From Dermatophagoides farinae (taxonomy: Eukaryota > Arthropoda > Arachnida > Sarcoptiformes > Pyroglyphidae): a stretch of DNA of 64,000 nt. The notes beneath the pieces were generated by a model, which ran no database searches, had not been told where the DNA came from, and worked only from the letters and a program-made list of their open reading frames with translations. Made by a program: the position numbers and the translations under genes. Shown piece after piece: positions 1 to 64,000 of this stretch. The stretch spans positions 1,741,001 through 1,805,000 of the forward strand of contig NC_134679.1 of NCBI RefSeq assembly GCF_024713945.1, read 5' to 3'. Position 1 is the first letter of the stretch; every line of letters starts with the position of its first letter.

Positions 1-248
1 ATTGTACAAAAACGATTTAAAATAAATTATAGCAATCAGCTTGGCAGCAATTATAGAATGATAGAGATATTTAAAAAAGTTTTTAATTCAATAAACACAA
101 AATTAATTTGACAAAAAGGTCAAAAACCGTGAAGTGTAGAATCGTGAATTTGAAAAACAAAGAATATTCTTATTTATGATGATGTTATTGATATATTTTT
201 TTTTTTGTTTTTATTGTTTGACCAAAAAAAAAAAAATTGACAACACAG
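1..248. other. intron or upstream sequence of the LDL-receptor-like gene
   Basis: This stretch is AT-rich and ends in a T-run, an A-run and a CAG acceptor at 246-248. No coding sequence is supported. The intron at 384-1174 is also AT-rich and holds an (AAC)n run near 1033-1052. Confidence 0.5.
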
Positions 249-3200
249 GATTCTCTGATGATGCTGTTTGTAGTATAAGCCAATTTGAATGCGAAAATTC
301 ATATCCAATTCGTTGCATTCCATTATCATTACGTTGTGATGGATATCCGGATTGTCGAGATAAATCCGATGAGATCGATTGTCGTAAGTAAAATCATTTT
401 GTTTTGTTTTGTTTTGATTTTTTTTTTGCTTAAAAACATTGCTCCTTTATTTCCTACATATATTAATTTCTTATTGTTGACACTCGATTTGTCGCTGTTG
501 TTGTTCCGCTTTATGCTATTATCGATGCATTATTATTCGAAAGCTTTGAAAGATTAGTAATACAGGATTTTTTCTTTTTTTGTTTTGTTTTTGAATATGG
601 TATATCATATGACTTAAACATCATCATCATTTGAACGAAAATCAAGCCATTAGCTAAAAAGCCGTTTCTTTTTTTTTTTTTTTTTGGTCCCTATATGCAT
701 TATTATTGAACAAAATTGAACAATGACAAACAAATAGAAAACTTTTTTTTTGTTTTTCTTTCGAAATGACAAATTTCGTTCCGTTTGAATTATTTTCTAA
801 TAGTTAGATATTGTACGATAGTAGTATACTATGTGATCATCAATCCACTAATTGATTGTGGAAAGCATCATTTATTCATCCATCAGCTCGTCAAATGTGA
901 TAAGTTATAGCCAACTATACAAATAGAATAGTTGAATTCTGTCATTGATGATGAGAATGAATCAAATCAATGGACAACTGTAACGAATTAGAATTCTAAC
1001 TTATAAATTATTATGTGATGATGATAATGTTAACAACAACAACAACAACAACACAATTTTTCCTCATTGAATGTAAATAGACGCGTGTAGCTTTCTATTT
1101 GGATTTTTCAACCATAATTTTTTCAACTCAAATTCAATTTTGTATATTTTTTTTTCATCCATTGATTTATATAGCAAAAAATAGTTGCGATGAAACAGAA
1201 TTTGCTTGCAATTCAACAAAGAAATGTATATTTGCCGCATGGCGTTGTGATGGGGAACCCGATTGTGAGGATGGGTCCGATGAGCTTGATTGCCGTAAGT
1301 GCATTATTATTATTATTATTATCATCATCATCATACACATTATGATCATTTTCATGAATTAATTCCAATTCGTTTGATTTAATTTAATTTTTATTTCTAT
1401 CCATCCATTCCAATGGCAGTGAACTGTGAACAGCATCAATTTCGATGTGCTAATAATCGTTGTATTGATAAGAAAAATGTATGCGATCATATTGATGATT
1501 GTGGTGATGATTCTGATGAATCGGTTCTTGCATGTAGTAAGTATTCATATTTCGTTTGTTTTTTCTTTCGCTATGATGAACAAATTTAATTTTTCAATTT
1601 GTTTCAGTGTTTCATCGTTCACTATGTACAAAAGATGAATTTAAATGTTCAAATGGTCATTGTATTCCATTGAATTTGGCATGTGATGGCCATAATGATT
1701 GTGGTGATGATTCGGATGAAAATTCACCAAATTGTAAGTGATAATTAAGTATATCAAATAGATTATTTGATTCAATTATCTACACACAGGTACACAATGC
1801 TTTATCGATGATTTTAAATGTAAAAAATCAAATGAATGCATATCAAAAGAGAAATTATGTGATCAAATTGATGATTGTCCAGATGGTGAAGATGAATTTG
1901 ATTGCGATAAACATCATCAACATTATTCTATTCATGGTTCAATTTGTCAACCGGATGAATTCAAATGTCACAATAGTTTTGAATGTATTCCAGAATATTT
2001 GGTTTGTGATCAAAAATGTAAGCATTTTTTTACTATAAATTAAGATGCGAATAACTCGAGATAACTTTTATCCAGTTGATTGCAGTGACGATTCTGATGA
2101 ACGAAATTGTACATATCGATGTGATTTTGCCGAAGAATTTCTTTGTCATAATGGTGTAGAATGTATACCGATCTCATTGTATTGTGATGGTTCATCTGAT
2201 TGTATGGATCATTCGGATGAAGCAAATTGTCAAATTGTTGATCTGCCAAATAATACTACATCATGTCGTAAAGGTTTCAGATGGAATCCAAAATTAAAAC
2301 GATGTTACGATATAAATGAGTAAGTTTTTTTTCATGCACTTTACTTTGAACATTATATTCATTCATCATTTTATATTCCATATTCAGATGTATCGAAGAT
2401 TATAGCATTTGTTCAGGACATCGTTGTATAAACACTTTAGGTGGTTTTCAATGTCAATGTGCAGATGGATTTACCGTACTCAATGATTATTGTGTTCGAA
2501 ATTTTACCAATCATCATAATCAGCTGATATATTCGGTTGATGATCACATACAAACAATACGATGGTCAAAATCTTTATATTCTGCCCCAAAGATTCATAA
2601 TTCAACGAAATTATTTCACTTCAATCAAGATGATGATGATGACGTGCCATCTCAACTGGTTTTTGATTATAATATTCATTCGAATTATTATGTTGCATCA
2701 AATCAACGTGGTCAATTATATTTGGATCGCTTTGATAAAGATCGTCCAATTGGATTGGAAAAAATATCAGTACCTGCCATTCTGGCACAATGTCATCATC
2801 GTGTCAGAAGTTTATCTTTAGATTGGATTAATCATTTGCTCTACTTAATCAACACTGATTTAAATCATATCGAAGTAATAAAATTGCTCAAACCGAATAA
2901 AGTTCTTGTATTTGCTGAAAATTTACATGAAGCTCAAGATATTAAAGTAAATCCAATCGAATCGTGGATAGTTTGGAGTGAAAAAGGTCAAATTATTCGA
3001 ATGTCTCAAGATGGCAGCGAACGAAAATTGATTACCGATCAAGTTATCATGCCAATGGGATTGACAATTGATTATCTTTCACAGCAGATTTATTGGCTAG
3101 ATGCCAAACTACATTCGCTCAATTCAATACATTTTGATGGAAGTAATCAACGAATCATATTAAATTCTGAACAATATTTAGGACATCCATTCGATATTGA

Positions 3201-4197
3201 TGTATTCGATAATACAGTATTTTGGAGCGATCTCCATACCGGTTCGGTTTATGTGACCGATAAATTTGGCCGTAATTCTGGCATATATGAATTATTTACT
3301 AATAATCGTTTACGACATCAAAATGTAACCTATCTAGACACTATTGATTCGTATAAACAACCACGAAACGAATCATATGATTGTCCATTAAATTGTCCAT
3401 ATCGTTGTAATGTTACATTATCATGTATCTGTCCAGAACCATATGTTCTGTGCAGTGATATGAATGGTGATGATCATCAATGTTTAAAACATTGTTCAAA
3501 CGTTGTCAATACAATGAGCAAGAAAATTTTTTCTTTCCTACATATTGCATCATTATTATTAATATTAATGATAATTCTGTTTGTTTTCATAAAATGTTGT
3601 CAAAAGATTCGTAAATTCAGGTAATAATTACATAATAATGCTTGTTATATCTAATGATAATATTAATATTTTTTTCATTTTAGTGAGAAAAAATACAAAA
3701 CAATTCAATTGAATAATTTACGGCCTTCTTCATTTGGTCTTGGTCATCATCAAACTCATCATCATCCATTGGCCAACGGTGAATCATCATCGGCAAATTT
3801 AACAAGTAATATATCCTCATCGGATGTTTGTAGTGATCAATTAAAAATGACACATGACAATTGCCTTTTCATGAATGGTCGTCGTGATGATCAATCAAGT
3901 GGTTATTCATCATCAGTTTTATCTGATCAAACAATACCATATTGTTCATTGATACGAAAATCAACACTCATTAATAATAAAAATGGTAATAATCATGTAT
4001 CGTATTATTTTAATAAAAATCCAAACATCAATAACGATAATGATGATGACGACGATGATGATGGTGATGAAGAAGAAGAAGAAGAAGACGAAGTAGAATG
4101 TACATCATCATCGAATCCAAGTCAAACATCAAGTGATGAAGTGAATGTTGCTCATGATACTAATGAAACCAAAAAAGAATGTCGATTCTTTGTATAA
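249..4197 (+). CDS. LDL-receptor-like endocytic/signalling receptor, 5' end outside or unseen
   Basis: Exons at 249-383, 1175-1294, 1420-1536, 1608-1733, 1790-2017, 2076-2319, 2388-3620 and 3684-4197 have GT-AG borders and matching phases and encode about 904 residues. In order they give seven LDL-receptor class A repeats (six Cys each, acidic CDGxxDCxDxSDE calcium sites), a calcium-type EGF module (DINEC start), one six-bladed YWTD-type beta-propeller (about 2640-3340), a Cys-rich EGF-like module, a transmembrane helix near 3520-3600 and a 190-residue cytoplasmic tail. This order is that of LDLR, VLDLR and lipophorin/vitellogenin receptors, which bind lipoproteins at the cell surface. The tail has no NPxY endocytosis motif; it is rich in Ser, His and Asn, has an Asp/Glu run (about 4030-4095) and ends in Phe-Phe-Val, a possible class II PDZ ligand. 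The signal-peptide exon was not found. The ligand cannot be told from sequence. Confidence 0.88.
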
Positions 4198-4604
4198 TTC
4201 ATGCTATGCTATAGTATTATTTATTTAAATCATTTTAAACACATGATAATGTTGATTTCATCTACTACTTATTATATTTATAGTATTTCTAAACAAAGTT
4301 GAAATGTATTTGTATATGTTTTTATCCAAAATAATGTGCGAATGTTGTATACTTTTTGTTTAATTGAAGATCTCAATATAATGTATAATCAAAATGGTGA
4401 AATCTAAATTTGCCAGAAAAAAAAACAAAAATCAAAATCTAATTTTATATTTATTTATACAACTGATATTCTCTATTCTGTTGCCTCACAAAAAAATGTT
4501 GGCATGAAAATTCTGTCTTTGACACAGAGTTTTCAATGTGTTAAATTTAGTTTAGCTCAAGTCTTTAACATATACGTATTAAACAGATTCTCTCGGCATC
4601 AAAT
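4198..4604. other. intergenic, LDL-receptor-like 3' end to ASB-like gene
   Basis: AT-rich sequence with no gene seen. It must hold the 3' UTR of the upstream gene and the promoter of the next one. Confidence 0.5.
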
Positions 4605-5438
4605 ATGAAGAATAAATTATGCAATATAAATGCCGATATTCGAATAGCAATTATGAATGATAATCTGGAACAACTTTTGCCATTGATGAAAAAAATTTTC
4701 GATTATCATTGTGAAATGAATCCAACAATTCAATCATCAAAATCAATATTTGAAAATTTCCCATTACTTGCAAATGGTTCGACAATTTTGGGTGACGCAA
4801 TAATTCATAATCGAATGAAAATAGCAAAATATTTAATTGTGAATCATATTAATTTGAATACTCGAGATAAAACATCCAACGGTTATGAAGAATCACCATT
4901 AATTATTGCTATTCGACAACGAAAATATTCCATAGCTAGTTTGATACTTGAACAAACCGAAACCAATGTCAATGTGACCGATTTGTTTTGTCGTCAACCA
5001 TTGATGCTTGCAATGGAACATCGTAATTCAATACTAGTCGATAAAATTCTATCACATCCATCGTTTCGTTTAAATTCATCATATAATCCATTATCGGTTG
5101 CATTTCGTTATCATATTGATTCGAAATTAATCATCAAAATGATCAACATTGGATATGTTTTTCCCGAAGATCAGAAAGAGAATATTCTACTCCTGAAATC
5201 TATGGATTCAAACATATTGTCCGTAGATTTGACATTCATTTTGAAACAATCTTTGTATGGCAATTATAATTATAATAATCAACCATTTCGATTAAAACAA
5301 TTGTGTAGACAAATAATTAGGCAACATTTTTTTCTACGTCATTCCTATCCAATCATTTTACATAATGTTGATAAACAATTCAGAATGAAACTCCCTGAAT
5401 ATATAAAACATTTTATCTGTGATTTATCTGTCTATTAA
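4605..5438 (+). CDS. ankyrin-repeat and SOCS-box (ASB-like) protein
   Basis: Single exon, 277 residues. Residues about 50-200 form degenerate ankyrin repeats (patterns such as ILGDAIIHNRMKIAKYLI and PLMLAMEHRN). The last 50 residues look like a SOCS box: LKQLCRQIIRQHF followed about 25 residues later by KLPEYIKHF, matching the usual box with Leu-Cys in its BC part and a Leu-Pro motif near the end. ASB proteins are substrate receptors of Cullin-5/Elongin B-C ubiquitin ligases; that role is inferred from the family. The first ATG follows the upstream gene by 400 bases on the same strand. The ankyrin repeats are too diverged to name a subfamily or a substrate. Confidence 0.72.
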   Translation: MKNKLCNINADIRIAIMNDNLEQLLPLMKKIFDYHCEMNPTIQSSKSIFENFPLLANGSTILGDAIIHNRMKIAKYLIVNHINLNTRDKTSNGYEESPLIIAIRQRKYSIASLILEQTETNVNVTDLFCRQPLMLAMEHRNSILVDKILSHPSFRLNSSYNPLSVAFRYHIDSKLIIKMINIGYVFPEDQKENILLLKSMDSNILSVDLTFILKQSLYGNYNYNNQPFRLKQLCRQIIRQHFFLRHSYPIILHNVDKQFRMKLPEYIKHFICDLSVY

Positions 5439-5832
5439 AATTTTATTATTATTATTATTATGTTCTCACAACATGAATGGACCATCTATCTGATTGTTTA
5501 TTAATTGTATTCCATAATAATTTGAATGGATAAAGCTCAATAAAAAATTTATTCGTTTACGTCATCTGTGATCATTTTTTATCAAGCAGAATTATACATT
5601 TTTTTTGCCATTCTAGATAGAATCCAGATTGAAAATCACCCGTTCTTATGAATTAATAATGCTCATTAATAGATAAACAGAATAGATTGTCTCCAACAAC
5701 GAAGATGATCTTCAAAAGTCAACAAATAACTAGAGAAAAAAAAGAATATATTTTCTAGTCACTCCATTTGAAATATTTCATTTGTGATTTGGCTATCGTT
5801 TTGTTCTGGTGTGTCGGTCTGGTGAAAAAAAA
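5439..5832. other. intergenic before polycystin-2
   Basis: AT-rich, with a short (ATT)n run just after the ASB-like stop codon. No gene or RNA was recognised. Confidence 0.5.
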
Positions 5833-8356
5833 ATGATTCATTCAGCTACTAGTGATAGGCAATTTGATGCCGAAAGTTCATCGGTTGCATCATCAAGTGA
5901 TGGTATGATCAATAAGAAGACTAAATGGCAAACAATTCAAGGAAATCTCGAAGGTTTGTTATTTATGAATTTATGGTGAAAAAAATTTCTACAACTTAAG
6001 TTTGGACAGATTTCTGGATCACTAAACAAATTCTACCAAAAGATGCTGACAAAACTAAAGTGGTGAAAACAACTTTACGAGAATTGTTGACCTATATTGC
6101 ATTTTTGGTTACAATTACTTATAGTAAGTAAAATTTACCTGGAGATTATTGAAGAATTTTTTTCATAAATATTTTCTATCATTTTTCAGTCACATTTTCA
6201 ATGATGAATCCAACAATGTATTATCAGACGAAAATCATGTCGAATCTGTTTTTGGATCAACCCGATTCAAAAGGTATAACATTTCGTATGGCTACACAAA
6301 TGGATCATTTCTGGGATGTAAGTAGTAGTAATATGAATTCGAATATCTCTGGTAATTGTAATCAATTTTTTGAATTTGTCATAAAAAAAAGTTTGTCGAA
6401 GGTCCATTAATTCATGGCTTGTATTGGGATAAATGGTATAATAATGAAACGGCTAGTTCATTCAAATCGATTTTGTATGAAAATTATCTACTTGGTGCAC
6501 CACGTATGCGACAGATTCGTGTACGAAATGATTCCTGTGAAATACATAAAGATTTTCAACGAGCAATATTTTCCTGTTATAATCATTATTCAAAAATTTA
6601 TGAAGATCGTGATGATATTCATGAGAAACATATACCAGAATTTGAATGGCAAGAAATACGATCATTCGCTAAGAATGATGTATGGGGACAATTGTCCACA
6701 TATTCAGGCGAAGGTGGCTATATTGTTAATCTATCGTTGAATAAAACAATAGCCATTAAAACTATTGAAAAATTGAAAGAATTCCTTTGGATTGATCGTG
6801 GAACACGTGCCGTATTGATTGATTTCACCACTTATAATCCAAATATTAATCTATATGTGGTCACTAAATTGATTGCCGAATTTCCAGCTACTGGTGGCAT
6901 GTTTACATCATGGCAATTTCGAACATTAAATCTACTGGAAAATAGTTCACAGGCACAGATTGGTCTTTATGTTTGTTTCATAATGTTTTTGATTTTCATT
7001 GTTTACTATACGATTGAAGAATTTTTCGAAATTACTGCACTCGGTTTCATACCTTATCTTCGTTCAAGTGGTTGGAATTATCTTGATCTTTTCATCATTC
7101 TCATTTCATTAGCTTTAGTATTCTTTTTGGTTTGTCGTAAATATATTATAACAAAAATTTTTGATGAAGCATACACTGAAGAATTGGCCGAACATGGCTA
7201 TATGGTCGAAATGGGCAATCGAACCGTTTCACTTCAAATTGATACCTATCAATTTGATACACTTGGATTTTGGTCAGCTCAATTTAGCAACATTTTGGCT
7301 GTTCTTTCATTCGTTTCGTGGATCAAAATTTTCAAATATATTAGCTTCAACAAAACAATGTCACAGTTGAGCTCAACACTTAGTCGTGTAAGTTTTCTTT
7401 TTTTTTGCTCAAATTTTTACCATTATCCATAATTATCTATATTCTAGTGCGCTAAAGATATTGCTGGTTTCGGTCTAATGTTTTTTATCGTATTCTTTGC
7501 ATTCGCTCAACTTGGCTATCTGCTTTTCGGAACTCAAGTCAAAGATTATAGTTCATTTGGAAGAGCTGTGTACGTTTTTATTCGTAATATGATGATTCTT
7601 CAATAAAAAAAATCTAACGATTGAATTTCATTTTTAGCTTCACATTGTTACGTCTGATTCTTGGTGATTTTGATTTTCAAGCCATTGAAAATGCTAATCG
7701 AGTATTGGGACCAATATTTTTCCTCAGCTACATTTTCTTCGTCTTTTTCGTGCTGATGGTAAGATTTTTTTTCTATCGGAAATATTTCAGAAACTTTCAC
7801 TTTTTGGTTTTAGAACATGTTTTTGGCTATCATCAACGATACGTATGCAGAAGTAAAATCTGAATTAAAAGATGATGAAGAATTTGCTATGATGGATTAT
7901 TTCAAAGCCATTTCGAATCAAATCCTACACAAACTTGGTACCCAAAAAGAACAAATTGAAGAAATTCAACAAGCAATCAAACAATCTGGATTTGATGGTT
8001 CACGTCGAGTGAGTTTTTCAACTATCCGACAAGAATTGAAGAAACGAAATCTAAGTGATCAAGAAATTGAAATGTTGTTTGCAAAATATGATATCGATCA
8101 GAATAGAGAATTGGATGAAACTGAATTGCATGCAATGTTCGAAGATCTAGAAGGTAAAAAGAAATCGATCGAAAAAGAAATGGAAGAAAATAAGAATAAA
8201 CGTCGTGATTCTGTGTTGAGTTTACATGGACGACATTTGCCTCAATTTGATTTCGGAAAGATATCCAAACGTGTGGATCGTATGGAATATGTATTGGCAA
8301 CCATATCGAATAAAATGGATTCACTTTTTGCTAATCGAATCGAAAATGATGACTAA
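5833..8356 (+). CDS. Pkd2: polycystin-2 (TRPP) cation channel
   Basis: Exons 5833-5953, 6010-6123, 6190-6317, 6392-7387, 7448-7569, 7638-7758 and 7814-8356 keep phase and give 714 residues. The protein has a short cytoplasmic N-terminus, a first membrane helix near 6090-6200, the large extracellular polycystin (TOP) domain with [11 protein letters not shown] and N-glycosylation sites, then five further helices. The pore region reads [11 protein letters not shown], close to the vertebrate LGD filter, followed by the family signature [14 protein letters not shown]. The C-terminus keeps one EF-hand-like loop ([12 protein letters not shown]) and a coiled coil beginning [12 protein letters not shown], which in polycystin-2 drives assembly. 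The family forms calcium-permeable channels of cilia and ER. At 714 residues it is shorter than human PKD2, mainly at the termini. The acceptor at 6391 follows an A-run instead of pyrimidines, but phase and homology support it. Confidence 0.95.
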
Positions 8357-8745
8357 AATTAATCACATAGATTTGAAGTAGATATTTTTGTAGTCAAATT
8401 TTGAAAAAAACTCAAATCATTATCATTCTTATTGAGAAAAATTCAAATTAATTAATTGCTTTAAAATTTTGATTGATTAAAATAAATAAAAAAAATGAAT
8501 GAAATTTTTTACGTAGAAAAAGCGCGTGAATTTTTGAATTTTTTTTTTCTCACCCATACTAGTGTTTATGAACAGTTTCAATGATACATGTGACATTTTT
8601 GTTTTTGATTAAAAAAAATTTTTCTTTGAAAAAATTCTTTATTTGTGTTATTATTATTTAGTATCTTTATTTCCATGAATTTGGATTTAAATCAATTATA
8701 TTTCCCGTTGCCTTTGACTTGACCTCATTGGAATTATAATTAAAC
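8357..8745. other. intergenic between Pkd2 and DNAJC11
   Basis: AT-rich, low complexity. Nothing recognised beyond the expected 3' UTR and promoter. Confidence 0.5.
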
Positions 8746-10856
8746 ATGAATTATGACCATAATAATGATCATATCGATGATTATTATGCCTTTCTCAACG
8801 TTCCTAAAAATGTAAAATTTGTTAAATTTGTTTTTTTTGTTTGAATTTTGTTTGCACATTTTTTTTTATTTTTTCTTCAGGCCAGTGTCGATGACATACG
8901 TAATTCTTTTCGATTACTCAGCCGACAATTTCATCCGGATAAACACACGAATCCGGCACTCAAACGACAAGCCGAGTTGATGTTTGATAAATTAAAAAAA
9001 GCTTATGATGGTATGATTCATTACTTTTATTCTAAATATAATTATTGTCTTTCAATTTTTTTCTGATTTTAGTTTTAAGCGATCCAGATAAACGGGCCGT
9101 TTATGATGCATTAGGAGCTTCAGGTCTTCAGAATAATGAAGCCTGGGCATTGGTTGAGAAAAAATTCAAATCAGTCAAAGAAATTCGTGAAGAATATGAA
9201 CAATTGATTAAAGCAAAAGAGGAACGTATGCTGCAACAACGGACCAGTCCCAAAGGAAATATAACCGTATTGGTCGATGCAACCAATTTATTTCAACAAG
9301 ATGACTCAGACGATGATGATGATAATGATGATCGAAGACTGGTCATTTCACCATCATCGATCGAAGTTCGTTCGATGACCATAACTCAATCATTAGATAC
9401 TCCATTAACGCTCAACAATCATGTGATATTGAATGGAATGATAAGCGTTCGTAATGGCGTTGGAAGTGGTAATCTAGCGCTTGGATTACGACATATTTTC
9501 AATCGTAAGTAACCCACAATAATTGTCATCATAAATGGGTCGATTCTTTTAATCATTGATTTTATAGCAAAAACATGGGGAGAAATAGAATTTGGTGCTG
9601 GACAAGGTCCAATGTTCAGTATGAAAGTTTTTCGTACATTATCTCCAACTCTTCATGCTACCTGTAATACAAATTTGTATATTTCATCATTTGGTATCCG
9701 ACCAGGACTATCACTCAGTAAGCATCAATAATATTGAAATTCAAATTGAATAATGCTTGAATTTTTTTGAATAGTATTGACCAGACAATTTAGTAAACAT
9801 TTTATCGGATATTTATCATATAAGGCCGGTATAGATTCATCAATGAATACGACAATGATATACGAAAATGAATATTGTCGTGTTAATGGATCGTTGCAAT
9901 TTGGCTATCGAAATTCATTCATATCGTCCAGTTATACGCATAAGTTCAAACAAAATAATACCCGTGTAAAAGTCGGATTAAAATTCGGATTTTTAGGCAT
10001 CATGATGGATTATGGTTGTGAAACTAGATTATCTCAATATAGCACACTTGGTGCGGCCATGACAGTCGGTACGATTGCCGGTGTTAATCTAAGGATCAAG
10101 TATGGATCATCTAATCAATGTAATGAATTCTTTATAATTATTTTGTAAATATCGTTGATTGCTATAGATTAATACGAAATCAGCAAACTTACATGTTACC
10201 AATATTACTGTCGGAAGAGATTGTTCCAGGTTCTCTAATATATGGAACAATATTACCATTAATATCATATTATCTAATCAAGAATTATATAATCGATGTT
10301 TATGTAAAGAAAATGGAACAAGAAGAACTAGAAAAAGAAAAAGAAGCGAATGCATTATTACTCGAAGAACGTCGTAAAGATGCATGTGCCTACATACAAT
10401 TGATGAAAGATTTTTATGAACGAATTATTGAACGTGAAAAATCGGTCGATGGTTTATTCATTGAGAAAGCATTGTATGGACAAGAAAGCCATGTTGAACA
10501 ATATGATAATTATAATGGTCCAATACCAGCCGAAGCAAATGTTTTTGATTTTAAAGTTGCCCTACAAGTGTTGGTCAATGAAGATTCACGTTTAATATTG
10601 ACATCAGCTTCGAAATCATATCTACCTGGTTTCTTTGATACACATCTTGGTGGCCCTAAAAAACTATTAATCCGTTATCGATATAAGAGTCGTGATTATC
10701 GAGTCATTTTAAATGAAAATGAAGGCGCAACATTACCATCCGAAAGTAAGCAATTTTTTTTTGCTGATTAAAAAATGGCTTAACAATTCCTTTTTTTCTT
10801 CTCATTCTCTCATAGGACACTTAGTTTTATCAATAAATGAAGATCATTTCAATTAG
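8746..10856 (+). CDS. DNAJC11: DNAJC11, mitochondrial DnaJ protein of the SAM/MICOS bridge
   Basis: Exons 8746-8811, 8881-9010, 9073-9504, 9568-9717, 9775-10099, 10168-10745 and 10816-10856 give 573 residues, against 559 in human. Residues about 12-80 are a J domain with the invariant HPD ([11 protein letters not shown]) and [10 protein letters not shown]. The signature [15 protein letters not shown] and a beta-rich middle region typical of DNAJC11 follow. The C-terminal DUF3395-type domain contains [17 protein letters not shown] hydrophobic stretch lies near 10220-10300 and a charged coiled coil after it. In animals this protein sits at the mitochondrial outer membrane and binds SAM50 and MICOS to keep cristae in shape; this is family knowledge. 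The last exon is only 41 bases. The 3' end of this gene is duplicated at 18294-18480. Confidence 0.95.
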
Positions 10857-11964
10857 TTTCATCTTTGTTTGATTGATATAGTGACTGAGATATATAAATT
10901 TGTTTTTGTAAGAAATTTTTTTAGTCAAATTATAAGCAAAATGAATAAATATTTTATTTCTAATTCTCGATTAAGAAAACAATTACCTAGATTAATTAAT
11001 AATAGAATTGCACTTGTTGATTGTTTTCATCGATCATAAATGACGTTTTTAATATGAGATAAGTCACGATTTTCAACGTTTATCGATGATCCGTTAATAT
11101 ATATTTGCCGTCAAATCATTAACCAATGACAATGATGATGAGAAAATAATAGGGTGTGGTGACGTCACAAGGGGTTTTTTCAACCGATATCATCCGTGTT
11201 AGAATCATGAAACAAAAACCTGTAATTATCACGAAATTTTGATTATTTATTGCATTCATCATGGCAAACAATATTTTCAATTTCGGCATAAATATTTTGA
11301 TGTTGATGAATAAATATCTGGAAAATATCAATTGTAATCTTTGTTTCATTGAATAATATTGATTAGACATTGCTGATTAACCAATGTAGATTAGTTAAAG
11401 AGAATCAATTGATTATTATCGTGTAATTGGAAACGAATTCAATCAAATATAAATTTGTTCAATATTTGCAATTGTTGGTGTTATCCCATGTTTCATATAT
11501 ATAGTTGAATTTATAATCACTGACTAACAACAACCAACATAGATTACATGGAATGTACAAATTTGCTTATTTCTAAAATTGATAAAAAAAAACATTTGAT
11601 TCATATAAACTGTTCATATCAACTGTCAATAATGATGATGATTTTTTTTTGCAAATGAATTCAATAATATAATAATAATTATTATTGTCAATTTACATTA
11701 CATATGTATGATGTATAGCAATATAATCATCTATATCTTTGCAATGTTTTTTCAATGCCAAATTTTATGATATATATCAATAAACAGGATTTGAATTCGT
11801 GTAATGATATGTTTTGAACGAATGACAAACAAGATTTTTATATATCGGTATAAATTTAAACTTTTTTGCCAAAACAACATTTATATTCAGTTTAATCATT
11901 GTCATCAAATGTAAAAAGCATTTTTTTCGATATATTTTTCAAATATTTTCTTTAACAAAAAAAA
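10857..11964. other. intergenic, DNAJC11 to dehydrogenase A
   Basis: AT-rich non-coding sequence, all inside duplication unit 1. It holds a conserved GTGACGTCAC palindrome (11158-11167, repeated in unit 2 near 18744) that looks like a CRE/ATF-type site; whether it is functional is unknown. No gene is supported. Confidence 0.5.
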
Positions 11965-13208
11965 ATGTCCGAAGTAAGTGTCTTGTTTATCGAGATTTAT
12001 TCTTGAATATATTTTTTTTCATATTGATTTTAGCCAATTAAATGTCGTGCTGCAATTCTATATGAAGAAGGTAAACCCATGGTTATTGAAGAGGTCATCA
12101 TACCTGCACCTGATGATGATCAAGTTCGAATCAAAATGATTTCGGCTGGTATCTGTGCCAGTGATGGTCATTATGTTTGGGGACAGCAAAAAATGAGTGA
12201 TCTTTTCCATAAATTACCAACAGTTTTGGGTCATGAAGGTGCTGGTATTGTTGAATCGGTTGGCCAAAATGTAACCGATTTAAAACCCGGTGATCATGTG
12301 TTGACTACATTCGTACCAAATTGTCAAAAATGTATCCAATGTGACATACCTAATAATAATATGTGTACGAATTTTGCCTTTAATGTTACTGGATGTCGAC
12401 CGACAAGAAAATTGGCTAAAAATGGTGATAATATCTATGGTGCTACCGGAACTGGTACATATAGCGAATACATTACAGTTTATCGACCTCAAGTTATCAA
12501 GGTTAGAAAATTTGTTGTTTTTTTGTTATAACAATAATTCAATTATTTGTTAACCCTTTTTAGATCAAACAAACAGACAATCTTGCTAATCTTTGTGTCA
12601 TTAGCTGTGCTGCTGCAACTGGTTTCTATTCTGCCGTTTACCGAGCAGATATTTTACCTGAATCCACCTGTGGTATTTGGGGTGTCGGTGGTATTGGTTT
12701 GAATACACTGCAGGGATGTAAATATAATAAAGCCAAGAATATCATTGCAATCGATATTAATCCTGATAAGCGTGATATTGCAATGCAATTTGGTGCCACT
12801 GAATTTATTAACCCAAAAGAATTGGATAAACCATTGGAACAATATCTAATGGAAAAATATGGTGGTCTTAATTATGCATTTGATTGTTTTGGTAGCCAAA
12901 TGATTGTTGATCAGGCTGTCAATTCATTGGCAATGTCTGGTACATTCATCATGGTTGGAGTGACAGGAGCTGAAGTCACATTAAAATATCCAGTCATTAT
13001 GCTGTTGTTTGGCCGTACAATCACGGGTTGTCAACTTGGCGCTAAAAAAGCTTATCTTGCCTACCCTGAAATGGTTGATTTGTATTTGGATAAAAAAATC
13101 AAAATTGATGAATTGATAACGAACAAATTTAAATTGGATCAAATCAATGATGCATTTCAAACTTTAAAAGATGGAAAATGTATCCGATCAATAATCGTAT
13201 TTGATTGA
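11965..13208 (+). CDS. zinc-dependent medium-chain alcohol dehydrogenase, copy A
   Basis: Exons 11965-11973 (three codons), 12034-12501 and 12564-13208 give 373 residues, the usual length for class I-III alcohol dehydrogenases. The N-terminal GroES-like domain carries the catalytic zinc ligands (Cys in ICASDGHY, His in LGHEGAG, Cys in VISCAAATGF) and the four structural-zinc Cys in CQKCIQCDIPNNNMC. The Rossmann domain has GVGGIG and the NAD-selecting Asp in IIAIDINPDK. The family oxidises alcohols or S-hydroxymethylglutathione with NAD+; substrate not assigned. A stretch of about 60 bases (12640-12699) encoding the nucleotide-binding loop differs sharply from copy B while the rest is nearly identical, which suggests gene conversion. 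The three-codon first exon is shared with copy B. Confidence 0.95.
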
Positions 13209-13557
13209 TTGATTTATTTTGTATGTCATGTTTGTATGTGTTTTTTGTTTAAATCGATGAAATTAAAAAAATGACAAATAATCGATTAAAAATCAAAATT
13301 GTGGTTGGTTTTTTTTCCTAAATTTGTCTTATGAAATTCACAATTTTTTTTTGTTTTGATGTAATGGGAGAATTAATGTTTCATGGCCACTATTGAAACG
13401 TAACCGTCATTGTCAATCAAATGGATGTGAATGTATCGATTTTCAATTTCAAAATGAATCTCTTATTTAATTATCATCCATAATCACCAGTTTTTTAACA
13501 ACCAATGTATCGAATTCAAGCACGAAATGTATAAAATGTGTCATTTTGGCCATTAAT

Positions 13558-14130
13558 CAATCATGTATGTAAATTTCGTCATCAATTGTACCATTCAGAA
13601 AAGCAGTGCACACATCAAATTGACAAACATTATAATTCAATGTTGCTGCAATCGAAAGCGCCAATCTAATTGTTTCAATTGACACTACAGGACTATACGT
13701 CTCAAAATAATCTTCATTTTTACGCTGACTAAACCCACGAGCTACCAATCGTGCTTTATAACGACCATCGTTTTTGATACGGAAAATCCACTTGACAGAA
13801 ACAATATTCTTATCAACTGGTCGTGGAACCAACTTCCACGTTTTGTGCTTAATCAAAGCGTCATATTCTTCATCCATAGCTTTCTTCCATTTATCTTTTT
13901 CTTCTGATTTTTCAGCTTCTTCAAATGTAGAAGGTTCTGCACCAGCCAGCAAACAAAATGAACGCAACGTTTTCAAACGTTCTTCACAAACCGTATATTT
14001 GCGATTTGTTGATCCAATCGGACGACCACGATTCGTTGATGTTGTCGCTTCTGGTTCACGATCATCGTCTTCTTCATTTTCAGCATTTTGACTCGATTTT
14101 TCACCAATATTGACAATCGTGCCACTATTT
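13558..14130 (-). mobile_element. Ty1/copia LTR-retrotransposon fossil, reverse-transcriptase fragment
   Basis: Minus-strand sequence matches the N-terminal part of the copia reverse transcriptase (motifs KTWKLVPRP, ARLVARGFSQ and QFDVCTAFLNG) and a charged linker of the kind found before that domain. Gag, protease, integrase core, the rest of the polymerase and LTRs were not seen, so this is a small broken remnant. Its downstream edge coincides with the 3' border of duplication unit 1. Age cannot be estimated without LTRs; it predates or accompanies the rearrangement that placed it beside that border. Confidence 0.85.
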
Positions 14131-14795
14131 GATTCAACCTCAACTGACTTAAGATGACAACAATATAATCTTTTACATACCCAGCACTCAAATCGTAGTT
14201 TTTGATGTTTTGCCTTCATATGATTTCGACAATCGTAAAGCCTACGATATTTTCTTTTGCAGCCATCATAGGTACATCCATAAAAACCATCAATTTTTTT
14301 GGGTGGGGATGGTGGTGGAGAAGATGTTGTTGTTGGTTGTCGCGGGGGCTCATCATGATGCACCGTAGCGATATGGCTCCTAACTGAGCTTGGATCGGTG
14401 TATGAATGCCCACAACCGGGAATCCGGCAGGGATACCGTACTTTATGATGTACGTTTTTAATGTGTCTTTTAATACTTTCCCTCCAAACAGATGTTTGAT
14501 TACAGCCATTATAAGGGCAAGTAAAATAGCCATTGATTCTTTTTAAGATTGATGGTGGTGGAGAAGATGCTGGTGGTGGTTGTCGCGGGGGCTCCTTAAG
14601 ATGCACCTTCTCATGCCCCTTAAGTGAGCTTGAAGCGGTATATGAATGTCCACAACCGGGAATCAGGCAGGGATACCCTACTTTATGATGTACGTCTTTA
14701 ATGTGTCTGTTAATATTACCCCTCAAAACAAATGTTCGATTACAGCCATTATAAGGGCAAGTAAAATAGCCATTGATTCTTAGAATATAATCAAC
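14131..14795 (-). pseudogene. C2H2 zinc-finger repeat segment without a start codon
   Basis: About five C2H2 fingers (for example TCPYNGCN followed by HIKNVHH, and CRIPGCGHSYT followed by HIATVHH) are arranged as two tandem copies of a roughly 210-base unit, separated by Pro/Ser-rich linkers such as PPRQPPPASSPPPS, with a related finger pair after them. The frame is open from the topoisomerase remnant on its 5' side into the copia fossil on its 3' side, but I see no good ATG in front of the fingers. It could be a captured host exon, part of a mobile element, or a chance mosaic. Source gene not identified. Confidence 0.6.
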
Positions 14796-14804
14796 AAGAA
14801 ATGA

Positions 14805-15680
14805 TTATAAATCATTTTCCCAAAGCATTTCTTTTGTTGATTGTTTAATCTCATTAATTTGTGATTTATTTGCACTTTTCAATGCTTCAGTTTCGGGCAT
14901 ATCTTCATAATATTTTTTACGTCGAGCATATAATTCCAAACGAACTGGGAAAATATCCAAACTAATGGAATAAAGGGAACTAAGTTTTTCGGTTCATTTT
15001 TTTGATCACCATCATACTGATGTGGCAATAATGGATCATCCAAAGGTGGAAACAATTTCCTGGCCAATGGACTGAGCTTGGTGGATAGGTATCGAGGATT
15101 GCCAACGTCTGTGACGAAAACTTATCTCTAAATCACTAAACGAACCAGAAAAACCAATAGAACATTTAGTAAAATGATAAAATTAATTGTAGTTTTTTAT
15201 TTAGTGGTTATCGTTGCCAAACTAAATATGCAATTGAAAAACAAGTTTTATATTAAAATACAAAATTGGATTAAGTTCGAATATTCGAATGTTGACGTGT
15301 AATAATTCACGGCATCTGTGCTATTGTTTCTTGACAAACGTCTTTACCGCTTTTCAATCTTGTACCATACAGTCCACCCGGTTCGAGTAAATTTATGTTA
15401 TTTGTGCCAACATAATTTTGGGCCAAATTAATAATTAATAATGTCAGCACATCAGTGATTTTTCACCATGACGATAGGCAGTCATTTCACTGACTGATCC
15501 AGCTAAATCTGAAACTTTAATTTCACGTATATCGTTACGTTTAATACAAGTATAGATTATTTTTAGTTGTACAGGCTTCAAACCTTCCACCAATTTTGGT
15601 ATCGAACGTTCATTATTCATAATTAAATAATGAATTAATTCTTTATAAACGAATTGTTTGATCGTTTGTAATGTTATGGC
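14805..15680 (-). pseudogene. DNA topoisomerase II remnant
   Basis: Read on the minus strand, 15680-15310 encodes the start of the topoisomerase IIA cleavage domain: NNERSIPKLVEGLKP, then LAGSVSEMTAYRHGE, then NINLLEPGGLYGTR. Frame breaks are present, and the normally following PRY segment is displaced. About 190 unrelated bases (15115-15300) come next, then NPRYLSTKLSPLARKLFPP and DDPLLPHQYDGDQKNEP. After an internal loss come residues resembling the end of a topoisomerase II C-terminal region, with a stop codon at 14805. The catalytic Tyr region and most of the enzyme are absent. It is a decayed partial copy, with no sign that it is expressed. Confidence 0.8.
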
Positions 15681-15828
15681 AATTTAGTGCATTGATATGT
15701 TCGAGATTAACCTTGAAAAAGTTCGATGCATTGCATTTATTATTTTGTTCTTTTTTCTTTCATTTCTTGTTAAAAACGCATACGTGAATCGAATGACATT
15801 CATTCTCCTTTTTTCTGTTATACGTGTA

Positions 15829-16140
15829 CAGTAATATCCCGCTTAACGCTGCCCCGTTTAGCGCTGATTCGATATAACGCTGTACAATTACCCTACACAG
15901 AGAGAAAAAATCGTCTCAATATCCAGTCAATAAACAACGTTATCATACAAATTCAATGGTAACGTTGTTTATTGACTGGATATTGAGACGATTTTTTCTC
16001 TCTGTGTACATTACATTACATTGTTACATTGTATATGAAGGGTAAAAATGCATTATGTAAAAATAGCCCCGCTTAGCGCTGTTTCGCTTAACGCTCAGAA
16101 TTTTTGGAACGTAACCCCCGCGTTAAGCGGGGTATTACTG
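15829..16140. mobile_element. MITE with pogo/Tigger-like ends (312 bp)
   Basis: The ends are inverted repeats of 21 bases with one mismatch (CAGTAATATCCCGCTTAACGC at the left; the right end is the complement of CAGTAATACCCCGCTTAACGC). It is flanked by a TA duplication (15827-15828 and 16141-16142), as for Tc1/mariner/pogo elements. The GC-rich subterminal repeats echo the ends. It encodes no protein. A second element sits inside it, and a shorter relative lies at 29072-29168. Confidence 0.88.
15896..16006. mobile_element. nested fold-back MITE (111 bp)
   Basis: Two arms of 51 bases counting the flanking TA (15894-15944 and 15958-16008) are inverted copies with one mismatch and a 13-base loop. 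The element begins CACAGAGAG, ends CTCTCTGTG and is flanked by TA on both sides, so it looks like a small mariner-type MITE inserted at a TA inside the larger MITE. Its transcript would fold into a near-perfect hairpin. Confidence 0.82.
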
Positions 16141-16474
16141 TAATACCATTGGTGCGAACATGAGTGTGTCACGCTGTTGATGAAGAGTCATTGGGCAAAA
16201 CGAACGACGCAGGAGCAAAGAAATTTCCAAAACATTACGACAGACGAAAAATGAAACCAGTGGGTTGATTCATTGATTTCTTGTGGACTTTTCGTTTTTT
16301 TTCAAGGGCCAAAATAGATGAAATGGCCTTGTATTCTTATAGGTTTTGGTTTTGGTTTTCACAATGAACAACGGTAAGATAAAACAGAAATTTTATTTAT
16401 TCACTTCTAACAAAGTCGAAACATAACAATAATAATCGGAAATGTTAACAACAAATAAATAAACAATGAAAAAC

Positions 16475-16915
16475 TCAGAGATCGTCCATGATCTCCTCCA
16501 GGTCAACAGGGAACTCCCTATTGGCCCTGAAATCAATCAGGACACTCTGACACGTCCTTCGCAAAACCTCAGTTTGGATGTAGGCCTGCAGCCTTTCATT
16601 CAACCCCAAACTGTTCATGTGTCGGGAAAAATGGCGCGTAACCAGGGCATCCCATGTGATGACCACTGGAACTTGTTTCACTTTGGCCCCCGGGTTCAAT
16701 ATCTTCAATTCTCCTGCCAGTAGTTCGTATTTCCTTGATTTAGTAATTTCAGTGGTCGGTAATGATGACTTGTTGGTTATACCAACTTCTATCAAGGTGA
16801 TTTCGTTTTCTTTTAGATCATGAACATACAAGTCCGGCTTGTTATTCTGTACTTGGTTATCTGTCAGAATCGGGACGTCCGATTTTATCTTTACAAACAA
16901 CGGTAATAAATTTGC
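16475..16915 (-). mobile_element. LINE (non-LTR retrotransposon) C-terminal fragment
   Basis: A 141-residue open frame has the look of the extreme C-terminus of arthropod non-LTR retrotransposon polyproteins with a restriction-like endonuclease: KPDLYVHD followed by ITLIEVGIT (a PD...E arrangement), then SRKYELLAGEL and VPVVITWDALVTRH. Reverse transcriptase is absent, so this is a 5'-truncated copy. A short AT-rich tail follows the stop codon toward 16380. The family assignment rests on memory of similar arthropod sequences. Confidence 0.6.
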
Positions 16916-18293
16916 ACTTGATTATTATGGGGCGAAGAAAAAACCAACTGTTGCTGTGAAGCCATCACCATTTCCTATGGATATATAATAACGATCATGA
17001 TCATCGAACGATGACATTTGACTTGAATTTAGAAACCGTTTGAATTAACATGGAAACACAAATAAGAAATTAGCCAAAACTCGATACTGCTATAGATAGC
17101 GCCATCTGTCTAAATAAAAATAACCTCTTTACTTGATATAAAAATAACATATTGTAGCAGTCAACTGGCTGCGCATGCTCCTGCCTATTGTAACCCTCTT
17201 CCTATTTCGACCGAGAATGTCGGTGAGAGAAACGATCATGTTTCCAACCAAAAATTCCGAGTCCGCATTCACGATCACACACTCTAACACGCACACACGT
17301 TTAGTGATGAGATTGGTCATCTGAACAAAAATGGAAACCAACAATCATCATTATCCAAACGTACAAAATACTAACATCCCTCAGTATATCACCAAAAGAA
17401 TTACCCCACTGGCTAGAGTTCATGAAAGCTATCTATAAAAGGCTCTGAAACAATATTATAACACCTGCGCTATATTTCTTTTTTTTTATTATTTTTATTT
17501 TATTTTTTATTTTTCTCTTCTTTTCTTCTTTTTGTATTTTTTTTATCTTTTTCTTCTACATTTTGCCTCTTTTCTCTCTTTGTAAATTCTTCTATCCACT
17601 CTCCCCTAGTCGTACCCGACTAGTTCTAGGGGACAAATTAAAAATAAAATTATTATTATTATTAAACGTACAAAATTTTTTAAAACTATCTTTACTATAC
17701 TTTTACCATAAACAATCATTCATTGCATATTGTTTTAAAAAAAATAAAAATTTATTACTTTTTCATTTTTCTTTACAATTTTGATCAATAAATCAAAATC
17801 AAAACAATTCAAATGACTTGCTTAGCTTAATTTTTTTCCTTTCTACCAGAACCATCCATATGGATAATTCGTTCGAATTAAATGAATTATAAGGGGTGGT
17901 TATATCTCATTCATACTATTCAATGTAAATTTTATTTAAAAAACAGAATTAGCATTATGAAAATTACAAATACAGGATCATATTAATCGTCAAAACATAG
18001 CCGAACTTGTTGATCTGGCCAATTGTCATGGTGATGAAAGGTTGATAAATTATTGTATGGGCATTCATATGGAATGATCGCGACCACGAACAGACAATGG
18101 TGGTAAATCTTTCACGATACAATATTGACCATTTTGGTCACCAGTTTTGATTAGATATTTTTTTCGATGTTGATCAAAATTTAGAATGTTCACGAATAAG
18201 TTCATATTCAGGATTTTGATGACGAATAATTGTTTTTTGATTAATATTATTATTATGACTCGATAATGACTCGATAATTACTATGATTTTGTA
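16916..18293. other. decayed transposon-rich spacer
   Basis: There is no intact gene. At 17597-17665 a GC-rich stem-loop (CCCCTAGTCG pairing with CGACTAGTTCTAGGGG) is followed by an AT-rich simple tail with (ATT)n, which looks like the 3' end of a plus-strand LINE. A pyrimidine-rich stretch (17485-17580) precedes it. On the minus strand about 18235-18015 has broken but protein-like sequence that I could not assign to a family. The final 50 bases hold a direct and inverted repeat of TGACTCGATAAT, which ends exactly at the start of duplication unit 2. Confidence 0.45.
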
Positions 18294-18295
18294 AT

Positions 18296-18480
18296 AATTA
18301 TCGAGTCATTTTAAATGAAAATGAAGGCGCAACATTACCGTCCGAAAGTAAGCAATTTTTTTTGCTGATTAAAAAATGGCTTAACAAATCCTTTTTTTCT
18401 TCTCATTCTCTCATAGGACACTTAGTTTTATCAATAAATGAAGATCATCTTTGTTTGATTGGTATAGTGACTGAGATATA
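18296..18480 (+). pseudogene. DNAJC11 3'-end fragment
   Basis: Carries the last 50 bases of the penultimate DNAJC11 exon, its intron and the start of the last exon. A 12-base deletion relative to 10849-10860 removes the stop codon context. There is no upstream part of the gene, so it is a dead by-product of the duplication. Confidence 0.92.
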
Positions 18481-18625
18481 TAAATTTGTTTTTGTGAGAA
18501 ATTTTTTTAGTCAAATTATAAGCAAAATGAATAAATATTTTATTTCTAATTCTCGATTAAGAAAACAATTACCTAGATTGATTAATAATAGAATTGCGCT
18601 TGTTGATTGTTTTTATCGATCATAA

Positions 18626-19735
18626 ATGACGTCTTTAATATGAAATTAGCCACGATTTTCAACGTTTATCGATGATCCGTTAATATATATTTGCCGTCAA
18701 ATCATTAACCAATGACAATGATGATGAGAAAATAATAGGGTGTGGTGACGTCACAAGGGGTTTTTTCAACCGATATCATCAACATCGATAATGGAAGAAG
18801 GTTTCAATTTGATCGATAGTAAAAAAAAAATGCACTGGGAAAAATGATTTTTGATCACAAAGTTGATGATTGTTAACCATTGTTAAAACCGTTAACAATA
18901 CCATCAACATGATCGGTCCAATAATTTAATTATTAATAGATTGTGGTACAAGATTTTATTTTATCGCTAGATTCATCATTTGTATACCATTTTTGTATTA
19001 TGTTTGCATTATCTCTTTCTTATTTATTCTCCTTAATTCTCCTTGATTCATTAAAATTCACTCATTGATTCGGTGTTAGAATCATGAAACAAAAACCTGT
19101 AATTATCACGAAATTTTGATTATTTATTGCATTCATCATGGCAAACAATATTTTCAATTTGGGCATAAATATTTTGATGTTGATTGATTGATTTGATGAA
19201 TTGGAAACGAATTCAATCAAATATAAATTTGTTCAATATTTGCAATTGTTGGTGTTATCCCATGTTTCATATATATAGTTGAATTTATAATCACTGACTA
19301 ACAACAACCAACATAGATTACATGGACTGTACAAATTTGCTTATTTCTAAAATTGATAAAAAAAAACATTTGATTCATATAAACTGTTCATATCAACTGT
19401 CAATAATGATGATGATTTTTTTTTGCAAATGAATTCAATAATATAATAATAATTATTATTGTCAATTTACATTACATATGTATGATGTATAGCAATATAA
19501 TCGTCTATATCTTTGCAATGTTTTTTCAATGTCAAATTTTATATGATATATTAATAATATATCAATATATAAACAGGATTTGAATTTGTGTAATGATATG
19601 TTTTGAACAAATGACAAACAAGATTTTTATATGTCGGTATAAATTTAAACTTTTTGAAAAAAAAGACATTTATTCAGTCTAATCATTGTCATCAAATGTA
19701 AAAAGCATTTTTTCAAATATTTTCTTTAAAAAAAA
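18626..19735. other. intergenic, copy of dehydrogenase A upstream region
   Basis: Matches 11040-11964 apart from a 290-base block (18782-19075) not found in unit 1 and a missing block matching 11290-11432. The GTGACGTCAC palindrome is kept. No gene seen. Confidence 0.6.
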
Positions 19736-20979
19736 ATGTCCGAAGTAAGTGTCTTGTTTATCGAGATTTATTCTTGAATATATTTTTTTTGTATTGATTT
19801 TAGCCAATTAAATGTCGTGCTGCAATTCTATATGAAGAAGGTAAACCCATGGTTATTGAAGAGGTCATCATACCTGTACCTGATGATGATCAAGTTCGAA
19901 TCAAAATGATTTCAGCTGGTATCTGTGCCAGTGATGGTCATTATGTTTGGGGACAGCAAAAAATTAGTGATCTTTTCCATAAATTACCAACAGTTTTGGG
20001 TCATGAAGGTGCGGGTATTGTTGAATCGGTTGGCCAAAATGTAACCGATTTAAAACCCGGTGATCATGTGTTGACTACGTTCGTACCAAATTGTCAAAAA
20101 TGTATCCAATGTGACATACCTGATAATAATATGTGTTTGAATTTTGCTTTTAATGTTACTGGATGTCGACCGACAAGAAAATTGGCTAAAAATGGTGATA
20201 ATATCTATGGTGCTATCGGAGCTGGTACATATAGCGAATACATTACAGTTTATCGACCTCAAGTTATCAAGGTTATAAAATTGGTTACTTTTTTTGTTAT
20301 AACAATAATTCAATTATTTGTTAACCCTTTTTAGATCAAACAAACAGACAATCTTGCTAATCTTTGTGTCATTAGCTGTGCTGGTGCAACTGGTTTCTAT
20401 TCTGCCGTTTATCGAGCTGATGTTTTTGCTGGATCAAGTTGTGCAGTTTTCGGAATCGGTGGAATTGGTTTGAATACACTGCAGGGATGTAAATATAATA
20501 AAGCCAAGAATATCATTGCAATCGATATTAATCCTGATAAGCGTGATATTGCAATGCAATTTGGTGCCACTGAATTTATTAACCCAAAAGAATTGGATAA
20601 ACCATTGGAACAATATCTAATGGAAAAATATGGTGGTGTTAATTATGCATTCGATTGTTTTGGTAGCCAAGTGATTGTTGATCAGGCTGTCAATTCATTG
20701 GCAATGTCTGGTACATTCATCATGGTTGGAGTGACAGGAGCTGAAGTCACATTAAAATATCCAGTCATTATGCTCCTTTTTGGCCGTACAATCACGGGTT
20801 GTCTACTTGGTGCTAAAAAAGCTTATCTTGCCTATCCTGAAATGGTTGATTTGTATTTGGATAAAAAAATCAAAATTGACGAATTGATAACGAACAAATT
20901 TAAATTGGATCAAATCAATGAAGCATTTCAAACTTTAAAAGATGGAAAATGTATCCGATCAATAATCGTATTTGATTGA
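19736..20979 (+). CDS. zinc-dependent medium-chain alcohol dehydrogenase, copy B
   Basis: Exons 19736-19744, 19804-20271 and 20335-20979 give 373 residues and are nearly identical to copy A. Zinc ligands are conserved, including the structural set CQKCIQCDIPDNNMC. In the nucleotide-binding loop it reads SSCAVFGIGGIG, the form closest to ordinary class III dehydrogenases (AVFGLGGVG), whereas copies A and C read STCGIWG. One residue next to a catalytic-zinc Cys also differs (CAGATGF here, CAAATGF in copy A). It appears intact and, because the upstream region came along, probably shares regulation with copy A. Confidence 0.95.
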
Positions 20980-21366
20980 TTGATTGATTGATTGATTTTG
21001 TATGTCATGTTTGTATGTGTTTTTTTTTGTTTAAATCGATGAAATTAAAAAAATGACAAATAATCGATTAAAAATCAAAATTGTGGTTGGTTTTTTTTCC
21101 TAAATTTGTCTTATGAAATTCACAATTTTTTTTTGTTTTGATGTAATGGGAGAATTGATGTTTCATGGCCACTATTGAAACGTAACCGTCATTGTCAATC
21201 AAATGAATGTGAATGTATAGATTTTCAATTTCAAAGTGAATCTTCTCTTATTTAATTATCATCCATAATCACCAGTTTTTTTAACAACCAATGTATCGAA
21301 TTCAAGTACGAAATGTATAAAAAGTGTCATTTTGGCCAATAATCAATCATCAAAAAAATCATTAAG

Positions 21367-22673
21367 ATGTCTCCAAAAACACCACAAGTATGTTTTTGGT
21401 GATCATATTTTATTGTTGTTTCAATTATTATATAAAATTTTAATTTCTTATTTTTGTATGTTTATGGTTTTTAGCCAATAAAATGCCGTGCCGCTGTACT
21501 ATACAAAGAAGGTGATCCATTAGTCATCGAAGATGTAATTGTACCGGCACCAGATGTTAATCAGGTTCGAGTTAAAATGGTATCAGTTGGTATTTGTGCT
21601 ACCGATGCTCATTTTGTATGGGGTACAGCGAAAATGGAATCCTGGGGCCATAAATTACCATCAGTTTTAGGCCATGAAGGAACCGGAATCGTCGAATCGA
21701 TCGGTTCGAATGTCCATGATTTTCAAGCAGGTGATGTTGTCCTGATGTCGATTATACCACAATGTAATGAATGTGTGTTATGCCAAAATCCTAACACGAA
21801 TATCTGCATGAAAAACTTATTGCCCGATATGGGAAGTCGTGTAAGTAAAAAATTGGCCAAATCTGGTCAAGCACTTTATGGAATAATGGGTTTGGGTACA
21901 TTTTCTGATTATATCACTGTCAATCGTGATCAATTGTTCAAGGTAATCATTTCAATAATCATTCTATTCAAATAGGAATAATGGTGAAAAATTCATTTAA
22001 TTTTTAGATGACAAACAAAGTGAATATTGAAAATTCTGCTATAATCAGCTGTGCTGTGGCTACCGGATTCTATTCAGCGGTGAATTTGGGTAAAGTTTTG
22101 CCCGGAAGTACATGCGGTATCTGGGGAATTGGATCAATTGGATTGAACGTATTGCAAGGATGTAAATATAGTAAAGCAAAAAATATTATCGCAATCGATA
22201 TTACGCCAAGTAAAAAAGACATTGCCATCGAATTTGGCGCTACTGAATTTGTCAATCCCAAACAATTGAACGGTGGGCAGACATTGGAACAATATCTGCT
22301 TGAAAAATATGGTGGTGTTGATTATGCATTTGATTGTTTTGGATCACAAATTATCATTGATCAAGCATTGAAATCATTATCAGTAACTGGTACATTTGTA
22401 TTGATTGGTGTACCGCCAGATGATACAAATATTGTCTATCCATGTAATCAATTGATGACTGGCCGTACAATAACTGGTGGTTTTGTTGGTGGTAAAAAAA
22501 GTGAACAAGCCTACAGTGAATTGGTGGAAATGTATGAAAGAAAACAAATTAAAATTGATCAAATGATCACCGACAAAATTCCATTAACAAAGATTAATGT
22601 AGGATTTGATAATTTAAGATCGGGCAAAGTTATTCGTTCATTAGTAACATTTACGGGTACAAAAATGAATTAA
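21367..22673 (+). CDS. zinc-dependent medium-chain alcohol dehydrogenase, copy C
   Basis: Exons 21367-21387, 21475-21942 and 22008-22673 give 384 residues. The intron positions match copies A and B, so all three are tandem paralogues, but copy C is clearly older and more diverged. Catalytic motifs are present (ICATDAHF, LGHEGTG, ISCAVATGF) as are the four structural Cys (CNECVLCQNPNTNIC). The Rossmann loop is GIGSIG and Asp of IIAIDITPSK favours NAD. Its stop codon lies only 28 bases from that of the convergent minus-strand gene, so the two 3' UTRs must overlap. Confidence 0.94.
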
Positions 22674-22701
22674 ATTTTTATTGAAATTTTTACTCAAAAA
22701 T

Positions 22702-23369
22702 TCATTTTTGTTTCATTGCTGAAACATAATCGTTCAATAATTTTTCAATAGCATTATTATCGAATTGTCCACGATTGATAAATTGTTCAACATTTCTTTT
22801 GATTCGTGTTAAACCATTGATATTCTTGAGAAATTGTTCCAGTAAATTTTCCACATTTTCTTGACTAAAATCATCCATGTTGAATGTTTTTCCCGCTCCT
22901 CGTTTGAACCTTTGTACCGTATCTGAAAATGAATAATTGAAATAATTTGTTGAAATAATTCTTTTTGTTTAAATAAAATCTTAGAAATCTTACTGAAAAT
23001 CTGATTGAATTTTTCCTTACGATCTTGGAGAACTTTTTCAAAGCTAATGTTAGGATTATAGGCAAAATCTTGATCACTCCAACTTTTATACATGACATCA
23101 TTACGAAGCATTGGTGATTGTGCGAAAATTCGTTGAAATGCATTGAAAATGGCAACTAAAAATTGGACGAAAATTCTCACAATTTCGGCAAGATTTGTCG
23201 GTGTTAAAGAACTTGAATCGCCATTGATATCCTGTTGTTGATCGGCCAAAGATTGTTCAAGCAATTGATTGAGAATGTTTGTCACATTCGGTGGTAATGT
23301 TTGACTATGGCCAATCGGTACGATCATTAACAAAGCCCATAAAAGAATGAAAGACTGTTGTCGAGCCAT
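22702..23369 (-). CDS. small secreted protein of unknown function
   Basis: Exons 23369-22994 and 22922-22702 give 198 residues. The chosen ATG begins a clear signal peptide (MARQQSFILLWALLMIVPIG, cleavage likely after HSQ). The frame is also open upstream to 23450, but that extension has no signal-like start. The body is predicted helical, with the hydrophobic stretch IVRIFVQFLVAIFNAF near residues 68-83 and no Cys after the signal. Two dibasic sites, RFKR and RIKR, bracket a 30-residue segment and would suit furin-like cleavage. I recognise no family. It lies 102 bases downstream of the pseudoprotease on the same strand and converges on dehydrogenase C. Confidence 0.78.
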
Positions 23370-23471
23370 TTTCGATAGTTTGAACAAATTTTCAATTTGA
23401 AAAGTATTTTTATACTTTAAATCTGAAAATGAATTGAAAATGACCAGCATAAATAAAAGTTAAATTTTATT

Positions 23472-25129
23472 TTAATGAGTTATAAAAATCAATATCACAA
23501 TTGAAAGCATTAATGTTGTTAGTGGGATTGAATGTTGAATAGTCATGCCGGTACCAGGTTCCGGTTTTTCTGTAGTCGGTCTCGGTGGTTCAGGTTGTCG
23601 AATTGGCAATGCTTCCACATATGCTACAACCGTATTGATTCCACGATTATTCACGCCACGAATCATTTTAACATAGCCACTTTCGCCATAATCACGGCCC
23701 CAGCTATTTTTGACCATCCAAAAATCTAATCCATTATCATTACCCCAACCGATAATCTGTACATATTGATTATGTTGACCATCAAGACCACGATCACCAC
23801 CATCGGTCAAAATACCGCCACTATATCATGAAATGACCATTAATTATGGCAATTTATTAATAAAACTAACCTGTATAGCTGAAATTGACGATCACCAGCA
23901 TTTATCAATGCAGCGACAGGACCTTTATTGTAAATGAACCACATGATCATTTCATCGGTTGAATTTAATGGAAGATAATTATAACGATAAATCCATTCAC
24001 GCCATTCGCCCAATACTTGATGACATTCTTCTTGCTATAATAATAATAATAATAATACATAAGTGATTTAAGAATAAATAAAGGATTCATTGGATTTTTG
24101 ATCAAATCAAACTCATACTTTGCCCTTATATGGATAAGTTTTTTCCATGGTTAGACCAACTTGTTTTGTATAATGAAATATATCATCTAACATACCACCA
24201 TTACAACCATCACTTAGATAGAATGGAGGTAATACACAATCCAATACTTGTTGTTTCGATAGAACAACTAATGGATTGCCTGCAATTGCATTGGCACTTT
24301 CAACTAGTCCAACACCGGCAAATATCCAACTAGAACCACATTGTCCTTGATCTTCAATCGGTGTAACCATCTGTTTGATGATCGCAATTAATCAGAATAG
24401 AAAAATGAATGAGTAAACAAATCATATGATTTTAAACTCACACTTTGTGAACGCCAGTCAAATTGTGCCGGAAATGTGATCGATGTTTTATTTATTTTTC
24501 GAACGACATTCGTAGACATTTTATTATTCGTGAATGGTATCGGTTTATTGGCCGTTTCATGTTTGGCTGTCAATAATTTTTGATTGATAAATATTTTTTC
24601 ATTCATTCCCTTTTATTTTGAATGAAGAAAAAAAACTATCATTTGCTCAATGAATGAATACAAAGGAAACTTACAAAATCAGCAAACTTATTTATTTTCA
24701 AACGGTAAGGAACTCTACCAGTTTTAAAATCATTTTCATTATCTTTGACCATTTTCAATGAATACAGAAAGTTGGCACGACGTAGTTCGAGGTCTTCACC
24801 ATCGTAATAACGTTTATCATATTGTTTCTATTCGTTTTGATGAAATGGTCAATTAATCAATCATAAAGCTAAAAAAAAAGAAAAAAATTCATTACCTGAA
24901 ATTCGGTAAAATTTTGTTCATAACTTTTTAATCCCAATTCTTCAGCAATTTCAGTCAGATTTTGTTTTCCATATGTTGAACGCATAAATTGTAAATATTC
25001 AACCTGATGTGATTGAGCTGGAATATTTTTATTCGAATCAGCTATTAATAATTGTCGTCGCTGTCCCATAGCCGATTGATCCATAATGATTAACATTGTA
25101 GAAAACAATACAACAATAAATTGAATCAT
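23472..25129 (-). CDS. papain-fold (C1A) pseudoprotease with C-terminal membrane tail
   Basis: Exons 25129-24896, 24827-24675, 24609-24442, 24370-24119, 24034-23871 and 23820-23472 keep phase and give 439 residues. Order: signal peptide, I29-type propeptide (FLYSL and YRLKINKFADF), mature papain domain starting near FPAQFDWRSQS, a Pro/Glu/Thr linker and a hydrophobic C-terminal tail suited to a GPI anchor or membrane helix. The active site is altered: the usual CGSCW is CGSSW (Ser codon 24329-24331), and the catalytic His is Gln in NQYVQIIGWG (codon 23766-23768). The oxyanion Gln (DQGQCG) and the Asn motif (VKNSWG) remain. It is related to the group 1 mite cysteine proteases but cannot work as a normal cysteine protease. 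A binding, regulatory or structural role is inferred. Splice sites are canonical. Confidence 0.9.
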
Positions 25130-26258
25130 GATCGATTGATCAATGATGATGATAAACAACCAGTCATTGGAATGATCAATTGGCAATTGATTTGTATTCG
25201 AATTGTAATATTACAAGATACACTAAACAGCCACACCGTTAATATCCACCAAATGAGACACGAAACATAACTGTGTTTGTTTTCGTTTACCCAAATTTTT
25301 TTTTCTTCATTTGCATTGTCACCATAATGATTACCACGATGACTAGACTATGACAAAAAAAAATCATCCATTCATATTGTGAATATATTAACCTATTCTG
25401 TTTTGATCATTATAACCAAATTTGGCTCACCAATTCTACCATCATTCATCATGATCATTCATATGGAATCGTTTATGTATGTTCAACAACAATTCATTTG
25501 GTTCATTCATTTCTTGCCATTGTCATGATGACATTGGAAAAAAATGAATGTATGAATATTGGCGTTACTTTTGTTGTTGTTGTTGTCAATTGAATATATA
25601 TTGACATTAGATACATTAGAATTATTCATCAAATAATGATAACCTATCATCATCATCATCGTCATCATCATCACGTCCATACGATAATTATAGATTCAAT
25701 GTGTTTATACAATTTTTTTGTCGGCATATTTACTTTGTTTCATATGGAATAAAAATGGACAATAAATATCTTTTTTTTTGTTTGACACCTGATTTAATGG
25801 CAATTAAAAACAAAATTGTTATTATTTTCAATTTCTTATTTGTTGAGAAATCATTATTAGAAATTTAGACAAATAGTATCGTGACTGGTAATCAGAAAGA
25901 AAATGAAAAAAAATATCAGCACACACACACACACAAGTCGATAGACTTTATTTTTTTTTTATTTATAAATACTATGTCAAAATACTATGACAACATGAAA
26001 TGATGATCTCAACACCTAATAATGTTTTGGATATACATATTTGTTTTATTTGGATATAAAATACTCACAACAAAATCATTACAACTCTTTTCTTCTCAAG
26101 AGATTTATGCTACTACTAATTACTTACTTTTATCATGAGATTGATTCGGATTCTTAAAAAAAAAATCTGTAACAATAAAAAGCCATCTACGAACAAATAA
26201 ATCATTTTTTTTTGTTTGATTGATCGGATCGATAATTCAGAAGCAGCAGCAAAAAAAA
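25130..26258. other. intergenic before the SLC46-like array; duplicated flank
   Basis: AT-rich with an (AC)n run near 25919-25935. From about 25605 onward it is duplicated at 29714-30336, where it forms the upstream region of transporter copy C. No gene seen. Confidence 0.7.
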
Positions 26259-27924
26259 ATGTCTACATTATTTCAAACACTTCGAAGAAACAATTTCTTC
26301 CTATTCGATGTTTATATTGTTATATTTTTATTTAGCTATGCAATGGAGATTCTTACGATCAACTATTTAGTGCAGGATAAAATATGCCGTATCCGTTATA
26401 ATCAAAGTAAATTTTTCTGTCAACATATTCATGAAGATATTTTTAATGGTGATGAAAAAATTACCAAAGATCATATTCTATCTGCGGCTGCCTTGTATAA
26501 TAATTACAAGTAAGATTCGTTTTATTGTAATTGAAATTGAAATTTTATCTAATTCTTTATAGAAATATAATACAGGCTATACCAATGTTTATTTGGTCAT
26601 TATTTTTTGGTTCATTTTTGGATCGACAAACCGGTGCAACCAGAATGATATTTGCCTGGATGAATATAATCGGTGTATTGACTACGGCTTTTTATCTGAT
26701 AAATATTTTTAATTTTTCCATTGATCCATATTATTTATTATTGGCTGGTATATCTACCTGTTTGACTGGTAGTATGGCCACTTTTTTAACTGTTACTCAT
26801 CGTTATATTATTATCAATACTGATCCAGAATATCGCACTATAAGGTTTACTATATTTCAAATCAGTCTATTAATGGGTGAGTCGATTTTACTGTAATTTT
26901 ATTAGTTATAGATAAATAATAATTTATTGACTGATCAGCTATATCATTGGGTTCATTGCTTGGTGGTAATCTAATTCATTCGGTTTCGGATCGTGGTGAA
27001 TTATTACGAAATTATGATCTCAACATGTGGATCGGTTTAGCTTTGCAAGTTGGTTCCTTCTTCATGATTTTAGTTATTGGCATTGATCGAAAAGTAACTG
27101 ATCCAATAAATTCACCAGAAAACGATGAAGATAATGATGCAACTATTGTCGATGAAATTGATAGATCAAGTCCTGTATTAAGTGGTGATCGAGAATCATA
27201 TTCATCCATAACCGATACAAATATCGAATCGACAACAACGGTCATAAAATTTTCATTATGTCAACATGTCAAATGTGCATTTAGTTCATTTTTCGACATT
27301 GAGAATGTTCGACAAACAATTCGATGTCTAACTAAACCACGAATTAATCAAATTCGTGAACAAATCATTCTGCTCATATTGCTACTATTTCTTCAATTTG
27401 TCAACTATCTTGGATTGGATTCAATGTTTTTACAATTCTCTCAAAAAGTTTATCGATTCGATTCGAAAACTTATGCGAATGTAACTGCATTTTCTAAAAT
27501 AATGCCAAATATCATATTATTCATAAGTTCACATGTTCTAGTCAAATGTCTTAAATGGAAAGATGGAACCATTTTTGCTATAACATTTACAGCTGCATTG
27601 ATAAGTCAAATTTTAATAGGTACATTCACTAATCCAGCTGTTTATCTAGCAGCATTGATTATTGGATCAATTGGTGGATTATCATCGATTGTAATGAAAA
27701 CGAAAATTGCTAGATTGATTCCCAAAGATGAAGTTGGTAAAATTTTCAGCCTAATATCAACATTGGAATCATTAGCACCGTTTTTTGGTACATTAATATT
27801 TTCCACCATATTTTCGGCCAGTGTTTCAACCTATCCCACGCTAATTTATCATGCTGCTGCAGCTATGACATTGGTTTGTTTGATATTAGCTCTATTTCAA
27901 GATTTATATTTTCATAATCAATAA
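26259..27924 (+). CDS. SLC46-like major facilitator transporter, copy A (intact)
   Basis: Exons 26259-26509, 26563-26876 and 26939-27924 give 516 residues with about twelve hydrophobic helices and a central hydrophilic loop (about residues 230-290). The A-loop after helix 2 reads FGSFLDRQTGATR, a variant of the MFS motif GxxxDrxGRR as seen in SLC46 (PCFT/HCP1) proteins. The first outer loop carries Cys residues (QDKICRIRYNQ, FFCQHIHE). SLC46 members move folate, haem-like or other organic anions with protons; the substrate here is unknown. It heads a four-gene tandem array, and its upstream 650 bases are repeated before copy C. Confidence 0.85.
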
Positions 27925-28396
27925 AAAAAAATCTGAAAAAAATTAATGCTTATAAATCGATTATTATTGTGCATACACTGCATTTATTTATCATCAATCA
28001 ATTTTATTTATCAGAAGTTTGTTTTTGTTTTATAAACAAACCACACATGAAGCGGATGAAAAAAATGAATTAATCATAATTTGCCAATAAATTGCCATTA
28101 GTTTGACAAGACACGAGAGGATCACTAAAAAAAAGATCTCAACAATCAACACCTTCTGGATTTTTGATTTCGAACTAATGATGCGACGTATTTTGTTGGA
28201 GCTTCTGATCAGCTGCTTTTAAAAGTTCCATAATTATGGTTTTTAGTTGATAATAATGATGATAAGATATAAAATGCTATTCTTATACGTTAGGAAAACC
28301 ATCCACGTCAATTTCTATATTCTCAACAAATCAACGACAACATTATTCATGTTTGATTGATTGATCAATAATCCAATGGGACCAAACCTGACAAAA
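27925..28396. other. intergenic between transporter copies A and B
   Basis: Near-identical to 31998-32477 between copies C and D. Probable 3' UTR and promoter. No gene. Confidence 0.75.
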
Positions 28397-29713
28397 ATGT
28401 TCAAAATATTTCGAATACTTCATCGAAATAATTTTTTCCTATTCGATATGTATATATTTTTAACATTGTTTACCTATGGCATACAAATAATAACGACAAT
28501 TTTATTGTTACAAGATAAAATATGTCGTCTCCATTATAATCAAAGTCAATTTTTCTGTCAACATATAAATGAAGTTATTTTCGAAGGTGATGATAAAATC
28601 ATTAAAGATCGAATCCTTTCTTCGGCCGCATTGTTCAATAATTACAGGTAATTACATCAGTTTGTTTGAATTAAATTAAACTTAATTTGGTTTTTTTGCA
28701 TTTATAATAGCAATCTAATACAGGCTATACCAATGTTTATTTGGTCACTATTTTTCGGTTCTTTTTTGGATCGACAAACCGGTGCAACCAGAATGATATT
28801 TGCATGGATCAGCTTACTTAGTGTATTTACCGCTATTTTTATCTGGTCAACATTTTCGATTTCTCCATTGGTATATGACATTTAATTCCATTTTGAAAAG
28901 ATTATAATCACCACATCATGAATATTTGTTTTTATTCAAGATCCGTACATTTTACTATTCACTGGAATAACTTGATATTTGACTGGTGGTATGGCTACAT
29001 TTTTAACTGTAACTCATCGTTATATGATTATCAATACTGATCAAGAATATCGTACTTTAAGATTCACCATACACTCATACCCCGCTTAACGCTGCCCCGA
29101 TTAGCGCTGTTTCGCTTTACACTCAGAATTTTTGGAACGTAACCCCCGCGTTAAGCGGGGTATTACTGTATTTCAAATTTACTTGATAGTTGGTGAGTCT
29201 GCTTCATATCCCGACAAATCATAACTTATTTATTTCAATCACATTAGCTGTATCATTTGGTTCATTACTTGGTGGTCATCTGATTTGGCTTGTTACAGAT
29301 CGTGGAGAATTATTACGAAATTATGATCTCTACATGTGGATCGTTTTAGTCTTACAAGTTTTTTCTTTTATCATGATTTTAGTTATTGGCATCGATCGAA
29401 AAGAAGATCCAAATCTATCAGAAATTCATAGAGATGTTGATAAAACTATCATTGATCAGATTGATGAATCGAATCCTGAATTGAATAGTGATCGAAATCG
29501 ATCTTATTCTTTCAATTCCTACACGAATATAACAAATATGGGCAAAAATCGATTACGTTCTCATATATACTATACATGTCGTTCATTCTTTGATGTTGGA
29601 AATGTTCGGCAAACATTTCGATGTCTTATTCAGCCTAGAATGAATAGAATACGTGAACAAATTATGTTGCTGATCTTATTGTTATTTCTACAATTTCTCA
29701 ATAGTTATGGTAT
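28397..29713 (+). pseudogene. SLC46-like transporter copy B (pseudogene)
   Basis: Closest to copy D. The first exon (28397-28647) is intact. The second exon (from 28713) has lost one T of a run near 28834 relative to copy D, which shifts the frame. The third exon (from about 28942) reads ACTTGA where copy D has ACCGGA (an in-frame stop) and is split by a 97-base MITE. The last exon (from about 29249) stays open but breaks off at 29713, where sequence from the upstream flank of copy A begins. At least four independent lesions show that it is dead. Confidence 0.93.
29072..29168. mobile_element. short MITE, same family as 15829-16140
   Basis: 97 bases flanked by TA (29070-29071 and 29169-29170) inside an exon of transporter copy B. 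The right end is identical to the larger MITE over its last 50 or so bases. The left end is degraded (CACTCATACCCCGC). It is an internally deleted relative without the nested hairpin. Confidence 0.88.
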
Positions 29714-30336
29714 GACATTAGATACATTAGAATTATTCATCAAATAATGATAACCTATCATCATCATCACGTCCATATGATAATTATAGATTCAATGTGT
29801 TTATACAATTTTTTTTGGTCGGCATATTTACTTTGTTTCATATGGAATAAAAATGGACAATAAATATTTTTTTTTGGCACCTGATTTAATGGCAATTAAA
29901 AACAAAATTTTTTTCCAATTTCTTATTAAATGAGAAATCATTTTTAGAAATTTAGACAAATAGTATCGCGCCTGGTTATCATCAGAGAGAAAATGAAAAA
30001 AAATATCAGCACACATACACACACACGTCGATAGACTAGGTTTTATTTTTTTATTGATAAATACTATGACAAAATAAAATGATGATCTCAACACCTCATA
30101 ATGTTTTGGATATTTGTTTTATTTGGATACGAAATACTCACAACAAAATCATTACAACTCTCTTCTCAAGAGATTTATGCTACTCCTAATTACTTACTTT
30201 TAACGATAATTAGGATGAGATTGATCCGGATTCTTAAAAAAATCTGTAACAATATAAAGCCATCGACAAACAAATAAATCATTTTTTTTTGTTTGATTGA
30301 TTGGATCGATCATTCAGAAGCATCAGCAAAAAAAAA
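29714..30336 (+). repeat. duplicated upstream flank of transporter copy A
   Basis: Direct copy of about 25605-26258, joined straight onto truncated copy B with about two bases of shared sequence. It marks the junction of a tandem duplication with a unit of about 4.1 kb. Confidence 0.9.
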
Positions 30337-31997
30337 ATGTCTACATTATTTCAAACACTTCGAAGAAACAATTTCTTCCTATTTGATGTTTATATTGTTG
30401 TATTTTTATTTAGCTTTGGAGTACAGTTGCTTACAATCAATTATTTGGTGCAGGATAAAATATGTCGTATCCGTTATAATCAAAGTAAATTTTTCTGTCA
30501 ACATATTCATGAAGATATTTTTGATGGTGATGAAAAAATTACCAAAGATCAAATTCTATCTTCTGCTGCATTGTATAATAATTACAAGTAAGATTTGTTC
30601 AATCGTAATTGAAATTTTATCCAAATCTTTATAGCAATATAATACAGGCTATACCAATGTTTATTTGGTCATTATTTTTTGGTTCATTTTTGGATCGACA
30701 TACCGGTGCAACCAGAATGATATTTGCCTGGATGAATATAATCGGTGTATTTACTGCAGCATTTTATCTGATAAATATTTTCAATTTTTCCATTGATCCA
30801 TATTATTTATTATTGGCTGGTATACATACCTATTTAACCGGTGGTATGGCCACTTTTTTAACTGTTACGCATCGTTATATTATTATCAATACTGATCCAG
30901 AATATCGTACTATAAGGTTTACTATATTCCAAATCTGTCTATTAGTGGGTGAGTCAATTTTGTTGCAATTCTATTAGTTATCAATAACTAATAATTTATT
31001 GATTGATCAGCTATTTCATCGGGTTCATTACTTGGTGGTAATCTAATCCATTTGGTTTCGGATCGTGGTGAATTATTAACGAAATTATGATCTCAACATG
31101 TGGATCGGTTTAGCTTTGCAAGTTGGTTCCTTCTTCATGATTTTAGTTATTGGCATTGATCGAAAAGTAACAGATCCAATAAATTCATCGGAAAACGATG
31201 AAGATCTTGATGCAACTATCGTCGATGAAATTGATAAATCAAATCCTGTATTAAGTGGTGATCAAAAATCATATTCATCCATAACCGATACAAATATAGA
31301 ATCGACAACAACGGTCAAAAAATCTTCATTATGTCAAAATGTCAAATATGCATGTTGTTCATTTTTCGACATTGAGAATGTTCGACAAACAATTCGATGT
31401 CTAACTAAACCACGAATGAATCAAATTCGTGAACAAATCATTCTGCTCATATTGCTACTATTTCTTCAATTTGTCAACTATCTTGGATTGGATTCAATGT
31501 TTTTACAATTCTCTCAAAAAGTTTATCGATTCGATTCGAAAACCTATGCAAATGTAACTGCATTTTCAAAAATAATGCCAAATATCACCTTATTCATAAG
31601 TTCACATGTTCTAGTCAAATGTCTAAAATGGAAAGAAGGAACCATTTTTGCTATAACATTTACTGCTGCATTGATAAGTCAAATTTTAATAGGTACATTC
31701 ACTAATAGAGCTGTTTATCTAGCAGCATTGATTATTGGATCAATTGGTGGATTATCATCGATTGTAATGAAAACGGAAATTGCTAGATTGATTCCCAAAG
31801 ATGAAGTTGGCAAAATTTTCAGCCTAATATCAACATTAGAATCATTAGCACCGTTTCTTGGTACATTAATATTTTCCACCATATTTTCGGCCAGTGTTTC
31901 AACCTATCCCACGCTAATTTATCATGCTGCTGCAGCTTTGACATTGGTTTGTTTGATATTAGCTCTATTTCAAGATTTATATTTTCATAATCAATAA
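30337..31997 (+). pseudogene. SLC46-like transporter copy C (single frameshift)
   Basis: Exons 30337-30587, 30635-30948 and 31011-31997 follow copy A closely. Near 31077 an extra A (GAATTATTAACG against GAATTATTACG in copy A) shifts the frame and ends translation a few codons later. The following 300 codons are otherwise open and conserved, including the last helices. This is either a very recent pseudogene or a base-call error. If the extra base is not real, this is a normal 516-residue transporter. Confidence 0.8.
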
Positions 31998-32477
31998 AAA
32001 AAAATCTGAAAAAATTAATGCTTATAAATCGATTATTATCGTGCATACACTGCATTTATTTATCATCAATCAATTTTATTTATCAGAAGTTTGGTTTTGT
32101 TTTATAAACAAACCACACATAAAGCAAATGAAAATTGATGAAGTAATCGAGATGATCATAATTTGTCAATAAATTGCCATTAGCTTGACAAGATACGAGA
32201 GGATCAAAGAAAAAAAAATCTCAACAATCAACACCTTCTGGATTTTTGATTTCGAACTAATGATGTGACGTATTTTGTTGGAGCTTCTGATCAGCTGCTT
32301 TTAAAAGTTCCATAATTATGTTTGGTTGATGATAATGATGATGATAAGATAGAAAATGCTATTCTTATACGTTAGGAAAACCATCCACGTCAATTTCTAT
32401 ATTCTCAACAAATCAACGACAACATTATTCATGTTTGATTGATTGATCAATAATCCAATGGACCAAACCTGACAAAA

Positions 32478-34207
32478 ATGTTCAAAATATTTCGAATACT
32501 TCATCGAAATAATTTTTTCCTATTCGATGTGTATATATTTTTAACATTGTTTACCTATGGCATACAAATAATAACGACAAATTTATTGTTACAAGATAAA
32601 ATATGTCGTCTCCATTATAATCAAAGTCAATTTTTCTGTCAACATATAAATGAAGATATTTTCGAAGGTGATGATAAAATCATTAAAGATCGAATCCTTT
32701 CTTCGGCCGCATTATTCAATAATTACAGGTAATTACATCAGTTTGTTTGAATTAAATTAAACTTAATTTGGTTTTTTTTGCATTTATAATAGCAATCTAA
32801 TACAGGCTATACCAATGTTTATTTGGTCACTATTTTTCGGTTCTTTTTTGGATCGACAAACCGGTGCAACCAGAATGATATTTGCATGGATCAGCTTACT
32901 TAGTGTATTTACCGCTATTTTTTATCTATTCAATATTTTCGATTTCTCCATTGGTATGACATTTAATTCTATTTTGAAAAGACTATAATCACCACATCAT
33001 GGAAATTTTTTTTCACTCAAGATCCATACATTTTATTATTCACTGGAATAACCGGATATTTGACTGGTGGTATGGCTACATTTCTAACTGTAACGCATCG
33101 TTATATGATTATTAATACTGATCAAGAATATCGTACTTTAAGATTCACTATATTTCAAATTTATCTGATAGTTGGTGAGTTTGCTTTATTTCCCAACAAA
33201 TCATACGTAGTAACTTATTTATTTCAATCACATTAGCTGTATCATTGGGTTCATTACTTGGTGGTCATCTGATTTGGCTTGTTTCAGATCGTGGCGAATT
33301 ATTACGAAATTATGATCTCAACATGTGGATCGTTTTAGCCTTACAAGTTTTTTCTTTTATCATGATTTTAGTTATTGGTATCGATAGAAAAGAAGATCCA
33401 AATCTATCAGAAATTCATAGAGATGTTGATAAAACTATCATTGATCAGATTGATGAATCGAATCCTGAATTGAATAGTGATCGAAATCGATCTTATTCTT
33501 TCAATTCCTACACGAATATAACAAATATGGGCAAAAATCGATTACGTTCTCATATAAACTATACATGTCGTTCATTCTTCGATGTTGGAAATGTTCGGCA
33601 AACATTTCGATGTCTTATTCAGCCTAGAATGAATAGAATACGTGAACAAATTATGTTGCTGATCTTATTGTTATTTCTACAATTTCTCAATAGTTATGGT
33701 ATGGATTCAATGTTTTTGCAATTTTCACAAAAAGTCTATCATTTCGATTCAAAGACCTATTCAAATGTATCAGCGTTGTCTAAAGTGATACCAAGCATTG
33801 CCTTATTGATAAGCTCACATATCCTAGTCAATCGTCTCAACTGGAAAGATGGTACTATTTTAACAGTAACATTTTCTACTGGATTCATCAGCCAAGTTTT
33901 GATTGGTACATTTGCTACACCTACTGTTTACCTAATAGCATTGGTTATCGGATCAATCAGTGGATTATCGGCGGTTGTACTTAAAACGAAAATTTCCAAA
34001 TTAATTCCCAAAGATGAAGTTGGCAAAATTTTCAGTGTTATTTCGACGATCGAATCATTGGTACCATTTCTTGGCACATTAATATTTTCCACCATATTTT
34101 CGGCCAGTGTTTCAACATATCCTACCCTTATTTATCATGTTTCTGCTGCCATGACCTTGCTAGGTCTAATATTGGCGCTATTTCAGGATTTATATTTTCA
34201 TGATTAA
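32478..34207 (+). CDS. SLC46-like major facilitator transporter, copy D (intact)
   Basis: Exons 32478-32728, 32793-32953, 33022-33174 and 33237-34207 give 511 residues. It has the same helix pattern and FGSFLDRQTGATR loop as copy A. It differs from A and C by an extra 68-base intron (32954-33021), which copy B shares, so B and D form one lineage and A and C another. Reads as fully intact. Confidence 0.87.
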
Positions 34208-34940
34208 AATATGAAAAATGAATATTTATTATGACGGTTCATCATTACGTTTTTTTTACAATTTCTTTTTTTTTGACAATTTCATCTGAAATTTTGGTCA
34301 AGGATGTGCGTTGACTGGAACAATAGTCATATTCGGAAAAAGCACTAGAGTATCGAACGGACTAAGAGATTAAATCATAGGGCGATTATTATCAACAGAT
34401 AGATTAAGTACTTGATTCAATCGATTCGAATTCATTTATCGTTATAACATACTTGACTACCGTCATTTGTAATAACAAAATATCGATTTGTTTGAAATTA
34501 TCAATTTAATTATAACTTTGATCAAAAAATGTCTGCCTGTCTTATCTGAAATGTTTTTTATAATATGCCCTTGACAATTAAAAAAAATTTGCACTTTTAT
34601 TTTGTTTGAAAAGTTCATTGATCATTTGATCAAACATAATTACCAATCAATCGTATAATAAAGAAAATTGAAAAAATACCAATAAATTTATTGTAGACAA
34701 ATATCCTGTTTTTAATATGGAAAAAAACAGTAGCTTATCATCAATAATTTCAACAAAATTGATTGATTCCTATCAATCATTGATTACTTGATTAAATGAC
34801 GTACTTTATCGCCATAAAATATCCAATTAACAACAATACAATTATAATACATAAATCATATGATTTGATCGACATTGTTTTGGTATAACTTTTGATGAAA
34901 GCAATAGAAAAAAAATTTGTTTAAAGGTTTCAATTCAGGG
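34208..34940. other. intergenic between transporter D and the NRF-6-like gene
   Basis: AT-rich convergent 3' region. No gene, RNA or repeat recognised. Confidence 0.5.
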
Positions 34941-37900
34941 TCACGAATCGATGACAATGTTTGGATTATCATAAACTCTATATTCATTCATTCGAATTGA
35001 ATCATTTTGTTTCGCTATTAATACTGTCGTTTTCATTTGTCCATTGTCCATTGTTGTTGCTGTTGTTGTTGTTGTTGTATTCACATTGTTCTGATTACGA
35101 TCATTCATCGATATTGTTGAACAATTACTATGTGTACGTGGTGATTCAAAATAATATCGAAATAGATTACGATATGGTGCTTCAAATAGCAAAAAAGTAA
35201 ACATCGATATTACCACTGTTAATATGAATAAGCTCATTGCAACAGGAAACTAATAATAATGATGATGAAAAAAGAAAAAGTTATTCAAAACAAACAAACA
35301 AATAATAAATGAAAAGAAAAACATACCGATTCCATTAGATTAATCTCTAATAATGTACGTTTAGTGAATAAATAAATCCAAATGATAATCAAATTCCATA
35401 AATAGATTTGGAAAGAAAGATGGCTACAAATTCGAAATATTGACCATGATAACACTTTTGTAAAGATATTATTACGCGGTAAACATTGTATAATAATCCA
35501 TAATGTTGGCCCAATGAATAGAATTCTTGCTGTTGCATAGTATAAAATGATTAACCAATTGTTGACATCGTCACTTGTTGGCGATGTATAATGAGAAAAT
35601 ATCAATGGAATATAAATTGCATATGATGATGATAATGTTAATAATATCAATGCAATAAGGATTCGTAATGGTAATACGAAATTAAATGGTTTAGCTGCTT
35701 GGCTATAATTCATTCGAAAATAATATCCCAATGCCATACCGGCAAAATAGGATTGAAAATGAGCGAATCCATTGAAATGTATCGATTTGAATATGTTAGG
35801 TATTTCACTGTAAATTGAAAACAATAATTTTTCAACAATTTTTTTTTTACACACACACACAATAAAATCACTTACTCCATGATTGCATTCACAATGATCA
35901 ATGATTTCAGTTGAAGACGATATGCAATCAAACCGGAAAATAGAATTCCAATCATAATTAATGTGAAAAATGTTTTCATTGCATGTTTACGTCGATTATA
36001 GACAAATATGAGAACGAATACGCCAAACATGGATATCTGAAATTCATTGCTAATATACCAAAGATGTGGTAAACACTGTATGAATTGATTTTGAAAATAA
36101 ATTCATTAATCAATACAATTTTAATTTCAAACAATGAAAAACATTTACCGTTATATTGTAATCATAAAAATCAGCAAAAAATAGTAAACTTCTTAGGATA
36201 TGATTTTGACATGGTTGTAAAATTTTCTCAACACTTGAATTATATAATGGTCCGGCATTTTTCCATAATGGCAATAATTTAATGGCCATACAGAGAAAAA
36301 ACATTGATGGTAAAAGGCGAACAAATCGTTTGGCAAAAAAGAATGATAACGATGGTCGACCTTCGTGTTTAGCAATATATGGTAGAAATGTATAGGCCAG
36401 CAGAAAGCCACTATGTGAATTGGGAATTTAGAAAGAATTTTTTACTGAACAATTAAATTCCTACCTGATTGCAAAGAAAATTTCGAATGAAAGCCAAGAT
36501 TGGATCACAATTTGATAGAAAACATTGGTTCGCATATTAAATACGAGATCACGAAGATGAGCTTATCAGAAATATAGAAATTAATTTCAAATTCAATAAA
36601 AAAAAATCAATAAACTTACGAAGACTAGAAATCATTTGTGGTTGATAGCCAAGAAGATAGAAATTACTAAGACAGATCCATGCTAATGCAATTGATTTAA
36701 GGGCATCCAAACAAACAGTATTGACCATTTGTGATTGATTTTTAAGAAAATCAATTGGTTGACCAAGCATTTGTTGGCAAACATAACGATCACGAATGAT
36801 GAATATTTGTTCAAGACTATATCGAAATGAGAAACAAACAATAAAAGATTTGGGACGATCACGTTGATGACTTTTCCATAAAGTTTCATTTGAATATCGA
36901 TGATAAACTTCGTATACAGTTGCCAACAGTACAGTGATGATTGATGCGACAGCAAACAATCTGGTAATCAAATAAAATAACAGGATTCAAGATTAAATTA
37001 ATTATTCTGGCTAATCGATACTTGCATGATCAATATTTGATATCGATTCATTTGACCGATAAATTGTCCGATATGAAATGATTGCATCTGTTTAATTGAT
37101 TCTAGATCAAGTTCATAAAAATCTTCGGGCAATGCTTCAACAGTCATATTTAATCGGCTATAACAGTCTGAAGAACGGCGAATATTAATATGTAGCCTAT
37201 GAAGAACTAGAGAGAGAGGGGAAAAATTAATAATTTTAAATCAATGGAATTTCTACTAACAAAAATTGCCAACTCTTTCAATTTCTGAGGCTGAACAAGT
37301 GGAAGGCAAACAAAGACCAAATGATAATGGATTTGAATATAGAAACGGTGCTATCATCATAAAATATTCGCTAAATGTGCCAAATAATTCTGTTTGATTA
37401 AAATATAGAATCCGATCATAATAAGTGATGCTTGATTTCAATTCCGGCAAGGGTAATTCTACTTGTAGAAGACAATATTGTCCAGTGAAAAATACTTCAT
37501 TAGTACGGCGATCTCCATCATCAGCTACAATATCCAAACAGCTATCAAAATCTCCATAACTACGGAGTGCAAATTTATTAAATGAAGAAAAACTTGCTGA
37601 CGCTTCAATCACTAGAAATCATGAGAAAAAAATAGAAATTTATTGAATTGAAAGTAATGTAATCCTGATAGTCATTATTATTATTACTTTTATGTGGCCA
37701 AATATAATGTTTCCGTAATCGATCGGCAAATTGAGCAAAAGAATTGAAACATCGTTGTGAAATACGTTCACTAATTGGAAATTGATAATCATAGATTCTT
37801 GGTATTGTTGCTTTAATCGATTTACCATATTCATTTTGAATGATTCGACTGAGAAAAATGTATACATCTTCCGGTTTGGATTTTGCATTAATTTCTTCTT

Positions 37901-38621
37901 TATTCGGTCCTCGAATTAATTTCTCCAGAATTCCACTAATACCACCGACAGCTCTATCGATATCATCTTCTTCTGAGTAACTGTCTTCATTGTTGTTGAT
38001 GTTTCCATCCGTTTTTTTCACTGACGATTCAGTGGTAGAAGTGACAATTGTAATGACATTTTCAATATTTTCATCATAATCATCACTTTCATAGTCTTCG
38101 CCATCACCATCATTATCCAGATCATCATAATAATCTAATTCACTCATTACTTTTCGGGCTTTATCCGTCAAATTTAATTCATTTTTCGGTATAATACGTC
38201 CTTTAAATAATGGTTTGAAATCATCTTCAATTTTGATTAAACTGATAAAACTTTGAACTTTTCGATTGTCAATCGAACTTGAATGATGATTTGTATTGGT
38301 CGAACCTGTTGAACTTGTTGTTGTTGTTATTATTGTTGAATTTTTGAAACCAGTCATTGTTACAGGTGTCAATGGTAACATTGTTGTTGGAAAAATGTTC
38401 TCTTTATTATTGTCATCAAGTTCCGATAAAGTAAGATTAGATTGTCGTTTAGCACGAATCATCATCATCATAATCATTGTATCAATAGGTCTGAATCGAG
38501 GTTGAAAATCTGGGACATTCACATGATTTGGATCATTTAAATTGTTCATCAAACCATTATTTAGGTGAATGGTGGTGGTAGCAATTATGAAAATAAAATG
38601 AAAAGTTTTCAATGCAATCAT
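34941..38621 (-). CDS. NRF-6-like membrane acyltransferase-3 protein
   Basis: Exons 38621-37688, 37611-37261, 37206-37026, 36960-36620, 36561-36465, 36410-36149, 36075-35876, 35807-35327 and 35249-34941 give 1051 residues. A signal peptide leads into a long low-complexity acidic/Ser-Thr region of about 250 residues, then the Cys-containing NRF domain (YGDFDSCLDI, YCLLQVELPLP, LCLPSTCSASEIE) and about ten membrane helices of the acyltransferase-3 family. HLWYISNEFQISMFG matches the typical WYLandxQF signature. The third intron needs a GC donor (GCAAGT at 37025-37020) to keep the frame. C. elegans NRF-6 and insect relatives act in lipid and drug uptake in epithelia; biochemical function is unproven. 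Confidence 0.88.
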
Positions 38622-39681
38622 TTTTTTTTCATAGATTTGGTTTTATTCAACACAAGAGATAATTATTATTGATTAATCACTTATTTATAGTAATCAATGA
38701 TGATCATAATTTTTGAAATTTCAGATTTTTTTTTCCTTTAAAGCACAAAATTGTTTATAGATAAATTGATTGAAATTTATGAAAAAATTTCTACATGATC
38801 GATTCTGGTATTACAAGTTGAATGCCAAATCAATAATGGTCATCATGAATGAAAACAATAATTGATTTGTGTGTCGAATTAATTGAATTCAAAAGAAAAT
38901 AAAAATGACTGCCTTTTTCCTCGTTATCCAAGCTTTGTTGCGATGATTTTCATACATTTTTTTGTTGTTCGTTCATCCTTTGTGTGTGTGTGTACGTGTT
39001 TGAATGGAGTGAAACAAAGTATTTTTTTCGGTTTTTTTTTCTGTATGACAATAATAATAAACAACACACTATGATGATGATGACGACCAATGTCATGATG
39101 ATGACGATGATTATGATCATCATTGTAATCAAAAAAAAGAAGAAAAAAAAATGATGATTGTCTGTGTGATTGATTGCTATCGAATTGTATTATTTGAATT
39201 GATGAACAAATGAAATGTCTCATCATGAAACAATGACAACATTCAAACATCCTGTCACCTTATTTTTTTTTCTTTCTTTCTTTTTTTGTTGTTGTTGTTG
39301 TTGTTCTTGTCTTTTACCATCTATCTTGCACAAACACATACATATCACAATCCTGATAACTGAATGAATGATTGATGATTGTGAATTTGGGAAAGAAAAT
39401 CAAGTTTTGACATTCGTTTTTGAAATTGATTCTTTTCCAAGAAAATCTCAATTAATATCCGGTATTAGTGCTGTTGGTAATAATAATTGAAATGGAAATT
39501 TTTTATTTTTATTGATAATAAAATGATTCAATCAACTATAATATACCGAAAAGATTTTTTTTTCCTAATGCTTGGGAATTTTTTTGGCCAGATTCGATGA
39601 TGATCGATGTTTGTACATACACACATACACACAATTGATCAAATGATAATAATGATCATTAGCTTCAAACAATAATAATAA
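38622..39681. other. intergenic upstream of the NRF-6-like gene
   Basis: AT-rich with GAT/ATC simple repeats (39070-39125), T-runs and (GTT)n near 39285-39305. No gene is supported. Confidence 0.5.
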
Positions 39682-40570
39682 CCAGCCCGGTACAGGCGCT
39701 TCGCGCCTGCCCCAGGCTGGCCCGCGGGGCTGACTCCTGACAGTCAATATAGCTGGATACCCGCAGGTGTGGCGGCTGCGCCGCCCCCCCTGCTTGGTAT
39801 CCAGTCAAAGGTATCAATCCTTGACGGTCAATATAGCTGGATACCCGCAGGTGTGGCGGCTGCGCCGCCCCCCCTGCTTGGTACCCAGCCAAAGGTGTCA
39901 ATTTTAACGCTTCGTGCCTGACGGTGGGTTTCTATGCACGGCGTGTTGCTTTCGGCCTTCGGTTTGGTACCGCAGGGTCAGCCATCACTTGTGCATTGCA
40001 CCTGATACCGTTGAAAAAGTTGCGTACACCGAACAGCATAATTATTATTGCTAATCGATAAGTTGAAGAAATACGATATTTTTGGTATAGATACTGTGGT
40101 CATTGTTGATCTTTTCCTCAATTTCCTGAACAAAAATCTTCAGATTATTAGGATTTTTGCCGCGGCAAAAAGCCATATAAATCATTCCATGTTGCAATAC
40201 TGGTGTAGGAAGGTACACACTTATTTTATCGAAAGATTGCCCTTAAAACAATAATTAATTGTCAGAGCAAAAGCCAATACGACAGGAAATTGTCCACGCA
40301 CCAATTTAAATGGTAGCTTAGGATCTTGATCGTTTTGCTGCAAAATGAATCATAGCCTCCTTGTCAATATTCGAGCTTCAATGCTGCGTCTATTTACAAA
40401 TAAACGCATGCCATTGAGCAAACCACTCTGTGGTTCAATATTGCGGATGAACATGATAATCGATTCAATGTTTAATCCAAGTTTGTCTATAGATCCTATA
40501 GGATAACCTTGTGGGTTTATCGCATGAAGACACTCAACATTGAATCGTCAACCGCTGTGGCTTTCTGTAA
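39682..40570 (-). mobile_element. Helitron remnant (3' end and helicase fragment)
   Basis: Read on the minus strand, 40560-40051 encodes the C-terminal part of a Pif1-type Helitron helicase: LDKLGLNIESIIMFIRN-like text, SGLLNGMRLFV, FKLVRGQFPVVLAFALTIN, then DKISVYLPTP and MIYMAFCRG. Frame breaks lie near 40240 and 40370, so it is dead. About 370 bases further 3' a hairpin (39693-39709, CAGGCGC with a three-base loop) is followed seven bases later by CTGG and then T, which fits the Helitron 3' terminus rule (hairpin, CTRR, T). The 5' end (TC) was not located. The Rep domain is absent. Confidence 0.8.
39741..39908 (-). repeat. two tandem 84-base GC-rich hairpin repeats
   Basis: Two copies with an 84-base period, each starting GTCAATATAGCTGG. 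Each folds into a long stem: CTGGATACC pairs with GGTATCCAG (39753-39761 with 39796-39804), and inside it GCAGGTGTGGCGGC pairs with GCCGCCCCCCCTGC. In the second copy one outer-stem pair becomes G-T, so the fold is preserved. Base composition is far above the local GC level. They lie between the Helitron helicase remnant and its putative 3' end. Confidence 0.85.
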
Positions 40571-41809
40571 TATCGTAAATGCTCCATTTTCTTTATTTTA
40601 AATGAAAAAAGTTATCAGGTATTTTAAGTATAATCAGGTTAAATAACCGAAATAACTTACCAAACGATGAGTAGATCATAGATCACGGGAACAAAAACAG
40701 AAAAAATCATTCCAATGAATGCAGTCTTCAGGCAAGATATCATCATCAAATACACACTCACACAGGCACACAAAATGAAAATCACGTGTGACACATGTAT
40801 TATCACAATAATCAATTCGAAAAATTCGAATTCGAACTCTATCTATGTTCTATTGAATGACCGCACCATCTATTGGATGCAAAATCTGCAGCAAAGTGTG
40901 CTGAGCTAGAACAATGAAAAAAAGCTTTGTCAAAGCTACATACCACAGAATGCGTTTCTTTGGAAGCGACTTCTACTTCTGAGCTGGACGAACTGTTCAG
41001 CGGCATTCAAAAGTTTTCCCGCATGCTCAGACACACACACACAACACACACTGAGTAGCTCATACTAAATAGTTATGTTTGTACTGAAAATAATTAGGAA
41101 TGTCCAGCTCGGCTTCCCCGCAACAAATGCCAAGTTAATACAGTTTTTTATACTTGCAGAGTGTAAAAATTGCAGTTTACAGTGGAAATTTAAGCGACAT
41201 AGAATAGTAGATAATAATGAGGTAGTTTATTATTGAAAAAAATTTAAATTTTTTTTTTAAATGAAAAAAATGCGTCACAGAAAAACAAAATTTTTATGAC
41301 TAAAAAAATTTCTGCATCCGATTGATAATAACAATAATAATAATATATAATGATGAACTGGAGCAATAAAATCGAAAAGAAAAAAAAAGAAAACTTTTCC
41401 AGCTGGCTTATCGTGATGATAATAACAGTAATAATAATTTCCATTTTCTCTCTCGATCACACACATTTATGTGATGTGACATTTGCCATTCCATTGTCAA
41501 TGTCTTCTTATTATTGTTGTTATAGATGATGATGATGATGATTTGTTGATGTATGATCAATAGATAGATCGTTATCGGTAAAGCACTAACTAATCAAGAC
41601 ACACATTTTCTCATTTTTGAAATCATTTTTTTTGAACCTGTTTTTATTTTGAAATTGAAAATTTTCGTATTTTCTGTTAAGGTTTATATTCATCAAAGTT
41701 TGACAATAATTTTCACATATTCAGATCATTGATCGTCAATGATTCATGTGGTTTTTTTTCTTGAACAAAATTTTAATACTTTTGATTGATTGATTTGAAA
41801 ATCGAAAAA
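40571..41809. other. intergenic before the MET-like kinase
   Basis: The left half (to about 41200) has mixed composition and an (AC)n run near 41030 and may contain more unrecognised transposon debris. The right half is AT-rich. No gene is supported. Confidence 0.45.
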
Positions 41810-43773
41810 ATGTTGATTCAATTGTATGTTTTAGTCAAATTCATGTTTATGACAGTATTTGCCACTACCAATGATTCATCACAATCATCGAATGAATTTT
41901 GGAGTATTATAAATCATCCTTGTTTTGATCAGAAAAATGCCCACGATTGTCAACAATGGAACTATATGAATAATTCGGAACAATGTATGTGGTGTGAATA
42001 TTGGTGTATTCATCAACTTAATGGTAAGCACTTAATGATAATTGAAAACAGATTTGAATTAAATTTTTTTTTCTGTATCATTCTGAAGCTTCACATGATT
42101 GTGAACATTATTCATATCGATTGAATTATCTATTTGAGAAGCCAAAAATTATGACAATCAAACCGAGAGCAGTATTCTCTGATGTACCGATGATGATAAC
42201 GATTTCTGGACAATATTTAGCACAATCGGATAAATTTTCATCAGTTTATAATGACATTGATAATATAATGTTTACATCTCACAACAAAACTATCGATAGT
42301 CCATATCATTGCAAAATTGATCGAAAAACATTCGAATCGATTCGATGTATCATCGAACATATTGATCATACGGCCAAAGAAAGTAAGAGCTCTATAATTG
42401 AAATGATAAAATATTTAAATCATTTGTATTTTTTTTCCCTAGTAAAATTGCATCTAGAATATACGAAAACTGTTTTTCAGATCAAACGTTCAGGCATAAA
42501 ATTTGAAACAAACATCTCATTATCGGTATTACCACATCATAATTTTGATTCTATCGATTCAACTAATATAGATTCAATCGCATACGAATTCAAAATTGTT
42601 ATTTCGATTATTGGTGGAATGATGCTGATCAGTTCTTGTTGGTTCCTTTATTCACGACGGTTTTATTTTCAGCATCATTATGAAATTTTTAAATTAAAAT
42701 TCTATTTACAAAAAATGCAACAATATTTACGACAAAAAAATCTTTATCTTGAATATGAATCCGTCGAATTTAAACGAAAATTAGGTGAAGGAAAATTCGG
42801 TGAAGTATATTTAGCTCGTTTAACAACAATCGATCAACAGCAACAAAAACAACAAAAAAATGTTGCCATCAAAAGACTTCGAAAAGAAAGTAGCTATTTT
42901 CGAATGAAAATGTTTATTACGGAAGGAATTCAAATGAGTCAATATAAACATGAGCGTATACTCATTCCGTTGGCCATTTTCATCGATCGAACCAATAACA
43001 TGCCATCGATTGTAATGCCATTGATGATAAATGGTAATCTCTGCCATTTTCTTCAACAACGACAGCTATTACCCATTACTGAGCTATTGAAATTTTCTTT
43101 ACAAATATCGGATGGCATGCGATATTTATCATCGAAAAACTTTATTCATGGTGATCTAGCTGCAAGAAATTGTTTATTGGATGAAAATTTTGATATAAAA
43201 ATTGGTGATTTTGGTTTTTCACGTCAGCTGTACAAAAAAGATTATCATATAATTGATGGAACTTATCGGCCAATTCGATGGATGTCTATCGAATGTTTGC
43301 AGTCTAAGAAATCAAAATTTACGAAAAAATCCGATATCTGGTCATTTGGTGTTGTCCTATGGGAAATATTCACATTAGGATCATATCCATATGAAAATCT
43401 AAGCGATAACGATCTATGTAGAGATATCATGAATGGATATCGATTACCACCACCTTCCAGTTGTCCAGATGTAATCTATGCAGTCATGATAAAATGTTGG
43501 TCAGAAGATTCAACCAAACGACCGAATTTCGAATGCCTATGCCAAGAAATTAGTCAAATCCTCGCTGCGATCAAACGACAACAACAAGTTGATGAAATGG
43601 AAAACGCAAGTGTTGCTGGCACTGATGATCAACAACCAATTACAGTCATTTGTAAATATAATAATTATACCAGTCTAGCTCAACGTTTTATTCGTCCAAA
43701 TAATCATCTCAACAATGATGATGAAGATGAAGATTTTTTCGAATGTTCCATCGATGTTGATGATAATTGTTGA
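41810..43773 (+). CDS. MET/RON-like receptor tyrosine kinase lacking a Sema domain
   Basis: Exons 41810-42023, 42089-42382 and 42443-43773 give 612 residues. Order: signal peptide, PSI-like Cys-rich module (CQQWNYMNNSEQCMWCEYWC), one IPT/TIG domain (KIMTIKPRAVFSDVPMMITI), a membrane helix near 42595-42650 and a tyrosine kinase domain. Kinase motifs: glycine loop LGEGKFGEVY, VAIK lysine, catalytic loop HGDLAARNC (usually HRD), DFG, and an activation segment with one Tyr (DYHIIDGTYRPIRWMS). The PSI-IPT-kinase order is that of MET/RON, but the 500-residue Sema domain and further IPT repeats are missing. The second intron is only 60 bases and divisible by three, so its retention would not break the frame. 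Ligand unknown. Confidence 0.86.
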
Positions 43774-44370
43774 CTACTAGTTGTAATAAAATTTGTCATT
43801 CCATCATTATATCTGTACATAATTGAATTAATAATGATTATTTTTTATTTTAAAATAAAAAATTGTTGATCAATATACATTTTTGAAGTTTAAATAACGC
43901 GCCATTTAACTCGGAACGTCGTTTATGAAATGGACTTTATATAGAAAGCAATGAAAGACAAAGCCAAACTCTTCGAATTGATGATGATGGTTTTTATTGT
44001 TGTTGTTGTTGTTGTTTGTGATGTCAATAGGAGCCATTGGTTTGTCGAATATTTGTGTTTGTTTTTGCTGACTCTTGAAGACAAGAAAAAATTCTTATTA
44101 CGTATTTTCGGTTTTTATCGTCGATTTGTATTCTAAACCATTGAATTTACCATTCGTTCATTCACTTGTCTTCATACGTTTCAAAAATTGTGTTTAAATC
44201 GGCAAAACGTAACAAATACAAGTGAATGAACAAATGGTAAATTCAAAATACGTAATAAGAATTTTTTCTTGTCTAATTTTCGAATTTCTTTTGTTGTCCT
44301 ATCAAACAATTTTGTTTATTGCAGTTTTTTTTGGATCGATACAACGACGATAACCAACAATTGAATCAAA
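43774..44370. other. intergenic before SKP1
   Basis: Contains the SKP1 5' region and the inverted repeat described separately. No gene is supported. Confidence 0.5.
44080..44273. repeat. imperfect inverted repeat upstream of SKP1
   Basis: The right arm 44218-44273 is the reverse complement of two left-arm blocks, 44080-44108 (exact over 29 bases) and 44143-44169 (one mismatch). The left arm has 34 extra bases between the blocks. The loop is about 48 bases. It may be a decayed fold-back element. Confidence 0.85.
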
Positions 44371-44859
44371 ATGCCTAATATCAAGCTGCAAAGTAGTGAT
44401 GGAGAAATATTCGAAGTAGATGTGGAAGTTGCACGTATGTCGAATACATTACGTACAATGCTTGATGATCTGGGTATCGAAGAAGATGATGGTGAACCGA
44501 TTCCAGTGCAGAATGTAAATTCAGCCATATTACGCAAAGTAATACAATGGGCAACCTATCATAAGAATGATCCACCAACACCAGAAGATGATGATGCACG
44601 TGAGAAACGTACAGATGACATATCATCATGGGATGCCGATTTTCTTAAAGTAGATCAAGGCACCTTGTTTGAAATCATTTTGGCTGCTAATTATTTGGAT
44701 ATCAAAGGATTGTTGGATGTTACATGTAAAACCGTAGCGAATATGATACGTGGTAAAACTCCGGAAGAGATTCGTAAAACATTTAATATTAAAAATGATT
44801 TTACACCGCAAGAAGAGGAACAGATTCGTCGTGAAAATGAATGGTGTGAAGAAAAATGA
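44371..44859 (+). CDS. SKP1: SKP1, SCF ubiquitin-ligase adaptor
   Basis: Single exon, 162 residues, the normal SKP1 length. The BTB/POZ-like N-terminus ([30 protein letters not shown]) and the C-terminal F-box-binding part ([20 protein letters not shown], then [20 protein letters not shown] and NEWCEEK) are both nearly invariant. SKP1 links Cullin-1 to F-box proteins. Being intronless in an intron-rich neighbourhood, it might be a retrocopy that became functional, but no poly-A tail or target duplication is clear. Confidence 0.97.
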
Positions 44860-45167
44860 TTCAAATCAAAAAAAAAAACAAAAAAAAATCAATTGTTGCC
44901 CTACTAATCATCGAAGTAGCAAAGTACACACACACGCATACACACCCATTGTAGTTGGATCATTTTTGTTTAAATTCAGCAAAAAAAAAACTATTCATCT
45001 TTAATCCATTTTTCAGAGTCGTATGTCAAAAAATAAATAAATCACAAATTCATTTGAAAATGTTTTATTTTCTTCCACTATCTTTTATCATAATAATAAT
45101 AACTCGAATTATAATTTTAAAAAATATTAATAGCCATTTTAGTGATTATGTTTCCGTTTTGCCAATA
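44860..45167. other. convergent 3' region, SKP1 and small mitochondrial-type gene
   Basis: A-rich sequence with an (AC)n run near 44929-44946. No gene seen. Confidence 0.5.
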
Positions 45168-45578
45168 CTAAAATCTATTGGCAAAACTTTTCGGTTTGAT
45201 CACACCACCATCGCTGATTTTGTCTTCAAGTTTTCGAATATGTTCATTATGTTTAACAATACGTGTACGGGCTTTTTCTCGTGCATATAAAGTTTTCTGC
45301 ATATATCGTAGCATAACCGATGTTTTTCCTTCGGCAACCATATTTTCAAAGATGATATCACGACTATCGTATGGTTGTTCACCTCCATAAAAGAATTTAT
45401 TCCATTTTCCAATTGCAAATTTAAACCATTTCGTTGAATCGTTCGAATAGCTACGGATCGATGTGCTATGAGTGAATATAATAGGGATTTTAGATTTATA
45501 TATCTGTTTTAATTCAGGAAAACCTTACCTCAATTGTTTGGAAAAAGTTGGCCTAGCCAACGTTTTGATATTCTGCAT
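45168..45578 (-). CDS. small protein with mitochondrial-type leader, function unknown
   Basis: Exons 45578-45529 and 45465-45168 with GT-AG borders give 115 residues. The first 25 residues (MQNIKTLARPTFSKQ onward) are rich in Lys, Arg and Ser without acidic residues, as in a mitochondrial presequence. The rest is a compact charged helix-rich domain with YDSRDIIFENMVAEGKTSVM and a coiled coil ending in EHIRKLEDKISDGGVIKPKS. I do not recognise the family. It is divergently arranged with OPA3 (248 bases between start codons). Confidence 0.75.
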
Positions 45579-45825
45579 TTTTTTTTCGAAATTAAATGAT
45601 CAAAATAAATTCTTCGATGGCAGATGAAAAAAAAGGTCATCGAAAAGTGATGAACGCTAGAAAAGTTTTGTTTACAATCGAATTGCATATATTGGATGAC
45701 TATCGATATTTGCGGTCATCATGAACATGATGATATGGATGAGAAATCGGATTTTTTAAATCTTTCATTCAAAATTTCTTGTCCGGCTTGTTATTGCATG
45801 ATATTTGTGTTGATTTTATATAATC
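45579..45825. promoter_or_regulatory. divergent intergenic region, small mitochondrial-type gene and OPA3
   Basis: Only 247 bases separate the two start codons on opposite strands, so both promoters must be here. No specific elements are identified. Confidence 0.5.
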
Positions 45826-46495
45826 ATGGCTGTCGGAGCATTCCCGTTGATCAAATTGGCTGCTTTGGCAGTGCGACAAATATCCAAACCATTGGCAAAT
45901 CGAATTAAAATATCGGCCAAAAATAGTCCATTTTTTCGAAATTATATTTGCATGCCTCCAGCACAGATTTATCATTATTTCGAAGTTAATGTCAAAATGA
46001 AACTTTTAGGTAAGTAATAAGTGATATGTCACATCCAGTTTAATGATAACCGATAAAATTGTTTAAAAAGGTCTTGGAAAACCATCCAATGTAAATAAAT
46101 TGAATGAAGCTGCCGCTATTGAACTTGGTGCCGAATTACTTGGCGAAGGAATTATATTCATGGTTGCTGTACTGACCATTGCCGCTGAATATTATCGACA
46201 AAGTAAAAAGTCAACAGCTGAAGCCACAGCTCTTGAAGAACGATGGCAACATGTTGAGAATAAAATTCGTGATCTTGAATTTATTGTCGAAAGACATGGA
46301 GCAGAAATTCGTGAACTTAATCGAATGATACATACAAATCAATTCAAGTATCAAACGATTTACATCCACATTATTTTCCTCTTCAGCAGAACAGAAACCA
46401 AAACCGATTGATGATAATAATCAAAAGACCATTAATGAAAAATCTGATGTCATACAAAGTTCCATTGATGAAGCTGTAGATAAAATTCTAAGATA
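45826..46495 (+). CDS. OPA3: OPA3 family mitochondrial protein
   Basis: Exons 45826-46009 and 46071 onward. The start [20 protein letters not shown], followed by [20 protein letters not shown] and an [20 protein letters not shown] membrane segment, are OPA3 hallmarks, as is the coiled coil that follows ([15 protein letters not shown]). OPA3 lies in the mitochondrial membranes and affects organelle shape and lipid balance. The 3' end is uncertain. Reading straight on gives a stop at 46411. An acidic frame ending at 46495 ([10 protein letters not shown] to AVDKILR) looks like the real last exon but needs a donor near 46308 or another splice not obvious to me. Confidence 0.85.
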
Positions 46496-46699
46496 AATTG
46501 TTGTTGTAAATACTAAAAGAATTAGATTCAAATGTTTTTTAATGATTCAAAAAAAAAAATTATTTTCAATTAAAATATACAGAAAAAACCGATTACATTG
46601 ATAAAGCAATGAACGAACGAAAAAGAAAAAATCATTGGCCAACAACAATCCAATCAAGCCATACATCTATTCATTGAGTATCATTAAAATGTAGTGTAA

Positions 46700-47434
46700 T
46701 CAATATAATTTCAATTGACCAGTAATCTGATCGATCAATTTATTCGAACCAAAAATTGCCAATACGGTTGTCGAACCAGATTTAACCTGTGTTTTACCTG
46801 CATCATGTACCATATAACATGGTAGATCCAATGCAATTGCTTTATGTTCCAATTCAACTAGATGATTGGTATTCTCACCACGTAATACGATTTTTGTTTC
46901 GCCATATTCATTCCAACAAAGTAATGATTCACCATATTTACTTTGATGTTGTAATAGAAGTCGATGTAAACCCAATGCTGAATGAGCTACTTGTGCCGCA
47001 ATTTTACCCACACCCATCGTTAATTCAGAATTGACGATGAAAACCATTTTATAAAGATCATCATCGACATTTTCATAACTTATGAGCGATGATGATTGTT
47101 GTTGTTTTTCTTTTTGTTCAAGTTCAATGGGAAGATCTTCTGAATCGGCACCATTCGTGAATATCCATTCAATGGCAGCTTCAGCAGATTCATTATTCGT
47201 ATAATATAATGCTTTTTTAGCCATCATTGAACTAAAACCCATTGAAGTTAGATTGATCAGAAATAAATCATTTGGTTTCCATTTTGTTTTCGATTGCGAT
47301 GATGATGATGGCTGTGATGATGTCAAAGAATTATCACCTACATCTCCAGTACCAGTAGCGGTGGTGGTTGTCGATGTTGGTGGTGGATCATCGGTATTTT
47401 CAGTTCCATCGGGAACACCACGATTTTGGTCCAT
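46700..47434 (-). CDS. PTRH2: peptidyl-tRNA hydrolase 2 with UBA-like domain
   Basis: Single exon, 244 residues. The N-terminal 50 residues are low complexity. Residues 55-95 form a UBA-like domain (LTSMGFSSMMAKKALYYTNN, AIEWIFTN). The C-terminal 120 residues are the Pth2 fold (KMVFIVNSELTMGVGKIAAQ, AHSALG, HDAGKTQVKSGSTTVLAI, ending TGQLKLY). Pth2 enzymes release tRNA from stalled peptidyl-tRNA, and animal PTRH2 is at the mitochondrial outer membrane. Here the UBA-like region replaces the vertebrate membrane anchor, so a ubiquitin link is possible and location uncertain. Confidence 0.93.
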   Translation of the reverse strand: MDQNRGVPDGTENTDDPPPTSTTTTATGTGDVGDNSLTSSQPSSSSQSKTKWKPNDLFLINLTSMGFSSMMAKKALYYTNNESAEAAIEWIFTNGADSEDLPIELEQKEKQQQSSSLISYENVDDDLYKMVFIVNSELTMGVGKIAAQVAHSALGLHRLLLQHQSKYGESLLCWNEYGETKIVLRGENTNHLVELEHKAIALDLPCYMVHDAGKTQVKSGSTTVLAIFGSNKLIDQITGQLKLY

Positions 47435-47715
47435 TGTTGAAAAATGATTAATTATAATTAACCATTGATTTGATTATAATCAAATGTCAGAACGATTTTG
47501 TTGTTGATCTGCAATGTGATGAACAGATTTTATGAATAGGATGCGGGTTAACGCGTTGATTTTTTTTCGATCAAAGGACAAACAATATTCGATTCATCAT
47601 TCTCTTCAGACATTTTTCATTTCTGTTTTTCGTTAAATAAATCAGGTAAAATTGTCATTGTTTTAATTTTTCTTCCATCTAATTGATAAATGTTTCTCAT
47701 TTCTCAGATTTGATT
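47435..47715. promoter_or_regulatory. divergent promoter region, PTRH2 and IF1
   Basis: Start codons on opposite strands are 281 bases apart, so the region must serve both genes. AT-rich, with no TATA box clearly placed. Confidence 0.55.
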
Positions 47716-48238
47716 ATGAATCGTATTATTGGTAATCGAACTACGTTGACAAATTTGTTAATCAACATTAACAAGTAAGTTTGTTGTGATTGCATAACAT
47801 TTTCTATCACTGATCAGAAATTTTTAATTCACGAAATTTTGAATTGATTTTTATTTGCAATTTTTCTTTTCATACAGAGCTTCATCACGAAACATGTCAG
47901 GTGAATGGGGAGCTGGTTCTGGTAAAGTGAGTGAATCAAATTTTGACTTGAACACACACACCACTGTTGTGAATATTTTGAAAATATATTGAATCGTTTA
48001 ATTCACCTTTCATACAATTCAGGGTGGTGGTTCTGGTGGATCAGTACGTGATGCTGGTGGTGCATTTGGACGAATGGAAGCGGCACGTGAAGAGGAATTT
48101 TTTCGCCGTAAACAGCAACAAGAATTGGAAAAATTACGACAAGCTTTGGATTCACAACGCAGCGAATTGCAAAAACAAATCAAAGAACATGAAGCCGAAA
48201 TTGAACGTTTACGTAAAATTCAAAAGGACGGCCAATAA
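47716..48238 (+). CDS. ATP5IF1: mitochondrial F1-ATPase inhibitor IF1
   Basis: Exons 47716-47774, 47878-47926 and 48023-48238 give 107 residues. The first 25 residues form a basic mitochondrial leader. The Gly-rich segment (SGEWGAGSGK, GGSGGSVRD) leads into the inhibitory helix AGGAFGRMEAAREEEFFRR, close to the vertebrate AGGAFGKREQAEEERYFR, and a C-terminal dimerising coiled coil. IF1 blocks ATP hydrolysis by ATP synthase when matrix pH drops. The conserved His cluster of the mammalian coiled coil is reduced to one His, so pH sensing may differ. Confidence 0.95.
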
Positions 48239-48705
48239 ACAACAATATAAATGATTCAAATACAACAACGGGTGTATAAAACCTTTAACTTCATATTTGA
48301 AGTCGAAATAGAGTAGCCTGTTTGAATCATTTTACAGATTGTGTCAATTGTTTTTTCTACCCTAAAAATTCTTGTAATAAATAAAATGATAAATTAGAGC
48401 AATTGGGTGAAAATAAAATTTTTCTTTTTATTGGATCTAATTTTTTTAAATTTAATTTTCTTTTTGCGAATGAAATAATTTCATTACCACCAGACAGCGC
48501 TATATTGTTTGGATTAATATTTTGGCATATGTTTTTCACGTTGAAGGGCACACGCACATAGGCTTATAACGAATGTACGATAAGCGAAACAATCTTCTTG
48601 TTTTGATTATTTGAATTGATTTCGTGTACCTACAGTATCATCATATCATCATCCATTTTGTGTCTGTTTTGTTTTGTTTTGTTTTCACCAATCAAAATAT
48701 AAAAA

Positions 48706-50166
48706 ATGTTGTTCGGTTTCGGTGGTTGTGATCAATCATATAATCGTCGTGATGATGATGATGATGAGAATATAATTCCATCACGTGTTGCCCAAATACA
48801 TTTCGATGGGCTTGATCGTACTAAACATGATATTCTACATGAATTAGTAAAGCCAATTCTACAATCAAATGATCTGCCTGAAACATTGCTAAATGTTAAT
48901 TTTGTTCGACAACGTTTCTATGAGCTTGGCCTTTTTCGAAATGTACAGGTTTCGATCGATACGATCAATAAGGATTCGGTGAATAATGAACCACAGGAAG
49001 GTCCAGTTGAATTATCCATCACATTCAATGTGGATGAAACACGAAGATATGCCGGTGGTGTATATGTTGCCGGTAATCATAATGAAGTATCTGGTAATGT
49101 CGAACTACGTAGTCCGAATCTATTCGGAAGAGGTATGCATTGATGTTTGTCATTGTTTTTTGCCATAATAATTAATTCAATTTGATTAATAGGCGAAGAA
49201 ATACGATGCCAATTTGAACATACCCTACGATATTATGCAACATATTCGGCGACATTTTCCAAACCATTAATTCGAACGCCATGGCAAAGTTTAAGATCAA
49301 GTTTAGACCTAACTATGCTGCAATTATCCAAATATTGTCAATGGAGCGGTTATAAAGAATTGAATCGTAATTTATTGATTGGCCTCAATATTCAACCACA
49401 TCGTCTACATCGACATTTATTGCAGTGGGAAACATCATGGCGATATTTATCCGGACTTGGTAATGCCGATTTTCAAATAATCGAACAATTCGATCATTCG
49501 ATGAAGTCATCATTATCACATACATACATCTATGATAGACGAGACAATGCTGTTTTACCGACCAAAGGTACTATGTTCAAAATGTTCAATGAATATGCTG
49601 GCTTTCAAAAGTATGCCGCCTCGTTTCGTAAACATGAGTTTGAATTTCAACATAATCTTGCTTCATTTTTACAATTATCATTCAAGGTTTGATTGTTATA
49701 ATTTATGTTGAACATTTCCATCAATTTATGAATTATTCTTTTTTTTCAGGGTGGAGCGATGAAAAGTTTCAACAATACAACAGTGAGTGACCGATTTTTC
49801 CTTGGTGGTCCACTAAATCTTCGTGGATTCCAAATGTGTGGTGTTGGACCTCATGGTCAGGATGGTATTAGCGCGTTGGGTGCATTGAAATATTGGGTTG
49901 GATCCGTACATTTACAATATCCATTGCCATTCAAAAATAGCTTCGATCAATATCTGCGTTTGCATGGATTTTTACAGGCCGGTTCTATATCGGATAAATT
50001 CAGCGAACTAACCGAAAATATTCGAACATCATGTGGTGGTGGATTAATATTTGCCTTTGGAAATAATGTACGTCTTGAATTGAACTATTGTCTACCATTA
50101 TTCAATCAAACATATGATAAAATACATCGAGGTATTCAATTCGGCATCGGAATGTCCTATGTTTAG
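48706..50166 (+). CDS. SAMM50: SAM50, mitochondrial outer-membrane beta-barrel assembly protein
   Basis: Exons 48706-49132, 49193-49686 and 49750-50166 give 445 residues. Residues about 30-120 are a POTRA domain (IHFDGLDRTKHDIL, VRQRFYELGLFRNVQV). The rest is the Omp85 beta-barrel with conserved LRSPNLFGRG near its start, the loop-6 motif LGGPLNLRGFQMCGVGP and the C-terminal strand GIQFGIGMSYV. SAM50 inserts barrel proteins such as VDAC into the outer membrane and, with DNAJC11 and MICOS, anchors cristae. The N-terminus starts with a short Cys/Asp-rich stretch. Looks intact. Confidence 0.96.
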
Positions 50167-50663
50167 ACACAATTGACAGCAAATTTGAAAAATTCTGATT
50201 TTTTTTTGTAAAATTCTAGTTTTAATTGATTCTTGAAATTCTTCAATGATTGAGATTGTTATAATATCTGAGGGAATAAATTATTTTTCAATAAACTCGA
50301 AATAAATAACTTATCATCATATAGAATTTATAATTCACCAGTTTTCCTGTATTTTATTTTTTAATTTATGGAAGTCAACAGTAAAAAAGACAATTTTATC
50401 TTTTTTTTAAATTACAATTATTAAATGGTTAAAACTGTTTTCAAATGGAGAATTATAAATTCTATATATGACAAGTTCTTTATTTCGTATGCATTAAAAA
50501 TGGTTGATGAAAGTGATGAAAAAGATGTGACAAATAAAATTCATAATTATAATCAAGATCAACATGCCGAGATCTGCTTCGAATGTTTTCGAGGCCAATA
50601 ATAATTTACATAATTTAATTCTGATGGATAAGATTTCCTTTTTATACAATTGAATCGGACCAA
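50167..50663. other. convergent 3' region, SAM50 and BMP gene
   Basis: AT-rich 3' UTRs of two convergent genes. Nothing else seen. Confidence 0.5.
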
Positions 50664-52097
50664 TCAATGACAACCACAAGATTGAACGACCATATTCTTG
50701 AATTTTTTAAGTACAACATTTGAATTGTCATCAAAGTAGAGGACCATTATTGATGATAATTGGGATGGTGCACAACATGGTTTCGGTACATGACGATACA
50801 TAATGTGATAAAGATTTTGTACGACCGCATGATTCGTTGCATTCATATGGGTATTCATTGGAAATGAACAATCACCATGACAGAAGAACGCTGAATAGCC
50901 ATCCGGTGCAATGATCCAATCTTGCCAGTTTAGATCACGAAACGATACGAATAATGTACGTTTCTGACAGCTTTTTGATATATATCGATCATTCGTATCT
51001 GTTTGATTTAGAGATTAGAGAAGAAATAAATCATTCATATTACTCACTAAGAAAAGGGTTCCGATCATCCGGATCATAGTACGAAGATTCAGATCGTTTT
51101 CGATTCAAAACGGCACGTCTTGCACGCTGTTTATTCTGAAACATTTGTGCTCTATTCGATGATGATGTTTGTAGGTCATTCGTATTCGATTTTATATAGG
51201 CCGTCATAAATGGTTGATATTTTTTGAATCCACGAGAATTGAATAGCCCTATGCTTTTGGGACTAAGATCTTTGGCTATTGGAGTATGAGAGAAATTGGA
51301 ATTATTCAAAGTTGTCAATGTCAACCATCAACCTTCCACTTACGAATACTGCTGGTACGAATCTGTAGATAAAGACCCAAATTTTGACCAGGAAATTTTA
51401 GCCAATCTAATAATGGCTGTGTAACATTGAACCGTAACCATCCCCCAACATGACCATCGATTTTGATTGAATCTACATAATTCTTGATGATTTCGCCACG
51501 ATCAAAAAGCTGAAATAATGTCAATTGAAATGTGTAGCTTGAATTGAAACGGTGTCGGATTGGATCACGATATATCCTCAGTTCAGCATCGATAATTTCC
51601 GAATTTTGGGGAACATTCGTAATGTTAAACCAAAATCGTCGATCACGATTATGACGTAAATTTTTATTATTTCGTTGTGTTTTGATTCGATTATTAAAAC
51701 TGATTATTACATCAGATTGTGTCATTTCAAGAAGACTTTGATTCGAAATCAGATCTGTATGTCGAACCATAGATGGATGACCATCATTGAATGATGTGTA
51801 GAGATTCATTAAAAAATTTGATGCCGATTCATCGGTTCCATATTTTTTTGGTTTAGGTCGATGATCCAAACCTAACACATGTAGGATTTCTTCCTGTAAT
51901 TCTTGTTGTTCATATTGTGGAAGAAATTTGAAGGCAACACTCTGTTGCATGGAATTATCAGTATAAAAATAACGTAATGATGATGGATCCATTGCAGAAC
52001 CGGAAGCGGCCATATTGTCCGATAATGTTAATGATAATGCAATGTAACCGATGAATGAAAAAAAGTAAAGAAGAAATCTAAAACAATTTGGTGACAT
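50664..52097 (-). CDS. gbb: gbb/BMP5-8-class TGF-beta ligand, frame break in the prodomain
   Basis: The exon at 52097-51048 encodes a signal peptide and the TGF-beta propeptide ([39 protein letters not shown]). The exon at 50998-50664 encodes the mature domain: [56 protein letters not shown] and the end VVQSCGCH, with all seven knot Cys. Basic sites QRARR and NRKR before it suit furin. Around 51325 the frame changes: one base appears missing in GATGGTTG relative to a continuous frame, and both sides still look like BMP prodomain. BMP5-8 ligands signal through type I/II Ser/Thr kinase receptors to Mad/Smad in patterning, growth and synapses. Confidence 0.92.
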
Positions 52098-53717
52098 TAT
52101 GATTAACCAATAAGATTGATTTGGCGGTTGCTATTTTTGGTTTTTGTCAACAAACAACAAAAAAAAACGAAGAAAACAATAACAAACAAATTAGAATCAC
52201 AAATTCGTTATTACTGTTATATATTTGAATCACTGATAATCAATGAACATGAACAAGAAAATGGGGACATAATAATATTATCCAGGAAATAATAATCATC
52301 ATCATTATCATGAACATTTCAATCGAACAAATTGTTTCACAATTGCACATTTGAAATCATGATTACTGCTATGATTATAATGATAATGATGATGGGGATA
52401 ACATTGATGGTAATAATGGCGCATTTTCTCATGAATGATCCGTAGACAAACAAAACCATTCATTCATTTTCATTTTTTTTTCATGGCTGTCATCAATCAT
52501 TCAATCAATCAATTAATCAACCGAATTACAGGAAAAAATGATAGTCGCAAGTTGTTTTTTTTTGGTCGATATATGATGCAGATCAGATCGATCATTACAT
52601 CCACATGGAATACTAATATTTAATCCGAGAATAGGCTATGTCTATAACCGAAAATGACGACTCTATGGTTTGAACAACAATATTGATTTTTTTGGGGTGT
52701 AGGGCAAAAATGAATGGATTAAGGATAGGACCACTTCCATAGCCATCAACATCTTCAGCCATCATTCGAACCATCATTAAAATATAGAACAGATACCCAC
52801 ACACATTTATATAGAGGCAATATACACAAAATGCATCATGTCTGGCAATTACGGGTTGTCAAGCAATAAAAATAATATACTGGAAATTGTATGCTTAGAA
52901 TTCAACTAAATGAATTGAATTTCATTCAACACATTCTAGCTATATTCGATTTGTATAAATTTATGATGTAGCCAATATGCACTCGATCGTTGATAAATGT
53001 CAAAGTGATCGATGATAATCAAATACAAATACAATACCTTTTCGATTCTTTCAAGTCAATATATGACGATACATACACAGTTATAGATTAAAATTATTCA
53101 AGTTATTTACTGGATCAAATTATCATTCGATTATTGATGAGCAAGTGAAAGTGCTTCATAGCAAAAAAAAAAAAAAAAACAATGCTTGTTAGACAGAACA
53201 AACAAGATTGGTTGTTGTTGCCGTTCGCGGTTATGAGATATTAATGTTGATCGTAGCTGGCCAGGTATGATCTCAATTGCAGGGGTAGCTTTGCTCAACA
53301 GGTAGCTTGTTCATCTAGCAGCAAACTGAACAACAGAAAAATGGACAAACAGAGATGATTATGATAAGAATCGTTTTTCTTTTTCTGGAATGTCTACACG
53401 AACACACACAAACACACACACACCACACACGAACAATTCCATTCACCATTGGTTCACGAACTTAGAGCTGTAGCTACTTTGGATTTTAATGATGATGAAC
53501 TTCGTGAGTGGTGGTCATCGTTTTTGATATAGGCAACAATGTTCGTAGTGGTGGCGACCTAGCAGGTTTGACATGATAATTAATGGGCAAAAGAAATTCT
53601 GTATTTTTGAAAGAGTGAATCCGGTGAAAAATGACTATTGTTAAATTGATTATCATATAGGTCGTATAATATTTAATGGTAAAAAATAACATGATTGTAA
53701 ATTCAGAAATAAATTTT
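52098..53717. other. intergenic upstream of the BMP gene
   Basis: 1.6 kb with no supported coding region. It holds an 18-base A-run near 53162 and an (AC)n stretch near 53402-53425. It probably contains the regulatory region of the BMP gene and the archease 3' UTR. Confidence 0.5.
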
Positions 53718-54376
53718 TTAGATATCAATTATAACATAGACATCGACACGATCATCTTTTTTATGGATCTGCATATTTGAATAAGTGATTGCTTTCACTT
53801 CGGTACCTTGTGGATGTTTATCGAGGTTGAATACTTCACCATAACATCGTGCTTTAATACGAAAATCTTGCCAATTCATTTCCAAGATTTCAACTTTCTT
53901 TAAATGTTAGAATAGAAAAAACATTTACATTTTTTTGAAATCAATGATTAAAAAAATTAATTTACCTTGGGTATAAGAAATGGCTCAGCATTGAATAGGA
54001 ACAATACATCGTCAAGAAAACGAAATAACATACTGCATTCATCATCACCACCACTAGCTTCAACATCGGCATATTTTTCAATCGAAACCGTTTTCAAATC
54101 GGTTATATAACCAAAAACACCCATTGCACATTGTTCGAATGCTTCTTTCAAATCTTTACCCCAGGCATGGATTCTTTGATTGTGAAGAAAAAAATTGTCA
54201 ACAGTTTTGAAAGATGAAAAATAAAACTTACTGAACATCGGCAGTATGATCAAGATCTATCAATTGGTAATGAAATAATTAGAAAATTATTAGCAAGTTT
54301 AATTCAAATATTTACATTCATAATGAACAGGCGGAATCGATGGATTAAAATCCTTTTCAACATCTTGAAGATCCAT
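53718..54376 (-). CDS. ZBTB8OS: archease, tRNA-ligase cofactor
   Basis: Exons 54376-54316, 54256-54232, 54173-53966 and 53897-53718 give 157 residues. Motifs: YLDHTADVQIHAWGKDLKEA, EQCAMGVFGYITDL, FRFLDDVLFLF, DKHPQGTEVKAITYS and the acidic C-terminal VYVIIDI, all diagnostic of archease, including the metal-binding Asp of DHTAD and the terminal Asp. Archease lets the RtcB tRNA ligase complete several turnovers in tRNA splicing and XBP1 mRNA splicing. The second exon is only 25 bases. It sits 300 bases downstream of the DOCK gene, same strand. Confidence 0.97.
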
Positions 54377-54678
54377 GATTGATGTAATTTCGAAAACAAT
54401 TTGGCAATAATCAAATTTTCAATACACACGTGACAAGCCGTAACATTGTTTTTGGATAGGAGCAATTTGAAAATTTCTCATTGAAAATGTGATTCATTTT
54501 TAATAAGAATTTATTTATTCTAAAAAAAAAAATTCATTCAAAATTCAAGGCAATAACAACGACATAATATAGGCAATAAAGAAGACATAACATATAGAAT
54601 CGAAGGAGTTAGAATGATAAAAAAAAACTTGTTAAATCTAGCGGACAAAGCTAAAAAAACAATTTAGATGGAAGCCGG

Positions 54679-57600
54679 CTAAGAAAAATGGCCAAACGTT
54701 GGACCAGAAATGGCATCGAATATCGGAATATATGAGGATCGATGATTAAGAAAATCCAATTCGGATTTTAGTTTTTCAAAATTTAGCTTCAAATTATTAT
54801 GATATTCGGTTTGATTCGATTTGATCAATCGTTCGTTCAATTTTAAGGCACTTTCACATAGGTCAAGGAATTGTTCGAATAAAAATTTCAAATGTTTTTG
54901 ACTTTCATCAAAATTTTCATCATGAATATTATTATCATCATAATCATCATCGATTCCATTGGTCATCATTATGATTTTCTGTTGTTCATCATCGATGCTT
55001 GGTTTGGTTTTCAGGAATGCATTTGCATATGCGATTGGTCCACAATTGACAGTCACATGTATGGATCCTTGTAAAACCAATTGTAAATGTTTAACATCTT
55101 GATTCATGATTACATGCTCTAATTGATAGACACGTTCCTGCATTTCATCGATGGCCACATCGATTGGATTTAATATCACTTCTTTCTTGCTAATAACCGG
55201 TATACGTTTCAAGAAATATGGAAAACTATGGCCGGCGGTAAGAATGACTCGTTTTTTATATTGTTCAGCAACGGATTGAGCAATTTTACTGTCTAAACGT
55301 TGTTCATAGACAAACTGTAGTACGCCGACATTCTTTTCAAATTGATTACGTGCATTTTCAATGTATGGTGTTACATGTGTAACAACGATGATAAGGTTTC
55401 CACATTGTTTACTATTATTTAAATTGGGTATTTCGCCATTCGAATGTGAATGTAATGATTCAGTCGTATTTGATTCAATTTGTTGAATTGTCGGTGAATC
55501 TGCGGCTAAGAATGTTGCATTCGGATAAAATGCCTGCATTTTGGCCGTCATTTCCGATAATGAGACTAGTTTGGGCATTTTATAAATGTATTCCATTTTC
55601 TGTCCCGTGTTCAGATAATAGAATGCCACTCTGTGGAGAAAAAAAATTCGTTAATATATTAATATTGACACATAAATTGCCTACCTGAAAAAAGTATCGA
55701 AAATTCTTTTACCCGAATCATTAATCTCCTGTGCTTTTGAATGCATTTTTGAAATTTTCGTATAGAGTATGGAAAGTTTTTTATGTTCATATTCTTTTTC
55801 ATAAGATGACATTACAACTTTCAATACATGTGGTGCTAGTTCATAAAGTTCTGCTTTTTCAAATAGATCAACACATTCTTGGATGATTGATTCGAGTACA
55901 TCGATCGATACATGGCTCTCTTCCAATTCAAGCCAATCAGATTCACGTTTTATCGAATCTTTAGTCATAATATTATCCGATACTTTACTTATATTGAGCA
56001 TACCGTCAATGATATGAATTTCTTTGGAAGACAATTGTTCAATGAGTATTGCTATCACTTGACATAGGCACATTGCTGCTTCGGCCCAATCATGATTCTT
56101 GATATGAACTTCACTTAAATTCTCTAGCCATGTTCGTAATAAAGAACGCGATGTTCGTGCATATGAATTGGCCAATTGTAATCGAAGTTCAGAAGCTGAA
56201 TATGGATCAAAATATTCTTCACGAATCTGTTTAGTTGCTTTTAATATTTCACGTATACGTTCAACAATCATTGTGATGGAAATCTCTTCTTCACCATCAT
56301 CGGTATATATCTGTAAGGTTTTCGTATCGGCAATTGCAAGCTGTTCCAAACGATTCAACGATGAATGTAGATAGAGCAGACCATGTGGATCACTTGAAGC
56401 CAATCTCGAAACACAAACAATCGTCTCGAATCGTGTACGTTTCATATTAGTCACAAATAAACAATACTAATTTGTTTGAGTAAAATTAGATCAATGAGTT
56501 AGAAAGACAAAATAAATCTTACCAATAAATCAGTAGCTCCTTGTCGAATAGGAGTTAAAGAAGAGTTGCAATATCGTATAACTTTCGAAATGATTGGCGA
56601 TAGAAATGCATCCGAATTGAATAAAAGAAGGGAAAATTTATGAACAAAATATCTGACACTATTGAATAAATGTATCAAAACTGTTTGACTTTGTGGTATT
56701 GTCATCAGCGTTAGATAGATTGATAGAATTTGTGATATTGAATGATCGATTGGTTCTTGATCATTATCCAGATAGAGATGAATCGTACGTAATGTTATCA
56801 ATGCTGATTGTATGGATAGATTCTGTTGCAGGAGATAGTTGGTTAAATGATTCTCACCAGTACTATGGTGAGGATGATAATGGTGGTGGTTTGTCGTCAA
56901 AGTATTCATTACAAAGCTATGATGATGATGATGATGATGATGATGGTTAAGATTATTTGCATTGCTACTACTAATCGAATTGGGCATAGTTTTCGAACGA
57001 TTATCAGTAAATTTTTTTGGTTTATATTCAAAACAATTGATAGCCAATTCCAGACATAGAAACAAATCTTTTCGTTGTTTTCTCGTCAATAGATTCATAC
57101 GTTCGGTGTTGATCATTTGTACGATACATAAGAAACAAATGAAAAGATCACGAACCTCTTCATTACTGAATTTATCAAATCGAACTGTATTACTAGTCGA
57201 ACTGACCGCTAATGTTATCGATGTTGCAGCAGAATTTGTTCGATTATGTCCGGTCAATGTATTGACAGAACCAATCGTTGAATTTGAGCTATATGAACTA
57301 ATTGAGCTAAGTGTTGATGATATTTCCGATGTAGATCGAACTAATAACGAATTAAGACCATCAATGGAATTTTGTTGATGTTGTTCATGAATTGTTGCAA
57401 ATGAATGCTGTTTTGAACCATGTGAATGTGTAGAAGATAAATTCTGTGTGTTTGGATTACTCGAAATGGCCGAATCCATCATTCGATTACAATTCTCTAA
57501 TATGACGGATAATATGGGTAAATATAAGCAAATGACCTTTTCACGACATTCCAATGATGAATAACGATCATCGAGCATATGTTTGGTCAATTGATTACGA

Positions 57601-60600
57601 ATAATGGACAAAGCTAATTGTCGAATCTGGCGAACACTTGTTGCTGATTGATGATATAATGAACGAAATTCATTCAATATGAGGAATGCGGGAAAATGTT
57701 TACTACAAAATTCTATTGTCAATGTTGCTGTATCTTGTAGTTGCATTGGATTACAAAATGGAATAAAATGTTCATGTGCCAAAAGAGTAGCGATAGCGTT
57801 GAATTTCAATTCCTGTATAACAATATCACGTGATGATAGACAATTGACATGATGAAACATGGCATTGAATATGATGGAACGATCAAAAAATGAACATAAT
57901 CTTGTCATGAAATGAGTTAACGCTCGATTAGCATCTTGTACTTCTTCAAGCCGAGAATTCATTGAAATCACAGTAGATGCATGTTCAAAAAATGATTTTA
58001 GATTCATCACGAATTCTTCATCAAATCTTTCTTCACGTTTCCAACGAATTCGACCAGTTTGAATAAGATATTGAGCCATTGACTTGGTCATTATTTGCAA
58101 AAGAAACCATAAATTACTGATCAGTAATTTCATCTCTTCAGTATTCGTCATTACAGTAGTGGAAATCGATTGTTGTTGTTGTTGTTGTGGCTGCTGTTGT
58201 TTGCCATTCGGATTGAATTGTTCAAACATTTTATTGATCAAAATGATCAATTGATCATGGATGTATAGATTACAGAATTCGGCCGTTTCAAATGTAGAAT
58301 AGATAAATTGATGGAGGATATCTAATTGATTATCACGGCGAAATTGATCCACTAAACGAATGATTGTATTTATTGATTCTTGTATCAATTCTTGGCTAGC
58401 AGCATAAATAATTAATTTGAACAATTGTTGAATGATAATCTGTGAAAAATGTATCAATTCTTCTGGATCACAATGGGGCAATTGTCGAAGCATTTTTGGT
58501 ATTTGTCTTTCCAATGATATTATATGTGAAATTTCTTTTGAATCATTTCGATGTGACCGTGTTATTTTAATCACTGATAATAGTGTATTGTGCAATTCGA
58601 AATCACGTGATATAATTGATGATGTTAGCGATAAGGAAACCTTGAAAACTTCTTTACCCACAACTTTAACATCGGGCATTGAAAGACCTTTGCCAAGGCC
58701 TAATGATTGACAGGAAAGATAGTTATTGGGAAGAGAAGCAAAAACTGATAATGCCAGATTCTGACAATGAATTTGACGTTTTTCCGACGAAATTGGCAGC
58801 CATGAATAGCCGACTATTGAATATAAACATTCTTTCTTGCATGATATGTGTGAAAAAGTGAAGAGAATATGAAGTTTTTCACTGAAATTTAATGGTAATG
58901 CTACTTTGATTTCTTCGAAAAAATCCGGTGTGACACTATGTTTTGAAACAGCTGTCGTAGCCGATGTGACGAACAACGATGAATCATGTGGTCTACCGTA
59001 TATAATTGGCAATGATCGTGATTCATTCGTATTATCCGTATCACGAATTTCGATTGTAACACATAGATTTCTTGCTTTTGAAAATACTCGTTGTGAATCA
59101 TAACGTAAACTTTGTGGATAAATATAGAGTATATTAAAGAATTCGGCATAAGGTTGTGATAACAGTCGTAATGATTGAATTTCAACAATCGGATTGATCA
59201 ACACCTGTTGCTGTTGTGTTTTTTTGCCACTATTTTCCGAATCGATAGCTTTCCGCGCATAAACAGATGGATTGAAAATGACAATTTCAGCATTATTCTC
59301 CTTTTCTTCATGTTGGCTTTTAATTTGTTTCAAAAATGTTTTCAAATCGATCAATTCAATCTCAAGTCTTCCACTGATGATTGTTTGTGACCGCGTAGAA
59401 GTGGATTGATGAGAAACCTGATTTAGAATGTTACAGATGAATTCATCTGATAAACGATTCTGATCCATTTTATAGAATAGGCCGAAACTTGGATTCGTTT
59501 CCAGATTCAATGAATCTGGATGAAACAGTGGTCGTATACTCCATGCATATGGTTCAACATGTTGTAGAATCATCAGACTATGTGCAACTTTATTATTATT
59601 ATTTTGACTATTATTCTGGCTATTGATAATTGGACAGCACATATAATTCTGCAATCGGTGCCATGTCCGTTCCACACGAAGAACAAGATAAAGATCATTT
59701 GGATTCGAATGATTAAGGTCGACTTGAAACAATGCCTTTGTAACTGTACACAATAATTTTTGATCGAAACCACGATTGCCTTCGGCTAGAGAGGATGATC
59801 TACACGAATGAATTTCAGATGATACAACATAACGAAATTCTTCGGAAAGTTTTCCCAATTTACAATCAAACAGGGAAATACGATAAAAATATGAATCATT
59901 CAAACGAGAACGATCATTATTTATGGATGGAATGGCTATATCAGTCGATTTGATCATCAATACGAAACGAAATATTCGCTGTTGTTGTTGTTGTTGCTGT
60001 TGTTGATGATGATGATGATTTATTTCAAGAAAATTGAATTCTTTATCATTTGACAAAAAAACATTTTGATTATGAGAATTTAGATAGTTAAAATCTTCAG
60101 TAAATTTATTGAAAAAATCTTTTCTAATATTCATATCATTATAGGCAGCGAATAGATTGATATTGTTGATTAGATCCAAACTTTTCAATTTCTGGGAAAT
60201 TTCTTCAGCATCATGATTCAATATACGTTGCAATTGGTGCATTGGTTCAAATTCTTGCACAATATTCGAATTGATATCCTTAATCCAATCATCGATGAAT
60301 TTGGAATCAGTACGGATGATGTGGCGATTCACCTGAAAACTATTATTTGAAGCTTGATCTTGATCGGAAAATCGTTCAACTTTTTGATTCACTTCAATAT
60401 GCCATAAGATTTTATTCCTTCGATTTGTATCGAAAAATGTAAGAAAACAATCATGTTCATCACGTGAAAGTGTGAGCCAACCATTACGGAAATCACCATC
60501 ACCTTCACCAATGACTGATGCATTACCTTCACGAATGAGCATTTTTTGTCCACAAATTCCACCTGATTCATAATCATCGTCATCACATTCAAATACATGA

Positions 60601-61208
60601 GGTCGGAGTGGAAAATTTGTTAGGAAACTTTTTGATGTTAATAATTCATTGGCAATGAAATCGGCGGATGATTTAGTTGAGGTCAGATGATTATGGAATG
60701 ATGATGATGAGGAGGATGTATCTAGCATAGTACCAAAATATTTCGATAGCGAACAATAATGTACAAGATGTTTACAATCGGTGTAATGTGTTAAACATTC
60801 ATTACTGAATGGTGATGTAATTTTAATTTTTTCACGTGAATAATAACGATTAAAATCAAATTTCATATCTTTAGGCTGATCAATACATTTGATATCATCT
60901 TCATCTTTGATGAGAAAGTTTTCAGCAAAATGTTTCATCAACGGTTTTGTTTCTGTATCATCTATGTCCGTTTGTTGTTCTTGTTGTAATTGTTGCTGTT
61001 GGCTATAATGTTCAATTTCTTCATAAAGTTCCTGTTCCCATTGACGAACTTTACTTTCATAATCAGATTCAATGCAGGACAGAAATGTTGATTCATTATT
61101 AACATTTAATGATTGTCGTAATTCACGTGAAACAGTTTCACGTGTTTTAGCCGCTGTTCCATGTTCGGAAAGTGTTGCTTTTAATCGTGTAAAACGTCTT
61201 TCGGACAT
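54679..61208 (-). CDS. DOCK-C-type Rho GTPase exchange factor (DOCK6/7/8-like)
   Basis: Exons 61208-56523, 56466-55685 and 55630-54679 give 2139 residues, normal for DOCK6/7/8 (about 2050-2140). The ATG at 61208 (MSERRFTRLKATLSEHG) is the best start. The middle has the C2-like DHR1 domain (FNILYIYPQSLRYDS, IYGRPHD, PDFFEEIKVALP, LHILFTFSHISCK). The C-terminal DHR2 includes FYYLNTGQKMEYIYKMPKL, VTHVTPYIE and VTVNCGPIAYANAFL, the loop where DOCK proteins expel GDP. It should activate Rac and/or Cdc42 in cell shape and migration. The first exon is 4.7 kb without an intron, striking beside neighbours cut every few hundred bases. Gln and His runs (about 60000, 58180 and 56930) come from CAG/CAT repeats. 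Confidence 0.92.
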
Positions 61209-61870
61209 TATTTCCAAACGGGGTATTTCAGGCAAAAAGTTTAATCAAATAAATAAATTCAACAACAGAATAAACTTTTTTTCCTTTATTATTTAATGAG
61301 TATTTCCGTTTGATGATAAATGACATGTTATGAGTGAAAAAAAACAAAAAAGTAATAAATCAAGTTCAATAAATTACGTCATCGAGATGGACATACTATT
61401 GGATAAAATCAAGTATTGGTTGCATTAAATGAGTCATCGATGTTTGATGACTGTCAATTCTTGATCGTACAAGAATCTTGTCTTGAATAAAAAAATCTGA
61501 ATATGAAAAATCAGCAGGTGACCAGCACACAATACACTCTAATGGCACCAGCTAATGTATCCATTTTTTATCAACAACAAACTCAAGAAACATTTTGCAG
61601 AAAAATTCATTCATTCAATTCAACAAGACAACAACAACAACAACAACAATAACATTGAACACCATCAGCAAGCTGAGAAACAAGAATGGATACAGAACAA
61701 TTTACCGATAGTATCGATTTTGATGTTCATTACTTTGACTTTTAAATTTTTTTTTTCCAAGAAGAATTTCATAAATTTTGATATTTGTGTAATAATAATA
61801 ATTCATTTAATTTGAATATATTTAACACAACAACTACAAAAATGTGATGAAAATAAAAGCTTCAATATTT
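61209..61870. other. intergenic between the CAP gene and the DOCK gene
   Basis: AT-rich. An (AAC)n run at 61626-61650 makes a plus-strand poly-Asn frame with no other support. No gene called. Confidence 0.5.
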
Positions 61871-63646
61871 TCATGGATGGGCTGGTGTTGACGGTGGTCC
61901 CGAAATCGTTTTTGGTTGATTTTGTTGCTGGCCATGTGTTTTATTTGATTGTTGGGACTTTTCTTTTTGGTCACTTCCAGGCAATGGTGGCAATACATTA
62001 TCCTTGAATAGATTGAAAATATTACCCGGTGGATCATAATTACAAACAACATATACTGTATTAGCACTTTTAGCATAGCCAACGCCCAAACGTTTGGTTT
62101 GTTTCCAGACAAGATTAGTGAAATGTCCAATTTTTGCAAATATTGTTTTTGGTGGGTCCTTACCGAAATGTGGATAATACTCCTCGATTTCATTGTACCA
62201 TGATTGTACAGGTTCGAAACCGTTCAGTGTGATTTTACTATAATGACTTTTATAAAAAAGATTTTCTCCAAATTTACTATTTTCACGTGGAATACATTGA
62301 TTGATTTTAGCTAGATGTATGGCCCATTCTTGTGCATAACGTTGAAGATCCTTGTAGATTGATAATGGTGGTGCCTGATGTTTTGCCCGCAATTCATTTG
62401 TATAATCAAGAAATTGTTGATAGAATTTTGGATCAACTTCTAGAACGTTTGTCGGTGCCAATTTAAAATCTTCTTTGGGAGCAATACGACAAGTGGTACT
62501 ACATTCCACTTCTTTTGATGGCAAAATTTGATCTTTGAACGTATCCGGTATGGCACCACGTGGATCAAAATAACAAACAACATATACAGTATTCGTACCT
62601 TTTGCAAAACCGACGCCCATACGTTTTGTATCTTTCCATAGTAGATTGGCAAAATTAATGATTTTCGGATACAATGTTTTCGGTGGTTCTTTACCGAAAT
62701 AAGGGAAATATTCTTCAATTTCGTTATACCATGATTGCACAGTTTCGATACCGTTCAATGTGATTTTTGCATCATGACTTTTAGTGAAAAGATTTTCACC
62801 AAATTTACTCTGTTCTCTAGGCACAGATTTGTTGATTTTAGCCAAATGATCGGCCCAATCTTGTGCATATTTATTCAATGTAGGATGTAATGTTAATTTA
62901 GGCACTTGATGTTTGGCACGAAGATCATTAGTATATTCGAGAACTTGTTGATTGAAATTTTGATCCACTTCCAGAATGCTTCGTGCTGCCATCGATAATT
63001 GAGAGATAAGAGCTGTTGATATTCGACTCGATGTGATCGTTTCGGTGACCAAAGGTGGTAATACATTATCTTTGAATGCTGTGAATAGATTACCGGGTGG
63101 ATCATAATTGGCGACAACATAGACCGTATTGGTTCCTTTGGCATAACCAACACCCATACGTTGAGTTTCCTTCCAGACAAGATTGGTGAAATGTCCCACC
63201 TTATTGAAAATTGACTTGGGTGGATCTTTACCGAAGAATGGATAATAATCTTCGATTTCATCATACCATGATTGAACCGGTTCATATCCATTCAGTGTAA
63301 TCTTACTATATTGATATTTATAATAGATATTCTCTCCATATTTGGTCTGATCACGATGAATACATTGATTCAGTTTGGCCAGATGATTGGCCCATTCCTG
63401 TGCAAATTTATTCAGATCTTTAAACAACGATAATGGTGGTGCCTGATGTTTGGCTCGTAATTCATTCGTATAATCCAATACTTGGTGATAGAAATTGGAA
63501 TCCACTTCCAGTAAATTCGTTCCAGAGAAAAGACCACCTTTGGGTGGTATTCGACATAATGTTATCGTTTCTATTACTTTCGTTCCATCCTGTTCATAAT
63601 ATTCACGAAAACGTTTCTCTTCACCATTATCTTCGTTTTTTTCCAT
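61871..63646 (-). CDS. triple CAP-domain (GAPR-1-like) protein
   Basis: Single exon, 591 residues, no signal peptide. Three tandem CAP/SCP domains lie at residues about 45-190, 235-375 and 400-545, each with the ELRAKHQAPPLS-like start, a GEN motif, a [GN]F(T/A)NL(V/L)WK motif and YVV.NYDPPGN at the end. They resemble cytosolic GAPR-1 (GLIPR2), which binds Golgi lipids, more than secreted venom-type CAPs because Cys are few. Domain 1 keeps both His of the CAP tetrad (CIHRDQTKYGEN, VGHFTNLVW). Domain 3 keeps the second only, and domain 2 has lost both (SVPREQSKFGEN, IINFANLLW). Low-complexity Gln/Pro tail. Confidence 0.9.
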   Translation of the reverse strand: MEKNEDNGEEKRFREYYEQDGTKVIETITLCRIPPKGGLFSGTNLLEVDSNFYHQVLDYTNELRAKHQAPPLSLFKDLNKFAQEWANHLAKLNQCIHRDQTKYGENIYYKYQYSKITLNGYEPVQSWYDEIEDYYPFFGKDPPKSIFNKVGHFTNLVWKETQRMGVGYAKGTNTVYVVANYDPPGNLFTAFKDNVLPPLVTETITSSRISTALISQLSMAARSILEVDQNFNQQVLEYTNDLRAKHQVPKLTLHPTLNKYAQDWADHLAKINKSVPREQSKFGENLFTKSHDAKITLNGIETVQSWYNEIEEYFPYFGKEPPKTLYPKIINFANLLWKDTKRMGVGFAKGTNTVYVVCYFDPRGAIPDTFKDQILPSKEVECSTTCRIAPKEDFKLAPTNVLEVDPKFYQQFLDYTNELRAKHQAPPLSIYKDLQRYAQEWAIHLAKINQCIPRENSKFGENLFYKSHYSKITLNGFEPVQSWYNEIEEYYPHFGKDPPKTIFAKIGHFTNLVWKQTKRLGVGYAKSANTVYVVCNYDPPGNIFNLFKDNVLPPLPGSDQKEKSQQSNKTHGQQQNQPKTISGPPSTPAHP

Positions 63647-64000
63647 TCGCTATTCTTTTATTTGTATGGTCGAATAAAAACGAAAAATTCCGATTATAAT
63701 TCTGCATAACAATCAAATGAAAAATCTAGTGTTTATTACCGTAGGCATCGATTGTTGTTCATTTTTAATTTAAAAAATCGAATTTGATCACAAATTAATC
63801 AATCAACCAATTAGTCAATAAATCAAAAAATCATAGCCATTATGAACGTTGCATTGAAAATCATCACAATTAGATTGAGCTGGTGGATGCAAAAACGTGT
63901 CATATTTTTTTAATAACTTGAATTTCCAATTAATTTCCATTCATCATGAATGTTAGTATTGATCAATTTATTTTTAAGCATTTTATTAACATTTACAGTA
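63647..64000. other. upstream region of the triple CAP gene
   Basis: AT-rich sequence to the window end. No coding sequence is supported. Confidence 0.5.

Follow-up and report, generated by a model that had tools for sequence, protein, structure and literature searches.

The window analysed, a stretch of 64,000 nucleotides of Dermatophagoides farinae DNA (C3:1741001-1805000; the genome searched measures 62.4 Mb in 22 contigs), hosts on its minus strand a papain-like (C1A) gene running from 25129 to 23472. Splicing and translation yield six exons separated by five introns of 50-84 nt each, all bordered by GT-AG, and a coding sequence of 1320 nt, stop included, which specifies 439 aa with no internal stops. 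The protein carries an I29 propeptide and terminates in a hydrophobic tail, and the gene is intact, as the first-pass annotation had proposed. It is identical to the public D. farinae model P0001 through residue 431 of 439. The features of the region are as follows.

23472..25129, minus strand: whole coding gene, 439 aa (splicing, translation; P0001 identity to residue 431)
24896..25129, minus strand: exon 1, putative signal peptide (about aa 1-22, hydrophobic start), N-terminal extension (aa 23-73) and start of I29
24675..24827, minus strand: exon 2, I29 propeptide domain (Pfam PF08246, E 4e-9)
24442..24609, minus strand: exon 3, end of the propeptide and start of the papain domain (splicing, Pfam)
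24119..24370, minus strand: exon 4, papain domain including CGSSW (splicing, Pfam)
23871..24034, minus strand: exon 5, papain domain (splicing)
23472..23820, minus strand: exon 6, end of the papain domain, Pro/Thr linker, hydrophobic tail and stop (splicing)
24329..24331, minus strand: Ser199 codon AGT, at the catalytic Cys position (papain C25; codon, alignment columns)
23766..23768, minus strand: Gln342 codon CAA, at the catalytic His position (papain H159; codon, alignment columns)
23706..23708, minus strand: Asn362 codon AAT (papain N175), retained (codon, alignment)
23547..23606, minus strand: Pro/Thr-rich linker, aa 396-415 (PIRQPEPPRPTTEKPEPGTG)
23481..23528, minus strand: hydrophobic C-terminal segment, aa 422-437 (IPLTTLMLSIVILIFI), candidate GPI-attachment signal (Kyte-Doolittle)
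23466..23471, minus strand: AATAAA immediately 3' of the stop, possible poly(A) signal (weak, the DNA being A+T-rich)
22705..23369, minus strand: downstream gene, separate small secreted-looking protein

The I29 propeptide spans aa 74-128 (E 4e-9) and Peptidase_C1 (PF00112) aa 176-391 (E 2e-58). Both sequence profile and structure assign the protein to the C1A fold, the top structural match being the pro-form of Blo t 1. Papain-fold proteins usually feature three disulfides; the whole window protein has four Cys, and can thus form two disulfides at most. No Rfam match was found at positions 20000-28000 of the window. The protein encoded by the downstream gene has 5 matches, one of them named (D. 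pteronyssinus) and none with a precomputed Pfam domain; its core, TLPPNVTNILNQLLEQSLA and EIVRIFVQFLVA, is highly conserved. A search for paralogues of this gene found none beyond its own two exons.

Replacement of both catalytic residues

The first-pass annotation held that both catalytic residues are replaced, and family alignments and codons bear this out: the catalytic Cys is Ser199, within CGSSW, and the catalytic His is Gln342. The oxyanion Gln193 and Asn362 are retained. In an alignment of 71 proteins, selected out of 228 C1A matches listed, the catalytic Cys column holds Cys in 64 proteins, Ser in 6 and Ala in one, the catalytic His column His in 68 and Gln in 3, and the oxyanion Gln and Asn are present in 71/71. 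Both catalytic residues are absent, among the 71 aligned, only in the three Dermatophagoides entries P0001, P0002 and P0005. In the same set Ser is found along with a retained His in P0010 (Brevipalpus obovatus, a mite), P0026 and P0044; the Ala belongs to P0070, where His is likewise retained.

His340 lies two residues upstream of Gln342, and in alignments with distant proteins (PDB chains, Der f 1) the placement of gaps brings either H340 or N341 opposite the catalytic His. The nearest relatives, P0006 (YNHYV) and P0007 (YNHLV), align gap-free with HNQYV of the window protein, and this settles Gln342 as the catalytic His position. In papain the corresponding strand starts at the catalytic His; in the AlphaFold model of P0005, the D. 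pteronyssinus orthologue, the strand starts at residue 348, the counterpart of Gln342, a comparison limited to strand starts. Scanning all six frames of the window for an alternative exon that would restore Cys or His, by means of three short patterns blind to a differently spelled exon, yielded CGSSW at 24340, NQYV at 23771 and nothing else. Groove residues are largely retained. Papain position 160 is occupied by Tyr, which may narrow the S2 pocket. The window protein is predicted to be devoid of protease activity.

Relatives, conservation and the C-terminal tail

A maximum-likelihood tree was built on 36 papain domains, those of the 4 family members, of 17 further D. farinae genes (Der f 1 among them) and of 15 others; several unspliced D. 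farinae C1A genes with introns (in L029, L030, L031, L032, L033 and L045) were omitted, as was one cathepsin B-like ORF of L035. The window protein, P0005, P0006 and P0007 form one clade (support 99.9/100), within which the relative placement of P0006 and P0007 is weak (55/92). P0006, which features an apparent unspliced intron, and P0007 retain CGSCW and His, carry the motif RGxNNRGIN, and have hydrophobic stretches at or close to the C-terminus. The third Cys pair is missing in the window gene as in these two catalytically intact relatives, and the C389 column is occupied by Arg in exactly P0005, P0001, P0002, P0006 and P0007 among the 71 aligned proteins. Since catalytically intact members have hydrophobic tails, the tail looks older than the loss of catalysis, and a tailed active ancestor would be the simplest reading.

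The earlier claim of a relation to mite group 1 holds, but the relation is distant. Four of the five introns occupy the same column and phase in the window gene and the Der f 1 gene; the two proteins are identical at 65/203 aligned positions (32%), which is below the yardstick of >35% for group 1 allergens (PMC10722327, D1 cluster level). The common introns fit either a shared origin with the group 1 line or the retention of older introns, and the sharing may predate group 1. The window gene lies away from the Der f 1 gene, and no close copy of it was found in the D. farinae genome, where a search with exon 6 hit 21 other places at 36-48% identity, essentially in the papain part (best E 2e-9). 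Orthologues from Sarcoptes, Psoroptes, Blomia and Tyrophagus were sought by name among 117 matches and the best 120 of 727 listed, and none was found; most matches are nameless, and P0006 itself is not among the best 120 of 727.

Other C1A genes of D. farinae deviate in their own ways. A second gene in which the catalytic Cys is replaced (L036:1794-2711; C2:7367554-7368207, plus strand) reads CGSGY, has Gly for Cys and Tyr for Trp26, retains His and Asn, and is followed, about 0.65 kb downstream, by a tandem copy that is intact. Three adjacent C1A genes (L033; C6:4883586-4887553) read CGSCA, with Ala for the Trp that follows the catalytic Cys. A short group 1-like remnant, likely a gene fragment, resides on the minus strand near position 3208 of L030, between two group 1-like genes.

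The window protein and P0005 are identical at 364/438 aligned residues. Identity amounts to 198/220 (90%) in the papain domain, 48/55 in I29, 42/51 in the N-terminal extension, 42/47 in the linker between I29 and papain domain, 16/21 in the Pro/Thr linker (aa 396-416), and 8/22 in the signal region. The Ser and the Gln are both kept in the one second species compared; the equivalent of His340 is kept as well, and D. farinae and D. pteronyssinus agree at 20/22 of the groove and active-site positions tabulated. Conservation of the tail concerns its hydrophobic character, which P0005 retains, and not its sequence, which has diverged (10/22 aligned residues identical). Mature domains of Der f 1 and Der p 1, which are both active, are identical at 183/222 positions (82%), the Der f 1 reference being the D. 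farinae gene, spliced, which equals PDB chain 5vpk over all 223 residues, an identity that also points to D. farinae as the species. The difference from 198/220 has a Fisher p of 0.027, and sets one protein pair against one pair. That a domain lacking its catalytic residues is conserved at least as well as that of the active allergens speaks for purifying selection, and against a decaying pseudogene.

The hydrophobic segment (aa 422-437) ends two residues short of the C-terminus. The best 16-residue Kyte-Doolittle score is 2.67 in the window protein, 3.16 in P0005, 2.12 in P0006 and 1.91 in P0007; in the latter the hydrophobic stretch is followed by 6 more residues. By inspection, the window protein has a GPI-like pattern, made of a signal-like start, GTG as candidate small-residue site, MTIQHS as spacer and 16 hydrophobic residues, and on the same grounds a GPI signal fits the tail better than a transmembrane anchor. 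In our judgement GPI anchoring of a surface pseudoprotease is probable, as against other membrane-bound or soluble forms. Gaa1, a subunit required for the attachment of GPI, was found in the D. farinae genome. Among 28 C1A C-terminal ends of this genome (that of the window gene, those of 26 ORFs that extend to profile position 310, and that of L032, spliced by eye), linker and hydrophobic tail occur in the window gene alone. ORF L032, which initially displayed a hydrophobic overhang, was counted as tail-less because this overhang holds a splice donor, and an ordinary tail-less end lies after the next acceptor.

Alternative readings and related systems

The window protein might still be an enzyme, in which Ser199 is assisted by a substitute base such as His340, which sits two residues away from the missing His and is conserved in D. 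pteronyssinus; the retained Gln193 and Asn362 are also in line with residual activity. Yet Tyr occupies the H340 column in the nearest relatives P0006 and P0007, and very poor catalysis is expected of a Ser nucleophile without His in a papain fold, which makes this reading very improbable. The loss of two catalytic residues and a number of Cys lower than usual could alternatively denote a pseudogene in decay. Such a view is scarcely credible, given that in D. farinae reading frame and splice sites are intact, the orthologue is identical at more than four fifths of the residues aligned, the papain domain is better conserved than in the active Der f 1/Der p 1 pair, and the Cys pair of the third disulfide is missing also in the catalytically intact P0006 and P0007.

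A further reading concerns the tail. In the four D. farinae models found, P0001-P0004, the last 8 residues are swapped for a fused downstream protein: all depart from the window protein frame at LSI, use in common a donor at 23498 (ATT|GTGATA), and run into the downstream gene. If the end of the tail were really spliced out and the transcript continued into the downstream coding sequence, the product would be a soluble fusion devoid of a membrane anchor. The agreement of four models on one donor, and of P0001 and P0002 also on the acceptor, counts in favour of this reading and weighs against an annotation error, and automated annotation may have drawn on RNA-seq data. The donor is however weak, without the G that occupies position +5 in 9 of the 10 introns of the window and Der f 1 genes, and two different acceptors are used, one by P0001 and P0002, the other by P0003 and P0004. 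Moreover, P0003 and P0004 carry an internal Met and a signal-peptide-like stretch, the downstream protein stands alone, with a signal-peptide-like start of its own, both in D. pteronyssinus (P0120) and in another, third relative (P0122), and P0005 terminates in the tail with no fusion. All this favours the view that the fusions (window 23231-23498, minus strand) are annotation errors, and a genuine soluble fusion seems quite unlikely.

The window gene could also be an orthologue of the SMIPP-Cs of the scabies mite, which would make that family older than parasitism. In SMIPP-Ca and SMIPP-Cb Cys is changed to Ser and His to Gln (PMC5956821), as in the window protein. The combination that characterizes SMIPP-Cs, Cys to Ser plus His to Gln or Leu, is found in the window protein. 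SMIPP-Cs are 22-26% identical to Der p 1 (PMC5956821), the window protein 32% to Der f 1, and antibodies to an SMIPP-Cc peptide detect bands in dust mite lysates (PMC7979781), a result which fits many proteins. Unlike the window gene, SMIPP-Cs are multicopy, have no predicted propeptide, and feature four predicted disulfides (PMC5956821); the window protein has I29, a tail, and four Cys in total, and its gene has no close copy. In a 2023 tree five S. scabiei genes with mutated catalytic sites, presumably SMIPP-Cs, fall in the tandem group 1 cluster D1 (PMC10722327), whereas the window gene lies apart from Der f 1. The cloned parts of SMIPP-Cs end in VRLGRPEF, PFENEPEDFE and PFEAEPDDS (reverse primers of PMC5956821, translated), none of which is hydrophobic, a comparison limited by the fact that these are the mature parts predicted by the authors. 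No Sarcoptes-named match occurs among the 117 and best 120 of 727 listed, most of them nameless. Orthology to SMIPP-Cs looks unlikely on balance, and a surface pseudoprotease derived from a tailed active protease is the reading we retain.

The combination of lost catalytic residues and membrane tail had been regarded as unusual, which somewhat overstates its rarity. SMIPP-Ca and SMIPP-Cb have the same Ser/Gln pair (PMC5956821), cysteine proteases with predicted tails are on record in Entamoeba (PMC1913524), and in a 2023 survey 22 of the 25 cysteine protease genes of D. farinae have an intact triad (PMC10722327), leaving 3/25. The window gene is presumably one of these three, so that its loss of catalysis, taken by itself, has probably been recorded already. 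Inactive tandem C1A genes have also been reported in D. pteronyssinus (PMC10722327). Going by word counts, Ser replacement and tail are not discussed in the main text of the survey, which contains none of the words serine, transmembrane and crustapain. In the available text of PMC5956821 and PMC10722327 no discussion was found of the Ser/Gln pair, tail, tailed active relatives and doubtful gene models described here. In the literature on house dust mite pseudoproteases, nothing on the window gene appeared in titles and the beginnings of abstracts; searches combining Dermatophagoides with crustapain or with GPI-anchored cysteine protease, and cathepsin L with GPI anchor, the last narrowed by further terms, gave no match.

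Group 1 allergens (Der f 1, Der p 1, Blo t 1) share the pre-pro papain fold with the window protein, but have an active Cys-His pair and no tail. Serine-type SERA proteins of Plasmodium (SERA5 group) have a papain-like domain with Ser for Cys, and in rodent and some other species His is replaced too; they belong to another phylum and have another architecture, and no such tail is mentioned in the available part of PMC2878606. Most EhCP-B proteins of Entamoeba, which are cathepsin L-like, have hydrophobic or predicted GPI/TM C-termini, but among those tabulated catalytic Cys and His are mostly kept (PMC1913524). TrCB1.6 of Trichobilharzia, an animal, is a cathepsin paralogue, expressed but inactive, which binds cystatin weakly; in contrast to the window protein, it is of cathepsin B type, with Gly for Cys, and the part of PMC7054455 available mentions no tail.

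Possible role and significance

According to the scenario that we propose, the ancestor would have been a tailed protease, catalytically intact. In the Dermatophagoides line both catalytic residues would have been lost, the rest of the domain staying under constraint. The product would be secreted with its propeptide and held by the C-terminal tail, most likely through GPI, on the outer face of the cell membrane, where it may act as a surface binder, a ligand being hosted in the retained groove. Anchoring, location, ligand and role are all deduced rather than observed, and to the whole reading, a tail-anchored (most likely GPI) surface papain-fold pseudoprotease which stems from a tailed active protease and binds through the retained groove, we give an even chance.

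The leading guess about function is that the protein sequesters cystatin-type inhibitors or peptides in the neighbourhood of active digestive proteases. This would be the likeliest specific role, but in our judgement it is a tentative suggestion, and the odds are against it. Five cystatin-domain matches were found in the D. farinae genome; together with Gaa1, they indicate that the parts needed for the proposed role exist, and neither shows the role. The cystatin-binding precedent, TrCB1.6, is weak in its own data (PMC7054455). A broader view, according to which an ancient astigmatid family of GPI-anchored cathepsin L-like proteins would have been turned wholesale, in Dermatophagoides, into a surface decoy that captures cystatins on the surface of the gut and thereby keeps Der f 1/Der p 1 active, the Ser/Gln change being separate from that of SMIPP-Ca/b, must be deemed improbable.

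The public gene models at this locus are flagged as doubtful. The catalytically intact tailed relatives may offer a before/after comparison of the passage from surface protease to pseudoprotease, in species which are cultured, sequenced, and important in allergy. SMIPP-Cs have been presented as exclusive to scabies mites, with none observed in house dust mites (PMC5956821), and linked to parasitism. The same Ser/Gln pair, conserved, in free-living dust mites shows that a parasitic life is not required for such a protein.
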